64,000 nucleotides of DNA, taken from a virus. The notes beneath the pieces are model-generated. The model worked only from the letters and a program-made list of their open reading frames with translations, ran no database searches and was not told where the DNA came from. Shown piece after piece: positions 1-64,000 of the stretch. How positions within the stretch are numbered: position 1 is the first letter of the stretch; every line of letters begins with the position of its first letter. A program made the translations under genes and the position numbers. The stretch covers positions 17,637-81,636 of the IMG/VR virus record IMGVR_UViG_3300047497_000079, one strand, 5' to 3'.

Positions 1-1
1 C

Positions 2-1069
2 CCGAATGTTGCCATCGCCACGATCAATCTCAACACGCCAGCCACGGGCGGGTCCGACAAGGAGAGCATCGACTCCATCCGGTTCAACGCCCCGCGCAAT
101 TATACCCAGCAGTACCGGAATGTTACGACGGCCGACTACACCCAAGCCATCGTCTCTCAGTTTCAGAACATCCAGGCCGTCTCGGTATGGGGCGGTGAAC
201 ACAATACGACGCCCGATTATGGGAAGGTGTATATCTCCGTTAAGCCAACGACGGGCTTTACCCTGACGGCCTCGCAGAAGAGCCAGATCCAGACGGCCCT
301 TGCGCCCTCAAACGTAATGGCCATCCAGACGGTCTTGATCGATCCCACGTTCAACTATATCGTTCCGCAGGTGAATGTGTGGTTCAATTCGCTGAAGACT
401 TCGCTGTCGGCGACCCAGATCCTTGCCAATATTTCCGCGACCGTTCAGACCTTCGAGACCAACACGCTCGGCACCTTCCAATCGCCTTTTTACTTTTCAC
501 GGTTCGCGGCGGCCATCGATGGCACCGATCCCTCGATCCTCGGAAACGATTCACGGATACTGGTCCAGAAGCGGTTCACGCCCCAGCTAAACTCGTCGTT
601 CTCCTATGCCTTGAACTTCCATCAGGCCGTGGTCCATCCCTATGACGGGTATCTGGGAGCGATCACGTCGACGGGCTTTACGGTACCGCTTTACGCGCAG
701 ACCCTGTACATCACTGATGACGGGTATGGCAATCTCGTCACTTACTATCTGTCGGGTACGAGCAAGGTCTATGTGGCCCCGGACGGCACCAACAAAAACA
801 TAGGCACGGTCAATTACAGTACTGGTCTATTGCAATTCACGCTTCCCGTTGCGAGCGTCGTCGATGGATCAGGGGAAATCCAGATCAACATGGCCCCGGT
901 GCTTAGGGATGTGACGCCAGGTTTCAACGAAATCTTGCTCATTACCCAGTGCAACATCAACCTATATGATAGCGCTTCCGGCAATCTCGTCACTTCCGGC
1001 TCGGTCAATACAGCGGGCGATACGACGACCCTACAGCAGAACGGGTTTGCCACGGCCATCATCATATGA
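2..1069 (+). CDS. 6: Baseplate wedge protein, T4 gp6-like (5' end missing)
   Basis: The reading frame is already open at the left edge, so only about 355 C-terminal residues are present (T4 gp6 is 660). The fragment near the start, SIDSIRFNAPRNY followed by a TADY motif, is the typical baseplate J/gp6 signature. In T4, gp6 joins neighbouring baseplate wedges into a ring and drives the hexagon-to-star change at infection. The stop overlaps the next start codon (ATGA), indicating translational coupling with another baseplate gene. The family call is by recognised motifs; the missing N-terminus lies outside the window. Confidence 0.85.
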   Translation, partial: PNVAIATINLNTPATGGSDKESIDSIRFNAPRNYTQQYRNVTTADYTQAIVSQFQNIQAVSVWGGEHNTTPDYGKVYISVKPTTGFTLTASQKSQIQTALAPSNVMAIQTVLIDPTFNYIVPQVNVWFNSLKTSLSATQILANISATVQTFETNTLGTFQSPFYFSRFAAAIDGTDPSILGNDSRILVQKRFTPQLNSSFSYALNFHQAVVHPYDGYLGAITSTGFTVPLYAQTLYITDDGYGNLVTYYLSGTSKVYVAPDGTNKNIGTVNYSTGLLQFTLPVASVVDGSGEIQINMAPVLRDVTPGFNEILLITQCNINLYDSASGNLVTSGSVNTAGDTTTLQQNGFATAIII

Positions 1070-2403
1070 TTGACTGGAAGTTAGCCTCCAAGCTTTTACC
1101 ATCCCGTCTCCCGGAGTTCGTCCGTGAAGATGCCCGGATGTTCGTCTTATTCCTTTCGGCCTACTATGATTGGCTCGACAATCAGGGCAACCCATCATGG
1201 GGCATCAACAATTTCCTGCTCGAACTCGACATCGATCAGACCGAGGCCAAGTTCATATCGTCCTTCTGGGATTCGTACATGGCGACGGTCCCTTCGTCGG
1301 CCCTTGCTGATCCCCGGTTACTACTCAAGCATATCAAGCCGTTTTATCTCGCAAGGGGTTCGGAGACCTCGTTTAGGTTCCTATTCCGGGTGTTTTTCAA
1401 CACCGAGATCGATTTCTACTATCCAGGCAATGACATTTTCCGTCTCGATAACTCGGAATGGATCGTCCTCACCTCGCTCAAGATCACGCCCGCGGCCGGC
1501 ATCGATCCGAACCAGTATCTGAACAGGGAAGTGTATGGGAGCACCTCAGGAGCACGCACGGGCATCACCAACGTCATCTCCTATTACACGGCCGGCTTGC
1601 TCATTTTCGAGCTTTATTACGCCTCGTCCATCGGAGCATTCGTCGCGGGCGAAGAAGTCGTCGACTACGAAACCAATGCCACCATCGGCACAATCATCGC
1701 AGGCGGCGTCGTCAGCTATCCAGGCTATTACGACACCTATAACTCGCAGCCCGACGGTCCCTGCAAGCTCCAGGACGATTATTATTATCAAGCCTATTCC
1801 TATGTCGTGAAATCCCCGATCTCGTCGTCGGCCTATGAGCAGCTCGTTGCCAATTTGCTCCACCCGGCCGGGACCCTGCTCTTCCCCCAGTTTCAGGGCT
1901 TTTCGCAAGAACAGCTTCCGATTGCGTCGATCCAGAATTCGGTCATCAGTCTCGACGTTCCCGTTGCCTATGCCCTGCCCTTGGCCTACGGCAATTCCGC
2001 CTTCGCCACGTCCACCCTGGCCTTGCCGCCGCTAGCCATTTACGACACCGATGTATCCGTCCCGGTCTCCTACGCCTCTTCCTACGAGCCATGGACGGTT
2101 CAGGCCGATTACATCCAGATCCAAACCTACGCGACCTTGGGTTCCATCGCCGGATTCACAGGCTCGATTGTCGCGAGCTGGCAGGGCGCTACGTTTACCA
2201 ACGGCACGGGCGTCATCGGCATCGGCAATACGTCGTTCCTGTCCTATCTATCGGTGTCCCAGCCCGTGGAGATCATCGACGATTCGGGGGCCAATGCTCC
2301 CGCACCCAACGCCGTTGCGGCCGTCGATTCCAACACCACGATGCGGCTGGTCTTCCCCTATGCAGGCGGCTCCCTCGCGAACGGACAGATATACACTTAC
2401 TAA
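1066..2403 (+). CDS. Baseplate-associated virion structural protein
   Basis: A 445-residue protein coupled to gp6 by an ATGA overlap. The first 150 residues (LPEFVREDARMFVLFLSAYY, LLKHIKPFYLARGSE and FRFLFRVFFNTE) match a protein found next to gp6 and gp8 in many T4-like marine and jumbo phages, where it is listed as a virion structural or baseplate wedge component. The rest is rich in Gly, Ala, Ser and Tyr, as in beta-structured tail proteins. Position suggests it fills a wedge role such as T4 gp7 or gp53, but I cannot assign a specific T4 counterpart. Confidence 0.7.
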   Translation: MIDWKLASKLLPSRLPEFVREDARMFVLFLSAYYDWLDNQGNPSWGINNFLLELDIDQTEAKFISSFWDSYMATVPSSALADPRLLLKHIKPFYLARGSETSFRFLFRVFFNTEIDFYYPGNDIFRLDNSEWIVLTSLKITPAAGIDPNQYLNREVYGSTSGARTGITNVISYYTAGLLIFELYYASSIGAFVAGEEVVDYETNATIGTIIAGGVVSYPGYYDTYNSQPDGPCKLQDDYYYQAYSYVVKSPISSSAYEQLVANLLHPAGTLLFPQFQGFSQEQLPIASIQNSVISLDVPVAYALPLAYGNSAFATSTLALPPLAIYDTDVSVPVSYASSYEPWTVQADYIQIQTYATLGSIAGFTGSIVASWQGATFTNGTGVIGIGNTSFLSYLSVSQPVEIIDDSGANAPAPNAVAAVDSNTTMRLVFPYAGGSLANGQIYTY

Positions 2404-2417
2404 ATAATCGATTAGGG

Positions 2418-2933
2418 CTACAAATATTCTTTGTACTGGCGTAGCAAACTATCGTCCCCTTTGCTTGTTAGCGGAACATAGAACAGCATACGATTATCGG
2501 ACTTTTCATGAACTCTAAAAACACGTTTGCCATTCAAAGCTCGCTTCATCAATGCCGCAAAGTTGTAGAACGTGTTGAAACGCTGGGAATTCTCGCAGAT
2601 AAGCAGAATTATATCGCAGTAGCGAAACTTATTTAAATAGAAGAAGACCGCTTTTTTGACTAACGCCATAATCTCCTGAGCATCCTTTAACGATAGATCG
2701 TTAATCTTGCTGTAGTGTTCGTTCACAGTAAAATCTATCTGAAGAATCAGGCATCCATCCTCTTTGTAGGTTGCGGCATAGACCCCGACTGGTATATTGC
2801 TCTTTGTTTTCTGAATAACTCCATGGGTATTGGGCTTGTGTAGCCAGCGCTTAACAAAGTTGGGTACAAAAGAGCGTGGATGATCGTTAAAGGCCGGGTG
2901 GGCCTCGTTTAAGAACTGTTGGAAGCTTTGCAT
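2418..2933 (-). CDS. Candidate internal head protein with capsid-targeting N-terminus
   Basis: 171 residues, on the opposite strand to its baseplate neighbours. It opens with MQSFQQFLNEA, very close to the T4 internal-protein capsid-targeting sequence (MKTYQEFIAEA), with a gp21-type cleavage site L-N-E|A. The mature part is mixed, with no domain I recognise. A late-type promoter ends 4 nt before the start codon. The lone gene inserted head-on between baseplate genes looks like a moron. Packaging and injection are inferred from the N-terminus only. Confidence 0.7.
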   Translation of the reverse strand: MQSFQQFLNEAHPAFNDHPRSFVPNFVKRWLHKPNTHGVIQKTKSNIPVGVYAATYKEDGCLILQIDFTVNEHYSKINDLSLKDAQEIMALVKKAVFFYLNKFRYCDIILLICENSQRFNTFYNFAALMKRALNGKRVFRVHEKSDNRMLFYVPLTSKGDDSLLRQYKEYL

Positions 2934-2937
2934 CCCA

Positions 2938-2945
2938 TATTTATT
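2938..2945 (-). promoter_or_regulatory. T4-type late promoter (AATAAATA), leaderless spacing
   Basis: AATAAATA on the minus strand, 4 nt upstream of the ATG at 2933. It is one of a family of nATAAATA elements before late genes in this window. The next element (2954-2961) points the other way. Confidence 0.65.
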
Positions 2946-2953
2946 AACGGCCT

Positions 2954-2961
2954 TATAAATA
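2954..2961 (+). promoter_or_regulatory. T4-type late promoter, perfect TATAAATA
   Basis: An exact TATAAATA, 23 nt before the ATG of the gp8 homologue, leaving room for a short leader. T4 late promoters have this -10 sequence and no -35; the phage sigma factor gp55 would recognise it. Confidence 0.75.
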
Positions 2962-2984
2962 CTTTTAAAGACTCACGGTAATCC

Positions 2985-4481
2985 ATGTCAGGCATAATCA
3001 CGAACCACGTCCGGCTATTCGAGGCCAATACCTTCCTCAACCGCTTCAATTCGACGGACAATTTATATCTCTATATCGCGCGGATTACGCCCTGGCCCAA
3101 CGAGTCATCACCGCCGTCTGCGGCCGATACGGTGTTCTCGACCGATTACGACCTGTGGCGGCAGATCTATGCCATGAAGAAGGTGTCCATTGGCAACATG
3201 TCCTTCGGCGTCCCCCGCTATAACTGGACGACGGGCACGGTGTACAACGAATACCGGGACAACGATTCCTCGCTGATATCCGAACCATTTTTCGTGATCA
3301 CGTCGGCCCTGAACGTGTACAAGTGCTTGTATAACAATGGCGGGGCCACATCCACCGTACAGCCCACGGGCACGTCGACGTCGTCATTCCAGACGGCGGA
3401 CGGATACATATGGAAGTTTCTCTATCAAGTCTCGGCCTCGGGCGCGACGACCTTCCTGACGCCGTCGTTCATCCCCGTTCAAACCATCGCCTCGAACGAC
3501 GGATCGGCACAATGGTCGGTACAACAGGCAGCAATCCCAGGTTCCGTCGAAGTCATCGACGTCATTTCGGGCGGCACGGGCTTTACGGGCGATGCCAACA
3601 CGGCTTCGACGGCGTCGGCTTCCACAATCACCCTCCAGACTTCGGCCGCCACGGGCAAGCTCAACGGCTCTGTCGTCTATATCTCCTCAGGCACTGGCGC
3701 GGGTCAGCTCAGGACTATCACGGCCTGGAACGGGTCCACCAAGGTTGCCACCATTTCCCCCAACTGGACGACGACGCCCGATGGCACGTCTTCATACGTC
3801 GTCGGCGCACAGATCACGGTGGCGGGCGATGGACAGGGTTTAACGGCCTATGGCCTCGTCTCCAACACGGGTGTCATAACGTCCGTACCCGTCGTCTCAA
3901 AGGGCAATTCCTACACCATCGTATCTGCCACGGCCTCGGCAAATGGCGGTTCTGGAGCCAACCTCGACGCGTACGTAAGCCCTCGGGGCGGACATGGTTC
4001 GGATGCCGTGTCAGAGCTATTCGGGACCAATATCATCTTCTATGCGCAGCTCAATGGCACCGAGAGCAACACGATTTCTGCCTCGAACCAGTACCGGGTG
4101 CTGGGCCTGATCCTTGATCCGCTCCTCGCCAATGGTTCGCCGGCGACAGGGGCCGTTTACGATCAGACCACGCATCTAACCATCACGTCTCCCGTGGGCA
4201 CATTCACGAACGACGAGGAGATCGTGGGCCAGACCTCGGGGGCAACGGGCTATCTCGTCGATGATACGTCGAACGTCCTCCGTCTCGTCAATGTGACGGG
4301 CACCTTTGCCAATGCGGAAAGCGTCGTGGGGCAATCGTCATCTGCACACGGCACTGTTTCAGCAATTTCCGCATCTCCTCTTAAACTTTTTACTGGAAAC
4401 ATCCTCACCGTCGAAAATAGGCTTTCTGTATCAAGATCACCGAACCAAGCCGAAACTTTCCAGATTGTGATGGAATTCTGA
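2985..4481 (+). CDS. 8: Baseplate wedge protein, T4 gp8-like
   Basis: 498 residues against 334 in T4 gp8. The N-terminal third follows gp8 closely: YIARITPWPNE (T4 FGRSEPWSSNE), a VPRYNW block (T4 IPRRDW), VYKCLYNNGG and GYIWKFLYQV (T4 GYVWEYLFEI). The last 25 residues (ENRLSVSRSPNQAETFQIVM) match the gp8 C-terminus. The extra ~150 residues in the middle are Gly/Thr/Ser-rich and look like inserted beta domains, perhaps exposed on the baseplate. gp8 links gp10, gp7 and gp6 in the wedge. Confidence 0.85.
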   Translation: MSGIITNHVRLFEANTFLNRFNSTDNLYLYIARITPWPNESSPPSAADTVFSTDYDLWRQIYAMKKVSIGNMSFGVPRYNWTTGTVYNEYRDNDSSLISEPFFVITSALNVYKCLYNNGGATSTVQPTGTSTSSFQTADGYIWKFLYQVSASGATTFLTPSFIPVQTIASNDGSAQWSVQQAAIPGSVEVIDVISGGTGFTGDANTASTASASTITLQTSAATGKLNGSVVYISSGTGAGQLRTITAWNGSTKVATISPNWTTTPDGTSSYVVGAQITVAGDGQGLTAYGLVSNTGVITSVPVVSKGNSYTIVSATASANGGSGANLDAYVSPRGGHGSDAVSELFGTNIIFYAQLNGTESNTISASNQYRVLGLILDPLLANGSPATGAVYDQTTHLTITSPVGTFTNDEEIVGQTSGATGYLVDDTSNVLRLVNVTGTFANAESVVGQSSSAHGTVSAISASPLKLFTGNILTVENRLSVSRSPNQAETFQIVMEF

Positions 4482-4489
4482 TCCATCAC

Positions 4490-4497
4490 ACTAAATA
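4490..4497 (+). promoter_or_regulatory. T4-type late promoter (ACTAAATA)
   Basis: ACTAAATA, 24 nt before the ATG of the giant DUF4815 gene. It is a late-type element with a short leader. Confidence 0.6.
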
Positions 4498-4521
4498 CTT
4501 AAAACGCTTTAATCCTTCTAC

Positions 4522-7500
4522 ATGGCAAACACTTCAAATACGAATTCTGCTGACAATACGGTCCCGTGGATTGATACCAACCTATCGGAATATCCGTATT
4601 TTGATGACACCGACGAAACCAAGGATTATGAGCGGGTTCTATTTAAGCCTACCGTTGGCCTTCAGACTCGTGAGCTAAATGCTCTTCAGACTTATATCCA
4701 GAAGCAAAATGCCCGCGTCACGTCTTCCATATTCCAGGACGGCACCCGGATCAAAGGCGGGTCGTTTAACATTGACCTCAACGCAAATTATGTACGGCTT
4801 CAAGACAATGATCAGTTCGGTCATGCCGTAAACGTAACTAATTTTGCTAACACAGTTATTACTGGTGCTACTTCAGGTGTTAAGGCCCATGTCAGCCTTG
4901 TTCAGGCAGGTACACAGGCGGCTTCACCAAATACAAATCTACTCATTGTAAAATATACCGCTGCTTCTAGTTCGAATAATTCCGTTACGACATTTACGCC
5001 CGGTGAGATTATTTCATCTGATACGGGTTTCACTGCAACTGTAATAAACCTGACCTCTGCACTAGGATCTGCTTCGACGATGAAAGTCGACGACGGCATA
5101 TTCTTTTGCAAAGGATTTCCCGTTCGCTTTTCCAAAAGTTCCATTATCCTTGATCCCGCAAGCTCGACACCTTCGTGCCGTGTAGGTATCATCGTCAACG
5201 AAAACATCGTAAATTACGAAGAAGATCCAACTCTTCTTTCTAATGCCGCAGGCTTCAACAATTATAACGCACCGGGCGCGGATCGGCTTCAACTGCTCCC
5301 CGAACTTACGATCCTCGGACTTACTGAGTCTGTACCGTCGAACTTTTCTCAGATCTGCGTGCTATCAAATGGTGTCATTCAGTCAGTAAACCAGCCCGAT
5401 ACTCTATCGAATGTGATGGACGTTTTGGCTCAGAGACAGTACGAGACCACTGGGAACTTTGTCGCCAACGGCATGAACCTCAGTGTGGTCGAATGTCTCG
5501 ATAGCGGTATCAACAACGGGTATTTGTCTGCTAATAATGGTGGCAACACCTATCAACTTGCCGTTGGTGTCCAGCCTGGGTATGCCTTTGTAAAAGGCTA
5601 TAACGTCCAGTACTATGTCACTCAGTGGGATCTTATCGACAAGGGCATTGATTATGTCAATGTTGACTCCGTTACAATTCAGACAAATTACGGAAACTAT
5701 GCGAATGTAAAGCAGCTTGCTGGTTATTTCGATACCGTCAATGGCACTCCTGTAAGCTTATACAGTGCCAACCAGTATGCTCTCTCCAACAATACCTACG
5801 TGTCTGGAAGCTATAATGGTTCGATCATAGGCACGGCTCGTGTTCGTGAAGTCGAGCTTCAGACAGGCAACTATGACGACGCTGCCGCAACATTCAACGT
5901 CTATCTGTACGATGTAAAAATGACGGCCAACGATTTTTCGGCTGTCTGTTCTATCGTTTCAAATACTGGTGTATGCGATATCATTCCCGATGCTTCGTCA
6001 AATACAGCTTATCTATATGACGCAAGTTTCGACGACGCCGTCTTCCCCATTGCAAATCAGGCAATCCGGACGATCAGAAACGCCAACGGCAATGTTGTAA
6101 ACTCTTATGAGTTTACACAGTCCTTTCCCGTGACGATTGCGTCTTCGGGGACTTTTACCGTTGCAACGGGAAGTTCAAGCGAAACGTTTCCCTACTCTCC
6201 CGGTCTGTTAAATAGTACCCAGGTCCAAGACTTTATGGTTGTCTTGCAGGGTAGCGCAAACGTTGCCCTCCAGGGAACAGTCACGACTGTCAATGGCAAT
6301 ACCACTGTTACCGGCGCGAATACAATATTTTCTACACAGCTCCGGGAATCTGACAAGATAAATGTTGGCGGCAATCTGTATCGCGTTGCTAATGTCAATT
6401 CGAACACCAGTCTAACCCTTTGGCATCCCGCCACATCCAATGCGACGTCCTCTTTTTCGAAGCAGTATATTAGCGGCGACATCGTCCCATTCAATGTAAA
6501 TGGTACGAGTGGCACTGCACGTACCATCACCGCAAGTTCATCGACGTCTGCTGCTTTCAACCTTGAGGAAACACTATCCAATAACGTTTCGGCCGTTGTC
6601 TTCTGTAAGCTTATTAAGGCTAACGCAACGGAGAAGAAGAAACACTTAAATAACGCTTATGTAATAATTGATACTACGACCCATTCTGCTAATACCGTTG
6701 GCCCCTATTCATTGGGTTTCGCGGACATTTACAGCGTTATTAGCTGCCGTACGTCAGCCAACGCTTTTGTTAATGTAACGGACGGAACCGACGTCTCGTC
6801 ATATTTTCTGTTCAATACAGGACAGAATGATGATTTGTATGGTCTCGGTTCTATGTCCATCGCTAACACTAGCGTCGTGCTGGATCGTTATTTGTTGGTC
6901 AATGTTGCCTTTTTCTCACATGACTTTTCACAGGGGTCGTGCTTCTTTACAGTCGACTCGTACCCCGTTGACGACACGACGTACACGAGCAACTCCACGA
7001 TTAGGACGGAGTTAATACCATACTTCCAGTCACCTTCGGATGGTACCTTATACAGTCTTCGTCAGTGCATAGATTTTCGCCCTGCTTTGGTAAATACAGC
7101 AGCTAATTCTGCTACCATATCAGGTGCTACCACCAACCCGTCTGCCAATTCCACTCTAAATGTGCCATCGGGTGGCTTACATTTTCCGGTTATCGACTCA
7201 AACTTTACCTCTTCCTTCTCTTATTACCAGGGCCGTGTCGATCTCGTCACTCTTACGCCAACCGGAGGGCTCAATGTCATTCGTGGTGCGCCGGCAGATA
7301 GCCCTGTAACGCCACAGACGCCTTCTTCGACCATGGCTCTTGGCACTGTTCAAGTGCCTCCCTATCCGTCCTTGGCCAACACCGTCACGACGTCCTGGTT
7401 GGGTTCCAAGGGTTATACGATGCAGATGATCGGGGCGCTTGAGACCCGCATCGCCGCGCTTGAATATTATTCCAGTCTCAACCTATTGGAGCAGAGCACG

Positions 7501-10500
7501 AGTGCGCTGCAAATTCTCGACTCTAACGGGCTGAACCGATTCAAAAATGGGTTCATTGCAGATAATTTCTCTGGCTCGAATATCGTAAATGTGTATGACG
7601 TTGAATACCTCTGCTCTATTGACACCACAAATCAATTGTGCCGCCCCCGCTTCTACCTTAATCAGGTAAAGCTTGACTACGATCAAGTACATTCAAATAA
7701 CTGTGTCACATCCGCTAACGCAGTATCACTGATACTAGCCAGTAATAACACCACGTTTGTAGCAGGCCAGGCTTTTCAGACCAATTCTGCAAGCGGCACT
7801 GTCGTTGCAACACATGGCAACCGAGTTTATCTGGAAAATATCATCGGGACATTTGCCGCTAATTCTTACACGCTTGAAACCAACAGCTCACCGACGACCT
7901 ATCAGATCACGAGCGTTGTTCCATCTGTCAATGGATCGTTGCTAACTCTGCCATGGACCAACTATCTCGCGATACAGCAACCCTATGCGACAGAAACACG
8001 GAATGCTGCTGGTCTGGAATGGGATTGGGTAGGCAACGTAACTCTATACCCACCTTCCGATTACTGGGTTGATACGAACCAAAGCGCAGACGTGGTTCTA
8101 AACGTCGGCGACCAGAATGATAACTGGGAGGCCAACAATGGCTGGGTTACGACCTGGAATTCTTGGCAGACCGTCTGGACTGGCACGAGCACGTCGAATA
8201 CAACTACAACTCAGATAACTGTTAATAGCGCCAGTGATTTGACAGATATTACTGCTGTCGCGCAGTATGTCATTAACGGTGGCACTTTGACCTTAGGTCG
8301 TCTTGGGGGCAATTATGGGCTCTCCACAATTGAAAGCCGTTGGTCGTCGTTTTTTTCAGACAATGAACCTCTTCAAGGTGTAATTGCTTGGTTACAAGAG
8401 GAGTTATCTCGTTACGGATCGAGCGGTGTAGAAACCGTTACTATTCAGAACGGCGTATCTACTACCAACACGGTACAGACCAGGACGGGCACTTCTTCCT
8501 TAACGACCTATTCAGAGCAGACATCGACGGTCGGTGATTATGTGATTGACACATCACTCAATCCCTACATGCGCTCGCAGGCTATTGTGTTTGTGGCCAC
8601 GGGAATGAAGCCAAATGCACAGCTCTATCCATTTTTCGACAACATCGCGGTCTCTCAATATTGTGCTCCCCTGGCGAATGTGAGTTTCCAGAATTCTTTG
8701 ATTTCAGTCGCCAATACGAATGCGTATATACCACTGCAATCGTCCTTGGACCAGGCTTTAGCGACGGGGATCGAGGTTCCGACTCTTGGCGATCCTTTGA
8801 TAAGTGATGCTAATGGTAATGTGATCGGTGTTTTCTATCTTCCTGATAATCCAAATCGGCAGTTTAATGTTGGTTCGGTCGTTTTCCGGCTTTCGGATTC
8901 TTTGGTCAATTCTAATACCGTGGGCGATGTCACCACCTCGGCCGAGGCTACCTATTCTGCATATGGTATTACGGATACCACGTCCAATCTGATCGTTTCG
9001 ACGCAGGTAGCCTCGACCCAGACACAGAGCGTTACCCAGACTCAGACTTTATCTTCGACGACTACGACCTCACAAGTCGTAGCGGCGGCACTTTATGAGC
9101 CCATTGTACAGTCTTTCTCGGTTCCGTTGCCTTCCAGTGAAACGGCCGAGGGAGTGTTTGTCACACGGCTTGATTTGTTCTTCCAGACCGCCGATCCGGT
9201 GCAACCCGTTACGATCAGTCTCGTTGCCCTTGACCCCAGCACCGCACAGGTTACCAGCACTACCATCCCTCTATCTACCAAGATCCTGTATCCTGGAGAT
9301 ATTAACGTATCTGCGGATGGAACGGTCCCCACGCCGTTCTATTTCGACTCGCCGATCTATCTGACGGCCGGTCAAATGTATGGATTTAAGATTTTCCCAG
9401 GTGGAAGTAACCCGAATTATAACGTGTGGGTCGCCACTCTCGGCCAGACGGATGTCTCCACGGGTATACAGGTCATACAAAATCCTGCGTCGGGCAATCT
9501 TTTCGTTTCGTCAAACGATCAAACGTATACGGCCGTAACAAATCAGCAGGTTAAGTTTAATCTGTACGTGGCACAGTTCAACACATCAGTGCAAGGTTCT
9601 GCCGTTCTTTATAATGATCCCCAAGAGTATTTGCAGCTATCTTCCAATACTGGCGGTGCCTACTTTATGACGGGCGAGCCGATATTTGGTCCGACCACTA
9701 TCACTCTCTCAAATGTCGCAAATGGAACTCCCGTCGTCGGAGATATCGTCCGTGGGTCTACATCTAACACGTCGGGCTATATTACTGCCGTGTCTAATAA
9801 TGTTCTAACTGTTACGCCTTGGGCCAATCAGTTAGGGGCTTCCTACTTCTCGAACGATGCCATGACCATTCTTTATGCGAATGGATCGGCTACGGGCATA
9901 ACCTCTAACACTATTTCTGTTACCTTCCCTTCGGGCCTACAGTCCAGTTCGTCGCTCGGAACGCTGGTATTGAATACTATGTCAAATACGCAGTTTCAGG
10001 TGAACAACACTATTGTTGGACAGTTTGCTGGCCTCTCCAGTGTTTTAAATTCCTTTGGCAATATCCAATATGACGTTTATCAGCCGACGATATCATCGCT
10101 TGTGTTTCCGAAAACATCTATTGCTTGGGCGGCTAAGACAACTTCTAACACGGGAACATTGGATAGCTCCTATAATGCATGTGTGGTGAACAACAATAAT
10201 AATTGTCTCGGACAGCGCGTAATCTATACCAATACTTACGAAAAGAACATGCTGGGTGATCATTCATTCAAGTTGAATGGCATTTTATCCACCTCGGACG
10301 CTTATCTGTCTCCTGTGATCGATCTCACCAGGAGCGGTGTCATCCTGGTTGGTAACATCATAAACAATGTGACTACAAATGAGACGACACCTCATGCGGG
10401 CCAAGCAGCCGCGAAATATGTTACCCGTTTAGCAACTCTTGATGCCAATATGGATGCCGAGGATATCGTCGTCTATGTCACGGCATACCGCCCGCCCGGA

Positions 10501-10815
10501 ACCGACTTGCCTGTGTATGTAAAGCTATCCAATTTCCAAGATACGCTTGCGACGAATGACCATAATTGGGTTCAACTCGTGCCGGATGGCACAGCTTATT
10601 CGGACGCGACCGATCCGACGGATTACATAGAATATACCTATAACTTGCCTTCTTCGGTTATGACGGGTCCTGATGGTGGTTACCAGTACGTCGGTCCTAA
10701 CAACGTGACGTTCTCTTCATTCCGAAACTACATAATCAAGATCGTGATGATTTCCGATGATTCTTCCAATGTTCCGCTCCTAAGTAATATGAGAGCGGTC
10801 TGTCTCCAGATGTAG
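4522..10815 (+). CDS. Giant baseplate/tail protein with DUF4815 N-terminus
   Basis: 2097 residues, the largest gene here. Residues ~20-65 (DETKDYERVLFKPTVGLQTR, ELNALQTYIQ) are the hallmark of the DUF4815 family, found beside wedge genes in large T4-like phages and regarded as a baseplate or fibre-anchoring protein. The rest is almost entirely Ser/Thr/Asn/Gly/Val-rich with few Lys, as in repeated beta domains, and contains short recurring motifs such as NTxVTGANTIF and VxGxTSN. It probably replaces several T4 wedge/fibre-attachment proteins (gp7, gp10). It is preceded by a late promoter and followed 7 nt later by a small coiled-coil gene. Confidence 0.8.
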   Translation: MANTSNTNSADNTVPWIDTNLSEYPYFDDTDETKDYERVLFKPTVGLQTRELNALQTYIQKQNARVTSSIFQDGTRIKGGSFNIDLNANYVRLQDNDQFGHAVNVTNFANTVITGATSGVKAHVSLVQAGTQAASPNTNLLIVKYTAASSSNNSVTTFTPGEIISSDTGFTATVINLTSALGSASTMKVDDGIFFCKGFPVRFSKSSIILDPASSTPSCRVGIIVNENIVNYEEDPTLLSNAAGFNNYNAPGADRLQLLPELTILGLTESVPSNFSQICVLSNGVIQSVNQPDTLSNVMDVLAQRQYETTGNFVANGMNLSVVECLDSGINNGYLSANNGGNTYQLAVGVQPGYAFVKGYNVQYYVTQWDLIDKGIDYVNVDSVTIQTNYGNYANVKQLAGYFDTVNGTPVSLYSANQYALSNNTYVSGSYNGSIIGTARVREVELQTGNYDDAAATFNVYLYDVKMTANDFSAVCSIVSNTGVCDIIPDASSNTAYLYDASFDDAVFPIANQAIRTIRNANGNVVNSYEFTQSFPVTIASSGTFTVATGSSSETFPYSPGLLNSTQVQDFMVVLQGSANVALQGTVTTVNGNTTVTGANTIFSTQLRESDKINVGGNLYRVANVNSNTSLTLWHPATSNATSSFSKQYISGDIVPFNVNGTSGTARTITASSSTSAAFNLEETLSNNVSAVVFCKLIKANATEKKKHLNNAYVIIDTTTHSANTVGPYSLGFADIYSVISCRTSANAFVNVTDGTDVSSYFLFNTGQNDDLYGLGSMSIANTSVVLDRYLLVNVAFFSHDFSQGSCFFTVDSYPVDDTTYTSNSTIRTELIPYFQSPSDGTLYSLRQCIDFRPALVNTAANSATISGATTNPSANSTLNVPSGGLHFPVIDSNFTSSFSYYQGRVDLVTLTPTGGLNVIRGAPADSPVTPQTPSSTMALGTVQVPPYPSLANTVTTSWLGSKGYTMQMIGALETRIAALEYYSSLNLLEQSTSALQILDSNGLNRFKNGFIADNFSGSNIVNVYDVEYLCSIDTTNQLCRPRFYLNQVKLDYDQVHSNNCVTSANAVSLILASNNTTFVAGQAFQTNSASGTVVATHGNRVYLENIIGTFAANSYTLETNSSPTTYQITSVVPSVNGSLLTLPWTNYLAIQQPYATETRNAAGLEWDWVGNVTLYPPSDYWVDTNQSADVVLNVGDQNDNWEANNGWVTTWNSWQTVWTGTSTSNTTTTQITVNSASDLTDITAVAQYVINGGTLTLGRLGGNYGLSTIESRWSSFFSDNEPLQGVIAWLQEELSRYGSSGVETVTIQNGVSTTNTVQTRTGTSSLTTYSEQTSTVGDYVIDTSLNPYMRSQAIVFVATGMKPNAQLYPFFDNIAVSQYCAPLANVSFQNSLISVANTNAYIPLQSSLDQALATGIEVPTLGDPLISDANGNVIGVFYLPDNPNRQFNVGSVVFRLSDSLVNSNTVGDVTTSAEATYSAYGITDTTSNLIVSTQVASTQTQSVTQTQTLSSTTTTSQVVAAALYEPIVQSFSVPLPSSETAEGVFVTRLDLFFQTADPVQPVTISLVALDPSTAQVTSTTIPLSTKILYPGDINVSADGTVPTPFYFDSPIYLTAGQMYGFKIFPGGSNPNYNVWVATLGQTDVSTGIQVIQNPASGNLFVSSNDQTYTAVTNQQVKFNLYVAQFNTSVQGSAVLYNDPQEYLQLSSNTGGAYFMTGEPIFGPTTITLSNVANGTPVVGDIVRGSTSNTSGYITAVSNNVLTVTPWANQLGASYFSNDAMTILYANGSATGITSNTISVTFPSGLQSSSSLGTLVLNTMSNTQFQVNNTIVGQFAGLSSVLNSFGNIQYDVYQPTISSLVFPKTSIAWAAKTTSNTGTLDSSYNACVVNNNNNCLGQRVIYTNTYEKNMLGDHSFKLNGILSTSDAYLSPVIDLTRSGVILVGNIINNVTTNETTPHAGQAAAKYVTRLATLDANMDAEDIVVYVTAYRPPGTDLPVYVKLSNFQDTLATNDHNWVQLVPDGTAYSDATDPTDYIEYTYNLPSSVMTGPDGGYQYVGPNNVTFSSFRNYIIKIVMISDDSSNVPLLSNMRAVCLQM

Positions 10816-10822
10816 GTGACAG

Positions 10823-11041
10823 TTGCCAGAGTTTATTAAAGTCGTAAATGCCGACCACTGCATCAGAGACAAAAAAAGCAAGTGCGTCTCGTCAACAAAT
10901 GTTGCTGCTCTAAAGCAGTACAAACGTAACAAAGCCACGGTCGCTTCCCGTGATAATCGAATAAATAATTTGGAGACCGAAATCTCCGAACTTAAAGAAT
11001 TAGTCCAACAAATAGCGAATGTCGTACTTAAACACAGTTAG
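10823..11041 (+). CDS. Small coiled-coil protein between baseplate and fibre genes
   Basis: 72 residues with a TTG start 7 nt after the giant gene. The C-terminal half (DNRINNLETEISELKELVQQ) is a clear heptad coiled coil. The 3' end overlaps the fibre gene by 23 nt, so the two are coupled. Similar short coiled-coil proteins sit in front of fibre genes in other T4-like phages; a role in trimerising or attaching fibres is inferred. Confidence 0.65.
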   Translation: MPEFIKVVNADHCIRDKKSKCVSSTNVAALKQYKRNKATVASRDNRINNLETEISELKELVQQIANVVLKHS

Positions 11042-12443
11042 CCTATCTAATACCGTCAATGATTATGTGAATGCACTCGACGCGGCAATCGGATGGATAA
11101 ATTCCGTTACCACGGGTCTCAATGTCGTCACGGCAAATTCGATCTCGGCTAATTCTGGAAGCATCTTATCGCTAGGTGCGAACTCCGTTTCTGCCAATTC
11201 CTTAGCCGTCGTAAATACGTTAACTCTCGGGGGTGTTAACGTCGCCATTCAGAGTACCAATATCATTGGCGCGGGTCTTATTTCCGGTTCGGGCAATCTT
11301 GCTGCCAATGTGACCCTAACGGTAACGGCCGCCGCAGGGTCGGATATCAACGCTGGAACGAATAATTCGATTGTTGTGACGCCCTATGCGCTCGCACAGT
11401 CAAATTTGAGCATTAGTGCCTTGAATCTAAAGGCTCCGTTGGCATCCCCGGCCTTGACCGGAACGCCCACGGCACCCACCCCGGCCAATACGTCGAATGC
11501 AAACACCGTGGCTACGACGGCGTTTGTCAACAATGTACTTTCGAGCTATGCTTCTCTAAATGCACCTACTTTTTCAGGTGTTCCTTCGTGTAGTACCGCC
11601 GCTATTGGTGCAGCCAATAGCCAAATTGCAACTACTTATTTTGTCGCGCAGTCTGTAGCTACCATAAATTCTCCAGCATTGACGGGAACACCGACAGCTC
11701 CCACCCCCGCAAATACGTCCAATGCCAATACAATTGCTACGACAGCTTACGTAAAAAATAATTTGGCCTCTTATCTACCGCTATCAGGTGGAACAGTGAC
11801 TGGTTCATTGGGTGTTACCGGTTCATTGACCGTTAACACTGGTAGTCTAGGGAATACATATGCCTCTGGTTTAACCCTTTACTCAAGTGATTATACGGGC
11901 AATTCGACTTCACCAACAGAATTAGTCATTCAAACCAATGGCGTGACGGGAAATTGGCAGATTAATCTATGGAATGGATCTGGATCGACCGGAAGTCTTA
12001 ATTTTGGAATGCCATCAGTAACAGCGACAACCCCTTCTTTTGGAGATAACTCTACTAAATTAGCGACCACGGCTTTTGTCAGCCAAGCTATTTCTAATTC
12101 TTCAAGTATTGCGTTTCTGAACAAAACTGCACAGAGCTTTTCAGGAGGATTTAGGGTAACCTCTTATAGCGTAGGGACCGGTTCGTTTACGTGCGACCCT
12201 GGAAACGGTCCTTATCAATATGTCACGAATAATGGAAGCATGACGATTACCGCTCCATCTTATGATGGCGGATTTGATCTCCTAATTACCAATACGAGTA
12301 CGCCAGGTGTCGTAGCATTTTCAGGCTTCACAGTAAATAGTTCAACTGGTGATACAATCACAACATCCGCAAGTGCTGAGTTTATCGTTTCAATTAGACG
12401 CATAAATGGCGTATCTACATACTTTGTAAAGGCACTTCAGTAA
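11019..12443 (+). CDS. Tail fibre protein with Stf-type repeats
   Basis: 474 residues. Two copies of the phage side-tail-fibre repeat SPALTGTPTAPTP...ANTSNAN...ATTAFVNN (~140-180 and ~225-260), a third partial copy near 345, and a GGTVTGSLGVTGSLTVN block are visible. The first 110 residues carry SANS/NSxSAN repeats. The C-terminal ~100 residues differ from any repeat and may be the tip. The protein likely forms a trimeric fibre contacting the cell surface. Confidence 0.85.
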   Translation: MSYLNTVSLSNTVNDYVNALDAAIGWINSVTTGLNVVTANSISANSGSILSLGANSVSANSLAVVNTLTLGGVNVAIQSTNIIGAGLISGSGNLAANVTLTVTAAAGSDINAGTNNSIVVTPYALAQSNLSISALNLKAPLASPALTGTPTAPTPANTSNANTVATTAFVNNVLSSYASLNAPTFSGVPSCSTAAIGAANSQIATTYFVAQSVATINSPALTGTPTAPTPANTSNANTIATTAYVKNNLASYLPLSGGTVTGSLGVTGSLTVNTGSLGNTYASGLTLYSSDYTGNSTSPTELVIQTNGVTGNWQINLWNGSGSTGSLNFGMPSVTATTPSFGDNSTKLATTAFVSQAISNSSSIAFLNKTAQSFSGGFRVTSYSVGTGSFTCDPGNGPYQYVTNNGSMTITAPSYDGGFDLLITNTSTPGVVAFSGFTVNSSTGDTITTSASAEFIVSIRRINGVSTYFVKALQ

Positions 12444-12444
12444 C

Positions 12445-13524
12445 ATGTTTTTCCCGGTCGGCATCTTTGGGGGGACGACGCCATATTCAAATACTTGGAA
12501 TGAAATTTCTTCTTATCCCATAAGTGTAGGTGGTCTATCTGCTGTTACACTTTCTAACAATTATGTAATAGCCTTTGGTGGAAATTTCCCGATTACTCCA
12601 GAGACTTATGCAAGTGTGTCGACTTCTACTACATCATATGGTTATTCTGTTGTCACCAATTCTTGGAGTGAATTGGCAAACGTACCTTTGGGTATATGTT
12701 TCAATGGAGTAGCTGTTCTCTCCAACAATAGTGTTGTTACTGTAGGCGGTTCTTGGTCTAACTCGGGATATTATTCAGGAAGCTCCGCTTATTGGAATTA
12801 TTATTCTTTACTAGAACCGACAAGCAATTGTTACTTATATAGTCCTAGCGCAAATTCTTGGAGTGCATTCTCATCTTATCCAATTGCAGCAACGGGTGTA
12901 ACTTGTTCAACACTTTTAAATGGCAATGTTTTAGCTGTAGGCGGTGATGCTTGGAGTTACAGTCAAAATTTATCAACCCAAGTCAATTATGTTAATGAAA
13001 CCTTTATCACTCAGTCGTGTTATCTTCTTAATGGTAACACTTGGAATAGTGCAGCATCTTACCCAATTCCTATTACGAATGCAGGTTCAGCAAGATTTCC
13101 AAATGGTTCCGTTTTAGTGGTCGGTGGATTTACAAATAACTCAATAGCTACGACATCATGTTATCGATATGATCCGTCACCAAATACGTGGACACAAGTA
13201 AGCCATTTACCATTATCGCTTGGCTTTGTAAGTTGTTCACCTTTAAGAGATGGTACTGTATTAGCAGTTGGTGGTGCTTCCAGTAAAACGACAGCACCTT
13301 CGTCTGTGACATATAGATTTACTCCAAGCAGCAATACTTGGAGTAATGTTTCATCCTGCCCTTTAGGCGCAGGTGCCGTAGGGCTTACCAATTTAGCTAA
13401 TGGTTCCGTTATCGCCGTCACCGGTGCTACAGGATTTGATTTAGCTGTGCAGGAAGATGGAAACGACGATGTATCCTGTACTTTAGTTTCTTCCGTGACA
13501 AACTTGGGTTATAGATATGATTGA
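12445..13524 (+). CDS. Six-bladed kelch propeller, putative receptor-binding protein
   Basis: 359 residues starting one base after the fibre stop. Six units of the kelch pattern are visible: SNTWNEISSYPI, TNSWSELANVPL, ANSWSAFSSYPI, GNTWNSAASYPI, PNTWTQVSHLPL and SNTWSNVSSCPL, each followed by an AVGG- or AFGG-type strand. This predicts a complete six-bladed beta-propeller covering the whole protein, with no separate trimerisation domain. Base composition is more AT-rich than the wedge genes, as in frequently exchanged host-range genes. Receptor binding is inferred from position after the fibre gene. Confidence 0.8.
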   Translation: MFFPVGIFGGTTPYSNTWNEISSYPISVGGLSAVTLSNNYVIAFGGNFPITPETYASVSTSTTSYGYSVVTNSWSELANVPLGICFNGVAVLSNNSVVTVGGSWSNSGYYSGSSAYWNYYSLLEPTSNCYLYSPSANSWSAFSSYPIAATGVTCSTLLNGNVLAVGGDAWSYSQNLSTQVNYVNETFITQSCYLLNGNTWNSAASYPIPITNAGSARFPNGSVLVVGGFTNNSIATTSCYRYDPSPNTWTQVSHLPLSLGFVSCSPLRDGTVLAVGGASSKTTAPSSVTYRFTPSSNTWSNVSSCPLGAGAVGLTNLANGSVIAVTGATGFDLAVQEDGNDDVSCTLVSSVTNLGYRYD

Positions 13525-13531
13525 ATAAATA
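13524..13531 (+). promoter_or_regulatory. T4-type late promoter (AATAAATA), leaderless spacing
   Basis: AATAAATA ending 5 nt before the endolysin ATG at 13537. It lies over the end of the kelch gene. Confidence 0.7.
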
Positions 13532-13536
13532 ATTGC

Positions 13537-14160
13537 ATGAATAATATCATTCCACTTCTCACTTTTGCATGGGCATGTGATCAAATCCTCGTTTACGAGG
13601 GTTCCGAATATACCGACGATCCCGATGACGCCGGTGGTCCCACTAAATGGGGTGTGACGCTCGAAGATTACCGCGAGAACATCAATCCACAGGGCACCGC
13701 GAATGACATCAAGAATTTGTCACGCGATACCGCTATTCAAGATTATAAGCTGCATTACTGGGACCCCATAAAGGGAGACGACCTGCCATTCTATATGGCT
13801 TTCCTCATCTTCGATTTCGGGGTCAATTCCGGTATCGGTCATGCCGTGAAATATGCTCAGGCCGTTATGAACATCACTCAGGACGGTTCCGTAGGCCCTG
13901 TGTTTGAAGCGGCCGCCGCCGCGTTCAATCCTACGACTTTCATCGAACAGTTTTCCGCTGCCAAGGAAACGTTTTATCGAGGTCTCGGTAACTTCTGGAA
14001 ATATGGATCGGGATGGCTGTCTAGGGCCGAGACCTCCAAGGCCCTTGCTACGGCAATTGTCACCGAATTCGGTGCGGCCAAAGTCACCCCTGATGATACG
14101 ACTACGGAGGACACTCCGGACGTCGCTCAAGGCGACCTCCTGGTTAAGAGTACTCAATAA
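13537..14160 (+). CDS. Endolysin, GH108 N-acetylmuramidase
   Basis: 207 residues. The N-terminus carries the GH108 signature, VYEGSEYTDDPDDAGG then PTKWGVT, with the expected catalytic Glu at residue 21 in the E-G motif, and a following peptidoglycan-binding-3-like part (DFGVNSGIGHAVKYAQ). These enzymes cut the glycan backbone of peptidoglycan at lysis. There is no signal peptide, so a holin is needed for export. The C-terminal ~30 residues (Thr/Asp-rich) are an unusual tail. A late promoter ends 5 nt before the start and a strong bidirectional terminator follows immediately. Confidence 0.9.
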   Translation: MNNIIPLLTFAWACDQILVYEGSEYTDDPDDAGGPTKWGVTLEDYRENINPQGTANDIKNLSRDTAIQDYKLHYWDPIKGDDLPFYMAFLIFDFGVNSGIGHAVKYAQAVMNITQDGSVGPVFEAAAAAFNPTTFIEQFSAAKETFYRGLGNFWKYGSGWLSRAETSKALATAIVTEFGAAKVTPDDTTTEDTPDVAQGDLLVKSTQ

Positions 14161-14190
14161 AAAAGCGGCGGTATCACCCGCCGCTTTTTG
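14161..14190 (+). terminator. Bidirectional intrinsic terminator after the endolysin
   Basis: Stem AAGCGGCGG/CCGCCGCTT (14163-14171 with 14178-14186), 6-nt loop, T-tract on the plus strand and A-tract upstream, so it also works for the convergent gene ending at 14208. Confidence 0.9.
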
Positions 14191-14207
14191 TTTGCGCGTC
14201 AGCTCGT

Positions 14208-14462
14208 CTAATTCATAACACGCCGGCGGGATCCATTGGAATTCGCCCCGCCTTTCCTTCCTGCCGCGGCCGCTAAGTCCCTATTGAGGGAAAACGAGCG
14301 CTTTTCGTTGGATACGTTCAACCCACCCTTCCGTCCAGCCCTCACCGCCAAGTCCCGATCCTTGGAAAACGCGCGATCTTTTGCTTTGACCGCATGTCCT
14401 CCCATCGCTGCAATTTTTCTCCGTTTTTCGAGGTCCATGGACGCAAAGCCTCTGCTCTTCAT
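14208..14462 (-). CDS. KGG-repeat stress protein
   Basis: 84 residues. Three repeats of the general-stress (KGG, con-10/GsiB) motif are visible: RRKIAAMGGHAVKAKDRAF, LAVRAGRKGGLNVSNEKRSF and LAAAAGRKGGANSNGSRR. These are hydrophilic proteins linked to desiccation and acid stress in bacteria and are common in alphaproteobacteria. The ATG at 14462 is preferred to an upstream TTG because AGGA lies 9 nt before it. A host-derived gene in a late region could help protect packaged DNA or the infected cell; that is speculation. Confidence 0.8.
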   Translation of the reverse strand: MKSRGFASMDLEKRRKIAAMGGHAVKAKDRAFSKDRDLAVRAGRKGGLNVSNEKRSFSLNRDLAAAAGRKGGANSNGSRRRVMN

Positions 14463-14495
14463 GATCAACTATCCTTTCGATTAGCTTGCCGGATC

Positions 14496-14503
14496 AATAA
14501 ATA
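14496..14503 (+). promoter_or_regulatory. T4-type late promoter (AATAAATA)
   Basis: AATAAATA 32 nt before the gp13 ATG. The leader contains a small hairpin (CTCGAA/TTCGAG). Confidence 0.6.
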
Positions 14504-14535
14504 CTCGAAGCAAGTTCGAGCGAGAACTCAAATAT

Positions 14536-15276
14536 ATGACGAAACCTACCAACCGGGAAGAGCTAAAGTGTTATGCGCTAAGAGCACTTGGTCAACCTGT
14601 TATTAACGTAAATGTGTCTGATGATCAGTTGGAGGACCGTCTCGACGATGCCTTGAGCATCTTCCGGGAATGGCATCATCTTGGGACGGTGCGTGGCTAT
14701 CTGAAATACCAGATGCAGGCCCAGGATATCACTAACGAGTATCTCACTCTCCCTGAAAACGTTCAGGAGGTCACGCGGCTGCTAAACTACGATACATCCT
14801 ATGGAGCGGCTCTGTTTTCACCAATCCCGTACGCCAAATATACATATATGTATAATTACAATTTCGGCGGCGGCGCGGGGCAGATCTATGGATATTCGGT
14901 CGCTCTATCGAACCTGGAGCAGCTCGACGAGCAGCTCGGCCAGAAGATGGATTTTCAGTACAATCGCTATAATAACCAGCTCTTCATCGAGACCGATTGG
15001 GTCGACTTTCAGGCTGGGAATTACCTCGTCATGGAGGCTTATTTCACCCAGGACGTGGAAGGCATGTATGGCGACATCTGGCTTCAGCGCTATTTCACGG
15101 CGCTCGTTAAGAAACAGTGGGGCAACAACCTCGGAAAGTATTCGAACATACAGCTCTTGAACGGAATCACGTTCAACGGTGAGCAGATCATGGCTCAGGC
15201 CGAAGCCGACATCGAAAAACTGACAGAGGACCTGGAGAAGAAGTTCACGCTTCCGGCTATTGGTTTGATTTACTAA
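14536..15276 (+). CDS. 13: Neck protein, T4 gp13-like
   Basis: 246 residues (T4 gp13 is 309). The N-terminus EELKCYALRALGQPVINVNV and DDQLEDRLDDALSIFREWH aligns with T4 ELKDVILRRLGAPIINVEL...DCIQRALELYGEYH, and the C-terminus GITFNGEQIMAQAEADIEKL with [20 protein letters not shown]. gp13 forms the neck ring joining the head portal to the tail. The gene heads a run with two capsid-targeted proteins and gp14, expressed from the late promoter 32 nt upstream. Confidence 0.88.
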   Translation: MTKPTNREELKCYALRALGQPVINVNVSDDQLEDRLDDALSIFREWHHLGTVRGYLKYQMQAQDITNEYLTLPENVQEVTRLLNYDTSYGAALFSPIPYAKYTYMYNYNFGGGAGQIYGYSVALSNLEQLDEQLGQKMDFQYNRYNNQLFIETDWVDFQAGNYLVMEAYFTQDVEGMYGDIWLQRYFTALVKKQWGNNLGKYSNIQLLNGITFNGEQIMAQAEADIEKLTEDLEKKFTLPAIGLIY

Positions 15277-15668
15277 TGCTTGGATTTGCGCAGTTTGTAA
15301 GGGAAGAGATCGGTGACCCTTTAAACTCCGATCACATGACACATCACTTGCCTCATTCGCCTTATGGTGATCATTCGAACCCCAGAGGCTTGCTCAAGCT
15401 TTTTGCTGCCACACGGGCCAAAGCTACCGCGCGTAGGTCTGAACCTGAGAACGTGCCTTTGCACCGTATACGGGCGACCAATAAATACATTGGCAAAAAG
15501 CGTGGCAAGTACGACGCCTTCCCCGATCACGAAGAGCCGGTCCTCGCGAAGGTTCTAGGCACTTATCATATCCTCGACGGTCATCATCGTATTCATAGAG
15601 CCGTCGAGAAACGTGCTAAGTCCGTTCGGGCTCATGTCTACCATGTGAAGAAACACGAGGTAGAGTGA
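15276..15668 (+). CDS. ParB-like domain protein with capsid-targeting N-terminus
   Basis: 130 residues; its ATG overlaps the gp13 stop (TAATG). The N-terminus MLGFAQFVREE fits the capsid-targeting pattern with cleavage after V-R-E. The C-terminal part has YHILDGHHRIHRAVEKR, the DGHHR motif of the ParB N-terminal / sulfiredoxin-like fold, which binds nucleotides (CTPase, kinase or nuclease activities are known). The middle is Arg-rich. It may act on DNA or nucleotides just after injection; the enzymatic activity cannot be read from the sequence. Confidence 0.7.
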   Translation: MLGFAQFVREEIGDPLNSDHMTHHLPHSPYGDHSNPRGLLKLFAATRAKATARRSEPENVPLHRIRATNKYIGKKRGKYDAFPDHEEPVLAKVLGTYHILDGHHRIHRAVEKRAKSVRAHVYHVKKHEVE

Positions 15669-16090
15669 TGAAGTCTTTTCATCGATTCGTTGTTGAAGTT
15701 AATGAGTTTGAGCGCTTGCATCCGCGCGACGATAATGGACAATTTACGGATAAAATCATACAGGGCATGAGGGAGCTTGACCGCCATTTTGATAGAGCAG
15801 GTGATTACCTAGAGAGGAAATATGGTAATAGTTTCAGGAAAGCGATGGATAAGGAGATAAATCGCCCTACTTCGGATGCTATGAAAGATCTGGCTCTATC
15901 AATGGTTCCAGGATATGGTCTCTATAAACAAGCAAAGAAGTTCAGTCAAATAGCAAATGCTAGAGGTTATCGCTGGTATTATCCTAAATACGATCCTATG
16001 TTGGATAAACGGCTTACTCCAAAAGAGAGAAAAAAACTTTTGAAAGGCAAACAGTCTGGGTTGTCAAAAAAGCCGACATTAAGAAAATAA
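15668..16090 (+). CDS. Basic internal protein candidate with capsid-targeting N-terminus
   Basis: 140 residues; ATG at 15668 in a TGATG overlap with the previous stop, preferred to the GTG one codon upstream. It starts MKSFHRFVVEVNEF (cleavage V-V-E|V), then HPRDDNGQFTDK, a motif seen in phage head-associated proteins. The C-terminus is very basic (KERKKLLKGKQSGLSKK). It is co-transcribed with the neck genes. The predicted role is as a head-packaged, DNA-binding protein. Confidence 0.65.
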   Translation: MKSFHRFVVEVNEFERLHPRDDNGQFTDKIIQGMRELDRHFDRAGDYLERKYGNSFRKAMDKEINRPTSDAMKDLALSMVPGYGLYKQAKKFSQIANARGYRWYYPKYDPMLDKRLTPKERKKLLKGKQSGLSKKPTLRK

Positions 16091-16091
16091 T

Positions 16092-16910
16092 ATGCCTTTA
16101 AATCCTTATTTTCAGAACTACACTAGCCTAAATGAGATGAATCTCTTACGTGCGCTTACCGAAGAGGCCATCCAGATCGGTGGCATCCTCGTCTATTACA
16201 TGCCGCGTACGGCTGGTTATGTTGATCCCCTGCTAGGGGAAGACTCGCTGTCCGAATACCCCTTGTGCGTCGACATGGAAGCCTTCCCGGAGACCATAGA
16301 GAACTGGGGCGGCACAGGCGAACTCATCTCACGCTTCACCGGCCTCACGTTCGACGAGAAGCTTACTCTATCCATCGCGCAGCACCGCTGGGCGCAAGAG
16401 CGCAACGAGATGCTCTATTTCACGACGGCCGAGATGATCACCTACGCCGGCACGAACCTGTTCACGCTCACCGGGGGTGTCGAACAGTCGTCCTCGGGCT
16501 ATGTGCTGCCGAACGTCCCGAAGGAAAACGATCTCATCTTCATCCCGACCTTCAACCGGATCTTCGTCATCAACCACGTCGACCGTGACAAGGACTTCTT
16601 CCCCCTTGGCGTGCTGCCGACATACACCCTTACCTGCGGTGTATGGGATTACTCATCCGAACGGCTGTCTACGGGCTTCACGGGCATCGATATCTTCCAG
16701 ACCCAGTATTCGACCGATGTCCTCTCACAGGGTCAGATCATAGATGCTACGGGCAACAACGTCCTCACGTCCTCGGGCGATCTCCTCATCGACAATACCG
16801 ATACGCTCGACAACGATCCTTTCGCGGGTAACGACGAGATCCAAGGCACGGCAGATGTGTCGGTTATCTGCGATGAAGACAATCCCCTGGCCGGGAAGAA
16901 AACGTATTAA
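16092..16910 (+). CDS. 14: Neck protein, T4 gp14-like
   Basis: 272 residues (T4 gp14 is 256). Residues ~20-50 (LTEEAIQIGGILVYYMPR) match the gp14 block ESIQMRGVECYYVPRE, then LLGEDSL (T4 IFGEDL), FTGLTFDEKLTLSIAQHRW (T4 FGMTVQDELTISI), and KENDLIFIPTFNRIFVINHV (T4 EGDLIYFPMDNSLFEINWV). gp14 completes the neck with gp13. Base composition is higher in GC than the genes either side. Confidence 0.87.
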   Translation: MPLNPYFQNYTSLNEMNLLRALTEEAIQIGGILVYYMPRTAGYVDPLLGEDSLSEYPLCVDMEAFPETIENWGGTGELISRFTGLTFDEKLTLSIAQHRWAQERNEMLYFTTAEMITYAGTNLFTLTGGVEQSSSGYVLPNVPKENDLIFIPTFNRIFVINHVDRDKDFFPLGVLPTYTLTCGVWDYSSERLSTGFTGIDIFQTQYSTDVLSQGQIIDATGNNVLTSSGDLLIDNTDTLDNDPFAGNDEIQGTADVSVICDEDNPLAGKKTY

Positions 16911-16924
16911 AAGGAATAACGGCA

Positions 16925-17269
16925 ATGAATAAAAAAATGGAGCAAACTGCTGCCAGACACAAGTCGAGAGCATTGCATCACCACAGAGAATATGTGGAAC
17001 ATAGTATTTTAGCTGATCATCATAAAAAACAAGCAGAACATTTTCAGCAAAAAGCACAACATCACTGGGACAAAGCTCATGCTTCTGCTTATGGAACTAA
17101 AGAATATGAACAACATTTTCGTGAAGCGAGAGCACATGAACATGTAGCTGGCTATCATTACAACCATTCTAATGATGCCAGCAACAAGGCTAGTAATCAT
17201 AATATTCTGTATAAACATTATCGTAAGGCCCATGCAACCTTGATGCGGTCTGCTAAAAAACTGAAGTGA
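16925..17269 (+). CDS. His/Lys-rich helical protein
   Basis: 114 residues with about 20 His, arranged as A-x-x-H-x-x-x-A repeats (AARHKSRALHHHREYVEHS, AEHFQQKAQHHWDKAHA). It is predicted fully helical and positively charged. It resembles the middle of the product at 51132-51845 in composition and repeat pattern, but lacks a capsid-targeting start. It could bind DNA or metal in the head; the function is unknown. Confidence 0.6.
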   Translation: MNKKMEQTAARHKSRALHHHREYVEHSILADHHKKQAEHFQQKAQHHWDKAHASAYGTKEYEQHFREARAHEHVAGYHYNHSNDASNKASNHNILYKHYRKAHATLMRSAKKLK

Positions 17270-17275
17270 TGTTCA

Positions 17276-17283
17276 TATAAATA
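17276..17283 (+). promoter_or_regulatory. T4-type late promoter, perfect TATAAATA, leaderless spacing
   Basis: Exact TATAAATA ending 4 nt before the gp15 ATG at 17288. It is the clearest case of a consensus late promoter with no room for a leader. Confidence 0.75.
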
Positions 17284-17287
17284 GTAG

Positions 17288-18223
17288 ATGTTTGGCAACG
17301 CCTACTTCTTCAACGGCCTCCTCCGCATCTATATCGCCGTGTTCGGTAAGATGTTCGACGACATCCGAATCCAGCGTAAGGACGCCTCGGGGAATACAAT
17401 CCAGGAGCTGCCCGTCTCGGTTTCCTATGGTCCCAAGGAAAAGTGGCTAAGAAGGATCACCGAAGATCCGAACATGACCCAGCAGCTCGCATTCATTACG
17501 CCTCGCATGGCCTATGAGATGACGGGCCTTCAGCACGTTCCCGAACAGCAGACATCCCAGCTCCAGCGCCTCACGAACGTTACATCGGGCCAGGAGATGC
17601 TTTCCCAGTACAAGTGGACGACCTACAAGCTCAATTTCGCCCTGTACGTTCAGGCGAAGAACGAGATGGACCATTTCAACATCGTCGAGCAGATCATCCC
17701 GTTCTTCACTCCAGACTGGACGATGAAGGTCAACACCGTCCCGGCCATGGGCTACGAAGACAAGGTTTCCACGACCCTTGACAATCTCACGATTGACAAG
17801 ATGTACGAAGGAGATCTCGATTCCAAACGGGTAATTACCTGGACACTTAATTTTACGATGACGGCTCGCTTCTATGGGCCGATCTATCAACAGGGTCCAA
17901 TCCGCCGCGTGCTGATAGACCTTCTTGTTCCGGGTGGTACGGATCCCATCACCGTCGAAGACATCGTCGACACACCCCGCTCCGTGCGTATCACAGTCAC
18001 CCCTGGTGAAACGGCCAATGGCTACCCGACGACCGACCCCAACCAGTCCAAACCCTGGAACGAAATCAACGCTTCGGATGTGACGATGGACGGCCAGCAA
18101 GCTTGGGCTTACATCACGAAGATCATGGAATATGATGATAACAATCAGTTCAATCCGAATACCCTTACGGACCAGCCCGTAGGAACATTCCCCGTCGAAG
18201 CTATTCTCCGCACGGAAGAGTAG
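17288..18223 (+). CDS. 15: Tail completion / sheath stabiliser, T4 gp15-like
   Basis: 311 residues (T4 gp15 is 272). The N-terminus MFGNAYFFNGLLRIYIAVFG and KMFDDIRIQRKD matches T4 MFGYFYNSSFRRYATLMGDLFSNIQIKRQ; later SQYKWTTYKLNFALYVQAKN, FNIVEQIIPFFTPDW and DSKRVITWTLNFTM match the T4 blocks around FQIVEQILPYFQPH and RRRIEWSLTFEV. gp15 caps the tail tube and sheath and forms the head-tail connection. Confidence 0.9.
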   Translation: MFGNAYFFNGLLRIYIAVFGKMFDDIRIQRKDASGNTIQELPVSVSYGPKEKWLRRITEDPNMTQQLAFITPRMAYEMTGLQHVPEQQTSQLQRLTNVTSGQEMLSQYKWTTYKLNFALYVQAKNEMDHFNIVEQIIPFFTPDWTMKVNTVPAMGYEDKVSTTLDNLTIDKMYEGDLDSKRVITWTLNFTMTARFYGPIYQQGPIRRVLIDLLVPGGTDPITVEDIVDTPRSVRITVTPGETANGYPTTDPNQSKPWNEINASDVTMDGQQAWAYITKIMEYDDNNQFNPNTLTDQPVGTFPVEAILRTEE

Positions 18224-18232
18224 AATTCGGCG

Positions 18233-18249
18233 TTTTGGCGTTGCCAAAA
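18233..18249 (+). other. Hairpin between gp15 and the accessory module
   Basis: Perfect stem TTTTGGC/GCCAAAA with loop GTT, just after the gp15 stop. It overlaps the -35 box of the following promoter and may end late transcription or act as an operator. There is no T-tract. Confidence 0.5.
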
Positions 18250-18269
18250 TCCCACATGGTTACTATACT
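18241..18269 (+). promoter_or_regulatory. Sigma70-type promoter of the accessory module
   Basis: TTGCCA (18241-18246), 17-bp spacer, TATACT (18264-18269). It is a near-consensus host promoter, unlike the late elements, so the two genes downstream should be expressed early or in a lysogen-like state. Confidence 0.7.
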
Positions 18270-18299
18270 GATCCCCTGTTAAATCGTCAGGGAAATGCC

Positions 18300-18500
18300 A
18301 TGCCTCGCTCAAATCACAAGTCTGCTAATCAGTCTCCCGAAGGCCGGTTCCTTCAAATGTTAGAAGCCGAAATGAGCCGGGAGCTTCTCCGGCGTGGGGT
18401 TCCTGAGGATACCGTCATAGATATATGCAACACGGCTTATAGGAATGCCGTTACCAAGTTTTCCGGCGGTCGCTGCCTTGAGCTGACGGCCCTTTCGTAA
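18300..18500 (+). CDS. Small hypothetical protein
   Basis: 66 residues, hydrophilic, helical (FLQMLEAEMSRELLRRGVPE). No family recognised. It is the first gene after a sigma70-type promoter and shares the transcript with the membrane protein 10 bases downstream. Confidence 0.6.
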   Translation: MPRSNHKSANQSPEGRFLQMLEAEMSRELLRRGVPEDTVIDICNTAYRNAVTKFSGGRCLELTALS

Positions 18501-18510
18501 GGAGGTGGTG

Positions 18511-18798
18511 ATGGCGATGAAGGTTATTGAAACGAGACGGCGCGGGCCGTTTGGCAAGCTGATGAAAGGGCTGTTTATCGCGGGCAATCTAGTTATGTTT
18601 TTCGTTACCGTGGGCTTGTTCTGGGCGTTTGAACACGCGAAGCTCGATCCTGCGAATATCCACGATACCAAGCTTCAAGACACACCATCGGCCGCTACGC
18701 TGGTCTTTACAATTCCTGCGTGGTTCGCGGTTTTCGTTGTCACGGGGATACTTGCTTTGATCACCCGAGGCCAAAAGGTGTATGTGCAGGAAACTTGA
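18511..18798 (+). CDS. Two-helix inner membrane protein
   Basis: About 95 residues with two hydrophobic segments (LFIAGNLVMFFVTVGLFWAF and a second around VFTIPAWFAVFVVTGILAL) joined by a polar loop, and a short basic N-terminus. A strong AAGGAGGT lies 4 nt before ATG 18511 (10 nt before a second ATG at 18517); the two GTG codons inside the ribosome site are less likely starts. Small two-TM proteins of this shape are widespread in bacteria; the function is unknown. Confidence 0.65.
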   Translation: MAMKVIETRRRGPFGKLMKGLFIAGNLVMFFVTVGLFWAFEHAKLDPANIHDTKLQDTPSAATLVFTIPAWFAVFVVTGILALITRGQKVYVQET

Positions 18799-18800
18799 TC

Positions 18801-18874
18801 TGGTTCACCCTCATGGATTCGAACCACGGTTTTCTGATCCAAAGTCAGACGTCCTACCGCTAGACGAAGGGTGA
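18801..18874 (-). tRNA. tRNA-Gln (TTG)
   Basis: Full cloverleaf on the minus strand: 7-bp acceptor TCACCCT/AGGGTGA, anticodon stem TCTGA/TCAGA with loop CTTTGGA (anticodon TTG), T-arm with TTCGAAT, and encoded 3' CCA. It lies within the accessory module beside the integrase. Reads CAA/CAG codons. Confidence 0.93.
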
Positions 18875-18886
18875 TCTGAATAAATG

Positions 18887-18919
18887 AAACCCGGTACAGT
18901 TTCCTGTACCGGGTTTTTT
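18887..18919 (+). terminator. Strong intrinsic terminator
   Basis: Perfect 13-bp stem AAACCCGGTACAG/CTGTACCGGGTTT with loop TTTC, followed by T's on the plus strand. It ends rightward transcription from 18300-18798 and separates the tRNA from the leftward genes. Confidence 0.9.
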
Positions 18920-18951
18920 GTTGCCTAGCACGTCGATGCGAGTGCGCCGTG

Positions 18952-19317
18952 TTACTCGGTGATGGCACTCATCATTTGCTGCGCTTGAAGGCTTTCTTCA
19001 ATAGCCGATTGCACCGCGCCGATGAACTGTGATTTTGCATCCTCACGGGCGTTTTCCGGGGCCGTGGACAGGATGAAGCCCGTGACAATTGCCAGAGCCG
19101 CTAGGCACACATTGTGGCCGTGCTCAGCGTCGTCGGGCAGGAGATCGATGATCTTCTCGGCGAGTTCTTCGACTTGAGTCTCGGCGTCGCCTTGGGGACC
19201 GGGGACGCCGGTATCGGAAGCGAAATCTGCAAGGCCCGCGCCGATGCTGTTGAGAGTAGTGTCACCCGCTTCAACTTGCATATCGCCGGGGAAAGCCTGA
19301 TCAAGAGAGTTCATCAT
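18952..19317 (-). CDS. Hypothetical acidic helical protein
   Basis: 121 residues from the ATG at 19317, chosen because AGAGGAT lies just upstream (the frame is open 18 codons further). The first half is acidic, with a heptad-like stretch TQVEELAEKIIDLLPDD; the second half has a moderately hydrophobic helix (CLAALAIVTGFILSTA). The pattern recalls the small helical proteins at 24920 and 27311-27848. No known domain. Last gene on the integrase strand. Confidence 0.55.
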   Translation of the reverse strand: MMNSLDQAFPGDMQVEAGDTTLNSIGAGLADFASDTGVPGPQGDAETQVEELAEKIIDLLPDDAEHGHNVCLAALAIVTGFILSTAPENAREDAKSQFIGAVQSAIEESLQAQQMMSAITE

Positions 19318-19550
19318 GAGAGTATCCTCTGGGTTAGTGGTAGGGCGAATATGGATAGTACGCCCTACCATTCCAGGGATTTAGGCAGCTTTTGAGCTAG
19401 TAACCTTAACGGGACAAACTACGTCTTTGCAGGTTACCATATAACTTGTTTTGCCCCACTGACCAGATTTGATGTGTCTACAGACATAAAAAATCAAAAT
19501 GTCTTCAGAAAAAGGGGAAACTTCAAGGATCTTGATCGGTTCGCCATGTT

Positions 19551-19817
19551 TTATGTCGCGCCGGTCGCTGCCCAGGTATAAGTGACTTCCGCTCCAATAC
19601 CAAATCCTTGCTCTGTGGCGATTTCAACGACGATATCCTTCAAGATGTAGGCCATATCGTCGAGCGCATCATACAAATTATAGATCTCAGTCTGAAACTC
19701 GTTCTCCCACCGGCTCGTCAGCTCCTCCAACTTGCTGGAAATGTTATCCTGTGTGGTCCTGACGCGCTTCTCCAATTCGAGCAGTGTCTCTGTGTTATGC
19801 TGTATTCTGAACTCCAT
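19551..19817 (-). CDS. Coiled-coil protein overlapping the integrase 3' end
   Basis: 88 residues, start overlapping the last 23 nt of the integrase in another frame, so probably coupled to it. Residues 1-45 are a coiled coil (LLELEKRVRTTQDNISSKLE) followed by an acidic amphipathic segment. No family recognised. Downstream, another minus frame stays open from about 19630 to 19381 without an obvious start (see findings), which may mean a frameshift or an unseen third gene. Confidence 0.5.
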   Translation of the reverse strand: MEFRIQHNTETLLELEKRVRTTQDNISSKLEELTSRWENEFQTEIYNLYDALDDMAYILKDIVVEIATEQGFGIGAEVTYTWAATGAT

Positions 19818-21090
19818 ACTTCATGACAAAGGCTTCCTCCCTAAATTTAATGATCATTTGTTCCCATTTGTTTAACGCTTCAACTTTTTCATCGAGATAC
19901 TCATATAAGTTGTAAACTGCCGCAATCTGAGAATGAGCGACAACTCCCCCAGCAAGCGTATGATCGAGGATGGACTCGGTAACTTCGCGGGGAACTCCCA
20001 ATTTAGGGCGTGCAAAAGTTGTCGAGAAAGAACGGCGAAAATCATGCGGGGTCCAGTCTTCTGCCCATAATAGCTGCTTCTGTTCGCTAAGGGTGCCACA
20101 CCGCCTTTTGAGTTCGAACAATCCTTTTGAAAAGCCAGAGAACGGATTCTTATCGTTCCCCTCTGCCGGAAAAACATAAGGCGATGTTGTCCGCTCTATC
20201 GTCTTCATGATTTCGAATGCCGTTGGCGAAAGTGGTAATAATAGCTTCTTACCAGGGGATCGCTGCTTGGAATGTACAAAGATTTGGCGATCCTCTAAAT
20301 GAACGTTCTCCCATAGCAACTGCGTTATTTGTCCGCGTCTTGCACCAGTGAGCATAAGTAAGCGAACAATGTCTCCGTAATGTTTACCCTCATTCGACAT
20401 CTCTTCAGCAGCAAGATAGATTAATCCAAGTTCCGAGTTAGACACAACTCTGCTTCTTGGAATGTATTCGGAAACTTTTTTGATCTTAGCAGCGGGAGAC
20501 TCCTTTAATTGTTTTGCGTCGACTGCCCACGAAAAGAAACGCTTGATGTCCGAGACTGCATGATTTGCGGCACCATTTTTACCCTTACTCTTGAGATCAT
20601 CAATGATCTTCTGGATGTCCTGTTCGGTAACAGCGTTGATATCTTTTTCACCAAGGGAAAGACAAAATTTCCTATTCAACGTCCAGGATAACTCTTGAAC
20701 TGATCGTGGTCGCATTTTTGGTTTTGCATAGTTTTCGATATACTCATCTACTACCGCTGAGAAGGTTTGCTTTTCCTCGGGAGTAGACTCCATGACCTGT
20801 GATTTGGGTCGGTATTCACCATCGGTAATGCGAAGCTTAATTGTTTTTGCCTCGGCTCTGGCGTCTGCCAGTTTCATTTCGGGATAACGACCTACCGTGG
20901 CTTTCACACTCTTACCTTCGGGTGTATGGCCTACCACAATGTATGCAATGGCCCCTTTTTGAGACACACGCACTCCGAAACCTTTTAAGGTTTTGTCCCA
21001 AATGAAATATTGCTTACCCGTTTTCTTAAGATTTTGCAGAATTGTCTGTTGCAGATCCCGCCTATTATTATCCATCTTTTCGTTCTTCAT
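19795..21090 (-). CDS. int: Tyrosine integrase, P4/DUF4102 type
   Basis: 431 residues, the usual length for P4-type integrases. Residues ~20-95 form the DUF4102 arm-binding domain (LKGFGVRVSQKG, VGRYPEMKLADARAEAK); ~108-200 a SAM-like core-binding domain; ~215-410 the catalytic domain with all key residues: Arg in LTGARRGQI (~251), Lys ~275, H-x-x-R in PHDFRRSF (349/352), His ~377 in LDHTLAG, and nucleophile Tyr ~393 in AVYNLYEYL. It should recombine the adjacent attP with a host tRNA-His gene. GGAGTGAAAT precedes the ATG. No truncation is seen. Confidence 0.93.
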   Translation of the reverse strand: MKNEKMDNNRRDLQQTILQNLKKTGKQYFIWDKTLKGFGVRVSQKGAIAYIVVGHTPEGKSVKATVGRYPEMKLADARAEAKTIKLRITDGEYRPKSQVMESTPEEKQTFSAVVDEYIENYAKPKMRPRSVQELSWTLNRKFCLSLGEKDINAVTEQDIQKIIDDLKSKGKNGAANHAVSDIKRFFSWAVDAKQLKESPAAKIKKVSEYIPRSRVVSNSELGLIYLAAEEMSNEGKHYGDIVRLLMLTGARRGQITQLLWENVHLEDRQIFVHSKQRSPGKKLLLPLSPTAFEIMKTIERTTSPYVFPAEGNDKNPFSGFSKGLFELKRRCGTLSEQKQLLWAEDWTPHDFRRSFSTTFARPKLGVPREVTESILDHTLAGGVVAHSQIAAVYNLYEYLDEKVEALNKWEQMIIKFREEAFVMKYGVQNTA

Positions 21091-21146
21091 ATTTCACTCC
21101 TTGCATCAACGAGTTTCATATGGGATTACCCCTTCCCTCCGTCAAG

Positions 21147-21408
21147 AAAAAAGGTAGCAGAAAGGTAGCAAATTTGGGCATGGTGCTGGCGGATTTTGCG
21201 GGAGCTTAATGGACAATAAGAACCGTCTTGTTCAGCAAAATCAACGATATATAGGATATTCTCAGATTTTAGCGGACATTAATTAACCAGATTGTGGATC
21301 TGGGGGTCGCCCGTTCGAGCCGGGCCAGCGGTACCAATGAAATCAATGACTTAGATCGAACTTAAAAAAGGTAGCGAAGGAAAAGGTAGCAAAAAAGGTA
21401 GCAAAACC
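21147..21408. other. attP: attP region with arm-type integrase sites
   Basis: Direct repeats of AAGGTAGCa flank a tRNA-like core: two on the integrase side (21151-21159, 21162-21170) and three on the other (cores at 21370, 21385 and 21397). Repeats on both sides of one core is the layout of a phage attP with P and P' arms. The region lies between int and the AlpA-like gene, and contains no coding frame of note. Confidence 0.8.
21287..21336 (+). repeat. attP core: 3' part of a tRNA-His gene
   Basis: 50 bp that fold as the 3' half of a tRNA: anticodon stem CCAGA/TCTGG with loop TTGTGGA (anticodon GTG, His), variable GGGTC, T-arm GCCCG/TTCGAGC/CGGGC, acceptor 3' strand and CCA. No matching 5' half exists upstream, so it is not a gene but an identity block that would restore the host tRNA after integration. 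Confidence 0.85.
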
Positions 21409-21526
21409 TGGTGGCTTCCACCGGACGTGTCTGGACAATTTACCATCCTGCCAGTTTTAGTTTGACGGCTTTTGGCGTCCTTCCCATCTCCAGGGTTGTT
21501 GGTTTAGGCCATTTCGGAGATGCCCT

Positions 21527-21769
21527 GTGGAACGCGCCTTGCGTTTAAAAGAAGTACAAAAGTACATTCCTTATTCTCGCTCTCATATCTACCAGCTTAT
21601 GTCTGAGGACAAGTTTCCACGGTGCCGTAAATTGCGGCCAGGGGGTAGAGCTGTCGTGTGGGACGAAAACGAAATCCAACTCTATAAAAATGGTAGTTGG
21701 CAATCGGCACCTACTGCTCTTCAAAAAAGTCATAGGAATACTTCTTCAAACGATCCACGAGCTGCTTGA
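21527..21769 (+). CDS. AlpA-family regulator / excisionase
   Basis: 80 residues, GTG start. Sequence LRLKEVQKYIPYSRSHIYQL then FPRCRKLRPGGRAVVWDENE is the AlpA/MerR-like winged-helix pattern of prophage regulators (CP4-57 AlpA) and excisionases. It is transcribed divergently from int across attP. It probably controls int expression or directs excision. The C-terminal 20 residues are Ser/Asn-rich and non-conserved. Confidence 0.8.
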   Translation: MERALRLKEVQKYIPYSRSHIYQLMSEDKFPRCRKLRPGGRAVVWDENEIQLYKNGSWQSAPTALQKSHRNTSSNDPRAA

Positions 21770-21877
21770 CAACAGTCTGCGATTTGATTTATTAAAATTG
21801 TGCTCACTGCTTGAAGAGGTGTTGGTACTCCTCCTCCTTGCGCCTCTCCTCTTTAGGTTTCCCCACACTTGAGCACT

Positions 21878-21912
21878 GGGAGTCTGAACTTCATCCAGCC
21901 GTTCAGACTCCC
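21878..21912 (+). terminator. Stem-loop closing the integration module
   Basis: Perfect 12-bp stem GGGAGTCTGAAC/GTTCAGACTCCC, 11-nt loop, followed by a T-rich stretch. It separates the AlpA-like gene from the late gene downstream. Confidence 0.65.
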
Positions 21913-21930
21913 TTCTCTGTTTTCGCTCTT

Positions 21931-21938
21931 CATAAATA
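21931..21938 (+). promoter_or_regulatory. T4-type late promoter (CATAAATA), leaderless spacing
   Basis: CATAAATA ending 5 nt before ATG 21944. It supports that ATG rather than the upstream in-frame ATG at 21869, which lies before the hairpin. Confidence 0.7.
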
Positions 21939-21943
21939 TTCCT

Positions 21944-22639
21944 ATGATGAGCTTACATACCTTCAATTACTTCATTACCGAGATGGCAGCACCTGCCACT
22001 CAGCTATGTCTCCCCAAGCGGAATACGGGTGATTATCAACCAGCCTCCTTCTATATTGCCAAGAAAGCTCAGACGATAACGACTGCGACAGGTCCTGTTC
22101 GCGCTCTGGCTGGTGATTACATCGTCAGCGGAAAGAAAGGCCGGCAAGTACTCAAGCCGGCAAAGTTCTTCCAGCTCTTTAAGATCGTGCAAAACCCAAC
22201 GGCCCTTCCTCCAAAGGGTCTTTCTTCGACTCAACCTGACCCCAAGCACCGCAAGGAAGAGATATCGAGCCTCCTCGACGACATCGTTACTCATCACCTT
22301 GATGGCCTCCTCACCAGTAAGGAGGCAACGAAGAAGGCGTGGGACATCGGCTCTAATCAGATAGAGTTCGGCAAGCGGCTAACAGCAGAAGCTGCTAGGC
22401 GGGCAGATTTTCTAAAAAGCCGCCTGCATTTCATGACGGGTAAAGACCGTGATTTTGAAGACTTCATCAGGAAGCTTTCACGAACCCATCCGGCCGTCAT
22501 CTTTAAGCTTGCCGACGACTATACAGGCTCAAAGGTAAGCCGTTCTGTTCCCGTTGCTCTTGAAGCTATTCGCAAGGAATACGAGGAGCGCACGGCTGAT
22601 ATGATGGCCCATCTCATGCATCAGTTTCACTCTCATTAA
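21944..22639 (+). CDS. Candidate internal head protein with capsid-targeting N-terminus
   Basis: 231 residues from ATG 21944 (a second ATG follows directly). The start MMSLHTFNYFITEMA fits the capsid-targeting pattern, with cleavage after I-T-E. The mature part has a small beta-like section (GPVRALAGDYIVSGKKGRQV) and a long helical, basic C-terminal half (RLTAEAARRADFLKSRLHF). No catalytic motif found. It starts a cluster of four such genes, all with late promoters. Confidence 0.65.
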   Translation: MMSLHTFNYFITEMAAPATQLCLPKRNTGDYQPASFYIAKKAQTITTATGPVRALAGDYIVSGKKGRQVLKPAKFFQLFKIVQNPTALPPKGLSSTQPDPKHRKEEISSLLDDIVTHHLDGLLTSKEATKKAWDIGSNQIEFGKRLTAEAARRADFLKSRLHFMTGKDRDFEDFIRKLSRTHPAVIFKLADDYTGSKVSRSVPVALEAIRKEYEERTADMMAHLMHQFHSH

Positions 22640-22692
22640 AAATTCGTATACTCCTCTTGCCAAGGAGTACTGTTATGAATATAGATTGATCG

Positions 22693-22757
22693 GCAGGTAC
22701 CAGCCCGTGGCCACCTGCTGGGATCCGGCTGGTTTTCCGCATGACCAGACCGGATCC
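22693..22757 (+). other. Two consecutive stem-loops before a late gene
   Basis: GCAGGT/ACCTGC (22693-22718) followed by GGATCCGG-CTGGT/ACCAG-ACCGGATCC (22721-22757; one unpaired base). They could terminate the upstream transcript or form a small structured RNA. No T-tract follows the second stem. Confidence 0.5.
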
Positions 22758-22776
22758 TTCTTGTACTCTTGCCGTG

Positions 22777-22784
22777 CATAAATA
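22777..22784 (+). promoter_or_regulatory. T4-type late promoter (CATAAATA), leaderless spacing
   Basis: CATAAATA ending 5 nt before ATG 22790. Confidence 0.7.
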
Positions 22785-22789
22785 GTTGC

Positions 22790-23047
22790 ATGGCCAAAAC
22801 CTTCAAAACATTCATTCTTGAGAATAAAGCTCGCCTCGACGAGATCTCGCCCGCCTCATACATCCATTGGCATAACGCTACGTTAGATGCCGATGAACGC
22901 GGTGATGAGAAACGGGCCGCTTACGCCCACAAACGCATGACAGCCGCCTACAATCGTCCTCACCCCAACTCCTTTGCCGGTAAAGCCAAGAAAGTTGTCG
23001 ACAAGGGCCGTGCCGTTGTTCGCCTCGCCCGTAAAAAAAAAGTCTAA
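22790..23047 (+). CDS. Basic internal protein candidate, possibly first part of a frameshifted polyprotein
   Basis: 85 residues from ATG 22790, chosen by the late promoter 5 nt upstream and by the N-terminus MAKTFKTFILEN (cleavage I-L-E|N). The body has the module WHNAT...AAYAHKRMTAAYNRPHPNS.GKAKK shared with the next two genes, and a very basic end (VVRLARKKKV). It ends in a run of nine A's at 23033-23041; slipping back one base there would continue into the next frame (see findings). Confidence 0.7.
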   Translation: MAKTFKTFILENKARLDEISPASYIHWHNATLDADERGDEKRAAYAHKRMTAAYNRPHPNSFAGKAKKVVDKGRAVVRLARKKKV

Positions 23048-23148
23048 CTAACTCTTACGCCCTTGATGAACGTGACGATTCATCTTCCGAATATTGGGCA
23101 AATAAATATGTCGATCATCTTGGTAAGGCGGCCGAACATGCCCGCCAC

Positions 23149-24003
23149 ATGGATCGACATAAGTCTGGACCCGCGTTTGACAGAGCCCAGGACAAATACT
23201 GGGCTGCACAAGACCACAGGGACTATGCTCTAAGCCGCTGGAAAGCAGCACAGTACCGCACAGACCCCAAATCAATCTCCGGTAAGATCACGCGAAAGAC
23301 CAAGGCTCTCAAACGCCTGGGTCAACGCAAGCTTAACAAGTATCTATCTCGATCCGAGAGCTTCCTCGTTTCCGAGGGTCTGTTCGACTGGCTGCGGGGA
23401 CGCCCGCGCGATCAAGACATCGGCCCTCTCGAACACGAAAAAGTCGTTGGTGTCGTAAGCGACATCATCCATTCGTTGCAGCATCCTGAGGGATATCCAG
23501 ACAGAAAAAGCTTCCTCAAACACGTCAAGGCCGAATTAGAAGGCCGGATGCATCACGAAGACGAACCCGCGAAGAAAGAGGAATTAATTAACTTATTACA
23601 GTCTCTTGACGCCGAGATCCGGAGCGAAAATGCCGTTCGATTTCACTACTTGCTGGTGAATCCAGAGATCCAGGACATCAAACTCAAGGCCCGTTACGAC
23701 CGCGATCTGATCTTTTGCATCAACAAGCGCGGAAACATCTTCGTCGCTCGCGTAGCGGACGTCCACGGCGAGGGAAAACAATCCCTGGGAAATCTGACGA
23801 ACGCCATTTCACACATGCACCATGCGTGGAATGGCGACACGATGTCTCCGATTGTGAATTGGGGTTACATCGATTGGCACCCCGACGAGGGCTATTCTTT
23901 CTATTTCCTCGACAACAAGTACGACGGTCTCGTCCGCGCCTGGATTAGGGAAATGAAGGCTGCGGGCATACAAAACGAGACAGAATACAAATTAAATAAA
24001 TAA
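23149..24003 (+). CDS. Internal-protein candidate with basic module and NP-RFVID-type domain
   Basis: 284 residues from the first ATG, but the frame is open back to 23035 and the extra 38 codons still look coding: they contain DERDDSSSEYWANK, matching VERDDASTDYWHQR of the gene at 24008. No start codon lies in that extension, so it may be reached by -1 slippage on the A9 run of the gene before. N-part: basic module (DRAQDKYWAAQDHRDYALSR). Then SESFLVSEGLFDW, a possible gp21-type cut. C-part (~120-284): a domain shared with 49540 and 50348 (GNIFVARVADVHG, RAWIREMKAAGI). Confidence 0.65.
   Translation: MDRHKSGPAFDRAQDKYWAAQDHRDYALSRWKAAQYRTDPKSISGKITRKTKALKRLGQRKLNKYLSRSESFLVSEGLFDWLRGRPRDQDIGPLEHEKVVGVVSDIIHSLQHPEGYPDRKSFLKHVKAELEGRMHHEDEPAKKEELINLLQSLDAEIRSENAVRFHYLLVNPEIQDIKLKARYDRDLIFCINKRGNIFVARVADVHGEGKQSLGNLTNAISHMHHAWNGDTMSPIVNWGYIDWHPDEGYSFYFLDNKYDGLVRAWIREMKAAGIQNETEYKLNK
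23995..24002 (+). promoter_or_regulatory. T4-type late promoter (AATAAATA), leaderless spacing
   Basis: AATAAATA, partly over the stop of the previous gene, ending 5 nt before ATG 24008. Confidence 0.7.
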
Positions 24004-24007
24004 CAAC

Positions 24008-24316
24008 ATGCTTTCATTCTACTCATTTCTCGTCGAACGCGACGACGCATCCACCGATTACTGGCACCAGCGGGCTCATGCGGCTATCTCAAAGGGCTAT
24101 GACCTCCGTCGCCAGGGCGGTTCTCGCGCCGACATCGAAAAGGCCCATAGGGACCGAGATTACGCCAAATCCAGGCATGCAGCGGCTTTAGCCCGGCCTG
24201 ATCCACGATCAGCCGAAACAAAGACGGCCAAGCGTGCCGCCGCCCAAGCGCGGCTGACCAAGCGAAAATCGACATCGAGCAAGGTTAAGCGTTTCGTGCG
24301 GCGCTTTACGGGCTAA
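24008..24316 (+). CDS. Basic internal protein candidate with capsid-targeting N-terminus
   Basis: 102 residues starting MLSFYSFLVERDD (cleavage L-V-E|R). The rest is an Arg/Lys/Ala-rich helical module (AHRDRDYAKSRHAAALARPD) paralogous to the modules in the two preceding products, ending in KVKRFVRRFTG. The theoretical charge is strongly positive, fitting a DNA-associated head protein. It converges with the next gene by a 4-nt overlap of stops. Confidence 0.7.
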   Translation: MLSFYSFLVERDDASTDYWHQRAHAAISKGYDLRRQGGSRADIEKAHRDRDYAKSRHAAALARPDPRSAETKTAKRAAAQARLTKRKSTSSKVKRFVRRFTG

Positions 24317-24561
24317 GTTACAGGAGGCTTCGGCGTCCTTTTTGCTTTTGGCGGGTTGGCAACCACGCTCGTCGAAATATCCCCACAATCTTTGATCACC
24401 TTGCACGCTGGACAGTCGTGCTGGCTTTTATGTTTCAAGAGCTGAAGGGCCTTTTTCACGTCTTGCTTGTTCAGCATCACGATGGCCTTGGCTTCCTTCC
24501 ATTCCTTCGTGGAGCAGCTCGATTCTCGAAGGGCGTCCCACAACTCATCTAAATCGGTCAT
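24313..24561 (-). CDS. Hypothetical small protein
   Basis: 82 residues, leftward. The first 50 are helical (STKEWKEAKAIVMLNKQDVK); then a CPACK pair of Cys and a Pro/Lys-rich tail. No family recognised. It is isolated between rightward genes, with no clear promoter seen. Confidence 0.5.
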   Translation of the reverse strand: MTDLDELWDALRESSCSTKEWKEAKAIVMLNKQDVKKALQLLKHKSQHDCPACKVIKDCGDISTSVVANPPKAKRTPKPPVT

Positions 24562-24655
24562 TTCGTTGTAAAATTCCTGATTGGTTATTTTTGGCTTGCT
24601 CGGCGATAAGTGGTCATTTACTATCCTTTTGTCACCCTAACATAGGAGTAAAACG

Positions 24656-24778
24656 ATGAGCAGAGTAGTTTCTGTACTTTTCGTTCTTGGACTTCTCACG
24701 GCCGGTGCTACAACGGCGGGAGCACAGTCAACGGGCAAAAAGTGTTGCTGGGCATGGGACTCGCGTTGTTGTCCATAA
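24656..24778 (+). CDS. Small secreted Cys-rich peptide (40 aa)
   Basis: AGGAG 7 nt before the ATG. Residues 1-23 form a textbook signal peptide (MSRVVSVLFVLGLL then TAGATTAGA) with cleavage before Q-S. The mature peptide would be only ~17 residues with four Cys in two CC pairs (GKKCCWAWDSRCCP). A -1 shift at the CAAAAAG just before the Cys part would instead join the signal to the membrane protein of the next entry. Which product is made is open. Confidence 0.5.
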   Translation: MSRVVSVLFVLGLLTAGATTAGAQSTGKKCCWAWDSRCCP

Positions 24779-24918
24779 TGCCGGATATAACGGACAACCC
24801 CTGGTTCTCACTGGTTACTCAATACACCCCTTTCTTTGTGGGGGAGATGTGTGTATTGATCGCCGTTGTAGTCGGCTATATTGCTATGATGGTGTGGATC
24901 GGGTTGGACAAATCCTGA
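24742..24918 (+). CDS. Small two-helix membrane protein
   Basis: About 58 residues (GTG 24742, or ATG 24754), nested in another frame with the peptide gene at 24656. There are two hydrophobic stretches: LLGMGLALLSIMP and MCVLIAVVVGYIAMMVWIG. It ends 2 nt before the next start. It may be translated independently, by coupling, or as a -1 frameshift extension of the signal peptide upstream. Confidence 0.5.
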   Translation: MLLGMGLALLSIMPDITDNPWFSLVTQYTPFFVGEMCVLIAVVVGYIAMMVWIGLDKS

Positions 24919-24919
24919 T

Positions 24920-25165
24920 ATGACGGATGAAGAAGACTATAAGCTTACTCAAAAGATAGTCGGGCAAGTCAAACAACTTTTGACGGGTGCGCCTCGTGGA
25001 ATACAAGGTGTGGTGCTTGCTGAGTTGTTAGCAATCTGGCTCGCGGGACATTTCGGTGATGAAACGCTTCGCGATGAACTCATAAAAATGCATGTCGCTC
25101 AAGTTCGGGAATTCATACCCATTATTGAACCTGAGATACTTGCCTCAATTAGCCAGATTGCATAA
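24920..25165 (+). CDS. Small helical hypothetical protein
   Basis: 81 residues, all helical with a hydrophobic centre (GVVLAELLAIWLAGHFGDET). It resembles in size and hydrophobic pattern the products at 27311-27553 and 27555-27848. It directly precedes tRNA-Leu. Function unknown. Confidence 0.55.
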   Translation: MTDEEDYKLTQKIVGQVKQLLTGAPRGIQGVVLAELLAIWLAGHFGDETLRDELIKMHVAQVREFIPIIEPEILASISQIA

Positions 25166-25169
25166 AAAA

Positions 25170-25251
25170 GCGGACGTGGCGGAACTGGTAGACGCAAGGG
25201 ACTTAAAATCCCTCGATCTCGGTCGTGCGGGTTCGAATCCCGCCGCCCGCA
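25170..25251 (+). tRNA. tRNA-Leu (TAA)
   Basis: Class II tRNA with a long variable arm: acceptor GCGGACG/CGCCCGC (one A-C mismatch), anticodon stem AGGGA/TCCCT with loop CTTAAAA (anticodon TAA), T-loop TTCGAAT, discriminator A. The 3' CCA is not encoded. It decodes UUA, a codon rare in GC-rich hosts. Confidence 0.92.
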
Positions 25252-25268
25252 CATACTAATACTGATCC

Positions 25269-26915
25269 CTACTTTCCAAAATATGTTGACAGCTCGTCGA
25301 AATGGACGGGAGCGTAATTGGTCATTTCCATCGACACGCATGCATAACGTGGATCTTTCAGCGTCTTGTAGTGCAGGTGGCCATGCACACAGCGGGTGTA
25401 TCTTCCATCCTCAAACTCTTCGGTGTGTACGGGCATATGAGCCGCGACTATCCCTTCTTCCTTAAAGTGCCGCCAGTACATCACCTTTTCGAAGTAGTCC
25501 ATTAGGGACGTTCCCTTCAGGCTATCGTGATTACCGATACAGAGACGTTTCTTTCCCTTTAAGCGGCGCGCAATGTTCTTGGTAAAATTCTGCCAGTCCA
25601 TTGTCACGTCCCCGAGGAAGTAGACGTGGTCCACGTCGTTCACACGCGCGTTGTGTTGGGAGATCATGAACTCATCCATCTCCTCGACGGTTTTGAACCC
25701 TGGCCGTAAAAGGCTGCCGTCGTCCCGATAGAACGGTGACGTTATCATTTTGGCGTGCCCGAAGTGATGATCGGCCGCGAAGAAGATGTTCACGGTATAA
25801 CAGGTTCCGATCAATGACCGCATCGCATCGACGCTGGTCTGCGAACCCGTCCGTCCGCGCATAAAATTGAGGACCTCTTGCATTGGGTTCTGAGAATCCA
25901 GAGCTGCGAAGGCGATGGTTCGGATGTCGCGGGGGACATCCTTAAGCACCTCTACGGCGAATGTTTTCCTGTCCACATGGCGGGCTTTTTCGAGAAGAGA
26001 GGCGATCTGAAGGGCTATGTTTCTCATCTGCTCCTCAACGGCGTTCCGATATGTCACGATGTGCTCCTGGTCCTCCTCACTGAGCAACGGCAACACGTCG
26101 TCGATCTCACCCATCAAGATCAAGGCAAGCACGTTCTTTTCGTAGACCGTAGAGTCTTTTGCCCTGTGTTTGAGGATGTACTCTTCGCCCTTACATTTCA
26201 TAAGCTGACGTAGGGGTTCATGTTCAAAATCCGGATCGAACATGAGCACATACCCTTCTTGCCCCTTCAGCTCACGAACGTGGGAAAGAAAGGCCGCGCA
26301 TTCACCCCACTGGGTCTCCATGGCTGATACCCGATCAACACCAATGTGCCTCGCGAATAAATCCAGTCCTTTATAGGAAAGATAGCCACCCGTATTGATG
26401 AAACGAGCCCCTATGAGGGTCAACTTAGGCTCTTCGTACCTAATGACAATTCTGTTGGAAGGGGCCGTAAACTCAAAGATTGGAGTCACGCCTGTCTCAA
26501 TGATATCCGTACACGCCTTAATAAAACCTGGTGTCGCACACAGTTCCTCGGCCATTAGAGAGGTGTCGGTAATCCCAGCCCGCGTCATGAGTCTGCATTT
26601 GCCCATAACCATTGCGGCATGAACCATCGACCCGTCCAGCTTATCCATAATCACATGGGGCTTAGACAGGTCGATCATACCAGGCTGAGTTTCTGCCCTC
26701 TCTCCGATGTTGAAGAACTTGTGAAAGGGCCGGCCGATGATCTTTCCATTACCGTCAAACTTGATTCCCCGGAATTCACGGCGAATAGGATCGTCGAAAC
26801 TATCGCTCAGGCCGATCTGATAATCGACGGAGATATAGCCCGGTGCCCTGTGTATACGAAACTCCGTGCGGCCTTCTATGGCAGGAAGAACATCATTTAA
26901 GGATTCAATAAGCAT
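25269..26915 (-). CDS. Rnl1-type RNA ligase fused to a calcineurin-like phosphoesterase
   Basis: 548 residues. Residues 1-~300 are a T4 Rnl1-like ligase: FRGIKFDGNGKIIGRPFHKF, nucleotidyl-lysine motif K92-L-DGS, FEFTAPSNRIVI (motif III), EGYVLMF (IV) and a Lys-rich motif V near 250. Residues ~376-548 are a metallophosphoesterase with every metal ligand motif: ADHHFGH (382-388), GDV (436), GNHD (461-464), H493, HGHLH (511-515). One chain could therefore remove a 2',3'-cyclic phosphate and seal RNA, as in repair of cut tRNAs. Last gene of the leftward operon. Confidence 0.88.
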   Translation of the reverse strand: MLIESLNDVLPAIEGRTEFRIHRAPGYISVDYQIGLSDSFDDPIRREFRGIKFDGNGKIIGRPFHKFFNIGERAETQPGMIDLSKPHVIMDKLDGSMVHAAMVMGKCRLMTRAGITDTSLMAEELCATPGFIKACTDIIETGVTPIFEFTAPSNRIVIRYEEPKLTLIGARFINTGGYLSYKGLDLFARHIGVDRVSAMETQWGECAAFLSHVRELKGQEGYVLMFDPDFEHEPLRQLMKCKGEEYILKHRAKDSTVYEKNVLALILMGEIDDVLPLLSEEDQEHIVTYRNAVEEQMRNIALQIASLLEKARHVDRKTFAVEVLKDVPRDIRTIAFAALDSQNPMQEVLNFMRGRTGSQTSVDAMRSLIGTCYTVNIFFAADHHFGHAKMITSPFYRDDGSLLRPGFKTVEEMDEFMISQHNARVNDVDHVYFLGDVTMDWQNFTKNIARRLKGKKRLCIGNHDSLKGTSLMDYFEKVMYWRHFKEEGIVAAHMPVHTEEFEDGRYTRCVHGHLHYKTLKDPRYACVSMEMTNYAPVHFDELSTYFGK

Positions 26916-26921
26916 TACTTC

Positions 26922-27314
26922 CTACTTCGTATCGAACGGAGGTGTGGATTTTATTATCTCTTTGACGCTTTGCCTCATTTTGCGGTCACGCAGGGCTTCT
27001 TTATTCTGATACCGGGCCGTTGCGATCCTCGTCAACATAGCCTCTCGCAAATAGGGGTCTTTTATAGTCTGTGCCCACAGCGTATGTTGATCGAGTTTTT
27101 TCTCCTTGGCCTCAATGTCCTTAATTGTGTCAGTAGAATCGGCGGCGTGTTCTCCCCACCACCGTGGATCCATTTCCTCTCTCAATACGTCGAGGATTTC
27201 AGTTGTCGAGTATTTGGAGAGGGGCGAATCATTATTCATCGGAGGAACCCGTAAGAAGTAGAGTGCCAGGAGTAATATTATTACTCCTAGCGCCCATACG
27301 TAGAGAATGGTCAT
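26922..27314 (-). CDS. Single-pass membrane protein
   Basis: 130 residues from ATG 27314, which overlaps the upstream stop (ATGA); the longer frame upstream is rejected as overlap with that gene. The N-terminal helix TILYVWALGVIILLLALYFL is a clear signal anchor, followed by ~105 charged cytoplasmic or periplasmic residues. No known domain. Confidence 0.6.
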   Translation of the reverse strand: MTILYVWALGVIILLLALYFLRVPPMNNDSPLSKYSTTEILDVLREEMDPRWWGEHAADSTDTIKDIEAKEKKLDQHTLWAQTIKDPYLREAMLTRIATARYQNKEALRDRKMRQSVKEIIKSTPPFDTK

Positions 27315-27553
27315 TGTAATGGAGAAGCCGCCGATGCAGCTTCGTTTTGAAGCTCCTCCATGTAAATGTGTGCAACGTCTCCCATAAATTTGAAGAACTC
27401 TGGTATGGATGGTGTTTTGGACACGGCGAGATAGATCGAAAGCGTACACACCGCAAGTGCCGTTAATTGAACGTCGGGCTTTTCTTGCTCAATAAGCTTC
27501 AGAATATTCTGACAAAGATCTCTCGCCGCATAAGTTTCGTCGTCGTAGACCAT
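27311..27553 (-). CDS. Small helical hypothetical protein
   Basis: 80 residues. Helical, with the pattern ALAVCTLSIYLAVSKTPSIPEF that is also seen (ASANTYLIAAKVPSREHYLDF) in its neighbour at 27555; the two look like a diverged tandem duplicate. Function unknown. Confidence 0.6.
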   Translation of the reverse strand: MVYDDETYAARDLCQNILKLIEQEKPDVQLTALAVCTLSIYLAVSKTPSIPEFFKFMGDVAHIYMEELQNEAASAASPLQ

Positions 27554-27554
27554 A

Positions 27555-27848
27555 TTAATGCTTTGTCTGTCCTGTTTCTACCAACCCTGCAAAGAAGTCA
27601 TTCGCGGCTTCCGCCGCCTCATCCGGTGTCATTGAAAAAACGTCATATGCTCTGGCACAGAAGTCGAGATAATGTTCCCTCGAAGGCACCTTTGCGGCTA
27701 TCAGATAAGTATTAGCCGAAGCTGCTATGAATGACGTAAGGGCCGTGACAGGTTTAATGTCAGCACCTATCGCCATTCCAATCATGGTCTGGACGAAGTT
27801 TCTTACGCTGACGGCTTCTTCTTGTGCTTGTTCATGAGTCAATGGCAT
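27555..27848 (-). CDS. Small helical hypothetical protein, paralogue of its neighbour
   Basis: 97 residues from ATG 27848, with GGAGAG 4 nt upstream (an ATG 12 nt further has no such site). It shares the YL.A.K.PS..(E/H)...F pattern with the next gene. It carries TMIGMAIGADIKPVTALTSF. Function unknown. Confidence 0.6.
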   Translation of the reverse strand: MPLTHEQAQEEAVSVRNFVQTMIGMAIGADIKPVTALTSFIAASANTYLIAAKVPSREHYLDFCARAYDVFSMTPDEAAEAANDFFAGLVETGQTKH

Positions 27849-27926
27849 TTTACTCTCCATAGTGTTGACTGTTCCGTGAATATGTGAGGAAGAGAATTTT
27901 CTTAAAGGGCTAATGCACTGTTAACC

Positions 27927-28016
27927 TTACCTGTTCTGTCCTCTGAAAATGATCCACAAGGCAAAGATCACAAAGGCCGCCCAGGCCATCTCGTGCAAGC
28001 CATCACCAATGGTCAT
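27927..28016 (-). CDS. 29-residue membrane peptide
   Basis: Its ATG overlaps the preceding stop (ATGA). The sequence has one hydrophobic helix (MAWAAFVIFALWIIF) and a basic end (RGQNR). Coupling makes a real gene likely. It is one of several tiny membrane peptides in this operon. Confidence 0.5.
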   Translation of the reverse strand: MTIGDGLHEMAWAAFVIFALWIIFRGQNR

Positions 28017-28258
28017 GACGATTTTTCTCCATGTGCAGGTAGTAGCTTCTTAAGCTCAGAGATAAACTCTTTGCGGGCTTCGTCAGCTCGCTGCCAGGCT
28101 TTCTTCGCAGAAACGTCTGATCTATAGTCCAGAAGACCCAATTCGCTATCTGCTATCCACGCCCGCCCGAGCAGGTTTTCGAAATTAGTGAACGCCTTTC
28201 CAAGAGGAGTGGCACAAAACTCGCGCCATTCCTTTACCTCTTTCTCGATATCAAGCAC
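28013..28258 (-). CDS. Small helical hypothetical protein
   Basis: 81 residues from GTG 28258, inside the end of the methyltransferase gene (GTGCTTGA overlap). Charged and helical (IEKEVKEWREFCATPLGKAF). No family recognised. A longer frame upstream is a shadow of the methyltransferase. Confidence 0.55.
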   Translation of the reverse strand: MLDIEKEVKEWREFCATPLGKAFTNFENLLGRAWIADSELGLLDYRSDVSAKKAWQRADEARKEFISELKKLLPAHGEKSS

Positions 28259-28877
28259 TGAACAACTGTTCTCCTTTATCCTTGGCTTCAAACCCCCACG
28301 CGGACCATCCTGGATGCACACCTCGTGCAAACAGCTCCAGATAAGGCCCTGGGGAGCACGCCTGAATGATCGTGTACTGCTCGTCGGGCTTGCGTGAATG
28401 TTCTCTCTTTCGTGAAGACAGGAAGTTGACTTGTCTCCGGCCGGCGGCGAGTGTTCGAGCGTTCTTTCCACGGACACCGAAGAGCAGCAGCTCCGTTACG
28501 TTCCGGAAATAGAAGCCCACACCGCGGCCGTCCGAACCACCGTCCTTTCTAATCTTGTGCCATACGAGGTTTGTCTTGTACGTGAACCCCCATGCCTTCA
28601 TCACCGCTAAGCCCTCGGGAAGCATGGCGTTGGGGCACCACAGATATAGATGTGCCGCAGGAGCAGCCACCTCCACCACAGGAAGCTTGCAGATCTCGGA
28701 AAGGGTCATCGTCGTGTAGCGTGACAGCCGCCGATGTTCGGGTGATACCTTTCCTGAGCTGTTCTGGAAGCGCCATGGCGGATCGGCGAGGATAGTGGCA
28801 TAGGGAGTCGAACCCCGTGCCACGTACCAGTCAGTTAATGGTAGGAGAGGCGGGCTGATCATTAAATCCGTCTTCAA
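28251..28877 (-). CDS. MT-A70-family adenine N6-methyltransferase
   Basis: 208 residues. ILADPPWRFQNSS (residues 30-42) is the catalytic DPPW of MT-A70-type enzymes, followed by HLYLWCPNAMLPEGLAVMKA, TYKTNLVWHKIRKDGG and SRKREHSRKPDEQ, the usual order in phage and prophage members. It probably methylates adenine in DNA, protecting the genome from restriction. No partner endonuclease is seen. Confidence 0.9.
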   Translation of the reverse strand: MKTDLMISPPLLPLTDWYVARGSTPYATILADPPWRFQNSSGKVSPEHRRLSRYTTMTLSEICKLPVVEVAAPAAHLYLWCPNAMLPEGLAVMKAWGFTYKTNLVWHKIRKDGGSDGRGVGFYFRNVTELLLFGVRGKNARTLAAGRRQVNFLSSRKREHSRKPDEQYTIIQACSPGPYLELFARGVHPGWSAWGFEAKDKGEQLFSA

Positions 28878-29049
28878 CTTCCATTCGCGCGATCAAACTC
28901 TTCAAATAGTCCGTCGTGCGATGCATCTCAGCGGCCGCCCGCGAAGCCGCGAGACCATATCCCAAGCCAAATCCTCCACAAACGGCGGCTGTGACCACGA
29001 ATGATCCAACCCACCAGATCTGATTAATCACCATCGCATGCCATTGCAT
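28831..29049 (-). CDS. Small membrane-anchored protein
   Basis: 72 residues; ATG 29049 with GGAG about 8 nt upstream (an ATG 15 nt downstream is also possible). The N-terminal helix WWVGSFVVTAAVCGGFGLGY is followed by a charged tail. It overlaps both neighbouring genes. Confidence 0.55.
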   Translation of the reverse strand: MQWHAMVINQIWWVGSFVVTAAVCGGFGLGYGLAASRAAAEMHRTTDYLKSLIARMEVEDGFNDQPASPTIN

Positions 29050-29284
29050 CTGCCATCTCCTCTGCTGTTGGGGGGGTCATAGAACTCTTGATCAGGGCTT
29101 GAGTGTATTTGTAACTCACGGATTCCTGCGAGATGAAAACCAACAGTGCCTTTCTCAAAGCACCGATTTGATCTTTGCGCACTCGCGGCGAAAGCTCTTC
29201 CCACATAGGCCCGTGTCCCTTAGTGATATATTTCCAGTGAGCACGAGCTGATGCCTCAAACGGATCTTCCTCTTCATGTGTCAT
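29024..29284 (-). CDS. Hypothetical protein
   Basis: 86 residues, mostly helical, acidic N-terminus (THEEEDPFEASARAHWKYIT). Start overlaps the AAA ATPase stop by 4 nt. It might assist that ATPase, on linkage alone. No known domain. Confidence 0.55.
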   Translation of the reverse strand: MTHEEEDPFEASARAHWKYITKGHGPMWEELSPRVRKDQIGALRKALLVFISQESVSYKYTQALIKSSMTPPTAEEMADAMACDGD

Positions 29285-30312
29285 GATGCGCGCTTTCTCT
29301 TCGTAAACCCTACGACACGGCTTTGATCGGGTAGATCATCGGACGTTATAGTCTCGTTGATCCGGTCATCCAATGACTCTACGACCTCGTCAAAGTTACG
29401 GTCGAAGACTGTCATGGCAATGATCACTTCTTTCATGAAGGCGATTGAGAATCCCTTTGTCTTTGACACGTAATATTCGGTCTGCTCGGGTGTTGCTTCG
29501 GGCAGTTTACGCAAGAAGAATTCGCGCCGCACTTCTGTAGAAGGCATGCCGATATATTTGATCGTATCAAGCCGGGAGGGGCGAAAGATCCTTTTGTGGA
29601 TTTGCTCGGGATGATTGGTCGTCGCCAGAAAGACGACGTTTCCTATCTGCGTCTCGCCATCGAGCATGGATGCATACTCGCCATCCCCATTCCGATTGAT
29701 CAACGTTTCAAGTTCCTCCAGGATACAGATCATGGGACGATCCGGCTCATTCTGGCGGATCATTCTCATGGCGTCGATGGCATATGGAGGAAAATCGACG
29801 AACAAAACGATGCCGTTGTATTTCGTTATCAGCTCTTTGGTTAGCTTGTTGACGAGGGTTGTTTTGCCAGAGCCAGGGGGTCCCCAAAAAAGAAAACCAC
29901 GCTTCCACACAAACCCTCTGTCACGATATTTTGCCTCGGAAGACCAGAACTTTTCGAACTCCGCGATCACACCTGAAAAGGATTCGTCGGGAAGATCGAT
30001 GATGTCATCGGCCTGCACTTCATGTTTCTTGACGACCGGGCCAGTCCCGTCCATGTTGTCGCAACGATAAACGCCCGCAGGCAGGGTCTTATAGGAATGA
30101 TTGACAGACCAGAATATCCCATTACGCTCTCCCCATGCCTTTTCACCGGGTGATATAGACATGGAGATCTCTTCGCTTTCTCCATTATCTGTTAGAGACC
30201 CATACGGATCCTCTCTCTGAGACTTTTTCCGTTTGTTTGATATTGACGGTTGGGGAGTAGGTGCCTTCGTTCCGGCAATCTCAAAAAACTTCTTTGTGGA
30301 TTCATCCGTCAT
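29281..30312 (-). CDS. AAA ATPase
   Basis: 343 residues. An N-terminal disordered ~55 residues, a beta-rich part (~60-100), then the AAA module: Walker A GPPGSGKT (144-151), Walker B MICILEEL (with LE-E rather than D-E), sensor-1 NVVFLATTNHPE and an Arg region RIFRPSRLD. This is the classic/BCS1-like AAA type, hexameric remodellers of proteins or nucleic acids. The substrate is unknown. It lies in the leftward early-type operon. Confidence 0.85.
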   Translation of the reverse strand: MTDESTKKFFEIAGTKAPTPQPSISNKRKKSQREDPYGSLTDNGESEEISMSISPGEKAWGERNGIFWSVNHSYKTLPAGVYRCDNMDGTGPVVKKHEVQADDIIDLPDESFSGVIAEFEKFWSSEAKYRDRGFVWKRGFLFWGPPGSGKTTLVNKLTKELITKYNGIVLFVDFPPYAIDAMRMIRQNEPDRPMICILEELETLINRNGDGEYASMLDGETQIGNVVFLATTNHPEQIHKRIFRPSRLDTIKYIGMPSTEVRREFFLRKLPEATPEQTEYYVSKTKGFSIAFMKEVIIAMTVFDRNFDEVVESLDDRINETITSDDLPDQSRVVGFTKRKRAS

Positions 30313-30397
30313 AACATATCCTTACTACTAAATTGGCTGATCGTCTGTAGGCTCGATAGAAGGCCGTACAGGCGTACTTCTTTTTTGTGGTACTACC

Positions 30398-30763
30398 CTA
30401 GCTCCCCTCACCGCTCTTGCCGTCTCCGGACGCGTCTGCTTGGCAGGAAGCGGATTTCATCTCCGGGGGAAGATAATCTTGTAGAATCACCCATCGTTGC
30501 TTTTCGGAGAACCCCTCGTCATACAAATTCGAGATGATTGACTCCATCTCGATCCCTTCTCTAACGAGTTCTTTCTCAAACGGAGTGAGTTTATCGAAGA
30601 AATAAAACGCTCGACGAGCATTACTTTCGAGAGTCCTCCATGGAGTCTTCCATCCCCCGTGCTCGAATGATGCCGGAACCCATTCATCGGGACATAATCG
30701 TTTACCAAAGTCAGACGCCTTCCGACATCTTGGATTGAATTTCCATTTACCGAATACTGCCAT
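30398..30763 (-). CDS. Hypothetical protein
   Basis: 121 residues, Trp/Phe-rich, basic N-terminus (FGKWKFNPRCRKASDFGKRL), disordered C-terminus. Its ATG overlaps the stop of the 21-residue peptide before it (TAATG). No family recognised. The next ~80 bases to the ATPase gene hold only a weak 27-codon GTG frame. Confidence 0.55.
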   Translation of the reverse strand: MAVFGKWKFNPRCRKASDFGKRLCPDEWVPASFEHGGWKTPWRTLESNARRAFYFFDKLTPFEKELVREGIEMESIISNLYDEGFSEKQRWVILQDYLPPEMKSASCQADASGDGKSGEGS

Positions 30764-30828
30764 TAATACGTCAGACCCGCTGCCAGAAGTCCGAGGATCA
30801 TTAGGATTTCACACACATACGAGATCAT
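30763..30828 (-). CDS. 21-residue membrane peptide
   Basis: A single hydrophobic helix (MISYVCEILMILGLLAAGLT). Both ends overlap neighbours: ATGA with the four-helix membrane protein, TAATG with the next gene. Such perfect coupling argues it is translated despite its size. Confidence 0.45.
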   Translation of the reverse strand: MISYVCEILMILGLLAAGLTY

Positions 30829-31340
30829 ACTCTTCTTTCCCTTTTGTGGACGGCTCTACTCTGACGCCGGGCTATGTGATTACCTTTGATAACGAGATCA
30901 ATGCCCGCGCCGCACAAGCGCGATAGAAGCTCGATGACGAGATATGAGAGTGCTATTAGGAAGATCATCAGAGGCTGAGCAATCTGGGAGTCCGATCCCG
31001 TCACGGACGTAACCAGCGCAATCTGATAATTGTGAACCTCGGGTTGTTGAGCCGTCTTCAAGGTTTCCATGATTGTGATTAAGGCGCAGTAGGTATAGCA
31101 CGCCAGTGTCGTCAAGAAGAGAAGGTGTGATTTGCCAAGTAAGGTCTGTACCAGCGGCACGACCAGGACGGCTATCGTGGCAATGGCATATGTCAACAAC
31201 TCAATAGAGCTGGTCTTTAGAAAGAGAACATTGGAGATAATGACGATAAGCTGAGAGGACACGGCGAGAGCTATAAGCGCGGCACCGAGACTCCAGTAGG
31301 TGTATGGAGAGTGAGTGGGCAGGCGAGTATGGGACGGCAT
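30825..31340 (-). CDS. Four-helix integral membrane protein
   Basis: 171 residues with four hydrophobic segments (~16-36, ~45-66, ~72-92, ~122-140) and basic ends (ARRQSRAVHKRERR). No transporter motif seen. It could be a membrane remodelling or superinfection protein; not assignable. Bases 31341-31444 after the preceding gene hold no clear gene. Confidence 0.65.
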   Translation of the reverse strand: MPSHTRLPTHSPYTYWSLGAALIALAVSSQLIVIISNVLFLKTSSIELLTYAIATIAVLVVPLVQTLLGKSHLLFLTTLACYTYCALITIMETLKTAQQPEVHNYQIALVTSVTGSDSQIAQPLMIFLIALSYLVIELLSRLCGAGIDLVIKGNHIARRQSRAVHKRERRV

Positions 31341-31444
31341 GGGGAATATTCCAAATCAATGACTACTCCTCATTTAATTTCCCCTAATCATTCTTCAATA
31401 CTGATTCCGAGCAATGAATTGAATTATGAAATTATGATTAATGG

Positions 31445-31948
31445 CTATGGAAGTCCAACGAGAGTAGACAGATCAATAGTCGCCGGGATCTTGGGATCGA
31501 ACCATACCGAGGCGGAATCCGAAGCCGGGATAGCTTTACCGATCATTGCAGGAATAGGCAGTAGGATATAAGGCCCGTCGTCGCTTTTGGCCTTTTTGCG
31601 CATCGTCTTCAGCCAGGGCTTTGCTGCCTCTTCCCACGGCTTTTTCCAATACTTCGTGTCAGGAAGGACCTCGACGGCCATTTCAATCGTTGCGCCGTCC
31701 ACGCAAGCCACGGCGTCTTCCCAGCGGTAGATCTTCGGGTATCCAGGGATTCGGAAATAGAACTTATAATCGCCGAGTTCCACGTCCGAGAACAGATCAT
31801 TGTGAACGGTTCGCAGGGGCATGAAATTAGTGGGAGACCCCGAAGTAAATTCAATATCCATGGGATCAAGCACGAGCTTCATCAGCTCATTCAAGTTTTT
31901 GCGATATTTCACATATCGTTCGCATCGCCCCCGAAAGCAGATGTGCAT
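31445..31948 (-). CDS. Hypothetical protein, tandem paralogue
   Basis: 167 residues. The C-terminus SVWFDPKIPATIDLSTLVGL closely matches that of the next gene (RCWFDPKMPSKINLDSLRGL), and both have a FxSG/hydrophobic strand pattern in the middle, so the pair arose by duplication. AGAGGA precedes the ATG. No known domain. Confidence 0.6.
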   Translation of the reverse strand: MHICFRGRCERYVKYRKNLNELMKLVLDPMDIEFTSGSPTNFMPLRTVHNDLFSDVELGDYKFYFRIPGYPKIYRWEDAVACVDGATIEMAVEVLPDTKYWKKPWEEAAKPWLKTMRKKAKSDDGPYILLPIPAMIGKAIPASDSASVWFDPKIPATIDLSTLVGLP

Positions 31949-31949
31949 G

Positions 31950-32405
31950 TCATAGTCCTCTTAATGAATCGAGATTGATCTTGGATGGCATTTTTGGATC
32001 GAACCAGCATCGTGGCGGACCGGCCGTGAATTCGCGGCTGGATATCCGTATCGCCGCAGGAAAAGGAGCGGCGATGAATTCATTAATGTCCCATGTTTGA
32101 ACGGGCACACTAGAAGCCGGGTCTATGTACTCGAACTGGATATCGTAATATCCCGTTAGTCCCGAAATGGGGAATGGGGAGTGGCCTTCCCATATTCCAT
32201 CAAAGACCAATGCTGCGGGGCCTTTGAGGAAAAGTCTGCTAGGGCTCTTTGTGTCCCACACCTTTATGTGGAGCTTCGACTCTTCGAATGGATCAAGCGG
32301 AGAGAACAGGCGTAACATACGATGTACGTCGTGCCAGTAGGAATGTGGCATAGGCCATCCCGGATAGGAAAATTGAGCCCACGCGTCATGGACGCTATTC
32401 GCCAT
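31950..32405 (-). CDS. Hypothetical protein, tandem paralogue
   Basis: 151 residues from ATG 32405 (AAGGAG 8 nt upstream); an ATG 63 nt further has no such site. Trp/Pro-rich N-terminal half (WAQFSYPGWPMPHSYWHDV) and the shared C-terminal WFDPK block. Function unknown. Confidence 0.6.
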   Translation of the reverse strand: MANSVHDAWAQFSYPGWPMPHSYWHDVHRMLRLFSPLDPFEESKLHIKVWDTKSPSRLFLKGPAALVFDGIWEGHSPFPISGLTGYYDIQFEYIDPASSVPVQTWDINEFIAAPFPAAIRISSREFTAGPPRCWFDPKMPSKINLDSLRGL

Positions 32406-32418
32406 GGTACAAACTCCT

Positions 32419-32550
32419 TCAACCGTTGGGGCGTACCGTAATGCGGTCGTAGCAAGCTTTGCCTTCATTCAAGCCGCCGAGATAGCCGACAGCGCCTGCG
32501 GTCATGAGCAGGAAGAAGATGATGGTGAAAAAGAACAGGTCTCTGGGCAT
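32419..32550 (-). CDS. 43-residue membrane protein
   Basis: One helix, LFFFTIIFFLLMTAGAVGYL, near the N-terminus, then a short polar tail. ATG 32550 chosen for the GAGGT 5 nt upstream. Confidence 0.5.
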   Translation of the reverse strand: MPRDLFFFTIIFFLLMTAGAVGYLGGLNEGKACYDRITVRPNG

Positions 32551-32557
32551 TGGAACC

Positions 32558-32701
32558 TCAAGGAAGAATGTTGGAAAGATAGGGGACGGAAGCGGGACAT
32601 CCCATCGGATCGTCGATGAAGAAGCTCGCGATAGTGCCCACAATGGCGATAGTCATGACGATAGCGAACGCGCGCACAAATCCCTTGATGTCTTCGGGCA
32701 T
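32558..32701 (-). CDS. 47-residue membrane protein
   Basis: ATG 32701 overlaps the stop of the peptide before it (TGATG). A central helix (AFAIVMTIAIVGTIASFFI). Coupled in a chain of similar small proteins. Confidence 0.5.
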   Translation of the reverse strand: MPEDIKGFVRAFAIVMTIAIVGTIASFFIDDPMGCPASVPYLSNILP

Positions 32702-32799
32702 CACAAAAACGTCCGAAACAAATCGACGAAGACATCGGGATAAAACAGTGCCACGCCGGAACCGAAAGTGATCGTCCAGCAAGCAATCAAAAGGATCAC
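32701..32799 (-). CDS. 32-residue membrane peptide
   Basis: GTG 32799 overlaps the upstream stop (GTGA) and its TGA overlaps the next ATG. Hydrophobic throughout (ILLIACWTITFGSGVALFY). Confidence 0.45.
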   Translation of the reverse strand: MILLIACWTITFGSGVALFYPDVFVDLFRTFL

Positions 32800-33092
32800 G
32801 GCGAGGTCCCCTCGTAAGTGAGCTGGTGAGAAGGGGGCGTGCGGGGCGATGGCACGATGAATATCCACACGCGCCACCTACGCCGCTCGGGCGGCCGGCC
32901 CGCCACGATACGCCCCAATTCCATGAGAAGGTTGACGGCGGTCAGCTCGACGAGCACGCCAAGCATGATCAAAAAGCGGCCGGCGCGACCCCGGAAATCC
33001 CTGCGGTTGTAGAGAATATCCGTCATGACGCGAACTTTCCACTGTTCCCATAGTTCGCCGTCGCCGGTGCGTGGTGGATCATATATCGTCAT
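32796..33092 (-). CDS. Small membrane protein, first gene of the leftward operon
   Basis: 98 residues from ATG 33092 (an ATG 24 nt further has no better site). A helix (FLIMLGVLVELTAVNLLMEL) sits between two basic stretches (NRRDFRGRAGR, GRPPERRRWR). It opens the operon that runs to 25269. Confidence 0.55.
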   Translation of the reverse strand: MTIYDPPRTGDGELWEQWKVRVMTDILYNRRDFRGRAGRFLIMLGVLVELTAVNLLMELGRIVAGRPPERRRWRVWIFIVPSPRTPPSHQLTYEGTSP

Positions 33093-33116
33093 GTAGACCC
33101 CAATGAGTATGACCAA

Positions 33117-33755
33117 TTAATAGTATTCCGAAGCCGGGCAGCAAGTGCCCGGAGGAAAAATGGAATAAAATCATTTCATTAGCGTTAATATGGGGCGTTA
33201 ATAGGGATAGTTACCGCGACCAGGCCACGGGAGCAGTTGAGGGCAAAAAAGAGCCCCGAAGAGAATACACGCTCCGAGGCCAAGTTGAGATAGGGAAACT
33301 TGAAAGAGAAGGACTTCTCTTTCAAGGCGTCATGGTTAATGCATGGTTTAGGATTAGTCAAGGGGGGGAAGAGCGGAGCACCAGGGCTATGTTAGGCCAA
33401 CAGCTCGACGCTCTTCCCAGCCACCGTTCGCCTATTGGGCGGGGCACAGGTGGCTGCCCTTATATGTGACGGGCCTATAGCCGTGTCAACTATTCCGTTT
33501 GTGACAGATTTATCACAGACTATTAGTTTTATGAATGTATCTTCCCAAACAGGGAATAATACGTTAACCTTAACCTGATGCATACCGCATCATCAGGGTG
33601 GTTGACATGAGAGCTGAAGCAAACTCTTCCCATTTGCCGGTGTATACTCTTACCTTAGGTTGCGCTTTCGATTATGGGTGATAGCATCCTTACCCTTTGT
33701 TTTCGCGGGACTTCGGGAACAGAGAGGGGATCGTTAGATCCCCTTAGGAGCGTGC
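33117..33755. promoter_or_regulatory. Divergent control region between two operons
   Basis: About 640 bases without a credible gene, between the leftward (33092) and rightward (33756) operons. It holds CCGGGCA/TGCCCGG (33134-33152), two GCGTTAATA repeats near 33190-33210, a perfect 12-bp hairpin CTTGAAAGAGAA/TTCTCTTTCAAG (33299-33326), a palindrome TGTGACAgattTATCACA (33500-33517), and CCTGATG/CATCAGG near 33575-33598. These are probably promoters and operators for both directions; no promoter is certain. Confidence 0.6.
33725..33745 (+). other. Hairpin in front of a ribosome-binding site
   Basis: AGGGGATC/GATCCCCT with loop GTTA, immediately followed by AGGAG and the ATG at 33756. It may shape translation of the first rightward gene. 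Confidence 0.5.
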
Positions 33756-33929
33756 ATGAACCTCTTGAACTGTCTATCTATTGAATTAGTACGCATCTAT
33801 CGCTGGAACGGCACCGAGTTTGATTTTGTTCGATCCAGGTTCGTGGCTTTCGTTAAGAATACATCCTCCTCGACTACTACTATCTGCAAAGGGAACAATC
33901 CGTCCAAGTTACGGATTCGTCATGATTGA
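33756..33929 (+). CDS. 57-residue hypothetical protein
   Basis: ATG 33756 with AGGAG 5 nt upstream. Basic C-terminus (NNPSKLRIRHD). It overlaps the next gene by 8 nt. No family recognised. Confidence 0.5.
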   Translation: MNLLNCLSIELVRIYRWNGTEFDFVRSRFVAFVKNTSSSTTTICKGNNPSKLRIRHD

Positions 33930-34209
33930 ATTAAGCTTATTTGCAGACTTTCCCTTTAAGATCAAATGGAAGCACTTGTGGGATCGTACGTGGGAAATAT
34001 CTCCCAACAAGTCACTTGAGATCGAGATTGAACGACGGAACTTAGTGTTCTCCTTTTTCCTGAGAGTATCCTTCCGGGGATATGACCATGCAGGCCCAAA
34101 GCTGCGCATGGGTTTGTTCTGTCACGAGATCTCCATTGACTTTTACGACATCCGTCACTGGGACCGGGAAGCCGATCAGTGGGAGAAACGCATGTGGCAG
34201 AAAGAATAA
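33922..34209 (+). CDS. Hypothetical protein
   Basis: 95 residues from ATG 33922 (ATGATTGA overlap with the gene before); a longer TTG form starting at 33820 is a shadow of that gene. Beta-rich appearance (SLEIEIERRNLVFSFFLRVS). Function unknown. Confidence 0.5.
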   Translation: MIELSLFADFPFKIKWKHLWDRTWEISPNKSLEIEIERRNLVFSFFLRVSFRGYDHAGPKLRMGLFCHEISIDFYDIRHWDREADQWEKRMWQKE

Positions 34210-34326
34210 TTGCGATGTCGCTTGGAAACATAGATCCTGAAATGCTCGTACTTCCCGTGGCGTTGGGATCGGAATTAGGTCGTTACCTATGATAACTCTC
34301 GTTATACAATTAAGGATGGCAATGGC

Positions 34327-34809
34327 ATGGGCATGATGACAACAAACTCTGATACACGTTACAGTTCCCCAAAGCCGGGAAAAAAATCTTCTTACGCGGC
34401 GATCCGGCGCAAGTACCCGAATTTCTATGACGTCGTCGTCAGTAGTGAAAACGAGCTTAATGAGTACATGACGCAGACTTTTCCTCACTGGCAAGAATCG
34501 AGGCGTTGGGAAGAGGATGGCGTTACCCTCATCGAGCTGGTTGAGGACAACGTCGTGATGGAGGTCGTCGCTTTCACCGGTCCTAAGAAGGCAGACGTCA
34601 CCTTCTACTACTACCGCAAGGCGTCAACGGGCCGTTACATCGCGATTTCCCCCCAGGATGACGGCTTCTTCGCCGCCGATGACACTCTCGATGCTCTCCA
34701 AGCCAAGGCCGTTGAAGCGTGGAACGATCTGCGGGCCGTGCAGGGGCTGTCTCCCGTGGATGTGCAAGCTACATGGATCGAAATCGCCGTCCCGGCCGGG
34801 GAGGAATAG
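34327..34809 (+). CDS. Hypothetical protein
   Basis: 160 residues. A basic, flexible start, then an alpha/beta body with YDVVVSSENELNEYMTQTFP and TLIELVEDNVVMEVVAFTGP. AAGGAT lies upstream; several in-frame ATGs are possible. No domain recognised. Confidence 0.55.
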   Translation: MGMMTTNSDTRYSSPKPGKKSSYAAIRRKYPNFYDVVVSSENELNEYMTQTFPHWQESRRWEEDGVTLIELVEDNVVMEVVAFTGPKKADVTFYYYRKASTGRYIAISPQDDGFFAADDTLDALQAKAVEAWNDLRAVQGLSPVDVQATWIEIAVPAGEE

Positions 34810-34814
34810 AGTCC

Positions 34815-35105
34815 GTGTACGCCATGAGAGCCGTCACTTCCCTCGATCCCGCGACGAACGCTTCCTCCGTCGTGCTATGGGATATGTTCAAGGGCGTTGA
34901 GCAGACGTGGCTGGGGTCGCGGCGTACTCTCGATCAATGCTCTTTGTTTCTTCGCGCCCCCGTCGACGATTCCGTCAAACATGAGAGCGTGTCCGTAAAG
35001 GAAGATCATTCCATCGCGGCTCTGCGGCGGCTTTGGGCTGACTATCCAGAGCTAATGAAAAAGTGGGATGCACCCCAAGTGCCGGAAGAGGAAGAGCATG
35101 ATTAG
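34815..35105 (+). CDS. Hypothetical protein
   Basis: 96 residues from GTG 34815 (GAGGA upstream; ATG 34824 is an alternative). The longer frame to the left overlaps the previous gene and is rejected. The acidic end is APQVPEEEEHD. Confidence 0.5.
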   Translation: MYAMRAVTSLDPATNASSVVLWDMFKGVEQTWLGSRRTLDQCSLFLRAPVDDSVKHESVSVKEDHSIAALRRLWADYPELMKKWDAPQVPEEEEHD

Positions 35106-35268
35106 CAACATACTCTTAATGATCGTGATCATCATGGAGATAATACTCTTCGCCGATTATCTGGCGATGCGTAAGCGAATGGACCGTCTCCAACAGCGGT
35201 TGGAAAGCTTGATCATCCGCCGCCGCCTCGAACGCTTCTCGAATTGGGGCGTAGGAAGAGAACCATGA
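35098..35268 (+). CDS. Small membrane protein
   Basis: 56 residues from ATG 35098. N-terminal helix ISNILLMIVIIMEIILFADY, then a basic coiled segment (RMDRLQQRLESLIIRRRLER). Overlaps both neighbours by a few bases. Confidence 0.55.
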   Translation: MISNILLMIVIIMEIILFADYLAMRKRMDRLQQRLESLIIRRRLERFSNWGVGREP

Positions 35269-35501
35269 GCCGCATGATCCCTTATGATGTATCCGTCATC
35301 TCAACGGCAGGTCCGCCCCTACGTTACGTTGCGCGGATCGAAGCCGTCGACGAACATTCCGCCGCGCTGATCGCCATTCGCCGCGCCGGGTGCGAAGGCC
35401 GTCTCTGTGCCGTCTCGGTATCGGCCGGATATGGCGACGAAACATCGTACATCACCGATTATAAAACGGGGTATCGAACCCTCGAAGACTATTCACAGTA
35501 G
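35265..35501 (+). CDS. Hypothetical protein
   Basis: 78 residues, ATG 35265 overlapping the previous stop (ATGA). Alpha/beta, with RYVARIEAVDEHSAALIAIR. This type of small protein is common in alphaproteobacterial phages; function unknown. Confidence 0.5.
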   Translation: MSRMIPYDVSVISTAGPPLRYVARIEAVDEHSAALIAIRRAGCEGRLCAVSVSAGYGDETSYITDYKTGYRTLEDYSQ

Positions 35502-35508
35502 AGGAAAA

Positions 35509-35703
35509 ATGACGGAGGAAGCGTTCTATTATGACATGTGGATCATCTGCTTAGTAGGCTGGACCTTTACGTCATTCATGGCGTGGAGGTTATGGTTAGA
35601 AAATAGACGTTTGTTGAAGTTGCTTATCGGTAATCGTAAATCTAATGATACAGGGGCACAACATGGCGGCGGCGAAATACAAGGGCAAACATACCATCAT
35701 TAG
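35509..35703 (+). CDS. Small membrane protein
   Basis: 64 residues, ATG 35509 with GAGG 4-5 nt upstream. One helix (MWIICLVGWTFTSFMAWRLW), then a basic tail that overlaps the next gene. Confidence 0.5.
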   Translation: MTEEAFYYDMWIICLVGWTFTSFMAWRLWLENRRLLKLLIGNRKSNDTGAQHGGGEIQGQTYHH

Positions 35704-35932
35704 CAACGGCATACTCTCTCATTATGAGCGTATTAAGACCGTCGAGGATCTCGCCGAATTCTTTTCGGGGGCAGATAAGGACGATCTCCAATTCTCGGAA
35801 TGTATCGATCCCGAATCGCATCAACGCTTCGTCGCCGTTACTAACGTAAAGACGGGCGAACGCAAGGCATACGACTTCGCCATCGCCCGCGCGTATAAGA
35901 ACGAAGTCGAATTTTTGCTGACGTTGAATTAG
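35663..35932 (+). CDS. Hypothetical protein
   Basis: 89 residues from ATG 35663 (AGGGG upstream). Contains YERIKTVEDLAEFFSGADKD and FVAVTNVKTGERKAYDFAIA. No domain recognised. Confidence 0.5.
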   Translation: MAAAKYKGKHTIISNGILSHYERIKTVEDLAEFFSGADKDDLQFSECIDPESHQRFVAVTNVKTGERKAYDFAIARAYKNEVEFLLTLN

Positions 35933-35941
35933 GGGAACACT

Positions 35942-36382
35942 ATGGGTTCTGAAATTGATCGTAGAGGCTTCCTGGGCCTCGTAGGGGCCTTTGCAGCTCC
36001 GGCCGTGATCCTGACACCGGGCTTGCTAATGCCCGTCCATAAGCGTCTGTTGACGTCGAGAGAAGCCGAGCTAATTTCCCTGTACAAGCTTCCCGATCAG
36101 ATCTTGTTCTCGGCGGCTTCACCATCCGTACAGAGACAGATGATTGCGGCCGCCGAATTCTGGACCAGGGCATTCCCCCGGCGATCTCTGGGCGAGCTAG
36201 TGGAATCCAAACATGATTTCGGCGTCGATGCCGGCTTGGTCTATCTCGGGCCGGGTAAGCGTGGCATTCGTCCCGATGGAGGCCCGGCCGCGCTATACGA
36301 CTATTCCCGTCCTCGCTGCGTATTAGATTGTATCCCTCTCTATCCATGGATGGACAAGGAGACGCGCTATGATCGGACGTAG
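35942..36382 (+). CDS. Tat-signal protein, paralogue of the next gene
   Basis: 146 residues. N-terminus DRRGFLGLVGAFAAPAVILT is a twin-arginine signal, continuing PGLLMPV. The mature part has no cofactor motif I recognise. The phrase PAVILTPGLLMPV recurs as PTVIRTPGLLMPI in the next gene. It would be exported folded to the periplasm. Similar Tat-signal proteins occur in rhizobial phages and prophages. Confidence 0.6.
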   Translation: MGSEIDRRGFLGLVGAFAAPAVILTPGLLMPVHKRLLTSREAELISLYKLPDQILFSAASPSVQRQMIAAAEFWTRAFPRRSLGELVESKHDFGVDAGLVYLGPGKRGIRPDGGPAALYDYSRPRCVLDCIPLYPWMDKETRYDRT

Positions 36383-36653
36383 AGGATTTATCACGGGCCT
36401 CACGGGTCTAATAGCGGCACCAACCGTCATTCGTACGCCGGGCTTGCTCATGCCTATTCGTTCGGGGCGCGGTATCTATGACTTCGTCGTCGTATGTGAC
36501 TCAACCAATAACACGCCTGATATTGATGTCCCCGATGATGTGTTTAATCACCAGTTCACTCTTGACCAAGTACAGGTGAATGCAAGCGTCCGCCGCCTCG
36601 AAGCGGTTTATATCTGGGAACGTCGGGATGGGATCTGGCTGTCTCAATCGTAA
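36369..36653 (+). CDS. Tat-signal protein
   Basis: 94 residues, overlapping the previous gene by 14 nt. GRRGFITGLTGLIAAPTVIR is the twin-arginine signal. Only ~65 mature residues follow (DFVVVCDSTNNTPD...). Function unknown. Confidence 0.6.
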   Translation: MIGRRGFITGLTGLIAAPTVIRTPGLLMPIRSGRGIYDFVVVCDSTNNTPDIDVPDDVFNHQFTLDQVQVNASVRRLEAVYIWERRDGIWLSQS

Positions 36654-36662
36654 TTAATTGAT

Positions 36663-36712
36663 TAAAAAGCCGAGAGGGGTCGTGATCGAGGTCACGATTA
36701 TCTCAGCTCGTT
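36663..36712. terminator. Hairpin between convergent genes
   Basis: Nested pairing AGCCGAGA/TCTCAGCT around TCGTGAT/TCACGA, with AAAAA upstream on the plus strand (T's for the leftward transcript). It sits between stops at 36653 and 36703. Confidence 0.6.
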
Positions 36713-37713
36713 CTTTGTACCTGAGCTATTGCGGTCTTTTTGAAGACGGCCACTTCGTCGACCACGGCGCGGGCATTCGTTAGGCTGTTTGATCCAGGCC
36801 GAAGGAGAATATAACTAGACACCTTTTTAACGTCGGGGTGTTTCAGAAGCTTGTTGGCGTTCATCTTCAGGACCACGAACGATTCTCCTACGGCCACGGC
36901 GGATGATCCCTCCGTTATTGATATCATCGGATGCACGTTGGTATAGCGTATGGCTTCGCCGTGGCGGTCATTAGGGAATTCGATGATGTTCTTCTCGCGG
37001 TAAAGTTCATATTCGTTCCATAACAGCGTTAGATATACAGGCGGGAGCTTGTGTGTCCACGTAGGAAAGGTTATTTGCTTAAGCCCTTTGAGCCGGGATG
37101 GTTCGAATACGAGATAGCACACAGGTGTTGATGTACCCTCTGTTTCCTCTTTGGCCGTGTCCTTATACTGGATGGCATCGTAAAGGCGGGCCAGCTTGGA
37201 TCGAACGAAGGATATGTCTCTTCGTACTTGAGATAGGCTTACGTACCTGTCCATTTCTAATAGCATGCACATCTTTCGGGTACGAGAAGTCTCCGTGCCA
37301 TTGTTTCCTTTAAGATAACCCTTCACTTTCTTGGGTCGATTCGAATACTTTAGGAGATATTGTTCCCACGCATCGACGTCGTCACCGAACTTCGTGCGAA
37401 AGAAGAGCCTATTGAACGCGAGGAAATCGTCGGGACAGTCGCCGGATTGATCGAGGACTAGGATGCGCGGCGGTATCTGAGCTTGATACAGATTAAGGGC
37501 CAGAGTGTTCTTGATGCCGTAGTAATTCATCGACAGCTTTGGATCTTTGGCCCAGTGCGTACCTAGATACATGTCGATGGTCGTGGCGTGGTGTTTTATT
37601 CGTTCGGCGGCATAACCCGCGCGGTACATCTTGTTGGGGAGTATCAGTCCTTTAAGGTATTTGGCGAGGTCTGCTACGGAGTATTCGGCGAGGTGCTGGG
37701 CGAACGATAACAT
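36703..37713 (-). CDS. Candidate injected effector, possible ADP-ribosyltransferase
   Basis: 336 residues. It starts MLSFAQHLAEYS (capsid-targeting, cleavage L-A-E). MYRAGYAAERIKHH, then YLGTHWAKDPKLSMNYYG and, near the C-terminus, VAVGESFVVLKMN recall the R / S-T-x / E elements of R-S-E ADP-ribosyltransferases, but the match is weak and order-based. A leaderless-type late promoter precedes it. It diverges from the metallopeptidase gene at 37750. Confidence 0.6.
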   Translation of the reverse strand: MLSFAQHLAEYSVADLAKYLKGLILPNKMYRAGYAAERIKHHATTIDMYLGTHWAKDPKLSMNYYGIKNTLALNLYQAQIPPRILVLDQSGDCPDDFLAFNRLFFRTKFGDDVDAWEQYLLKYSNRPKKVKGYLKGNNGTETSRTRKMCMLLEMDRYVSLSQVRRDISFVRSKLARLYDAIQYKDTAKEETEGTSTPVCYLVFEPSRLKGLKQITFPTWTHKLPPVYLTLLWNEYELYREKNIIEFPNDRHGEAIRYTNVHPMISITEGSSAVAVGESFVVLKMNANKLLKHPDVKKVSSYILLRPGSNSLTNARAVVDEVAVFKKTAIAQVQRTS

Positions 37714-37718
37714 GCTCG

Positions 37719-37726
37719 TATTTATG
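37719..37726 (-). promoter_or_regulatory. T4-type late promoter (CATAAATA), leaderless spacing
   Basis: Minus-strand CATAAATA ending 5 nt before the ATG at 37713. It is back to back with the plus-strand element at 37738. Confidence 0.7.
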
Positions 37727-37737
37727 CGTACGCATTA

Positions 37738-37745
37738 CATAAATA
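37738..37745 (+). promoter_or_regulatory. T4-type late promoter (CATAAATA), leaderless spacing
   Basis: CATAAATA ending 4 nt before the ATG at 37750; the promoter-to-start sequence ATAAATATGGGATG is identical to that of the gene at 2933. Confidence 0.7.
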
Positions 37746-37749
37746 TGGG

Positions 37750-38724
37750 ATGCTATCCTTCTCGTCCTATATCCTCTCCGAACGCCTCGACTTCGACTTT
37801 CTCCAGGATGCTCGCACGACGGGTAACGCCGTGTTCGATGCGCTTCTAATTTACATTAAGAGCCATGGAGGATTACCGGAAACGCGCGATACGAGAAAGA
37901 TTCGAAGTTATTTTAAGAACGATCCCAATACTCACTGTGTACGTGTAAGAGACTTGCCCGTAACAGACGACATCAAATCACGATATGGTTCATCGCTAAT
38001 CTCTTTTGTGCCTTATGTCGTGTTGAATCCAAAATATAATGGAATGGGTCTTTATTTTGAAGGCGGTTATTCACATCCTACGGGTCCTGCTTTTATAAGA
38101 GCTATTACGACTCGTTTGTTTACGATCCTTAATAGTATTTTTATTGGGTATGTGACGCCTATCAATGACACATCACGCTTTGCTTATGAGATGTCTAATA
38201 TCAGGCGAACGACCTTCCTTCATGAGTGGACGCATTATATGCAGTATGTTATGGCGAAGAAGAATGTCGAATACGCCGATGCCAAAGATGATTTGGACGC
38301 CTATCACAACCGATCCGCTGAGGTCGAGGCATTTACGCAAGAGATACTGCACGATCTGGATCTCACGTTTAATCCAACATTTGGACCAAAGGGCGTAAAG
38401 ACGTTCAAACAGTGTAATTGGTCGTCTCGATCCAAGTTCAATTCACCCAATGAACTATTAAGAGCGATGCTTGCTGATGCTCATGCTCGGGGCATATATG
38501 ACAAATTCAATGCCGAAAATAAGATAAACGTGCTTAGAGTCGTGTATGACAATTATAAGAAAATTATTATGAATCAGACATTGAAGGCCATTGCTCCCGA
38601 TAAAAGCAGAGCAAGAGAGATAGCAATGCGGAAAATGGAGATTGATCATGAGAGGCGCAAACGTGATGCATTCCTTAATGCAGTCTTTGCTCGTAAGCGG
38701 GAGGCATTGAAGGCTCGTGCTTGA
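37750..38724 (+). CDS. Zinc metallopeptidase with capsid-targeting N-terminus
   Basis: 324 residues. Start MLSFSSYILSERLDF (cleavage L-S-E|R). HEWTH at 158-162, in TTFLHEWTHYMQYVMA, is an HExxH zinc site; the third ligand is probably Glu 191 or 193 in RSAEVEAFTQEI (gluzincin type). The same arrangement occurs in the product at 48643. The C-terminus is a basic helix (KMEIDHERRKRDAFLN). It may cleave a host protein after injection; the target is unknown. Confidence 0.8.
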   Translation: MLSFSSYILSERLDFDFLQDARTTGNAVFDALLIYIKSHGGLPETRDTRKIRSYFKNDPNTHCVRVRDLPVTDDIKSRYGSSLISFVPYVVLNPKYNGMGLYFEGGYSHPTGPAFIRAITTRLFTILNSIFIGYVTPINDTSRFAYEMSNIRRTTFLHEWTHYMQYVMAKKNVEYADAKDDLDAYHNRSAEVEAFTQEILHDLDLTFNPTFGPKGVKTFKQCNWSSRSKFNSPNELLRAMLADAHARGIYDKFNAENKINVLRVVYDNYKKIIMNQTLKAIAPDKSRAREIAMRKMEIDHERRKRDAFLNAVFARKREALKARA

Positions 38725-38820
38725 ATCGTGCATGAATCGTCGTGGAATCGTGCAAAACCCATGCAAATGCCATGCCTAATCGTGCGAGAACCATTCGGCG
38801 GCGTGCGAAGGCGTGCGGGA
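38721..38820 (+). repeat. Degenerate 11-nt periodic repeat
   Basis: From 38721, successive 11-mers read TTGAATCGTGC, ATGAATCGTCG, TGGAATCGTGC, then weaker copies ending ATGC, ATGC and a further AATCGTG. Period 11 is about one helical turn, suggesting a protein-binding array. It begins at the stop codon of the metallopeptidase gene. Confidence 0.55.
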
Positions 38821-39504
38821 CTGTCCAAGGTCATTCTAATGCGTGTAGGGGCGGTTCATTGCATTTATATGCATGTCCTTGCGGTTCATTAACTGCACAG
38901 ACTCTTGCCCTCGATCTCCCACCCCCAGGGTCGCAAGCGGCCCACACAAGCCTGCCCAAGAATTGATCACGAACTGCCTAAGGAATACTCAAAGTTCCAT
39001 AATCCAACTTATGCGAACGAAAAACATGGGAGTAGTCGGCCCGTTCAAGGCATCATCGATCTCCAACTGCAAGGTGAACACAAAGTGAAACTCACAGCAA
39101 CGTTGGGGTTGAAGTCCGTTGCCAATCCGGCATAAACTCTTCCCTCGCCCCATCGTCAGGGGGCAAGGAGGAGGGGTTCTCAACGGCGCGTACGATCCAT
39201 TTGCAGCCGTGACAGCGGGGTAGAACCCCTCCTCCCCTCCCGTAAGCCCTGTCATATCAACGCCCTGTCCTGGCCCGTCCTTGTGGTTCATGGAGGGCCG
39301 CGCGTTCGCGCCGGCCTGTAGAAACCGACATATGCCAGGGATGGCATGGTGCAGTTGGGGACCCCGGTTGCCAGGAGTCTACATTGCTCTTTGCACGTTT
39401 TTGCTAGGATCACCCCTCGTTTACCAAGGTTTTACAAAGGGGTACCTTGCCCTTACAAATTTTTTTGCCAACCCCAACTACTCCCTGAAACGATTGGAGT
39501 AGTC
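38725..39504 (+). other. 780-base intergenic region with repeats and hairpins
   Basis: No convincing gene (short frames at 38742 and 38905 have poor codon patterns). Contains the 11-nt array, two GCGGTTCATT repeats (38851, 38881), a 14-bp inverted repeat GGAGGAGGGGTTCT/AGAACCCCTCCTCC (39167-39180 with 39222-39235), a TTCG-loop hairpin (39295-39316), and AAGGG/CCCTT followed by T7 near 39445-39470, a likely terminator. It could include an RNA gene or replication/packaging site. Confidence 0.55.
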
Positions 39505-39927
39505 ATGGCAAGCCCCGAAACAGAACTATCCCTTGCGCTGGGTCCATTGCAGGATCTTGCGACGAACATGCTTAGGACAGTCCGGCCTGGCTTGGGTGGG
39601 AATCCTCATTTGCTCTATGAACAGGCATTGGCATTCATTGAAGCTTTTGAGACCTATCGGGATCGTATGGGGCAATCCCTCACATCTGAAGACGTTCGCC
39701 GGGTGCTGAAGCTGCCCCCTCTTATCATGAGTTATGAAAACAGGGCTTCTGGAAAATATAGTGAGCTTTGCGTAGCCCGGAGTGAGTTCATCGACGAGGT
39801 CGTCGCGGCCTCTCTCCAGCTTGCTGCTTCAACGCTGACTTGGAATAATTCCATGCGAAGCAGGGCCGATTGGGCGATCATGGATGCCATGCAACAATAT
39901 CAAAAAATCAGAAGGCAAGTAGTATAA
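39505..39927 (+). CDS. Hypothetical protein
   Basis: 140 residues from ATG 39505 (TTGGAG 6 nt upstream); the longer frame upstream lies in the intergenic region. Helical, with LLYEQALAFIEAFETYRDRM. It precedes the nucleotidyltransferase by 1 base and may partner it, by linkage only. Confidence 0.55.
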   Translation: MASPETELSLALGPLQDLATNMLRTVRPGLGGNPHLLYEQALAFIEAFETYRDRMGQSLTSEDVRRVLKLPPLIMSYENRASGKYSELCVARSEFIDEVVAASLQLAASTLTWNNSMRSRADWAIMDAMQQYQKIRRQVV

Positions 39928-39928
39928 C

Positions 39929-40468
39929 ATGGCTTATCCTAGATATGATAGTAATGGAAACTTGCGTCCTCCTTCGACGAGGCGGCGTATCAAAAGGGCT
40001 ACGGCCGACCGCATGGTGGCGGACTTCCTCAATAGGGTGCAAGCCTATGGAGAAGACGACACACGGCTCCTCTGGATTCACAAGGTATGGGCCTTTGGTT
40101 CCTACACCAGGGACGATCCAACCCTTGGCGACGTCGACTTATGCGTGAAGTTCTTGAGGAAGCCCGAATGGACGATGCTGGAAGTCATGGAGCAAGCCGA
40201 TGCAGAAGCACCACCTAGCTGGGATTGGTACCATCACATCTGCTGGGATGTCACCGATCTATTCCGCCGCATTAAGGGCCGTAATGGATACTTGTCCATC
40301 GGCGATCTCCGGGACATCAAGAATGCCGAATTCTTTCCCGTCATGTACCCGCATATGAAGCTCCTGTACGAACATGAACGGTCAGACTGGATTGCTTCGG
40401 AAGCCAGGAAGGTGAGGTCATACAAAAATCTACAACCCGTCATGGGCATCGAATATGCTCTATTTTAA
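39929..40468 (+). CDS. Nucleotidyltransferase, pol-beta / MNT type
   Basis: 179 residues. VWAFGSYTRDDPTLGDVDLC (53-72) has the G-S-x(n)-G-D-x-D metal-binding signature of the minimal nucleotidyltransferases, and a second acidic position (WDWYHHICWDVTDL) fits the third carboxylate. Such enzymes add nucleotides to RNA, proteins or antibiotics; MNT toxins-antitoxins are the best known small ones. The preceding helical gene could be the HEPN-like partner but lacks the RxxxxH motif. Confidence 0.75.
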   Translation: MAYPRYDSNGNLRPPSTRRRIKRATADRMVADFLNRVQAYGEDDTRLLWIHKVWAFGSYTRDDPTLGDVDLCVKFLRKPEWTMLEVMEQADAEAPPSWDWYHHICWDVTDLFRRIKGRNGYLSIGDLRDIKNAEFFPVMYPHMKLLYEHERSDWIASEARKVRSYKNLQPVMGIEYALF

Positions 40469-40649
40469 ATTGTTCGAAACGGGACAGGCTGGCGACGGCC
40501 CCTTAGCAGAATTCCGATGCACGGCTATTCCTCCCGCAGGCACGGTCTTATGGACGGATAAGGGACCGTACAAGGTAGTATCCATCGAGGCCGTGTTGTC
40601 CAAGGACGGGACCTTAAACGCCTTTGAGATGATGGTAGAAAAGCAATGA
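40455..40649 (+). CDS. Hypothetical protein
   Basis: 64 residues, overlapping the nucleotidyltransferase by 14 nt. Beta-rich (GTVLWTDKGPYKVVSIEAVL). A short SH3-like fold is possible. Not recognised. Confidence 0.55.
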   Translation: MLYFKLFETGQAGDGPLAEFRCTAIPPAGTVLWTDKGPYKVVSIEAVLSKDGTLNAFEMMVEKQ

Positions 40650-40783
40650 AGGGGGCCGATCTTGAAAATATCATCATTTACGTCTCCATAGTCTTATGCA
40701 CGGCGGCGGTGGCGTACTGGCTACATTCACCACAGGGACTGTGGTCAATGCTCATGCTCCTCTTCGTCAAGTATGATGCATGA
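40646..40783 (+). CDS. 45-residue membrane protein
   Basis: ATGA overlaps at both ends. Two hydrophobic stretches (IIIYVSIVLCTAAVAYWL, LWSMLMLLFV). The first of several tiny coupled genes. Confidence 0.5.
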   Translation: MKGADLENIIIYVSIVLCTAAVAYWLHSPQGLWSMLMLLFVKYDA

Positions 40784-41058
40784 AGACGTTAGGAGACATA
40801 GCCTACGAAGCCTTTTACGCGAAGATGAACGCGATCTTTGCCCAGGACAAGATGCCGTCCAAGGCAAAGGACTCCGTGGGGTCGAAGTGCTGGGAAGCCG
40901 CGGCCGAGGCCGTAAGGAAAGAAGTGGCCGCGAAGATCCTGGCGGCTGTCGTGGCTCCTGGCTATGTAAGCTGTGATGAACAATTTTCGCAAGGGTATGA
41001 TAGCGCCATCGAAAAGACTCGGGAAGACATCGCCGCTCTCTTTAAGGAAAGTCCATGA
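40780..41058 (+). CDS. Hypothetical protein
   Basis: 92 residues, helical, with WEAAAEAVRKEVAAKILAAV. The final part FSQGYDSAIEKTREDIAALF is seen in many small phage proteins. Function unknown. Confidence 0.55.
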   Translation: MKTLGDIAYEAFYAKMNAIFAQDKMPSKAKDSVGSKCWEAAAEAVRKEVAAKILAAVVAPGYVSCDEQFSQGYDSAIEKTREDIAALFKESP

Positions 41059-41114
41059 ATGAGATATTCGCCATCATCAGCCTCCCGCGACCTAATCGAC
41101 GGCGCACGGCATGA
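41055..41114 (+). CDS. 19-residue leader-like peptide
   Basis: ATGA-coupled at both ends (MNEIFAIISLPRPNRRRTA). It may serve only to pass ribosomes to the next gene. Confidence 0.3.
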   Translation: MNEIFAIISLPRPNRRRTA

Positions 41115-41230
41115 AGTGGCGGTGGCTTCTTAACGAGCAGACCGAGCTTGGGTGGATGGTATGGCCGTTCCTTTTGTTCGCAATTTCTGGCGCGATCACG
41201 GCAATTCTTTCTGAATATGGCGTAATATGA
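41111..41230 (+). CDS. 39-residue membrane peptide
   Basis: ATGA-coupled. One helix, LGWMVWPFLLFAISGAITAI. Confidence 0.45.
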   Translation: MKWRWLLNEQTELGWMVWPFLLFAISGAITAILSEYGVI

Positions 41231-41346
41231 AGCTGATGTGGCAGTCTAAGAGATTAGTCGATCCATACGACGTAACGGTCATCATTAAGGAAATCGATCA
41301 CCACACCCGAATCATGATCGACATGATTAAATACGAACAACAATGA
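41227..41346 (+). CDS. 39-residue hypothetical peptide
   Basis: ATGA-coupled at both ends. Charged, helical (VTVIIKEIDHHTRIMIDMIK). Function unknown. Confidence 0.45.
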   Translation: MKLMWQSKRLVDPYDVTVIIKEIDHHTRIMIDMIKYEQQ

Positions 41347-41558
41347 ACTTCCCCTGTGCATTCACATACATCGAACGGGATTGGGACCGTGCCGGAATAT
41401 TTCACGTCCTGAAGTTTGCTCTTATCGAAGATCCCGAACAATACGAGAAGATCATAAGGAACGTCGAGGACGGTGTGTGTTTCGTTTGCTGGGTATCCCC
41501 TGGTCCTCCACAGCCCCTTTCCGTGCAAGATCCCGAACCTCCCGTAGATCCCCTGTAA
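41343..41558 (+). CDS. Hypothetical protein
   Basis: 71 residues with a Pro-rich tail (PGPPQPLSVQDPEPPVDPL). ATGA-coupled to the gene before. Not recognised. Confidence 0.5.
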   Translation: MNFPCAFTYIERDWDRAGIFHVLKFALIEDPEQYEKIIRNVEDGVCFVCWVSPGPPQPLSVQDPEPPVDPL

Positions 41559-41572
41559 CAACCGAGGACGAC

Positions 41573-41827
41573 ATGTACCTGCTTCAGATGTGGCTGGAAG
41601 GCCAGAAGACGCACTGGAAAGATCATTCCTTCGTATTCCCCAACGGACGTGAATATATGATCGAAGCGGCGGCAAAAGCCGTCGAGAACGGAATAGCGGC
41701 CGAGGCCGTCCTGTGGTGGCTACGAGACATGACATCTCCCTTTATGTTCCCCGATGGACGCGAACAGATGCTGGCTTTGGTTATGTCGGTGCGAGAAGGA
41801 GCCAAAAGGCATGAACCTACGGGATGA
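41573..41827 (+). CDS. Hypothetical protein with a tandem motif
   Basis: 84 residues from ATG 41573 (GAGGA 7 nt upstream). The motif F-(V/M)-F-P-(N/D)-G-R-E occurs twice (FVFPNGREYMIEAA, FMFPDGREQMLALV), an internal repeat. Function unknown. Confidence 0.5.
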   Translation: MYLLQMWLEGQKTHWKDHSFVFPNGREYMIEAAAKAVENGIAAEAVLWWLRDMTSPFMFPDGREQMLALVMSVREGAKRHEPTG

Positions 41828-42008
41828 AGTGTTCCGCGTCCTCGAAATCGCCGTGTACGAAAACGGCGAGAAGACTTTTCTGCTTTTACCCCCCTCTTTC
41901 GTGGCCGTGGAGATCAATTCGTACAACTCAACCCTGAACAAATTTGACCCCGCCGCCCTGGAACCATACATTGCCGAGTGGCAGGAAAACGAAGGATACG
42001 GACATTGA
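41811..42008 (+). CDS. Hypothetical protein
   Basis: 65 residues from ATG 41811, overlapping the previous gene by 17 nt. Contains VLEIAVYENGEKTFLLLPPS. Not recognised. Confidence 0.5.
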   Translation: MNLRDEVFRVLEIAVYENGEKTFLLLPPSFVAVEINSYNSTLNKFDPAALEPYIAEWQENEGYGH

Positions 42009-42205
42009 CTTCCATAACTATCATCAACGGTTTGCGCGCCGTGGTCTCCAAGGACCCTGGTTCGGCCTACGGCATCCACTTCCCTGATTGCCCTGGCCTG
42101 TACACGGCCGGGGATACGATGGAGGAGCTGTTCGCCAACGCTCACGAAGTCACGAGCATATGGCTGGAGATGGAGCATGATGATCAATTCACAGGGACGA
42201 AATAG
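42005..42205 (+). CDS. HicB-like protein
   Basis: 66 residues from TTG 42005 (overlaps the previous stop, TTGA). SAYGIHFPDCPGLYTAGDTM and EELFANAHEVTSIWLEME follow the HicB antitoxin core (partial RNase H fold). No HicA toxin and no DNA-binding tail are present, so it may neutralise a host HicA or have another role. Confidence 0.65.
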   Translation: MTSITIINGLRAVVSKDPGSAYGIHFPDCPGLYTAGDTMEELFANAHEVTSIWLEMEHDDQFTGTK

Positions 42206-42230
42206 AGCACAACTGCCCTGGGAGGGCGAA

Positions 42231-42566
42231 ATGAGCACACCAAACAAAACGATGACGACGGTTGATCTCGGGTCCGAGCGTGTCCTTACCGAGACCGTTG
42301 AACCTGATCCCGCACCCGCACCAAATCGTGATGTCATCCCATTGACCGAAGACGGCGTTACAGAGGCAATGTTCCGCAAAGCGGGATACACAGCCGCGGC
42401 CGCAAGCTTGCCGCTTTCGCAAACCGCATACGAGGCGAAATGCGCTTTTAACGGCGTCCACCCCAAATTCGCTCCTAATTCATGGCGATATGCGCCCAAT
42501 GACTACATGCGGAAATATTGGGAGAATGGGCAAAAATTTCCAAAATCGGAGCAAGCCAATGACTGA
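42231..42566 (+). CDS. Hypothetical protein
   Basis: 111 residues from ATG 42231 (GGGAGGG upstream). A disordered first half (VEPDPAPAPNRDVIPLTEDG), then helical. The next gene overlaps by 8 nt. Confidence 0.5.
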   Translation: MSTPNKTMTTVDLGSERVLTETVEPDPAPAPNRDVIPLTEDGVTEAMFRKAGYTAAAASLPLSQTAYEAKCAFNGVHPKFAPNSWRYAPNDYMRKYWENGQKFPKSEQAND

Positions 42567-42993
42567 AGACCTATCGATCACTCGTAGGAAGCTTTTAGTC
42601 GCAGGGGCCGCAGCGGTATTCGTTCCCGCTTCTGCTTTCGCCGCGCTGGGCTCAATCCCCACAAGGCTGACGGCCCTTAATATCGACGGAGTAGCAGTGC
42701 CCTACTCGTGGGAATTGGCACGGGATATCAAAGCCGTATTTGGCTGGGACATCGAAGATCTGTTCAGCAAGCTTCATGGCACGTCCTTCTCCATTCGAAG
42801 AATAGCCGCTGGTCCATGGTGGGATACAGAACCTACGGAAATCCATTCGTTCCAATCTTTCGAACTCACGACCAACGACAGTCGGGACAAACCAATGCGA
42901 TGGACCCAACTATACGATAAGACCGGGCGTAGCGTCGACTGCTCTATATGCAAAGCTTTTCGTTGTGAATTTGTTGCAGCGCTTGGAGCATGA
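42559..42993 (+). CDS. Tat-signal periplasmic protein
   Basis: 144 residues. ITRRKLLVAGAAAVFVPASA then FA|A is a well-formed twin-arginine signal with an A-x-A cleavage site. The mature part (IPTRLTALNIDGVAVPYSWE, a C-x-x-C in DCSICKAFRC) has no known domain. It is the third Tat substrate in the window. Confidence 0.6.
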   Translation: MTEDLSITRRKLLVAGAAAVFVPASAFAALGSIPTRLTALNIDGVAVPYSWELARDIKAVFGWDIEDLFSKLHGTSFSIRRIAAGPWWDTEPTEIHSFQSFELTTNDSRDKPMRWTQLYDKTGRSVDCSICKAFRCEFVAALGA

Positions 42994-43241
42994 ATATGGC
43001 AACGTTCTTTCATCTACGCCCCGGCGATAAGGTCAAGCGTCTTATCGGAGGTCTCATTGCCATGCCCATGATCGTGACAGAGGTTAAGGACAGGACGCTC
43101 CTCGCTGATGCCTTCGCAGATGACGGATCAATCTTTCATGGCCAGTGGGAGTTCGACCGTGAAACGGGAGCCGAAGAAGACCCTGAACTTGGATGGGGCA
43201 GGGCTTTCGGCGCGACGGGATCGTTTCTCGTTCATGACTAA
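42990..43241 (+). CDS. Hypothetical protein
   Basis: 83 residues, ATGA overlap. PGDKVKRLIGGLIAMPMIVT and WEFDRETGAEEDPELGWG are a pattern seen in many phage and plasmid proteins of unknown function (small beta-barrel-like). Confidence 0.55.
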   Translation: MNMATFFHLRPGDKVKRLIGGLIAMPMIVTEVKDRTLLADAFADDGSIFHGQWEFDRETGAEEDPELGWGRAFGATGSFLVHD

Positions 43242-43416
43242 ATCGTTCGAAAAAGGGGAACTAAATCCATGCCCCGTCTGTGGTAGTAGCGTACAAACCA
43301 GCGCTGACCCTCCCCGTTTCGCGTGGGCAATCTCGTGTAGAGAAGACCACGGCCCGTGCGGCATCACGCTTGTACAGGGTATGAAAGAAGGTAATGCAAC
43401 CTTCTTTGCGAGATGA
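43234..43416 (+). CDS. Lar-like zinc-ribbon protein
   Basis: 60 residues from ATG 43234. LNPCPVCGSSV...ISCREDHGPCGI gives four Cys positions of a restriction-alleviation (Lar)-like ribbon. Lar modulates type I restriction; here that role is only suggested. Confidence 0.55.
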   Translation: MTKSFEKGELNPCPVCGSSVQTSADPPRFAWAISCREDHGPCGITLVQGMKEGNATFFAR

Positions 43417-43465
43417 AACGCGCTGTGGTCCCGGTTCATAGGGACTTGGACAAGAGGATAGGACA

Positions 43466-43792
43466 ATGACCGAACTTGCATGTCTCAGTGAAGGCATCGA
43501 CGACGACACCTATCTCTTTTTGAAAGAGAATGGGTACATCACGGCCAAGCTCCTTGCCACGGGTAAACTTGCCGGCATTTCCCAGTTCATGTTCACGTAC
43601 GGTCTCGTCTCCGGCATCACCGAGTATGGATATGAGATGCGGTGGTGCTACAAATCCTATCTTGAGGCCCTTTTCGCCTTGGACGAATGGGATGGCAAAG
43701 GAACGCCACCCGGCATGTGGATCAAAGAGAAAGGTGGCCGTCGCGGAGACAGACATGGTCCTGGCTCTCCGTATTATAATCAAGAAAAATGA
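43466..43792 (+). CDS. Hypothetical protein
   Basis: 108 residues. Ends KGTPPGMWIKEKGGRRGDRH, a motif repeated in proteins of alphaproteobacterial phages and bacteria. Function unknown. Confidence 0.55.
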   Translation: MTELACLSEGIDDDTYLFLKENGYITAKLLATGKLAGISQFMFTYGLVSGITEYGYEMRWCYKSYLEALFALDEWDGKGTPPGMWIKEKGGRRGDRHGPGSPYYNQEK

Positions 43793-43795
43793 ACC

Positions 43796-44056
43796 ATGTT
43801 CAAGGTACAGTCAAAACCATGTTCGACGTGCATTTACCGCAAGGACAGTCCTCTCGACTTGAAACAGTTGGAAGACGCCGTGCGAGATCGTTACATGGGA
43901 TTTTGGACACACCGGGTGTGTCATCATTCCGAAGACGCATGCTGCCGTGGCTTCTGGAACCGCCACAAAGATAGGTTTCAGGCGGGTCAGATAGCGCAGC
44001 GTTTGAATCTCGTGCAATTCGTCGACGAAGACATAATTAAGAATACCCCTACCTGA
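43796..44056 (+). CDS. Conserved Cys/His-rich protein
   Basis: 86 residues. KPCSTCIYRKDSP, HRVCHHSEDACCRGFWNRHK and the end QIAQRLNLVQFVDED match a small Cys-rich family found in many unrelated phages, likely a zinc-bound fold. Role unknown. Confidence 0.6.
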   Translation: MFKVQSKPCSTCIYRKDSPLDLKQLEDAVRDRYMGFWTHRVCHHSEDACCRGFWNRHKDRFQAGQIAQRLNLVQFVDEDIIKNTPT

Positions 44057-44064
44057 GACTCCTC

Positions 44065-45468
44065 ATGATCATTGATGTTAACCGCCCCATCACGGGAAAG
44101 ACTCTCATTGACCTCGGATACAAGTCTGGTCCCTGGTTTTCCCGTGCCATAGCCGAAGCCGAAGCGGCGCGGAAGCTTCATCGCCCCGCTGACGAGATCC
44201 GCCTCATCATCGACAGCTACGTTCCGGCACCGCCGACGCCGCTACACCCCATGGGGTTTCGGCCGTTCCATCTCAATATCGAAGCCGTGAACGAAGGAGA
44301 TGCCGATAACATCAACAAGGTGTCCGTGGCGATGGACCATATCATGCGCGTTCCTACCGTCGTTGCAGGGGCCATCATGCCCGATGCCTGTCCCACGGGA
44401 GGTCCGGGAGAGATCCCCGTAGGCGGCGTTGTAGCCACGCAGGGGGCCATTCATCCGGGGTGGCACTCCTCTGACATCTGTTGCTCTCTTGCCATGTCCG
44501 TGCTCGGAGACGTCGATCCGAAGGCCGTTTTGGACGCGGGTATGGCCCTCACTCATTTTGGACCTGGGGGCCGGCCGCGGTCGGGACAGATCCGGCCCAA
44601 TCTCGAATTCCTGGAACGGATGAACGAGAACAGCTTCATGAAGCACGTCGTATCCGAAGCCATTGAGCACAACGCCACGCAGGGCGACGGCAACCACTTT
44701 TTCTATGTGGGACGGGTAGCTTCCACGGGCCACACGGCCATCGTCACCCACCATGGCTCACGAAAGCCCGGTGCCCTCCTGTATAAGATGGGTATGGTCC
44801 TGGCCGAGAAGAACCGTAAGAAGATCTGCCCCGAGGCCCCGCCCGTCGCGGGCTGGATCGACGCCGACACTTACGAAGGCGAGGAATACTGGAACGCCCT
44901 GCAACTGATCCGTGAATGGACCAAGAACAACCACATGGTCATTCATCACCTCGTATCCGGGCGGCTCAAGGCAAAGATCCGCGATCAGATGTGGAACGAA
45001 CATAATTTTATTTTTCGTAAGACGGACGGGCACTTCTACCACGCGAAGGGGGCGACACCTGCTTACAAGGGATATGCCGCCGACGAAACGGGCGTAACGC
45101 TGATCCCCCTGAACATGGCCGAACCTATCCTCATGGTCGAGGGCCTCGATGCTCCTAATGGTCTCGGCTTTTCTCCTCACGGGGCAGGCCGGAACTATTC
45201 CCGTACGGCGTTCATGAACTCGTTAGGACCTAACGCCGATAAGAAGGAGATCGTCGCGGAACAGACCAAGGGCATAGACGCCCGTTTCTTCTGTGGTGTT
45301 CCCGATCTGAGCGAGCTGCCCGGAGCCTACAAGAATGCCTCCACAGTTCGTTCGCTCATCGACAAGTTCGGACTTGCCAAGGTCGTCGATACCGTCGAAC
45401 CTTACGGTTGTATCATGGCCGGGGACTGGCAGGTGAACGCGCCGTGGCGAAAGAAGAAAGGTAGATGA
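44065..45468 (+). CDS. rtcB: RtcB-type RNA ligase
   Basis: 467 residues. RtcB active-site motifs are present in order: D137-x-x-C140 (SDICC), GDGNHF (208-212), THHGSR (228-233), HNF near 313, a HxKGAT block (326-331, with Ala where HRKGAT is usual) and HGAGR with the guanylylated His at ~372. RtcB joins 3'-phosphate (or cyclic phosphate) ends to 5'-OH ends using GTP and Mn2+. It would repair tRNAs cut by host nucleases. The small differences make it a divergent member. tRNA-Ser follows 2 bases later. Confidence 0.87.
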   Translation: MIIDVNRPITGKTLIDLGYKSGPWFSRAIAEAEAARKLHRPADEIRLIIDSYVPAPPTPLHPMGFRPFHLNIEAVNEGDADNINKVSVAMDHIMRVPTVVAGAIMPDACPTGGPGEIPVGGVVATQGAIHPGWHSSDICCSLAMSVLGDVDPKAVLDAGMALTHFGPGGRPRSGQIRPNLEFLERMNENSFMKHVVSEAIEHNATQGDGNHFFYVGRVASTGHTAIVTHHGSRKPGALLYKMGMVLAEKNRKKICPEAPPVAGWIDADTYEGEEYWNALQLIREWTKNNHMVIHHLVSGRLKAKIRDQMWNEHNFIFRKTDGHFYHAKGATPAYKGYAADETGVTLIPLNMAEPILMVEGLDAPNGLGFSPHGAGRNYSRTAFMNSLGPNADKKEIVAEQTKGIDARFFCGVPDLSELPGAYKNASTVRSLIDKFGLAKVVDTVEPYGCIMAGDWQVNAPWRKKKGR

Positions 45469-45470
45469 TC

Positions 45471-45560
45471 GGAAGGGTGGTTGAGCGGTTGAAAGCACTG
45501 GTCTTGAAAACCAGCGGCCCCTCATGGGGTCCGTGGGTTCGAATCCCACCCCTTCCACCA
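45471..45560 (+). tRNA. tRNA-Ser (TGA)
   Basis: Class II tRNA: acceptor GGAAGGG/CCCTTCC, anticodon stem TGGT/ACCA with loop containing TGA, long variable arm GGCCCC/GGGGTC, T-loop TTCGAAT, encoded CCA. Confidence 0.94.
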
Positions 45561-45574
45561 CAGAGGTGATGACA

Positions 45575-45751
45575 ATGGACAAGCTCTTGAGACGCTACTT
45601 TGCGGATTACATCGTCGATAGTTCTTCAGGGCGTTCTATCATTACCTTATCCGTACAGACTTTTAAAAACTGGACTACTTCCGTTTTTATCGCGGGCATG
45701 GTCGCGATGTGGTTTCTAATGGCTGTCTCTTATTTAATTGGAAGATTATAG
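45575..45751 (+). CDS. Small membrane protein
   Basis: 58 residues from ATG 45575 (GAGGT 7 nt upstream; ATG 45569 is also in frame). One helix (SVFIAGMVAMWFLMAVSYLI) at the C-terminus. Confidence 0.55.
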   Translation: MDKLLRRYFADYIVDSSSGRSIITLSVQTFKNWTTSVFIAGMVAMWFLMAVSYLIGRL

Positions 45752-45949
45752 ATGAATGATTATTTCGATCTTCTCTATTCCCTAGTCAAACGCGGTGCTG
45801 CTGTCACCGTCGTGTGTGATGAAAACAACAACTCGAAAGAAAGCATTGAAAAAGGATATCTGAATATTGATCTTTATGCCACGTTTCCACCGGGGAGTAT
45901 TGAGTTCGTGAAAGTACCACCATTAGAAAAGGACGGCTTAGATGGATAA
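45752..45949 (+). CDS. Hypothetical protein
   Basis: 65 residues; GGAAG lies before the start, which directly follows the previous stop. Contains GAAVTVVCDENNNSKESIEK. Not recognised. Confidence 0.5.
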   Translation: MNDYFDLLYSLVKRGAAVTVVCDENNNSKESIEKGYLNIDLYATFPPGSIEFVKVPPLEKDGLDG

Positions 45950-46142
45950 TGTTCTGAACGAAATGGCGCAGTTCTGCCTTAAGTATAAGTCTAGCCGCTC
46001 TTACACGCTCGATGGTAACTCAATCGTCTTTCATCCGTGTGGCATTCGTTCCCACAATCCTAACGACGTTGCAAATCGCTACTGTGCCGTGTGCCATCAA
46101 TTCATTCCCGACCGGGAAGTACCGATGGAGCAACGGCGATGA
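45942..46142 (+). CDS. Conserved Cys-rich phage protein
   Basis: 66 residues. FHPCGIRSHNPNDVANRYCA and VCHQF match a small family with three conserved Cys and a SHNxxDVAxRYC motif present in many phages; probably zinc-binding. Function unknown. Confidence 0.55.
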   Translation: MDNVLNEMAQFCLKYKSSRSYTLDGNSIVFHPCGIRSHNPNDVANRYCAVCHQFIPDREVPMEQRR

Positions 46143-46393
46143 AGAAGAAATTTCCCTCCTTGGAATACTCTCGTGCCGTTACGGCATTGGCGATGTCTAA
46201 GACCGAGGCTTGGAAAATGCGGAAATTTCTTGAGGGCCGGGTCATTGCCCTTAGAGAAGAAGCCAAGCAAATCGAAGACTTTCTCGTCGAATCGACTTCG
46301 GAAGTGGATAGTTGGTACGAAGTGATAAAGAAGGAGGAGACCGAAGCCGATTTGATGCGCCGTTCAAATCCTGGAAAACCACGAGCCGAATGA
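46139..46393 (+). CDS. Coiled-coil protein
   Basis: 84 residues from ATG 46139 (overlaps the previous stop). A long helix (KMRKFLEGRVIALREEAKQI). Function unknown. Confidence 0.5.
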   Translation: MKKKFPSLEYSRAVTALAMSKTEAWKMRKFLEGRVIALREEAKQIEDFLVESTSEVDSWYEVIKKEETEADLMRRSNPGKPRAE

Positions 46394-46403
46394 TCCCGCA
46401 CAA

Positions 46404-46721
46404 TTAGCCAGCCTCAAGATCGTCAGGGATGCCCTTCATGCTCTCCGTGCAGTGATCGCCTGGGATCTTGAAGACCACGTTCTGGACCAACGTCAGGACC
46501 CGGCAGGCAATACATCCCTCCTCGTACATCCATATCGGTTGATCCTTGAGATGCAGATCGCGCATCTCGGCCCATGCTTCTGAGCAGGTGTAGCGGAAGC
46601 ATCCAAGGGCTGGAACGCAGTGTGCGACGAAGATCGTGAAGACGCCGCCGATCAGGACGTTGAGGCCGACGTCGATCCATTTGAGGATGTTCATAAAGAA
46701 TGTGATGAAGCGCGTAAACAC
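46404..46721 (-). CDS. Membrane-anchored Cys-containing protein
   Basis: 105 residues from GTG 46721, placed by the late promoter 4 nt upstream (ATG 46694 is the alternative). One helix (VGLNVLIGGVFTIFVAHCV), then six Cys in the rest. Function unknown. Confidence 0.5.
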   Translation of the reverse strand: MFTRFITFFMNILKWIDVGLNVLIGGVFTIFVAHCVPALGCFRYTCSEAWAEMRDLHLKDQPIWMYEEGCIACRVLTLVQNVVFKIPGDHCTESMKGIPDDLEAG

Positions 46722-46725
46722 CCGC

Positions 46726-46733
46726 TATTTATT
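46726..46733 (-). promoter_or_regulatory. T4-type late promoter (AATAAATA), leaderless spacing
   Basis: Minus-strand AATAAATA ending 4 nt before GTG 46721, back to back with the element at 46735. Confidence 0.6.
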
Positions 46734-46734
46734 T

Positions 46735-46742
46735 TCTAAATA
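46735..46742 (+). promoter_or_regulatory. T4-type late promoter (TCTAAATA), leaderless spacing
   Basis: TCTAAATA ending 5 nt before ATG 46748. Confidence 0.65.
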
Positions 46743-46747
46743 CCCGT

Positions 46748-47734
46748 ATGCTTTCTTTCGCTTCCTTCCTGTATGAAAAAGAAATTGATGCCGTTCATTC
46801 AACGAAGGTTGATTTTAAACGCTTTGCTAAAAAGTATGTTTCGAATAAAAACCGATGGGGTCCTGGCTTTTATTTCACACCCCTCGATACGGTAAAGCGC
46901 GAATACGCCAACACAGGCGAAACATACTTCTACGCCGCCGGCCGGTGGGGGCACAACAAAATCGTCGTCCTGTCATACAAGAAGCCATTTAAGGTCAAGT
47001 CATCTGACTGGGATAACTATCGAGGCCCCTGGGATCTCCTATGGCACGGCGGTTACAAATGGAAAAAGCCGCCGCTCGATCAAACCAACGAAATTATAGG
47101 CACCATGTTTGCCAAAGGCGAGATTGATCTTGCTGATCGGACGAAGATCGCAAAGGTACAAAACTCCGTTCGTAATGCCTTCATGAATGCCATGAAACAA
47201 GGAGGCTTTGACGCCGTAGAGGTATACATCGGGGCAATCCTGATGATCGTCGTGGTTTACTCGTCCTCTAATATCAAAGACAAATTTCTCAAAGACAAGA
47301 AACTAAAACCTTATGACCACTGGACCCAAGTGTGGTGGTCATTTGAAGGCGATCATATTCTGGATGCACTTTTTGACGAGGCTCAAATGCTTGATAAGGT
47401 CATTCCGAAACTGAGTAAGGACGAAAGACAGGCCGAGCTGGCAATGAAGTGTGCCCTTCAGTGGATTGATCACCTTGCAGGAAAACGAAAGATCACTGCA
47501 TTTCAGAATGGGTCCGGCGATGCCCTTGATAAGCTCATTCAAAGAGCATTTGTTATCGGTTTAGACCTCAAGCGTGCTTTTAAGCAGCGAGATCTAGTGG
47601 AGTTTAAGCGACTAATTCCAACTTACAAGCGTGCGCTAAGCGCGATCAGAACAGAACGAAAACGGCTTGCTGGTATGACGTTCCGTTACAAACAAAGAGA
47701 CGACGAAAGTTTCCTCGACCCTTCCGGGGACTAA
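46748..47734 (+). CDS. Probable ADP-ribosyltransferase effector with capsid-targeting N-terminus
   Basis: 328 residues. Start MLSFASFLYEKEID (cleavage L-Y-E). Then VHSTKVDFKRFAKKYV, WGPGFYFTPLDTVKREYA and ETYFYAA follow the H-x-T ... G-x-G-x-Y-F-T ... A pattern of polyvalent-protein/PARP-like ADP-ribosyltransferases, and GGFDAVEVYIGA...VVVYSSSNIKDKF fits their closing GYDGI...F.p.qIks block. The C-terminal ~150 residues are helical and unassigned. T4 packages the ADP-ribosyltransferase Alt in the head to modify host RNA polymerase; this is a likely functional parallel, not a homologue of Alt. Confidence 0.75.
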   Translation: MLSFASFLYEKEIDAVHSTKVDFKRFAKKYVSNKNRWGPGFYFTPLDTVKREYANTGETYFYAAGRWGHNKIVVLSYKKPFKVKSSDWDNYRGPWDLLWHGGYKWKKPPLDQTNEIIGTMFAKGEIDLADRTKIAKVQNSVRNAFMNAMKQGGFDAVEVYIGAILMIVVVYSSSNIKDKFLKDKKLKPYDHWTQVWWSFEGDHILDALFDEAQMLDKVIPKLSKDERQAELAMKCALQWIDHLAGKRKITAFQNGSGDALDKLIQRAFVIGLDLKRAFKQRDLVEFKRLIPTYKRALSAIRTERKRLAGMTFRYKQRDDESFLDPSGD

Positions 47735-47819
47735 TTTCACTACTTCCAGGCAAACTATTCCTTAACCCTAACGGTTGTATTCTCCTGGCATCGTAAGCGA
47801 ACCTCGGAGAAGTAACAGT

Positions 47820-48185
47820 ATGATGAACCCCGTTGAACTTCGTCTATTCCAGTCGGCCTACTGGGCTGCCATGGCAAAGACGAGGGAGCATCGCGTAGCT
47901 CACAAGTACGCCGTGCAGCCGTCCGCCAAGGAATTCCACAAGCACATGATGGCTAGCACCCTAGCCGATGCCAAGTCGATAAGGGACACGATCACCCGAT
48001 ATACGACGCCGCCGAAGCCGATGCGGATACACAGACCCCGCAAGCCCGCGACCAAGAAAACCTTCATATCAGACGCGCGCTGGTCAGTGTTCAAAATTCG
48101 GGAAGGAGTGTTTAAGCACGCCCCCATCGGCGGTAGTTCTGGTGCGATCTTCAAAGACCCGGCCGCTCGTATGTGTCTGTGCTAG
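47820..48185 (+). CDS. Basic hypothetical protein
   Basis: 121 residues from ATG 47820 (GGAGAAG upstream; a second ATG follows). Arg/Lys/Pro-rich centre (PPKPMRIHRPRKPATKKTF). No capsid-targeting start. Function unknown. Confidence 0.5.
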   Translation: MMNPVELRLFQSAYWAAMAKTREHRVAHKYAVQPSAKEFHKHMMASTLADAKSIRDTITRYTTPPKPMRIHRPRKPATKKTFISDARWSVFKIREGVFKHAPIGGSSGAIFKDPAARMCLC

Positions 48186-48188
48186 TAC

Positions 48189-48218
48189 TTGAACTGCTTC
48201 TCCTGTCACCCATATGAA
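48189..48218 (+). promoter_or_regulatory. Sigma70-type promoter of the RNA cluster
   Basis: TTGAAC (48189-48194), 18-bp spacer, TATGAA (48213-48218). Transcription would begin at about 48225, at the base of the first structured RNA. Confidence 0.55.
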
Positions 48219-48221
48219 TAT

Positions 48222-48323
48222 TGCCAAAGGCAGCAAATAGGAAACGGACCTCCGGTTTACTAGGCGCGCCCCTATGGGGATTAGCTAACACCTACTGAAG
48301 CTTTATCCCCGCTGCCTTTGGCA
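48222..48323 (+). ncRNA. Structured RNA 1 (three-way junction), unknown class
   Basis: Closed by a perfect 13-bp helix TGCCAAAGGCAGC (48222-48234) / GCTGCCTTTGGCA (48311-48323). Inside are a hairpin at 48242-48258 (AAAC/GTTT plus GG/CC) and a longer one at 48276-48310 (GGGGAT/ATCCCC then AGCT/AGCT), the latter abutting the closing helix. The joining strand holds GGCGCGCC. No open frame. Likely a stable RNA; family not recognised. Confidence 0.65.
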
Positions 48324-48406
48324 TCACCCACTACTCTCTTTACCTTAATGCTGATCATCGGACCACTCCACCTTGCCATTATGTTTTTGATATCCATTTC
48401 AAGTGA

Positions 48407-48504
48407 GCCGGGGATACTCTAATGCAGGAGTTTTCTTCGGGAGACGGGTCTCCACTTTAGCAGAAGTAGTCTGCTTTCCTGCGGGCCGTGTAAGTATCCC
48501 CGGC
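48407..48504 (+). ncRNA. Structured RNA 2 (cloverleaf-like), unknown class
   Basis: Perfect 12-bp closing helix GCCGGGGATACT (48407-48418) / AGTATCCCCGGC (48493-48504); inside, GCAGGA/TCCTGC (48424-48429 with 48477-48482) encloses two hairpins, GGAGA-CGGG-TCTCC (48440-48453) and AGCAGA/TCTGCT (48459-48475). It is tRNA-sized but lacks a T-loop, so it is not a tRNA. T4 also makes two stable RNAs (C and D) of unknown role beside its tRNAs. Confidence 0.65.
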
Positions 48505-48523
48505 ACAATCTCCTCCCCTATAT

Positions 48524-48589
48524 CGTGATGTAGCTCAATTAGAGCCCCTGCCTGTCGGGGAGATGAAGGTTCAAGTCCTTCCATCACGA
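48524..48589 (+). tRNA. Degenerate tRNA-Asp-like (GTC) gene
   Basis: Acceptor CGTGATG/CATCACG and T-arm GAAGG-TTCAAGT-CCTTC are sound. The D-loop is only five bases (AATTA, no GG) and the anticodon arm is CCCC/GGGG around TGCCTGTC, lacking two bases after the GTC. At 66 nt it is short. It may be non-functional, or a specialised tRNA-like RNA. Confidence 0.5.
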
Positions 48590-48597
48590 CCCCATAA

Positions 48598-48626
48598 AAA
48601 AAGGACCGCAACAGCGGTCCTTTTTT
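48598..48626 (+). terminator. Intrinsic terminator of the RNA cluster
   Basis: AAGGACCGC/GCGGTCCTT with loop of four bases and T6; A's upstream make it work for the convergent peptidase gene as well. Confidence 0.9.
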
Positions 48627-48642
48627 CTTTCCGAGAACGACC

Positions 48643-49413
48643 TTAAGCGGCCAGGGGGAGAACTCTTCTGGCTCGTTCGTCTTTCAACCACCCATTGATC
48701 AAATCATTAGACATTGCACGAGCCGGGGCATTCAACATCATTTTGATCACATGAGCCGATTGAAAGGCCCCCGACGAGGTGTCGTGACCATAACCCTTCA
48801 CGACGGCGTTGATTACGTCATTTGCCGATGAAGGGAACTCCCACTCGGGGTGAGCCTCAAAGAGCTGCATAAACCCATATATCATTCCCACAGTGTGGGA
48901 TTCGACTTCCCAAGGCAAATTGTTGTATTCGGCGTTGGAACTGATCCCGCCTTCGCCGCCGAGCTTTTCCAATACACTCTTCTTTGCATTCCAGAACCGT
49001 AGCGGTTCCTTGAAATGCTGTGTGAGGTGCGTCACTTCGTGTGCAATTACGGACTCGGTCTGTTCGAGAGAAGCTTGATCCCGAATTCCGTTTATCATCA
49101 ATATACACAGGGTGTCTGGTGACGGTGAAGGAAAGATACATTGACCTTTTGTTTCGGGGTTCATCAAGGGAGAAGGTACCACCATTACCTTATCCCATCG
49201 AATTGGTGATGCGTCGTAAGGCGTTACGGAGAGAATTCTGAAAACACCTGGGCATGGGCCATTTTCTCTCAAGTTGGCAGCAAGAGCTTTCTTGAGATGC
49301 TTTGTCACCCCAAAGATGCCTGGAATATCCTGTGATGTTATGAGCCTCGCCTGTGAATCATAAAAGGCCGGCTGCGGGTCGAGATAGTAAGCAAATGGAA
49401 GCTTCTTGGTCAT
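48643..49413 (-). CDS. Zinc metallopeptidase
   Basis: 256 residues. HEVTH at 125-129 (SVIAHEVTHLTQHF) with a probable third ligand Glu at 169/171 in NNLPWEVESHTVGM: the same spacing and context as the product at 37750, so they are diverged relatives. Here there is no capsid-targeting start and no late promoter motif. Hydrophilic, no signal peptide. Target unknown. Confidence 0.75.
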   Translation of the reverse strand: MTKKLPFAYYLDPQPAFYDSQARLITSQDIPGIFGVTKHLKKALAANLRENGPCPGVFRILSVTPYDASPIRWDKVMVVPSPLMNPETKGQCIFPSPSPDTLCILMINGIRDQASLEQTESVIAHEVTHLTQHFKEPLRFWNAKKSVLEKLGGEGGISSNAEYNNLPWEVESHTVGMIYGFMQLFEAHPEWEFPSSANDVINAVVKGYGHDTSSGAFQSAHVIKMMLNAPARAMSNDLINGWLKDERARRVLPLAA

Positions 49414-49527
49414 GTAGTGTTCCTCAACGAAGATGATCCGTATCTCGGGTTTTCATTAATGAATACAAGTTGAAATTTACCGTTAAGGTTAAACTACTCC
49501 TTTGAAGGGCGGGTCGTTCCTCGTTTG

Positions 49528-49535
49528 GATAAATA
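49528..49535 (+). promoter_or_regulatory. T4-type late promoter (GATAAATA), leaderless spacing
   Basis: GATAAATA ending 4 nt before ATG 49540; the gap GGAG is too close to the start to serve as a normal ribosome site. Confidence 0.65.
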
Positions 49536-49539
49536 GGAG

Positions 49540-49938
49540 ATGCTTTCGTTTGTCTCCTTCGTCAAAAGACGGCTGTTCGAAGCCCTGGAAACGCCCGTTC
49601 TTCGAAATCCTCCTATGACGAAAATAAAGCAGATCGCCCGCGAAGACCCTTCGAATGTGGCCCGATTCGTCATTGACGAGTTCGGCGACATCTACGTGGC
49701 CAAGGCTCACGACATCATTCATTCTCAGATGATGGTAGCACAGGGCGTGTCGGACGACGACGCCCTCCTTGGCTTTGTCACATACGAACACGGCCAATTC
49801 TACTACTACATTTCACAGGGCGAACCTCGAAGGCACAAAGAAGACCTAGCTCGTCTAGCCCGCTTCGACATCCATCCCGGCGATTCTCACGACTGGCGTA
49901 CGATGATGCAGCTCGGGGCCATCGGAGCGCGCTGGTAG
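49540..49938 (+). CDS. Internal-protein candidate with one NP-RFVID domain
   Basis: 132 residues. MLSFVSFVKRRLFEALE (cleavage L-F-E|A), then a domain with RNPPMTKIKQIAREDP, ARFVIDEFGDIYVAKAHDII that also occurs twice in the next-but-one gene and once in the product at 23149. The domain has no catalytic signature I know; conserved RFVIDxxGDxFVxxA and a final W-x-x-R/L-G. Probably head-packaged. Confidence 0.65.
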   Translation: MLSFVSFVKRRLFEALETPVLRNPPMTKIKQIAREDPSNVARFVIDEFGDIYVAKAHDIIHSQMMVAQGVSDDDALLGFVTYEHGQFYYYISQGEPRRHKEDLARLARFDIHPGDSHDWRTMMQLGAIGARW

Positions 49939-49977
49939 TGCTCTTTTCTAACTAACTTTTCAATTAAGGATATTTCA

Positions 49978-50343
49978 ATGTCTTTCTTCAAGGCACTCTC
50001 TACCATTTTCATTTTTTGCTGCCTATGCCTCCCGGCCGCGGCTGAATGTGGAATTGCCTCCACATATTCGTCAGGACGCCTGACAGCTAACGGTGAGCGT
50101 TACGATCACATGGGCATCTCCGCCGCTCACAAGACGCTCCCTTTTGGTACCCATGTCATCGTCCGCAATCAGAGGACCGGGCGGAGTATCACCGTCCGCA
50201 TCAATGACCGGGGTCCTTTCGTCGCCGGCCGTATCATAGACCTATCTACGGGGGCCAAGAATGCCCTTGGAATGGGTGGTCTGGCCCCTGTGTGCATCGA
50301 GGTCGTTTCCTACGGTCCTAGACGCGCCCGGCGCTCTAAATAG
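49978..50343 (+). CDS. RlpA-like lytic transglycosylase
   Basis: 121 residues. Signal peptide (MSFFKALSTIFIFCCLCLPA, cut after AAA), then the RlpA double-psi barrel: GIASTYSSGRLTANGERYD, AAHKTLPFGTHVIVRN, GRSITVRINDRGPFVAGRII with DLS. RlpA cuts naked peptidoglycan glycan strands in the periplasm. No lipobox and no SPOR domain, so it is free in the periplasm. A second wall enzyme beside the GH108 endolysin. Confidence 0.87.
   Translation: MSFFKALSTIFIFCCLCLPAAAECGIASTYSSGRLTANGERYDHMGISAAHKTLPFGTHVIVRNQRTGRSITVRINDRGPFVAGRIIDLSTGAKNALGMGGLAPVCIEVVSYGPRRARRSK
50335..50342 (+). promoter_or_regulatory. T4-type late promoter (TCTAAATA), leaderless spacing
   Basis: TCTAAATA over the stop of the RlpA-like gene, ending 5 nt before ATG 50348. 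Confidence 0.65.
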
Positions 50344-50347
50344 AGGT

Positions 50348-51073
50348 ATGATCCTCTCTTTCCGGCAATTCATGAAGGAAGCCCTGGTCGATGACGCCAT
50401 CGTCAGGAATCCTTCGATTAGTCAGCTAAAGTCCATGATCCAACGCGCACCCCATTCTCGGGTGCGTTTTGTCATCACCGACGCCGAAGACTTTTTTGCC
50501 GTGCCGTCCACGTACAAAACCCATGACGACATCACCACTGAAATGGGCATTGATACGAATACCGTCGATTCGCTCGGCGAGGTGGTCTTCGAGAACGGTC
50601 ACTATATGATCAAGTTGTACGCCAACTACTTCTCTAATTTCGCTCATTCTTACACCGAGCCCACTCGGGAATGGATGTCGCGGCTGCGGAACACAGGCGG
50701 CTTTCTTGGTGGGAGGGTCTTTGCCGATTCCTGGGACATGCTGGGAGAAGCCATCGGCAGCAAAATCCATATCAACCCAACCATCAGCAAAATCAAAGAC
50801 CTAACCAGAACCGACCCAGCTCAGCAGGCCAGGTTTGTGATCGATTCGGACGGAGATCTCTTCGTCGGACAAGCCTACTATACCTATCACCACGACATTG
50901 AGCGCGCCGAAGGGATACATGATCCAGATGCCGAAGGTGTCTTTGAGTGGCTCAAGGAAACTGGCTTCACGTTTGATTTCACGCTCCTTCCCCGAATGAC
51001 GGACAATGTGCGTACCTGGATTAAACGTTTGCGGGCGGCTGGGTTCATCGAAGCCACTGAATCTCGTTACTAA
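50348..51073 (+). CDS. Internal-protein candidate with two NP-RFVID domains
   Basis: 241 residues from ATG 50348, fixed by the late promoter and by MILSFRQFMKEALVD (cleavage M-K-E|A). Two tandem copies of the domain: RNPSISQLKSMI...VRFVITDAEDFFAV...REWMSRLRNTGGF, then INPTISKIKDLT...ARFVIDSDGDLFVG...RTWIKRLRAAGF. Between them, LGEAI is another L-x-E|A-type site, so gp21 protease might split the chain in two. Confidence 0.7.
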   Translation: MILSFRQFMKEALVDDAIVRNPSISQLKSMIQRAPHSRVRFVITDAEDFFAVPSTYKTHDDITTEMGIDTNTVDSLGEVVFENGHYMIKLYANYFSNFAHSYTEPTREWMSRLRNTGGFLGGRVFADSWDMLGEAIGSKIHINPTISKIKDLTRTDPAQQARFVIDSDGDLFVGQAYYTYHHDIERAEGIHDPDAEGVFEWLKETGFTFDFTLLPRMTDNVRTWIKRLRAAGFIEATESRY

Positions 51074-51081
51074 CGAATTTT

Positions 51082-51089
51082 TCTAAATA
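51082..51089 (+). promoter_or_regulatory. T4-type late promoter (TCTAAATA)
   Basis: TCTAAATA 42 nt before ATG 51132, with a second weaker CTAAATAA just after it. Confidence 0.5.
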
Positions 51090-51131
51090 CCTAAATAAAT
51101 CCAAGAAACATATTTACAGGACAACTATTCA

Positions 51132-51845
51132 ATGTCTCAAAGAAAACGGCTTTCTGAACTCCTTTATGAAAACGACCAGTACCAGCTCGACGAAGCCGGG
51201 TTTGGAAGTGCATTAGCTGCATTTGGTCGCGACGTGCGCCATGGAACGGGTTCTGAAAAAAGCAAAGCAGCTTATAAAGCCCATGCTGCCGCCTATAAAG
51301 CAAACCCACGCGCTCCAGAACCTTCATTTCACGATTTAATGGGTAGGAGCAAAAAGGCCGCTGGCTCGACAGCATCGCACGTTGCTTCAAAAATAAGTTC
51401 GATTGTTTCGGGCAAGCACACTTATAACAAGGGCGATTACAAGCGCCCAACGGGTCAAGATCGGGACCTTCATAAGCATTTGGCTATGGCTCAGGATCAT
51501 CGCGGTGAAGCGAAGCATCACTTTGCAAGGGCTCAAGAGCATCACGAAAAAGCTCGTGACCATGGAGAGCAAGCTGCTCATCATATTCGTGCTGAAGCAC
51601 AAAAGAATTACGGAAGTTCATTGACCTCTCCGAAGCCACAGTTTCAACCGGGGCAGGGGCAACAAGGACAACAAGCTCCTCAAGGTGGTGGGGGTTCTTC
51701 ACATCTTAGAGATGCACTCCAGCATGCAGACATGGCGGGTCATCATGCAAAGAAAAGAGATGAACACTTAGGTTTGGCAAAACATCATACGGAAAAATCA
51801 AAAGCACATCTTGCGGCGATCCATTCGATCAAGCGCGGGCGGTAA
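51132..51845 (+). CDS. His/Lys-rich internal protein candidate
   Basis: 237 residues. N-terminus MSQRKRLSELLYENDQYQLD has gp21-type sites L-Y-E|N and L-D-E|A. The middle (~113-160 and ~185-235) is made of A-x-x-H helical repeats (AKHHFARAQEHHEKARDH), split by a Gln/Gly-rich linker (PGQGQQGQQAPQGGGG). Strongly basic. It may condense DNA in the head. Related in composition to the product at 16925. Confidence 0.6.
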   Translation: MSQRKRLSELLYENDQYQLDEAGFGSALAAFGRDVRHGTGSEKSKAAYKAHAAAYKANPRAPEPSFHDLMGRSKKAAGSTASHVASKISSIVSGKHTYNKGDYKRPTGQDRDLHKHLAMAQDHRGEAKHHFARAQEHHEKARDHGEQAAHHIRAEAQKNYGSSLTSPKPQFQPGQGQQGQQAPQGGGGSSHLRDALQHADMAGHHAKKRDEHLGLAKHHTEKSKAHLAAIHSIKRGR

Positions 51846-51857
51846 TCGGATTAGTTC

Positions 51858-52115
51858 ATGCCATCTCGTTCCCATCAAGTCCTGTACCAAGCCCTTGACG
51901 AACTCAAGGGCCAGAACTTTTCGTCTTTCCAGGACATCATGTCCCACGTCTTGTTCTCCAAGACGAGGGCGTCCATCGCCGAAATGCGGAAGGGATTGTA
52001 TTCCAGCCCTGTTTCGGAAGGGCTGGGGCTTGAGGACGATCTCGCTGATTATGCCATCGACGCGCTTGTCCACGAACTCGACCTGGATTCCGACGTAGAA
52101 AGCAAGATTGGGTAG
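51858..52115 (+). CDS. Hypothetical protein
   Basis: 85 residues, helical. Start 12 nt after the previous stop; no strong ribosome site. Contains SSFQDIMSHVLFSKTRASIA. Not recognised. Confidence 0.5.
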   Translation: MPSRSHQVLYQALDELKGQNFSSFQDIMSHVLFSKTRASIAEMRKGLYSSPVSEGLGLEDDLADYAIDALVHELDLDSDVESKIG

Positions 52116-52144
52116 CTAAGCCTACCCATTTTCCCTCCTTAACC

Positions 52145-52162
52145 GTGTCCTTAAGTGGACAC
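52145..52162 (+). promoter_or_regulatory. Operator-like palindrome
   Basis: GTGTCC-TTAAGT-GGACAC, a perfect 6-bp inverted repeat in the gap before the gene at 52230. It may bind a regulator of the following genes. Confidence 0.35.
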
Positions 52163-52229
52163 TTGCATTTTCCCTTTTCCCAACGATCTTAAAGCGTGCT
52201 AGCCTCAACCAGCACAAAGGGAATTTGCT

Positions 52230-52460
52230 ATGGGAATTATGACAGTACTCGATACCACGGGCCATACGGAATACTCCTGGACCGAGGGCAACGAAGACGA
52301 AACCGAAATCGCAAGAAAAGCCTTCAACGACCTGATCGCCAAAGGATACACGGCGTTTTATGTCGACGAGGACCGGGACGACCGCAAGGGCAAGCGCATG
52401 ATATCGTTCGATGCCGACGCAGGCTCGGTTATTCTTTTCAAGCAACTTGCGGGGGGTTAG
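52230..52460 (+). CDS. Hypothetical protein
   Basis: 76 residues, acidic, alpha/beta (EIARKAFNDLIAKGYTAFYV). A similar short fold occurs in many phages. Function unknown. Confidence 0.55.
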   Translation: MGIMTVLDTTGHTEYSWTEGNEDETEIARKAFNDLIAKGYTAFYVDEDRDDRKGKRMISFDADAGSVILFKQLAGG

Positions 52461-52466
52461 CCCCCT

Positions 52467-53048
52467 ATGCCGGTACCCACCCAAGCTTTTTATGACACCA
52501 CGCTTAGTTACATCACAACGGCTACAACGAGCATAACCAGCGGCCACATCTTTACGGCAAGTTCTGCCACCAACTGTGTCATATACGGAGTTGGTGGATC
52601 GTACATTCCATTCCGTATCCCTACCGAGATACCGACGCCATCTGCTACCGAGACCGAAGAACGATGGCAGCGGCAGGATGAAGTTCAGCGGCGGCAACTG
52701 GAGGCAGACGAAAGAGCCAGGGGGCTTCTTCTATCCTACCTGGATGACGAGCAACGGCGTACCTTTCAAACTAACAATTTCTTTGAAGTGATTTCTCAGT
52801 TCGGCCGGCGCTATAGGATCTGGACGACGGGATGGGTCGGAAACGTCGACCGATTACGTGCCGATGGCACTATTGAAGCTCGATATTGCGCACATGTTCC
52901 TGCTCACGAATGCACCATGCATGATCAGTTTATCGCTCAGATGATTATGCTCCAGTACGATGAAAGCGCGTTTCTTCAGGTGGCGAATGTGCCTCATATT
53001 ATTCAACGGGGGCCGACAGTCGTTCAGGAGATGGCCGTAGCGGCTTAA
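52467..53048 (+). CDS. Conserved hypothetical protein
   Basis: 193 residues. A low-complexity N-terminus, a charged helix (EERWQRQDEVQRRQLEADER), and a conserved C-terminal domain (RGLLLSYLDDEQRRTF, GRRYRIWT, ARYCAHVP, ESAFLQVAN) seen in phage and plasmid proteins of unknown function; its Cys/His spacing could bind metal. Confidence 0.6.
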   Translation: MPVPTQAFYDTTLSYITTATTSITSGHIFTASSATNCVIYGVGGSYIPFRIPTEIPTPSATETEERWQRQDEVQRRQLEADERARGLLLSYLDDEQRRTFQTNNFFEVISQFGRRYRIWTTGWVGNVDRLRADGTIEARYCAHVPAHECTMHDQFIAQMIMLQYDESAFLQVANVPHIIQRGPTVVQEMAVAA

Positions 53049-53063
53049 CACAAAGAGGGTGGT

Positions 53064-53450
53064 ATGCCATTACTAACGATCAAGTGGTATACGAGAGAAG
53101 ACATTCAGGCGAATAGAAATCGGCTTTATGTATTCGGCGATAACTTCGCGGAGAGCGGGAGAGGCGGTCAAGCGCGCGCCTGCCGTGGAGAGCCGAACAC
53201 TATAGGAATTCCTACCAAACGTGCTCCCTTCTGGTCTCCCGAAGACTTCTTGTGCGACAACGATATCCCCGAGTGGCTGGAAAGAGTAAAAATCCCATTT
53301 GCGACCGTGCAGACGGCTCTGAGAGATGGAATCGAGGTAGCTATTCCAGCCGATGGACTTGGTACTGGATTGGCTCATCTGCCGTCAAAAGCCCCACGTA
53401 TTTTTTCGATGCTTCAGGCTCAAATTCGATACTGGCACACAATTACCTAA
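53064..53450 (+). CDS. DUF7831-like conserved phage protein
   Basis: 128 residues. LYVFGDNFAESGRGGQARAC, RGEPNTIGIPTKRAP and ADGLGTGLAHLPSKAPRIF are the conserved blocks of a phage family of unknown function whose G-rich motifs suggest nucleotide or ADP-ribose binding. The next gene starts 9 nt after its stop. Confidence 0.65.
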   Translation: MPLLTIKWYTREDIQANRNRLYVFGDNFAESGRGGQARACRGEPNTIGIPTKRAPFWSPEDFLCDNDIPEWLERVKIPFATVQTALRDGIEVAIPADGLGTGLAHLPSKAPRIFSMLQAQIRYWHTIT

Positions 53451-53453
53451 ATA
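53446..53453 (+). promoter_or_regulatory. T4-type late promoter (CCTAAATA), leaderless spacing
   Basis: CCTAAATA over the previous stop, ending 5 nt before ATG 53459 of the small terminase. Confidence 0.65.
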
Positions 53454-53458
53454 TCTGT

Positions 53459-53914
53459 ATGAAAGCAAAGACTGATCTGGCCTTGGCTCTTGGTATTCCG
53501 ACCGAGCCTGTACTCTTGGAAGAAAATAATGTTCCTGTCTTAGTGCCGGAACCTACGGCCACAGCCGCTCCTCTTTCTGACGATGATTTCCATCTCGCCA
53601 GAAGCAATATCCTGAAAGCCATAGCGAAGGGTGGGCAGCTCCTAGATGCCATGAGCGATGTCGCTGTTCAGTCCGACTCTGCCAGGGTATTCGAAGTAGC
53701 CACAGATCTCATGCGAGGATTCGTGGAGGTCAATGAAAAGCTCGTGGATCTTCACAATCGAAGAATGACGAGCGAGCCAATTGGATCTACAGGCCCAACG
53801 ACCGTTAATAATCTTACTATCGTCGGAACTACAGACGAAGTTCTGCGAAAGATTATTGATGCACGCAAGAACAATACTCTCATCGAACACCAGGAAGCTG
53901 ATGCCGCCGACTAA
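53459..53914 (+). CDS. 16: Terminase small subunit, T4 gp16-like
   Basis: 151 residues (T4 gp16 is 164); ATG 53459 set by the late promoter. Residues ~40-140 (DDFHLARSNILKAIAKGGQL, ARVFEVATDLMRGFVEVNEK and VNNLTIVGTTDEVLRKI) line up with the gp16 central helices and C-terminus (DDYGVVRRNM..., MEVFATLMGQM..., ATVFMGSPTELMDEI). gp16 recognises DNA and regulates the packaging motor. Confidence 0.82.
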   Translation: MKAKTDLALALGIPTEPVLLEENNVPVLVPEPTATAAPLSDDDFHLARSNILKAIAKGGQLLDAMSDVAVQSDSARVFEVATDLMRGFVEVNEKLVDLHNRRMTSEPIGSTGPTTVNNLTIVGTTDEVLRKIIDARKNNTLIEHQEADAAD

Positions 53915-53917
53915 ATA
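53910..53917 (+). promoter_or_regulatory. T4-type late promoter (ACTAAATA), leaderless spacing
   Basis: ACTAAATA over the small terminase stop, ending 5 nt before GTG 53923, which it supports as the start of the large subunit. Confidence 0.6.
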
Positions 53918-53922
53918 GTCGT

Positions 53923-56820
53923 GTGACATTACCAACCAATAACCCTTTTCTCAAAAAAGCCTATACGCCCATTGAGTTTACTCCTCATCAGATCGAGGAG
54001 TTAATCAAATGTCAGGCGGACCCAGAATACTTTCTTCGTAACTATTATACGCTTAAGACGGCGGACGGTGAGGAAAAGCTTTTTGAGCCTTATCCGTATC
54101 AGCTCCGCTTTCTGAGGGCGATGGTTGACGACCGATTTGTAATCGGAAAGATAGGACGGCAGCTCGGTAAAAGCTCAATAGTTATAGCCTTTCTGTTGCA
54201 CTCAATCTTGTTCTTTCCAAACCGCGAGATCCTACTTCTCTCGAAATCTGAAATCGACGCGATTGCGCTCCTTTCACGTATCAAATACGCGTATGAAAAG
54301 ATCCCTCAGTGGATGCAACAAGGCGTTTTGAGAAATGATGCCAAGAGATTTGAGCTAGAGAATAAAAGCTCGATCCAGGTTAGAGCGACGACGGAAGGGG
54401 CCGGCCGGTCCGGTTCATACTGGTGTGTGTTTGCCGACGAGTTTGCTTTCGTACCCGCCAATCTGGCTCACGAGTTCTATACCGCTGCTTATCCGACCGT
54501 TTCGTCCGGTAAGCAATCCAAGTTCATAATCGTATCTTGCGTCACAAAGAACTCTTACGTTTTTACTCCACACGGCCCGAGAAGGATATCTGAATTTATA
54601 GATAACAATCAAATCGTGAACCCAAATCTTGGCTATAAGGTTCTTCCATACGCCGTCGCAGGAAAAGATAAACTTCATCAGGGTGACATTATGGTCAACT
54701 CTGGTGTGTCCAAAACCTACAAAATCAAATCGCAATGTTCAGATTTGGAATGCTCTCCAGCTCATAAATTGTGGGTATGTGATAAGAATGGACACTATGG
54801 ATGGAAAAAAGCCGAAGATGTTCAGGTTGGTGAATGGATAGGACTTCGATATGGTCTCAACCTGTGGGGGAACTACGATTCTATCAAAGACCTTCAAAGA
54901 ACTCTTTCTTTTAAGGAACACTCTCGTTTCGAAGTTCCTCTGTCACTTAATGAGGACCTTGCTTATTTCCTTGGTTTATTTCTAGCAGAAGGCTATGCAA
55001 GGCCAATCTATGGAGTGGGTGGTGACCTAACAGGAGGTCAGGTCACGATCACTTGCGGTGATGATATTGCCCATGTATTCGAAAAATTAGGGCTTAAATA
55101 TAGCAAATCTGACGACGTTCATTATACCGTCAACAGTAAAAGCCTATTTTTGTTTCTAAAAGAGTTTGGCTTCGATCCAGCACTAAAGGCGAAAAATAAA
55201 GTAGTTCCTGATCGTCTTTTTATGTGTTCCGAAAAAGTCATTTGCTCGTTTTTGCGAGGATATTTTGACGGTGATGGAACCATCACGCAAGGCCAATATG
55301 GTATTATAGGCGCATGCTCAGCTTCATCTGTATTAATTGATCAAATCCGAATTTTGCTTATGAATCTGGGTATTTTGTCTGGACGAACATATTACAAGAC
55401 TACACAAACAAAGAAAGTGAAAGCATGGAGCGAACGTCATGTCCTTGAAATTTCCATGTGTGAACAACGCAAATTATTCATGGAGAAAGTTGGCTTTGGT
55501 TTAAAAAGAAAAGCCGACAAATATTCTTATAATCCCCTCAAGAAGTTGGTGACTAAAGACTATATTCCATTCGGTCGCAGATATTTTCAGATAGAAGAAA
55601 ATAAAACATACGATAGAAGTGAAAATATATCACGAGCGCGTGCGATTGCTGCCGGTGTTTGCCATGAGATTGTCGACCCAAATATCAAATGGGATGTCGT
55701 TAGAAAAATTGAAACTGGCGAAAATGAAGTCTTTGATTTTTCTCTTCCGCATGTAGAAGATGATCCATGGTGCCATTCCGTCCTCTATAATGGTTACATA
55801 GGCCATCAAACCCCGAATGGAATTAACCTGTTCTACAAGCTTTGGATGGACGCCAAGGCAAAGAAGAACAATTACACGACCGTCGAAGCCCACTGGTCCG
55901 AACATCCCGACCGCGACGAAAAATGGGCGAGGCAAGAAGAGAAGGCTCTCGGATCTGAAAAGTTCGCCCAGGAATATCTGGCCGAGTTCCTGGGTTCGGC
56001 TGATACCCTGATTTCGTCATCGAAGCTTCGTATGCTCGTTCACTCCGATCCGATCTTTGAGCAGCAGAACTATCAGCTCTGGGACATGCCGAAACTGAAT
56101 CACAAATATGTCATCTGTTCAGACATCGCTGAAGGCATCGGCCGTGACTACACCGTCGCCGTAATCATCGACGTAACCTCATTGCCATACCAGTACGTCG
56201 GCAAATACAGGTCGAACCGGATATCACCCCTGTCGCTACCCAAGCTCCTATACTCTCTAGGCAAGCAGTTTAACGAGGCCCACGTCCTGGTCGAGACCGG
56301 GGCCGCGTGCCAGGGTATCGGCGAACAGGTCGGCAACACCCTGTATTTCGAACTAGAGTATGAGAATGTTTTCTGCTCCACCAAGGGCGTCGGCCGCGGT
56401 GGCCAGGAGCTTGAATGGACACCCGGCAAGACACGCAACATGGGCGTCCGTACGACACGCGCTACGAAGGCCAAGGGATGCGCGTCCCTTAAGCACCTCG
56501 TAGAAAACGATCAGCTCATCATTCCAGACTTTGAAGCGCACGAGGAACTGTCCAACTTCAAGAAGATCGGCAACACCTTCCGGGCCGAGGACACTCTGAC
56601 AGACGATATCGCCATGTCTCTCGTTATCTTTGGATGGCTGTGCAAACAGACCAACTTCGAAGACCTGACCGAAACTAAGGTGATTGCGCACGACGAGGGA
56701 GATCTAATCCTCCCTCTTGTTTACGACGGTCTGAACGACCCCGGCGACGTTATCGTCGACACCGAGAACAATTTGCTATGGCAGCGTAAAGTCAATTTTA
56801 TAGCCGGGATTGGCTACTGA
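53923..56820 (+). CDS. 17: Terminase large subunit, T4 gp17-like, with intein
   Basis: 965 residues: exteins of 205 and 336 (541 after splicing; T4 gp17 is 610) and a 424-residue intein. Extein motor: Walker A GRQLGKSS (78-85), Walker B WCVFADE (167-173); nuclease: Asp ~734 (CSDIAEG), Glu ~791 (VETGAAC), Asp-Asp ~894 (TDDIAMS), all present. The intein sits in SKFIIVS-TPNG, the coupling motif of the ATPase, so an unspliced protein could not package. gp17 pumps DNA into the head and cuts it. GTG start. Confidence 0.95.
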   Translation: MTLPTNNPFLKKAYTPIEFTPHQIEELIKCQADPEYFLRNYYTLKTADGEEKLFEPYPYQLRFLRAMVDDRFVIGKIGRQLGKSSIVIAFLLHSILFFPNREILLLSKSEIDAIALLSRIKYAYEKIPQWMQQGVLRNDAKRFELENKSSIQVRATTEGAGRSGSYWCVFADEFAFVPANLAHEFYTAAYPTVSSGKQSKFIIVSCVTKNSYVFTPHGPRRISEFIDNNQIVNPNLGYKVLPYAVAGKDKLHQGDIMVNSGVSKTYKIKSQCSDLECSPAHKLWVCDKNGHYGWKKAEDVQVGEWIGLRYGLNLWGNYDSIKDLQRTLSFKEHSRFEVPLSLNEDLAYFLGLFLAEGYARPIYGVGGDLTGGQVTITCGDDIAHVFEKLGLKYSKSDDVHYTVNSKSLFLFLKEFGFDPALKAKNKVVPDRLFMCSEKVICSFLRGYFDGDGTITQGQYGIIGACSASSVLIDQIRILLMNLGILSGRTYYKTTQTKKVKAWSERHVLEISMCEQRKLFMEKVGFGLKRKADKYSYNPLKKLVTKDYIPFGRRYFQIEENKTYDRSENISRARAIAAGVCHEIVDPNIKWDVVRKIETGENEVFDFSLPHVEDDPWCHSVLYNGYIGHQTPNGINLFYKLWMDAKAKKNNYTTVEAHWSEHPDRDEKWARQEEKALGSEKFAQEYLAEFLGSADTLISSSKLRMLVHSDPIFEQQNYQLWDMPKLNHKYVICSDIAEGIGRDYTVAVIIDVTSLPYQYVGKYRSNRISPLSLPKLLYSLGKQFNEAHVLVETGAACQGIGEQVGNTLYFELEYENVFCSTKGVGRGGQELEWTPGKTRNMGVRTTRATKAKGCASLKHLVENDQLIIPDFEAHEELSNFKKIGNTFRAEDTLTDDIAMSLVIFGWLCKQTNFEDLTETKVIAHDEGDLILPLVYDGLNDPGDVIVDTENNLLWQRKVNFIAGIGY
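54538..55809 (+). mobile_element. Intein with LAGLIDADG endonuclease in the terminase
   Basis: Residues 206-629 of the terminase. Begins Cys1 (CVTKNSYVFTPHG), block B SPAH, two endonuclease motifs (LAYFLGLFLAEG ~141-152; FLRGYFDGDG ~238-247) both intact, ends GYIGHQ with +1 Thr. The last residue is Gln in place of the usual Asn; some natural inteins with Gln still splice. The endonuclease would copy the intein into intein-free relatives. Confidence 0.9.
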
Positions 56821-56826
56821 TCCTGA

Positions 56827-57702
56827 TCAGGCAGCAAGCCGTGCCGTTGGTTTTATCAGCGGCAAGATAAACTCCACCGCTATCTTTCTACCCAGTGGGG
56901 TCAATGAATAGTCTCTGTGCTTGGTTTCAATATACCCCTCCGTACGAAGCTTTCCTAGTAAGGTATGAAGATAGTTATCAGTGGCGTCCGGAGTTATTAA
57001 GCGGGCGGATCGTATCTGATCGAATGTCCGTGGGCCATGGTTGTAAAGATGCCAAATGACTCTATCACGGTTGTAACGAAGACGACCGCTTATAAGTCGC
57101 GGTTGGCGAAATGTTGCTTTTAACTGAATAGTAGATAGTTCTTGCGCGGCTGGCGTGATGGTGGGCACGGGCGACTTAAGGACATCAGTCGATTGTGTAG
57201 GTAACGGAGCGATTCGTACCGAATTTAAGGATAGTCCTCTACTTACTAGAAAAGCGAACATATCGCCGACGAAACCCGTTGGCAAATCAACACGTAAGCG
57301 AAAAAATGGAACATCATCCGTGGGTGTTCCTATCTTTTCTATTTTCTCAAGTTTGGGAACAGTGTCTAAGAGAAGTTCGGATACAGTCTCGACTTCTGAT
57401 TGCAAAATATCGACTTGGCGTTCAAGCCGACTAAGAGGCGTATCCTCTTGTTTTCTATGACGTTCCTGCTTCGGAAGTGGCTTTAGGGGTGACAGACCAT
57501 CAGCCTTTAATGTGTTCCGAACCTGTGATCGGACATTTAAGGCAGCTCGCCAATCGGATGAGGTGAGCGCGACCGTGTGTATTCGCTCCTGCCCGTGATG
57601 AAACCACTTTACTTTCAGATGCTTACCGCCGCGCTCGGTCGCATAACGGGTAATCCCGTGGCGTGCTAGCTCATCCACCGCGGCCGTCAAACATTCATTC
57701 AT
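56827..57702 (-). CDS. Winged-helix regulator-like protein
   Basis: 291 residues on the minus strand between terminase and tail tube, where T4 has the sheath gene. N-part (HGITRYATERGGKHLKVKWF, SSDWRAALNVRSQVRNTLKA) is a small domain frequent in alphaproteobacterial mobile DNA; a coiled coil follows (SRLERQVDILQSEVETVSEL); the C-part (TFDQIRSA...YLHTLLGKLRTEGYIETK) is a winged helix. It may regulate transcription; its location suggests late insertion into the block. Confidence 0.65.
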   Translation of the reverse strand: MNECLTAAVDELARHGITRYATERGGKHLKVKWFHHGQERIHTVALTSSDWRAALNVRSQVRNTLKADGLSPLKPLPKQERHRKQEDTPLSRLERQVDILQSEVETVSELLLDTVPKLEKIEKIGTPTDDVPFFRLRVDLPTGFVGDMFAFLVSRGLSLNSVRIAPLPTQSTDVLKSPVPTITPAAQELSTIQLKATFRQPRLISGRLRYNRDRVIWHLYNHGPRTFDQIRSARLITPDATDNYLHTLLGKLRTEGYIETKHRDYSLTPLGRKIAVEFILPLIKPTARLAA

Positions 57703-57790
57703 GCGATTTGCCCCTGTTTTGTCGATTCAACGATGCTTCCGCAATTTGGAATACAAGTCCAGCAGATTCAACACCAAAACTCACAAGTTA

Positions 57791-57798
57791 CATAAATA
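57791..57798 (+). promoter_or_regulatory. T4-type late promoter (CATAAATA)
   Basis: CATAAATA 33 nt before the tail tube ATG. Confidence 0.65.
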
Positions 57799-57831
57799 TG
57801 CAAAAGAATACTAAACAATCGGTAACGCTCA

Positions 57832-58395
57832 ATGCCTGTAGATATCCATTCATTCACCTCGCAATTTTCCGGAGGCGGTGCAAGGCTTAACCTATTTCAG
57901 GTGCAGATAACTAATCCTGTAGATGGTTCCCAGGACAACGTTATCCCCTTCCGCGCGAAAGCCGCCGATCTTCCGGTCTGGCAGACGGAGGAACTAAAAG
58001 TCTCCTTTATGGGGAGACAAATCTACTACGCAGGTGTCCGCCAACCTGATTCATGGAACATCACGATCATTGAGGACTCGAACCTGTTGGTTCGGAACGC
58101 CCTGGAATCGTGGCAAAACTGGATCAATCTCCAGGAACAAAACGTTCGTGGATTCACGACCGAAGCCGATTCTGCCTACAAATCCGTGGCACAGGTTCAG
58201 TGTTTGGACAAGCTTGGCAACGTATCGCGCGAATATACCCTCTACGGTCTATGGCCGGTAACAGTCGCATCAATTAATCTGAGCTGGGATACTGACAATA
58301 TCATGGAGTACGGAGCTACGTTCCGCTACGACTACTTTGAAATTTCAAATGGGTATTCAGGCAACGCTGCGGATCCCGGCACAATCGGATCATAA
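57832..58395 (+). CDS. 19: Tail tube protein, T4 gp19-like
   Basis: 187 residues (T4 gp19 is 163). FSGGGARLNLFQVQITNP and FRAKAADLPVWQTEELKVSF then the typical tube region GRQIYYAG...WNITIIED...RNALESWQNWINLQEQN, and DTDNIMEYGATFRYDYFEI. gp19 hexamers stack to form the inner tube through which DNA passes. Immediately followed by the portal gene (3 nt gap). Confidence 0.93.
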   Translation: MPVDIHSFTSQFSGGGARLNLFQVQITNPVDGSQDNVIPFRAKAADLPVWQTEELKVSFMGRQIYYAGVRQPDSWNITIIEDSNLLVRNALESWQNWINLQEQNVRGFTTEADSAYKSVAQVQCLDKLGNVSREYTLYGLWPVTVASINLSWDTDNIMEYGATFRYDYFEISNGYSGNAADPGTIGS

Positions 58396-58398
58396 TTT

Positions 58399-61300
58399 AT
58401 GGACGGGAAACCCTCCCTCCTCACCGTCTACGAACACTTTCAACGATCTTTTGGTATTGAAATCAAACGGAAGGAGCGTAAGCACCTTCCTACGTTCGCT
58501 CCCCCCGAGAACAACGACGGCGCGATCTTTACCCGCTATTCTGGTGGGCTTTTCTATTCCACTGTTCTTGATCTAAGCAAGTCGGCTTCGGCTTATTCGA
58601 ATGAGGTCGCACTCATTGATAAGTACCGGGAGTTGGAAGCTTTTGCAGAGGTCGAGAATGCCATCGACGAGATCATCAACGAACTCGTGGTTGTCGACGA
58701 AGAAAACAATCCCGTTCAGCTTGTTCTCGATCAAGTTAATCTCAAAGAGAGCACCAAAAAGGCGATCCAGGAAGAATGGGATGGAGTCCTCAAACTCTTC
58801 CACTTCAAGAAATCTGGATACGACATTGCCAAGCGCTTTTACGTCGATGGGCGCATCTACTATCACTTGATGGTGGATCCCAACAATACACAATTGGGAA
58901 TTCAAGAAGTTAGATACATCGATCCTCGAATGATCAAGAAGGTCATCGAGCCAAAGATGCCAAAGACCGAAGCCGAAAAGGCACAGGTCCAGAAGCTAAT
59001 TGACGCCCGACAGTACGTCCAGCCCGAATACGACGAATACTTTTACTATAACGAATCCGGCATAAACAACATGACGGCCTCTGGTTTAAAGGTCGCCCCA
59101 GATTCAGTTGCCTATGCTCATTCAGGTTTGCTCGACCACAAAACAGGTATCGTCTACTCGCATCTTCATAAGGCGTTGAAGCCCTTTAATCTGCTTCGGA
59201 TGCTGGAAGATGCCTTTATCATTTATAAGTTGTGTCTTGTCGGTGATACTCGTGTCAAGACGCCCGGAGGTTACAAATTTATCAAAGATATTCTCGAAGG
59301 AGACGTTGTCTTTTCGACTGATGGACACGAGCTTATACCGACTCTCGTAACAAAATCATGGAAGACAGGGACCAAACCCGTCTTTTCCGTTAAGTCGACT
59401 CATTTTTCAGTTACAGGCTCAGATAATCATCCGATTCTTGTTTTCGATAACCAAACCAATGTAGTCGAATATATTGAAATCAAAGACATCAAGCCAAAGC
59501 AACATTCTTTTGTGTATATAAAACCTGTAGACACAGGATTTTATCCTGAAATGCCAATGCCGCGTGAAATGGCAGTTAAAATTACGAATCCAAAAGAGCT
59601 TTCTCCTCTCCGAAGAGCCTATGGAGAAATTCTACATCTTAAAGAGAAAACCGGTGTTGCGTTAAATCAGGTTCGAAATTTCTTATATGGTTTGCAATAT
59701 CTCAAAGAGTCCAAAGCCTTTCCAATACTCCAGGAATTGGGTTGCCCCAATGTCAAATTGGAGGCAAAATATGCGGGTAAGCACACAAATGATGTAAACC
59801 TCCCTTCGCATATTACACCGGAGTTTGCTCGACTTTTTGGGTTTATGATCGGAGATGGCTCAGTTTCACAATATGGCCTTTCGTTTGCTGAGGGTACTAA
59901 CGCAGACACAAACAGGTTTTACGCTAACCTCTTAATCACATATTTTGGTAATTGCCGACGTTATCATTCAACGGATGAGAGTCGTAAATATCTCAATTGG
60001 AATACGTCTTCGACACTTGGTGCAGAAGTGTTTGTGAAACTTGGTTTTGTATCTGGAGCAAAAAATAAAAGGGTTCCCGAATGGGTCTTTCACAGCGCTG
60101 ACTCTATCAAAGAAGCTTTCGTACTTGGTTATTGCGATGCTGATGCTCATATTCGTGGTCCTCTCTTTCAGAAAGAATGGGCAGCCGATCTAGCATGTTC
60201 AAACAAATCCCTTATTGAAGATATTAAGGAATTGTGGACAGGGCTTGGTTATTCTTCCGGTCATATCAGAGAACGCCAGCGTCAAGGTGGTTTTAGAACT
60301 TCCCTAGGGCGTTCAATGCCAGATACGACTTCTTATGAACTTCATATTTCGAAAACTTTATTAAAGAAATTCGAACGCATCACAGGCGTCGAGAACGCTG
60401 GCGAAGAGGATGTTTATGACCTCGAAGTTGAGCATGAAAAACACAATTTCATTGCTAACGGCATAGCTGTTCATAATTCGAGAGCACCCGAGCGGCGCAT
60501 ATTCTACATTGACGTATCGAACCTCCCCCCTGCCGTGGCTGAAAAATACCTACAGACAGTAGCCGAGCGTTACAAAAACAAAGTGGCCTATGACGCTACG
60601 ACGGGCGAAGTCACCAACGAACGCATGCATATGACTATGCTTCAGGACTTCTTCCTGGCGCAACGCGAAGGCAAAGGCACTCAGATCGACACGCTCGGTG
60701 GTGGTGGTTCCGACTTCACCGACATGAACCAAGTCGACTACCATCTGAAGAAACTATACCGAGCACTAAATATACCCATTAGTCGTATTGAAGACTCTGG
60801 TCCTTTTAATATGGGCCGGCCGTCTGAAATTACGCGAGATGAAGTTAAGTTCAATAAGTTTATTAGGCGGCTGCGCAATAGGTTCGTGGTGCTGCTTGAA
60901 AAGACTTTAGAAATACAACTCGTTCTGAAGCAGATCATGTCTCGTGAGGAGTTCATCGCAATCCGCGAGGATATCCGATATGACTTCCTTCAGGACAATC
61001 TCTTCACTGAGCTGAAGAACATAGACATGTGGACGGGCCGGGTATCATTACTTGCCGCCGTTCAGCCATATACAACGATGGTGGGAGGAGGATATTTCTC
61101 CCGTGCATGGGTAAAGAGAAATCTGCTCATGATGACAGAAGAAGAAGTCGAACAGATCGAAAAAGAAGTAGAAGAAGAAACGTTAGATGACCAACAAAAA
61201 GGGATTGATCCGAACGGCGCTGCTGTCGCTGGAGCAGGGGCAGCTCCCGCAGTTCCAACACTTAATGGACCGGGTTCTTCGTACCAAGATCTCATCGGGC

Positions 61301-61479
61301 ATCGAGAATACCCGGACGAGGATTTTCTCCGAGATGATGATGAGCCCGGATCGAGTGGAGACGCTCGCCATGCACTCTCAGAGGTCTTTTCCTCCGATAG
61401 GCTCGGCAGGCGATTATCCTTTGCAGAAGAGCATGAGTACCCTCGCAAACCGGGACACGGAAGGGCTAGAAGATCTTGA
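58399..61479 (+). CDS. 20: Portal protein, T4 gp20-like, with intein
   Basis: 1026 residues: exteins of 278 and 333 (611 after splicing; T4 gp20 is 524) and a 415-residue intein. Extein blocks EVENAIDEIINELVVVDEE, SGYDIAKRFYVDGRIYYHLM and, across the splice site, IIYKL-SRAPERRIFYIDVS match gp20 (YR..RAPERRVFYIDTGN). Twelve copies form the ring at the head vertex for packaging and ejection. The last ~90 residues are Gly/Ala/Asp-rich and overlap the next gene by 293 nt in another frame, an unusual C-terminal extension. Confidence 0.94.
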   Translation: MDGKPSLLTVYEHFQRSFGIEIKRKERKHLPTFAPPENNDGAIFTRYSGGLFYSTVLDLSKSASAYSNEVALIDKYRELEAFAEVENAIDEIINELVVVDEENNPVQLVLDQVNLKESTKKAIQEEWDGVLKLFHFKKSGYDIAKRFYVDGRIYYHLMVDPNNTQLGIQEVRYIDPRMIKKVIEPKMPKTEAEKAQVQKLIDARQYVQPEYDEYFYYNESGINNMTASGLKVAPDSVAYAHSGLLDHKTGIVYSHLHKALKPFNLLRMLEDAFIIYKLCLVGDTRVKTPGGYKFIKDILEGDVVFSTDGHELIPTLVTKSWKTGTKPVFSVKSTHFSVTGSDNHPILVFDNQTNVVEYIEIKDIKPKQHSFVYIKPVDTGFYPEMPMPREMAVKITNPKELSPLRRAYGEILHLKEKTGVALNQVRNFLYGLQYLKESKAFPILQELGCPNVKLEAKYAGKHTNDVNLPSHITPEFARLFGFMIGDGSVSQYGLSFAEGTNADTNRFYANLLITYFGNCRRYHSTDESRKYLNWNTSSTLGAEVFVKLGFVSGAKNKRVPEWVFHSADSIKEAFVLGYCDADAHIRGPLFQKEWAADLACSNKSLIEDIKELWTGLGYSSGHIRERQRQGGFRTSLGRSMPDTTSYELHISKTLLKKFERITGVENAGEEDVYDLEVEHEKHNFIANGIAVHNSRAPERRIFYIDVSNLPPAVAEKYLQTVAERYKNKVAYDATTGEVTNERMHMTMLQDFFLAQREGKGTQIDTLGGGGSDFTDMNQVDYHLKKLYRALNIPISRIEDSGPFNMGRPSEITRDEVKFNKFIRRLRNRFVVLLEKTLEIQLVLKQIMSREEFIAIREDIRYDFLQDNLFTELKNIDMWTGRVSLLAAVQPYTTMVGGGYFSRAWVKRNLLMMTEEEVEQIEKEVEEETLDDQQKGIDPNGAAVAGAGAAPAVPTLNGPGSSYQDLIGHREYPDEDFLRDDDEPGSSGDARHALSEVFSSDRLGRRLSFAEEHEYPRKPGHGRARRS
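59233..60477 (+). mobile_element. Intein with LAGLIDADG endonuclease in the portal
   Basis: Residues 279-693 of the portal. Cys1 (CLVGDTRVKTPGG), block B GSDNHP, endonuclease motifs LFGFMIGDGS and FVLGYCDADA, canonical C-terminus GIAVHN|S. Both endonuclease motifs keep their acidic residues. It differs in sequence from the terminase intein, so it was acquired separately. Confidence 0.92.
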
Positions 61480-61738
61480 CGATCTCAATAGCTCCGTTGC
61501 CCGCGAGAAGTATGGGTCGTTCTTCGACGACGAGGACGACGACGAAGTAGGGTTTCCAGAACCCGCTAATCCCACCTTTGGTGAGAGCATCGACACTTCG
61601 GCGCGGTGGCAAAAAGCAGCTCAGAATGCGCTAGCCAGAGGGGATAGAAAGCGGGCGGAACGCGCTCAGAGATTATCCAGGCGGGCCGCCCAGAGGAGAA
61701 TCGCCCGCGCGCAGGGTACACCAGGGAACGTCGATTAA
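61187..61738 (+). CDS. Prohead core-type protein (gp67/gp68 position)
   Basis: 183 residues, starting 293 nt inside the portal gene in another frame. The N-terminus (LIRTALLSLEQGQLPQFQHL, MDRVLRTKISSGIENTRTRI) follows the pattern of small prohead core proteins (T4 gp68), and the place between portal and protease is that of gp67/gp68. The C-terminus is Arg/Ala-rich (RAERAQRLSRRAAQRRIARA). The ATG at 61187 has a weak ribosome site; later starts at 61334-61340 (SEMMMSPD) would reduce the overlap. Confidence 0.6.
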   Translation: MTNKKGLIRTALLSLEQGQLPQFQHLMDRVLRTKISSGIENTRTRIFSEMMMSPDRVETLAMHSQRSFPPIGSAGDYPLQKSMSTLANRDTEGLEDLDDLNSSVAREKYGSFFDDEDDDEVGFPEPANPTFGESIDTSARWQKAAQNALARGDRKRAERAQRLSRRAAQRRIARAQGTPGNVD

Positions 61739-62049
61739 TGCCCGCGATCCAGAACATACCAGGACATTGCGTCACGCTTTCCACGGCATCTGAGACGATC
61801 ACGGCAAACACTGTCCAGCTAGCCAACACCGTCGAGCAAACCGTCACTGGTTTGGCCATTCGGAGGTTGAGATGGGCAGGTAACGTATCAATTACGCAGG
61901 GGAACACCGCCCTATCATTTCCAGCAAGCACGGCCGGAGAGTGGTATCTCGAAGGCATAGAATTGAATGATTATTACACCGCAAACGTGAGCATTACGAT
62001 CACTGGGGCGGGGACATGCATTTTGGAACTAGATAAACTTTATACTTAA
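61738..62049 (+). CDS. Small beta-rich virion protein candidate
   Basis: 103 residues, ATG overlapping the previous stop. Ser/Thr/Val-rich beta pattern (VQLANTVEQTVTGLAIRRLR, TITGAGTCILELDKLY). Position inside the head block suggests a minor head or decoration protein. Not recognised. Confidence 0.55.
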   Translation: MPAIQNIPGHCVTLSTASETITANTVQLANTVEQTVTGLAIRRLRWAGNVSITQGNTALSFPASTAGEWYLEGIELNDYYTANVSITITGAGTCILELDKLYT

Positions 62050-62061
62050 ACGATAGAGTAC

Positions 62062-62727
62062 ATGGGACTATTACTAAGAGAAGCTATTCAAGACGTTGAA
62101 ACAATCGTCGAAGAAGCCACAGATTCTAAGCCTAAGGGTTACTACATCCAGGGCATTTTCCTCCAGGCCGAAAATGAAAATCGGAATGGTAGGATCTATC
62201 CACGCAAGATCCTCGAAAAGGAAGTGCGGCGATACAACAAAGAATACGTTCAGAAGAACCGTGCCCTCGGGGAGCTTGGTCATCCCAATTCACCTTCCAT
62301 TCAGATGGAGCGGATTTCTCACGTAATAACGGACCTCAAGCAGAACGGAAATGATTTCATTGGCCGTGCCAAGGTCATTCCCGAAGGTCTGGGAAAGATT
62401 GCGCGTTCTCTCATCGATGAGGGTGTCAAGTTAGGTGCCTCTTCTCGCGGTGTCGGCTCATTATCCGAGAAGTCCGGCAAGACCTATGTCGATGAAGATT
62501 TCATGCTGTCTACAGCCGCAGATATTGTCCACGATCCGAGTGGTATCAATTGCTTTATCGAAGGACTGGTCGAGAATAAGCAATGGGTATGGGAATCTGG
62601 TGTTTGGCGCGAAAAAACTCTCATGCGCGAGAAAAGTAGAATCAAAAGAGCTTCGAAACGCCAGGTCGAGTCTACAATACTCGAAGCATTCGAGCGGTTA
62701 ATGTACCGCACGGCACGTAGAAAATAA
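62062..62727 (+). CDS. 21: Prohead protease, T4 gp21-like
   Basis: 221 residues (T4 gp21 is 212). KGYYIQGIFLQAENENRNGR and IYPRKILEKEV match T4 GLYIEGIFLQAEVVNRNKRLYPKRILEKAV; catalytic His in ALGELGHP and Ser in LGASSRGVGSL. It starts MGLLLREAIQ, itself a potential L-R-E|A site, consistent with self-cleavage. This is the enzyme expected to trim the capsid-targeted proteins noted through the window. Confidence 0.92.
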   Translation: MGLLLREAIQDVETIVEEATDSKPKGYYIQGIFLQAENENRNGRIYPRKILEKEVRRYNKEYVQKNRALGELGHPNSPSIQMERISHVITDLKQNGNDFIGRAKVIPEGLGKIARSLIDEGVKLGASSRGVGSLSEKSGKTYVDEDFMLSTAADIVHDPSGINCFIEGLVENKQWVWESGVWREKTLMREKSRIKRASKRQVESTILEAFERLMYRTARRK

Positions 62728-62734
62728 CGTACCG

Positions 62735-62742
62735 CATAAATA
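62735..62742 (+). promoter_or_regulatory. T4-type late promoter (CATAAATA)
   Basis: CATAAATA 36 nt before the scaffold ATG. Confidence 0.6.
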
Positions 62743-62778
62743 CAAGTAAATCTTTTTAATACCAAAGGACTTTTGATA

Positions 62779-64000
62779 ATGGCTGGTCGCCGCAAGAAAT
62801 ATTTTAGGGAAGATGATGCGCTCCGTCCCGTCGATATGAATATGGGTCATGAAGTTGATCCTCATGTTTATGACGACGAGCCTGAAGGCGGTGACGACTT
62901 CGGTACCCCTATCGACAAAGACGAAGAACTCAACAAGAAACCCATGACTCGCCTCGAAACGAAGTCGGGTGCCATTCTTGCTATCACCGAGAAACTCTCC
63001 AAACTTTCACCCTCCGTCGTAAAAGAAATCGCTGCTCGAATCCGTGAGGAAGAGGACTGCGATAAAGACGAAAAGGACGACGATGAAGACATGAAGTCTG
63101 AGTCGAGGGGATACCGCTATCCTCGTTTCGTTCGTGAGGAAGATGAAGACGATGATCATCACGACCACGACGATGAAGACGGCGAGACCCAGGATGAATA
63201 TGCCCAGGAGGAGTCTTATTACTCCCGCAGGCGGCCGATTCGCGAAGACGAAGAAGATGATGAAGAACACCGCGATCATGATGATGACGATGAAGATGAA
63301 GATGTAAAAGAAGCGGCCTATTCCAGCCGGCTTTCAAGGCGTGCCCGGTACGAGGATTTCGAGGGCGATGAAATGCCCGTCGAACGCGAAGCCGGTGATG
63401 AGCCTGAACCCGACGAAGATTGGCCTGAAGAGCCAGGACATGAATACGAGAAACCCGAAGTACGCGTCGAGTCCACAGAAGACGACGATGACCATGGTTA
63501 CACCTACGTAGACGACGGTGATGACGATGACGAGGAAGATCGGAAAGACGTCAAGGAGCAAATCAAGCGCCTGCGCAAAGAAAGCCTGAAGACGCGTTAC
63601 AACGTAGGTAATCTCTTCGAGGGTCATGATCTTTCACCCGCATTCAAACGGAAGGCCGAAGAGGCATTCAACACTGCCGTGCTCGCGGGAGTAAAAGATA
63701 ATCTTAAAATTATTTCCGAGAACGAGATTAGGTCCCGTAAGCGGTTCCGTACGAAGCTCCGCGAAGACATGGTTCGGAAAATCGACCAGTACCTGACATA
63801 CGTGGCTGAGGAGTTCATTAAAGAGAACCGATTGGCCATCGAGAACGGACTAAAGGTTGAAATTACCGAGTCCTTTATGCGCGGCATGAAAGATTTGTTC
63901 GAGACACATTATGTCGAAGTGCCTGCCCGCAAGCGTAATCTCTTTGATGAGCTTTCGGAACAGTTAGAGAGAACAAATCAAAAGCTGACGAAACAGATCT
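62779..64000 (+). CDS. 22: Prohead scaffold protein, T4 gp22-like (3' end missing)
   Basis: 407 codons to the window edge without a stop; AAGGA 9-10 nt before the ATG. The visible C-terminal part (NLFEGHDLSPAFKRKAEEAF, YLTYVAEEFIKENRLAIENG, FMRGMKDLFETHYVEVP) matches gp22 (269 residues in T4). About 250 residues before it are an extreme acidic region rich in Asp/Glu with His (DEDDDHHDHDDEDGE). gp22 forms the core on which the head is built and is later digested by gp21. The acidic extension would be released as small peptides. Confidence 0.88.
   Translation, partial: MAGRRKKYFREDDALRPVDMNMGHEVDPHVYDDEPEGGDDFGTPIDKDEELNKKPMTRLETKSGAILAITEKLSKLSPSVVKEIAARIREEEDCDKDEKDDDEDMKSESRGYRYPRFVREEDEDDDHHDHDDEDGETQDEYAQEESYYSRRRPIREDEEDDEEHRDHDDDDEDEDVKEAAYSSRLSRRARYEDFEGDEMPVEREAGDEPEPDEDWPEEPGHEYEKPEVRVESTEDDDDHGYTYVDDGDDDDEEDRKDVKEQIKRLRKESLKTRYNVGNLFEGHDLSPAFKRKAEEAFNTAVLAGVKDNLKIISENEIRSRKRFRTKLREDMVRKIDQYLTYVAEEFIKENRLAIENGLKVEITESFMRGMKDLFETHYVEVPARKRNLFDELSEQLERTNQKLTKQI

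Follow-up and report, generated by a model that had tools for sequence, protein, structure and literature searches.

Two structured elements ahead of a degenerate tRNA-Asp-like gene in the genome of a T4-type phage

Stable RNAs of the kind of rnaC and rnaD of phage T4, encoded beside phage tRNA genes, are an old puzzle: both are late RNAs that have been seen on Northern blots and whose function is unknown (PMC9697503). ROOL and GOLLD, too, are structured RNAs of phages for which no function is known, and they are frequently encoded near tRNA genes (PMC12286853). Predicted tRNA pseudogenes, on the other hand, have been listed in T4-like phages and are ordinary there (PMC1524935). Here, we describe a gap between two genes of a phage record in which two structured elements, designated RNA1 and RNA2, lie ahead of a tRNA-Asp-like gene.

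The window, that is, the whole stretch of 64,000 nucleotides that was analysed, corresponds to bases 17637-81636 of a linear IMG/VR virus record with a total of 81,636 bases; for record-wide analyses it was joined to the record's first 17.7 kb. Judging from its portal and terminase, which match T4-like phages, the record belongs to a T4-type myovirus. Both genes look interrupted by inteins when their translations are inspected by eye. The phage is an unusual T4-like one and its lineage is distant within the T4-type: the best terminase match was Pelagibacter phage Mosig with 45.6% identity, and terminase kin reached 41-46% identity at most, with 41-45% among the matches listed in an alignment scan of their own. 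Single-protein scans of IMG/VR with the 256-aa neighbour protein, RtcB, the terminase and ART retrieved no close relatives, and neither did a terminase scan of genome_contigs. The single RtcB match obtained in IMG/VR was not counted as kin, since its contig carries unrelated neighbours. A tyrosine integrase (19795-21090) lies near a tRNA-Gln gene (18801-18874) in this T4-type phage. About 15 repeated cassettes, consisting of a hairpin, TTAGYCCATTTT or TTAGCCAATTTT, and AGGAGG, precede small genes in the record bases before the window (about 380-7900), and we take them to resemble the PeSL mobile regulatory cassettes of T4-type phages. In addition, an N-terminus like MLSFxxFLxE recurs in about seven proteins (24008, 37750, 46748, 49540, 50348, 15665 (+) and 37713 (-)), which may be akin to the sequence that targets internal proteins of T4 to the capsid; one of the carriers has a sub-threshold ART-PolyVal match.

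The gap under study (48186-48642) is flanked by the 3' ends of two convergent genes coding for proteins of 121 aa (plus strand) and 256 aa (minus strand). Its features, together with two genes for RNA-repair enzymes located elsewhere in the record, are the following:

47820-48185, plus strand: 121-aa gene, upstream of RNA1
48213..48220, plus strand: late-motif-like site TATGAATA, resembling the T4-type late promoter motif with one mismatch, weak promoter candidate
48222..48323, plus strand favoured by anatomy: RNA1, predicted three-way junction with a perfect 13-bp closing helix (48222-48234/48311-48323)
48324..48406, both strands scored: linker between RNA1 and RNA2, z about +1.2 on the plus strand and +1.4 on the minus strand
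48407..48504, both strands fold: RNA2, closed by a perfect 12-bp helix (48407-48418/48493-48504), followed by an internal loop and an inner stem with two hairpins
48524..48589, plus strand: 66-nt degenerate gene resembling tRNA-Asp(GUC), Rfam tRNA 45.7 bits
48596-48627, both strands: two-way intrinsic terminator by sequence and inverted repeat, 13-bp stem between A and T runs
48643-49413, minus strand: 256-aa gene, convergent, beyond the terminator
44065-45468: RtcB, RNA-repair enzyme
25269-26915: fusion of an Rnl1-like RNA ligase with a phosphoesterase, RNA-repair enzyme

The first-pass annotation had described a perfect 13-bp helix closing around two hairpins in RNA1 and a perfect 12-bp helix closing around a three-stem interior in RNA2. 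Both helices were found again, that of RNA2 enclosing a stem that bears two hairpins. When inverted repeats were defined as perfect, of at least 12 bp and with a loop of 20-120 nt, the 64-kb window contained 4 of them versus 0.3 expected from shuffles, and 2 of the 4 fall inside this 410-nt gap. In dinucleotide shuffles of the gap (n=3000), at least one such repeat appeared in 0.17%, and two in 0/3000. On the plus strand, the fold of RNA1 has a z of about -4.3 to -4.8, which places it at rank 2/683 in a fold scan restricted to the noncoding windows of the record on that strand, while the fold of RNA2 is weaker (z about -2.9 to -3.7). The folds of RNA1 and RNA2 thus exceed chance. Since the linker is less structured than its shuffles on either strand, RNA1 and RNA2 are discrete elements. 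Other strongly folded noncoding elements of the record lie at 39167-39235, which bears a perfect 14-bp stem, at 33362-33465 and at 22690-22760.

Neither element scored above the gathering threshold of any Rfam family, ROOL and GOLLD included. Blastn searches with the region found no RNA1 or RNA2 in phages, where the 11 short matches comprised ten in the tRNA-like part and one at the terminator, nor in plasmids, where the sole match (34 nt) was at the terminator. Pattern scans of IMG/VR, which require exact short matches, gave zero matches for RNA1 and for the tRNA-like gene and two for RNA2. These two were discarded as chance matches: blastn aligned at most 18 nt, and neither folds with the closing helix of RNA2. 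No relatives were obtained by blastn and nhmmer over 89 loci, and single-sequence covariance models run on 88 sources (887 kb, mostly T4-type) recovered only RNA1 and RNA2 themselves plus one weak match, a hairpin at 18885 with an E of 0.46; the minus-strand matches of these models were the same places read backwards. A second copy of either element was not found in the record. In the collections searched, from which near-identical records may be absent, RNA1 and RNA2 appear as orphan structured elements, and the case for them stands on structure in one genome.

A degenerate 66-nt tRNA-Asp had also been proposed in the gap, and it is indeed present: its Rfam tRNA score is 45.7 bits versus a cut-off of 29, and it was not called by ARAGORN. 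As in a functional tRNA, the cloverleaf has a 7-bp acceptor and a 5-bp T arm, both intact. What a functional tRNA would have and this gene has lost are the conserved GG of the D loop and a normal anticodon arm, which is shortened and has a predicted loop of 5 nt instead of a 5-bp stem and a 7-nt loop. Relative to E. coli aspV, 4 nt are deleted within the D arm and a further 4 nt behind the anticodon, and CCA is not encoded. The gene reads as a decaying tRNA-Asp, and its RNA probably cannot act as an adaptor, although its defects may also reflect an assembly error in a single record.

Concerning the ends of a possible transcript, ATAAATA is the T4-type late motif of this phage: it has 20 exact sites in the window and the preceding record bases, of which 19 are noncoding and 16 lie no more than 60 nt ahead of a gene on their own strand. 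At 48213, TATGAATA differs from TATAAATA by one mismatch, and because TATAAATA has many sites (n=65) once one mismatch is allowed, it is a weak promoter candidate. The sigma-70 promoter that had been reported ahead of RNA1 did not hold up, as a scan found none on either strand of the gap; TTGAAC-18-TATGAA matches the sigma-70 consensus at 8/12 positions by eye. The terminator claimed at the other end is present at 48596-48627, where it separates the RNA region from the convergent gene at 48643-49413. It is an inverted repeat and reads as a two-way terminator. Its stem recurs in the computed fold, and the consensus scan did not list it. Taken as a whole, what had been observed at first pass stands for the helices, the tRNA-like gene and the terminator, falls for the promoter and holds loosely for the absence of a coding frame, while its interpretation survives as structured elements beside a degenerate tRNA, again without the promoter.

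As to that coding frame, there is no ORF of at least 50 aa on the plus strand, but short ORFs exist on both strands (24-41 aa on the plus strand, 35 and 38 aa on the minus strand), none with a clear codon signal. A hydrophobic 24-34-aa plus-strand ORF in the linker was set aside since it has no Shine-Dalgarno sequence and a poor codon score. On the minus strand, a 35-codon ORF starting with GTG coincides with RNA2 behind the Shine-Dalgarno-like GGGGAGGAG, and the 38-codon ORF starts one base after it (TGAaATG) and extends into RNA1. The codon scores of both are uninformative, lying where the real and the antisense controls overlap. The two elements are probably non-coding.

The choice of strand is less clear than that of the elements. 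With 10-nt flanks, RNA1 has a z of -5.6 on the minus strand versus -4.8 on the plus strand, and RNA2 of -5.3 versus -3.7; moreover, RNA1 gains on the minus strand an outer helix that is extended with G-U pairs. On the plus strand, only 1/35 pairs in RNA1 and 2/31 in RNA2 are G-U, and the G-U fractions favour neither strand. To judge from the orientation of the tRNA-like gene and the terminator directly after it, the plus strand is favoured. Because the minus strand folds at least equally well and the G-U pairs are not decisive, the idea that one precursor gives rise to three RNAs draws only on that orientation and that terminator, and both the precursor and its cutting into three stable species are inferred.

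Our preferred reading, to which we give slightly less than an even chance, is that RNA1 and RNA2 are self-contained structured RNAs made from the plus strand as the 3' tail of a transcript, probably a late one, that ends after the decayed tRNA. Transcription would read through the 121-aa gene (47820-48185) and stop at the terminator after the tRNA-Asp. Host RNases might then trim the tail, RNase P at the tRNA-like end and RNase III or E elsewhere, and the closed stems would protect the products, which could accumulate as T4 rnaC and rnaD do. As a function, we would favour trans binding to a nuclease or an RNA-binding protein of the host. Consistent with this reading are the pair of helices never obtained in 3000 shuffles, the high rank of RNA1 among the noncoding windows, the discreteness of the elements, the orientation of the tRNA-like gene with the terminator behind it, the want of a clear codon signal in the ORFs of the gap and the positional parallel with T4 rnaC and rnaD; against it stand the equal or better folding of the minus strand, the want of a supported promoter, the scarcity of G-U pairs on the plus strand and the fact that the collections searched yielded no homologue in which the pairs could covary.

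We hold it to be unlikely that the elements act instead in minus-strand transcripts, be these RNAs in their own right or a structured mRNA for small ORFs. The minus strand folds equally well or better, the outer helix of RNA1 is extended there by G-U pairs, and the 35- and 38-codon ORFs come with the Shine-Dalgarno-like GGGGAGGAG; however, the terminator cuts the elements off from the only upstream minus-strand gene, the promoter scan found none, the codon scores of the ORFs are uninformative and the tRNA-like gene is on the plus strand. Read in that direction, both elements lie past the terminator, and RNA1 is not followed by a T-run terminator of its own, which speaks for the plus-strand reading. 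About as unlikely is that RNA1 and RNA2 are simple 3'-UTR structures that stabilise the upstream mRNA or end its transcription and play no part of their own in trans. Their position directly behind a plus-strand gene and ahead of a terminator would fit, as would the frequency of structured intergenic elements in the record, but two branched junctions plus a terminator would seem to exceed what protection of an end needs.

Since hardly any G-U pairs occur on the plus strand, a role of the inverted repeats at the DNA level is conceivable, be it in recombination, as a remnant of a mobile element or as protein-binding sites. Nearly all pairs are Watson-Crick and therefore strand-symmetric, as such a role would have it, but no second copy exists in the record, the phages or the plasmids searched, no target-site duplication was seen by eye and the inner hairpins would be unnecessary, so that we regard it as improbable; its mobile-element version was dropped for want of copies. 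Only a little more credible is a sharper version of the plus-strand reading, in which the whole set of RNAs would serve host RNases or anticodon nucleases as a decoy or as a substrate, a role connected with the RNA-repair enzymes of the phage. It finds support in the presence of RtcB (44065-45468) and the Rnl1-like ligase-phosphoesterase (25269-26915) in the same record, and in a tRNA-like RNA that is probably no adaptor and keeps its acceptor and T arms. This support is context, though; T4-like phages ordinarily have predicted tRNA pseudogenes (PMC1524935), and a tRNA-like arm is absent from both RNA1 and RNA2. We see just a slim chance that RNA1 and RNA2 are stable phage RNAs of two new classes which, together with a tRNA-like decoy, soak up or steer host RNases or anticodon nucleases in a phage equipped with two RNA-repair ligases.

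Among the described systems, ROOL and GOLLD share with RNA1 and RNA2 the tRNA neighbourhood but neither the size nor the family score: many GOLLD members exceed 800 nt, whereas RNA1 to RNA2 span 283 nt. The tRNA-like gene fits the tRNA pseudogenes of T4-like phages, which leave RNA1 and RNA2 unexplained. The likeness to T4 rnaC and rnaD (the species 1 and 2 stable RNAs) consists in two RNAs of ~100-140 nt adjoining tRNA genes in a T4-type phage: in T4, rnaC and rnaD adjoin tRNA-Arg, and here the candidate RNAs RNA1 and RNA2, in tandem, adjoin a decayed tRNA-Asp. There is no convincing sequence similarity between the two pairs. In its predicted fold, T4 rnaC carries at the 3' end a T arm of the tRNA type and has no long perfect closing helix, whereas RNA1 and RNA2 have no T arm, and rnaD is barely more stable than its shuffles (z -0.8). 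The independence from T4 RNAs C and D assumed in the first-pass annotation agrees with these differences in T arm and sequence, and RNA1 and RNA2 resemble rnaC and rnaD in position only. If real, they would be another such pair, without relation to the first, in a distant lineage of T4-type phages, and would suggest that this niche is a functional one and not an accident of T4.
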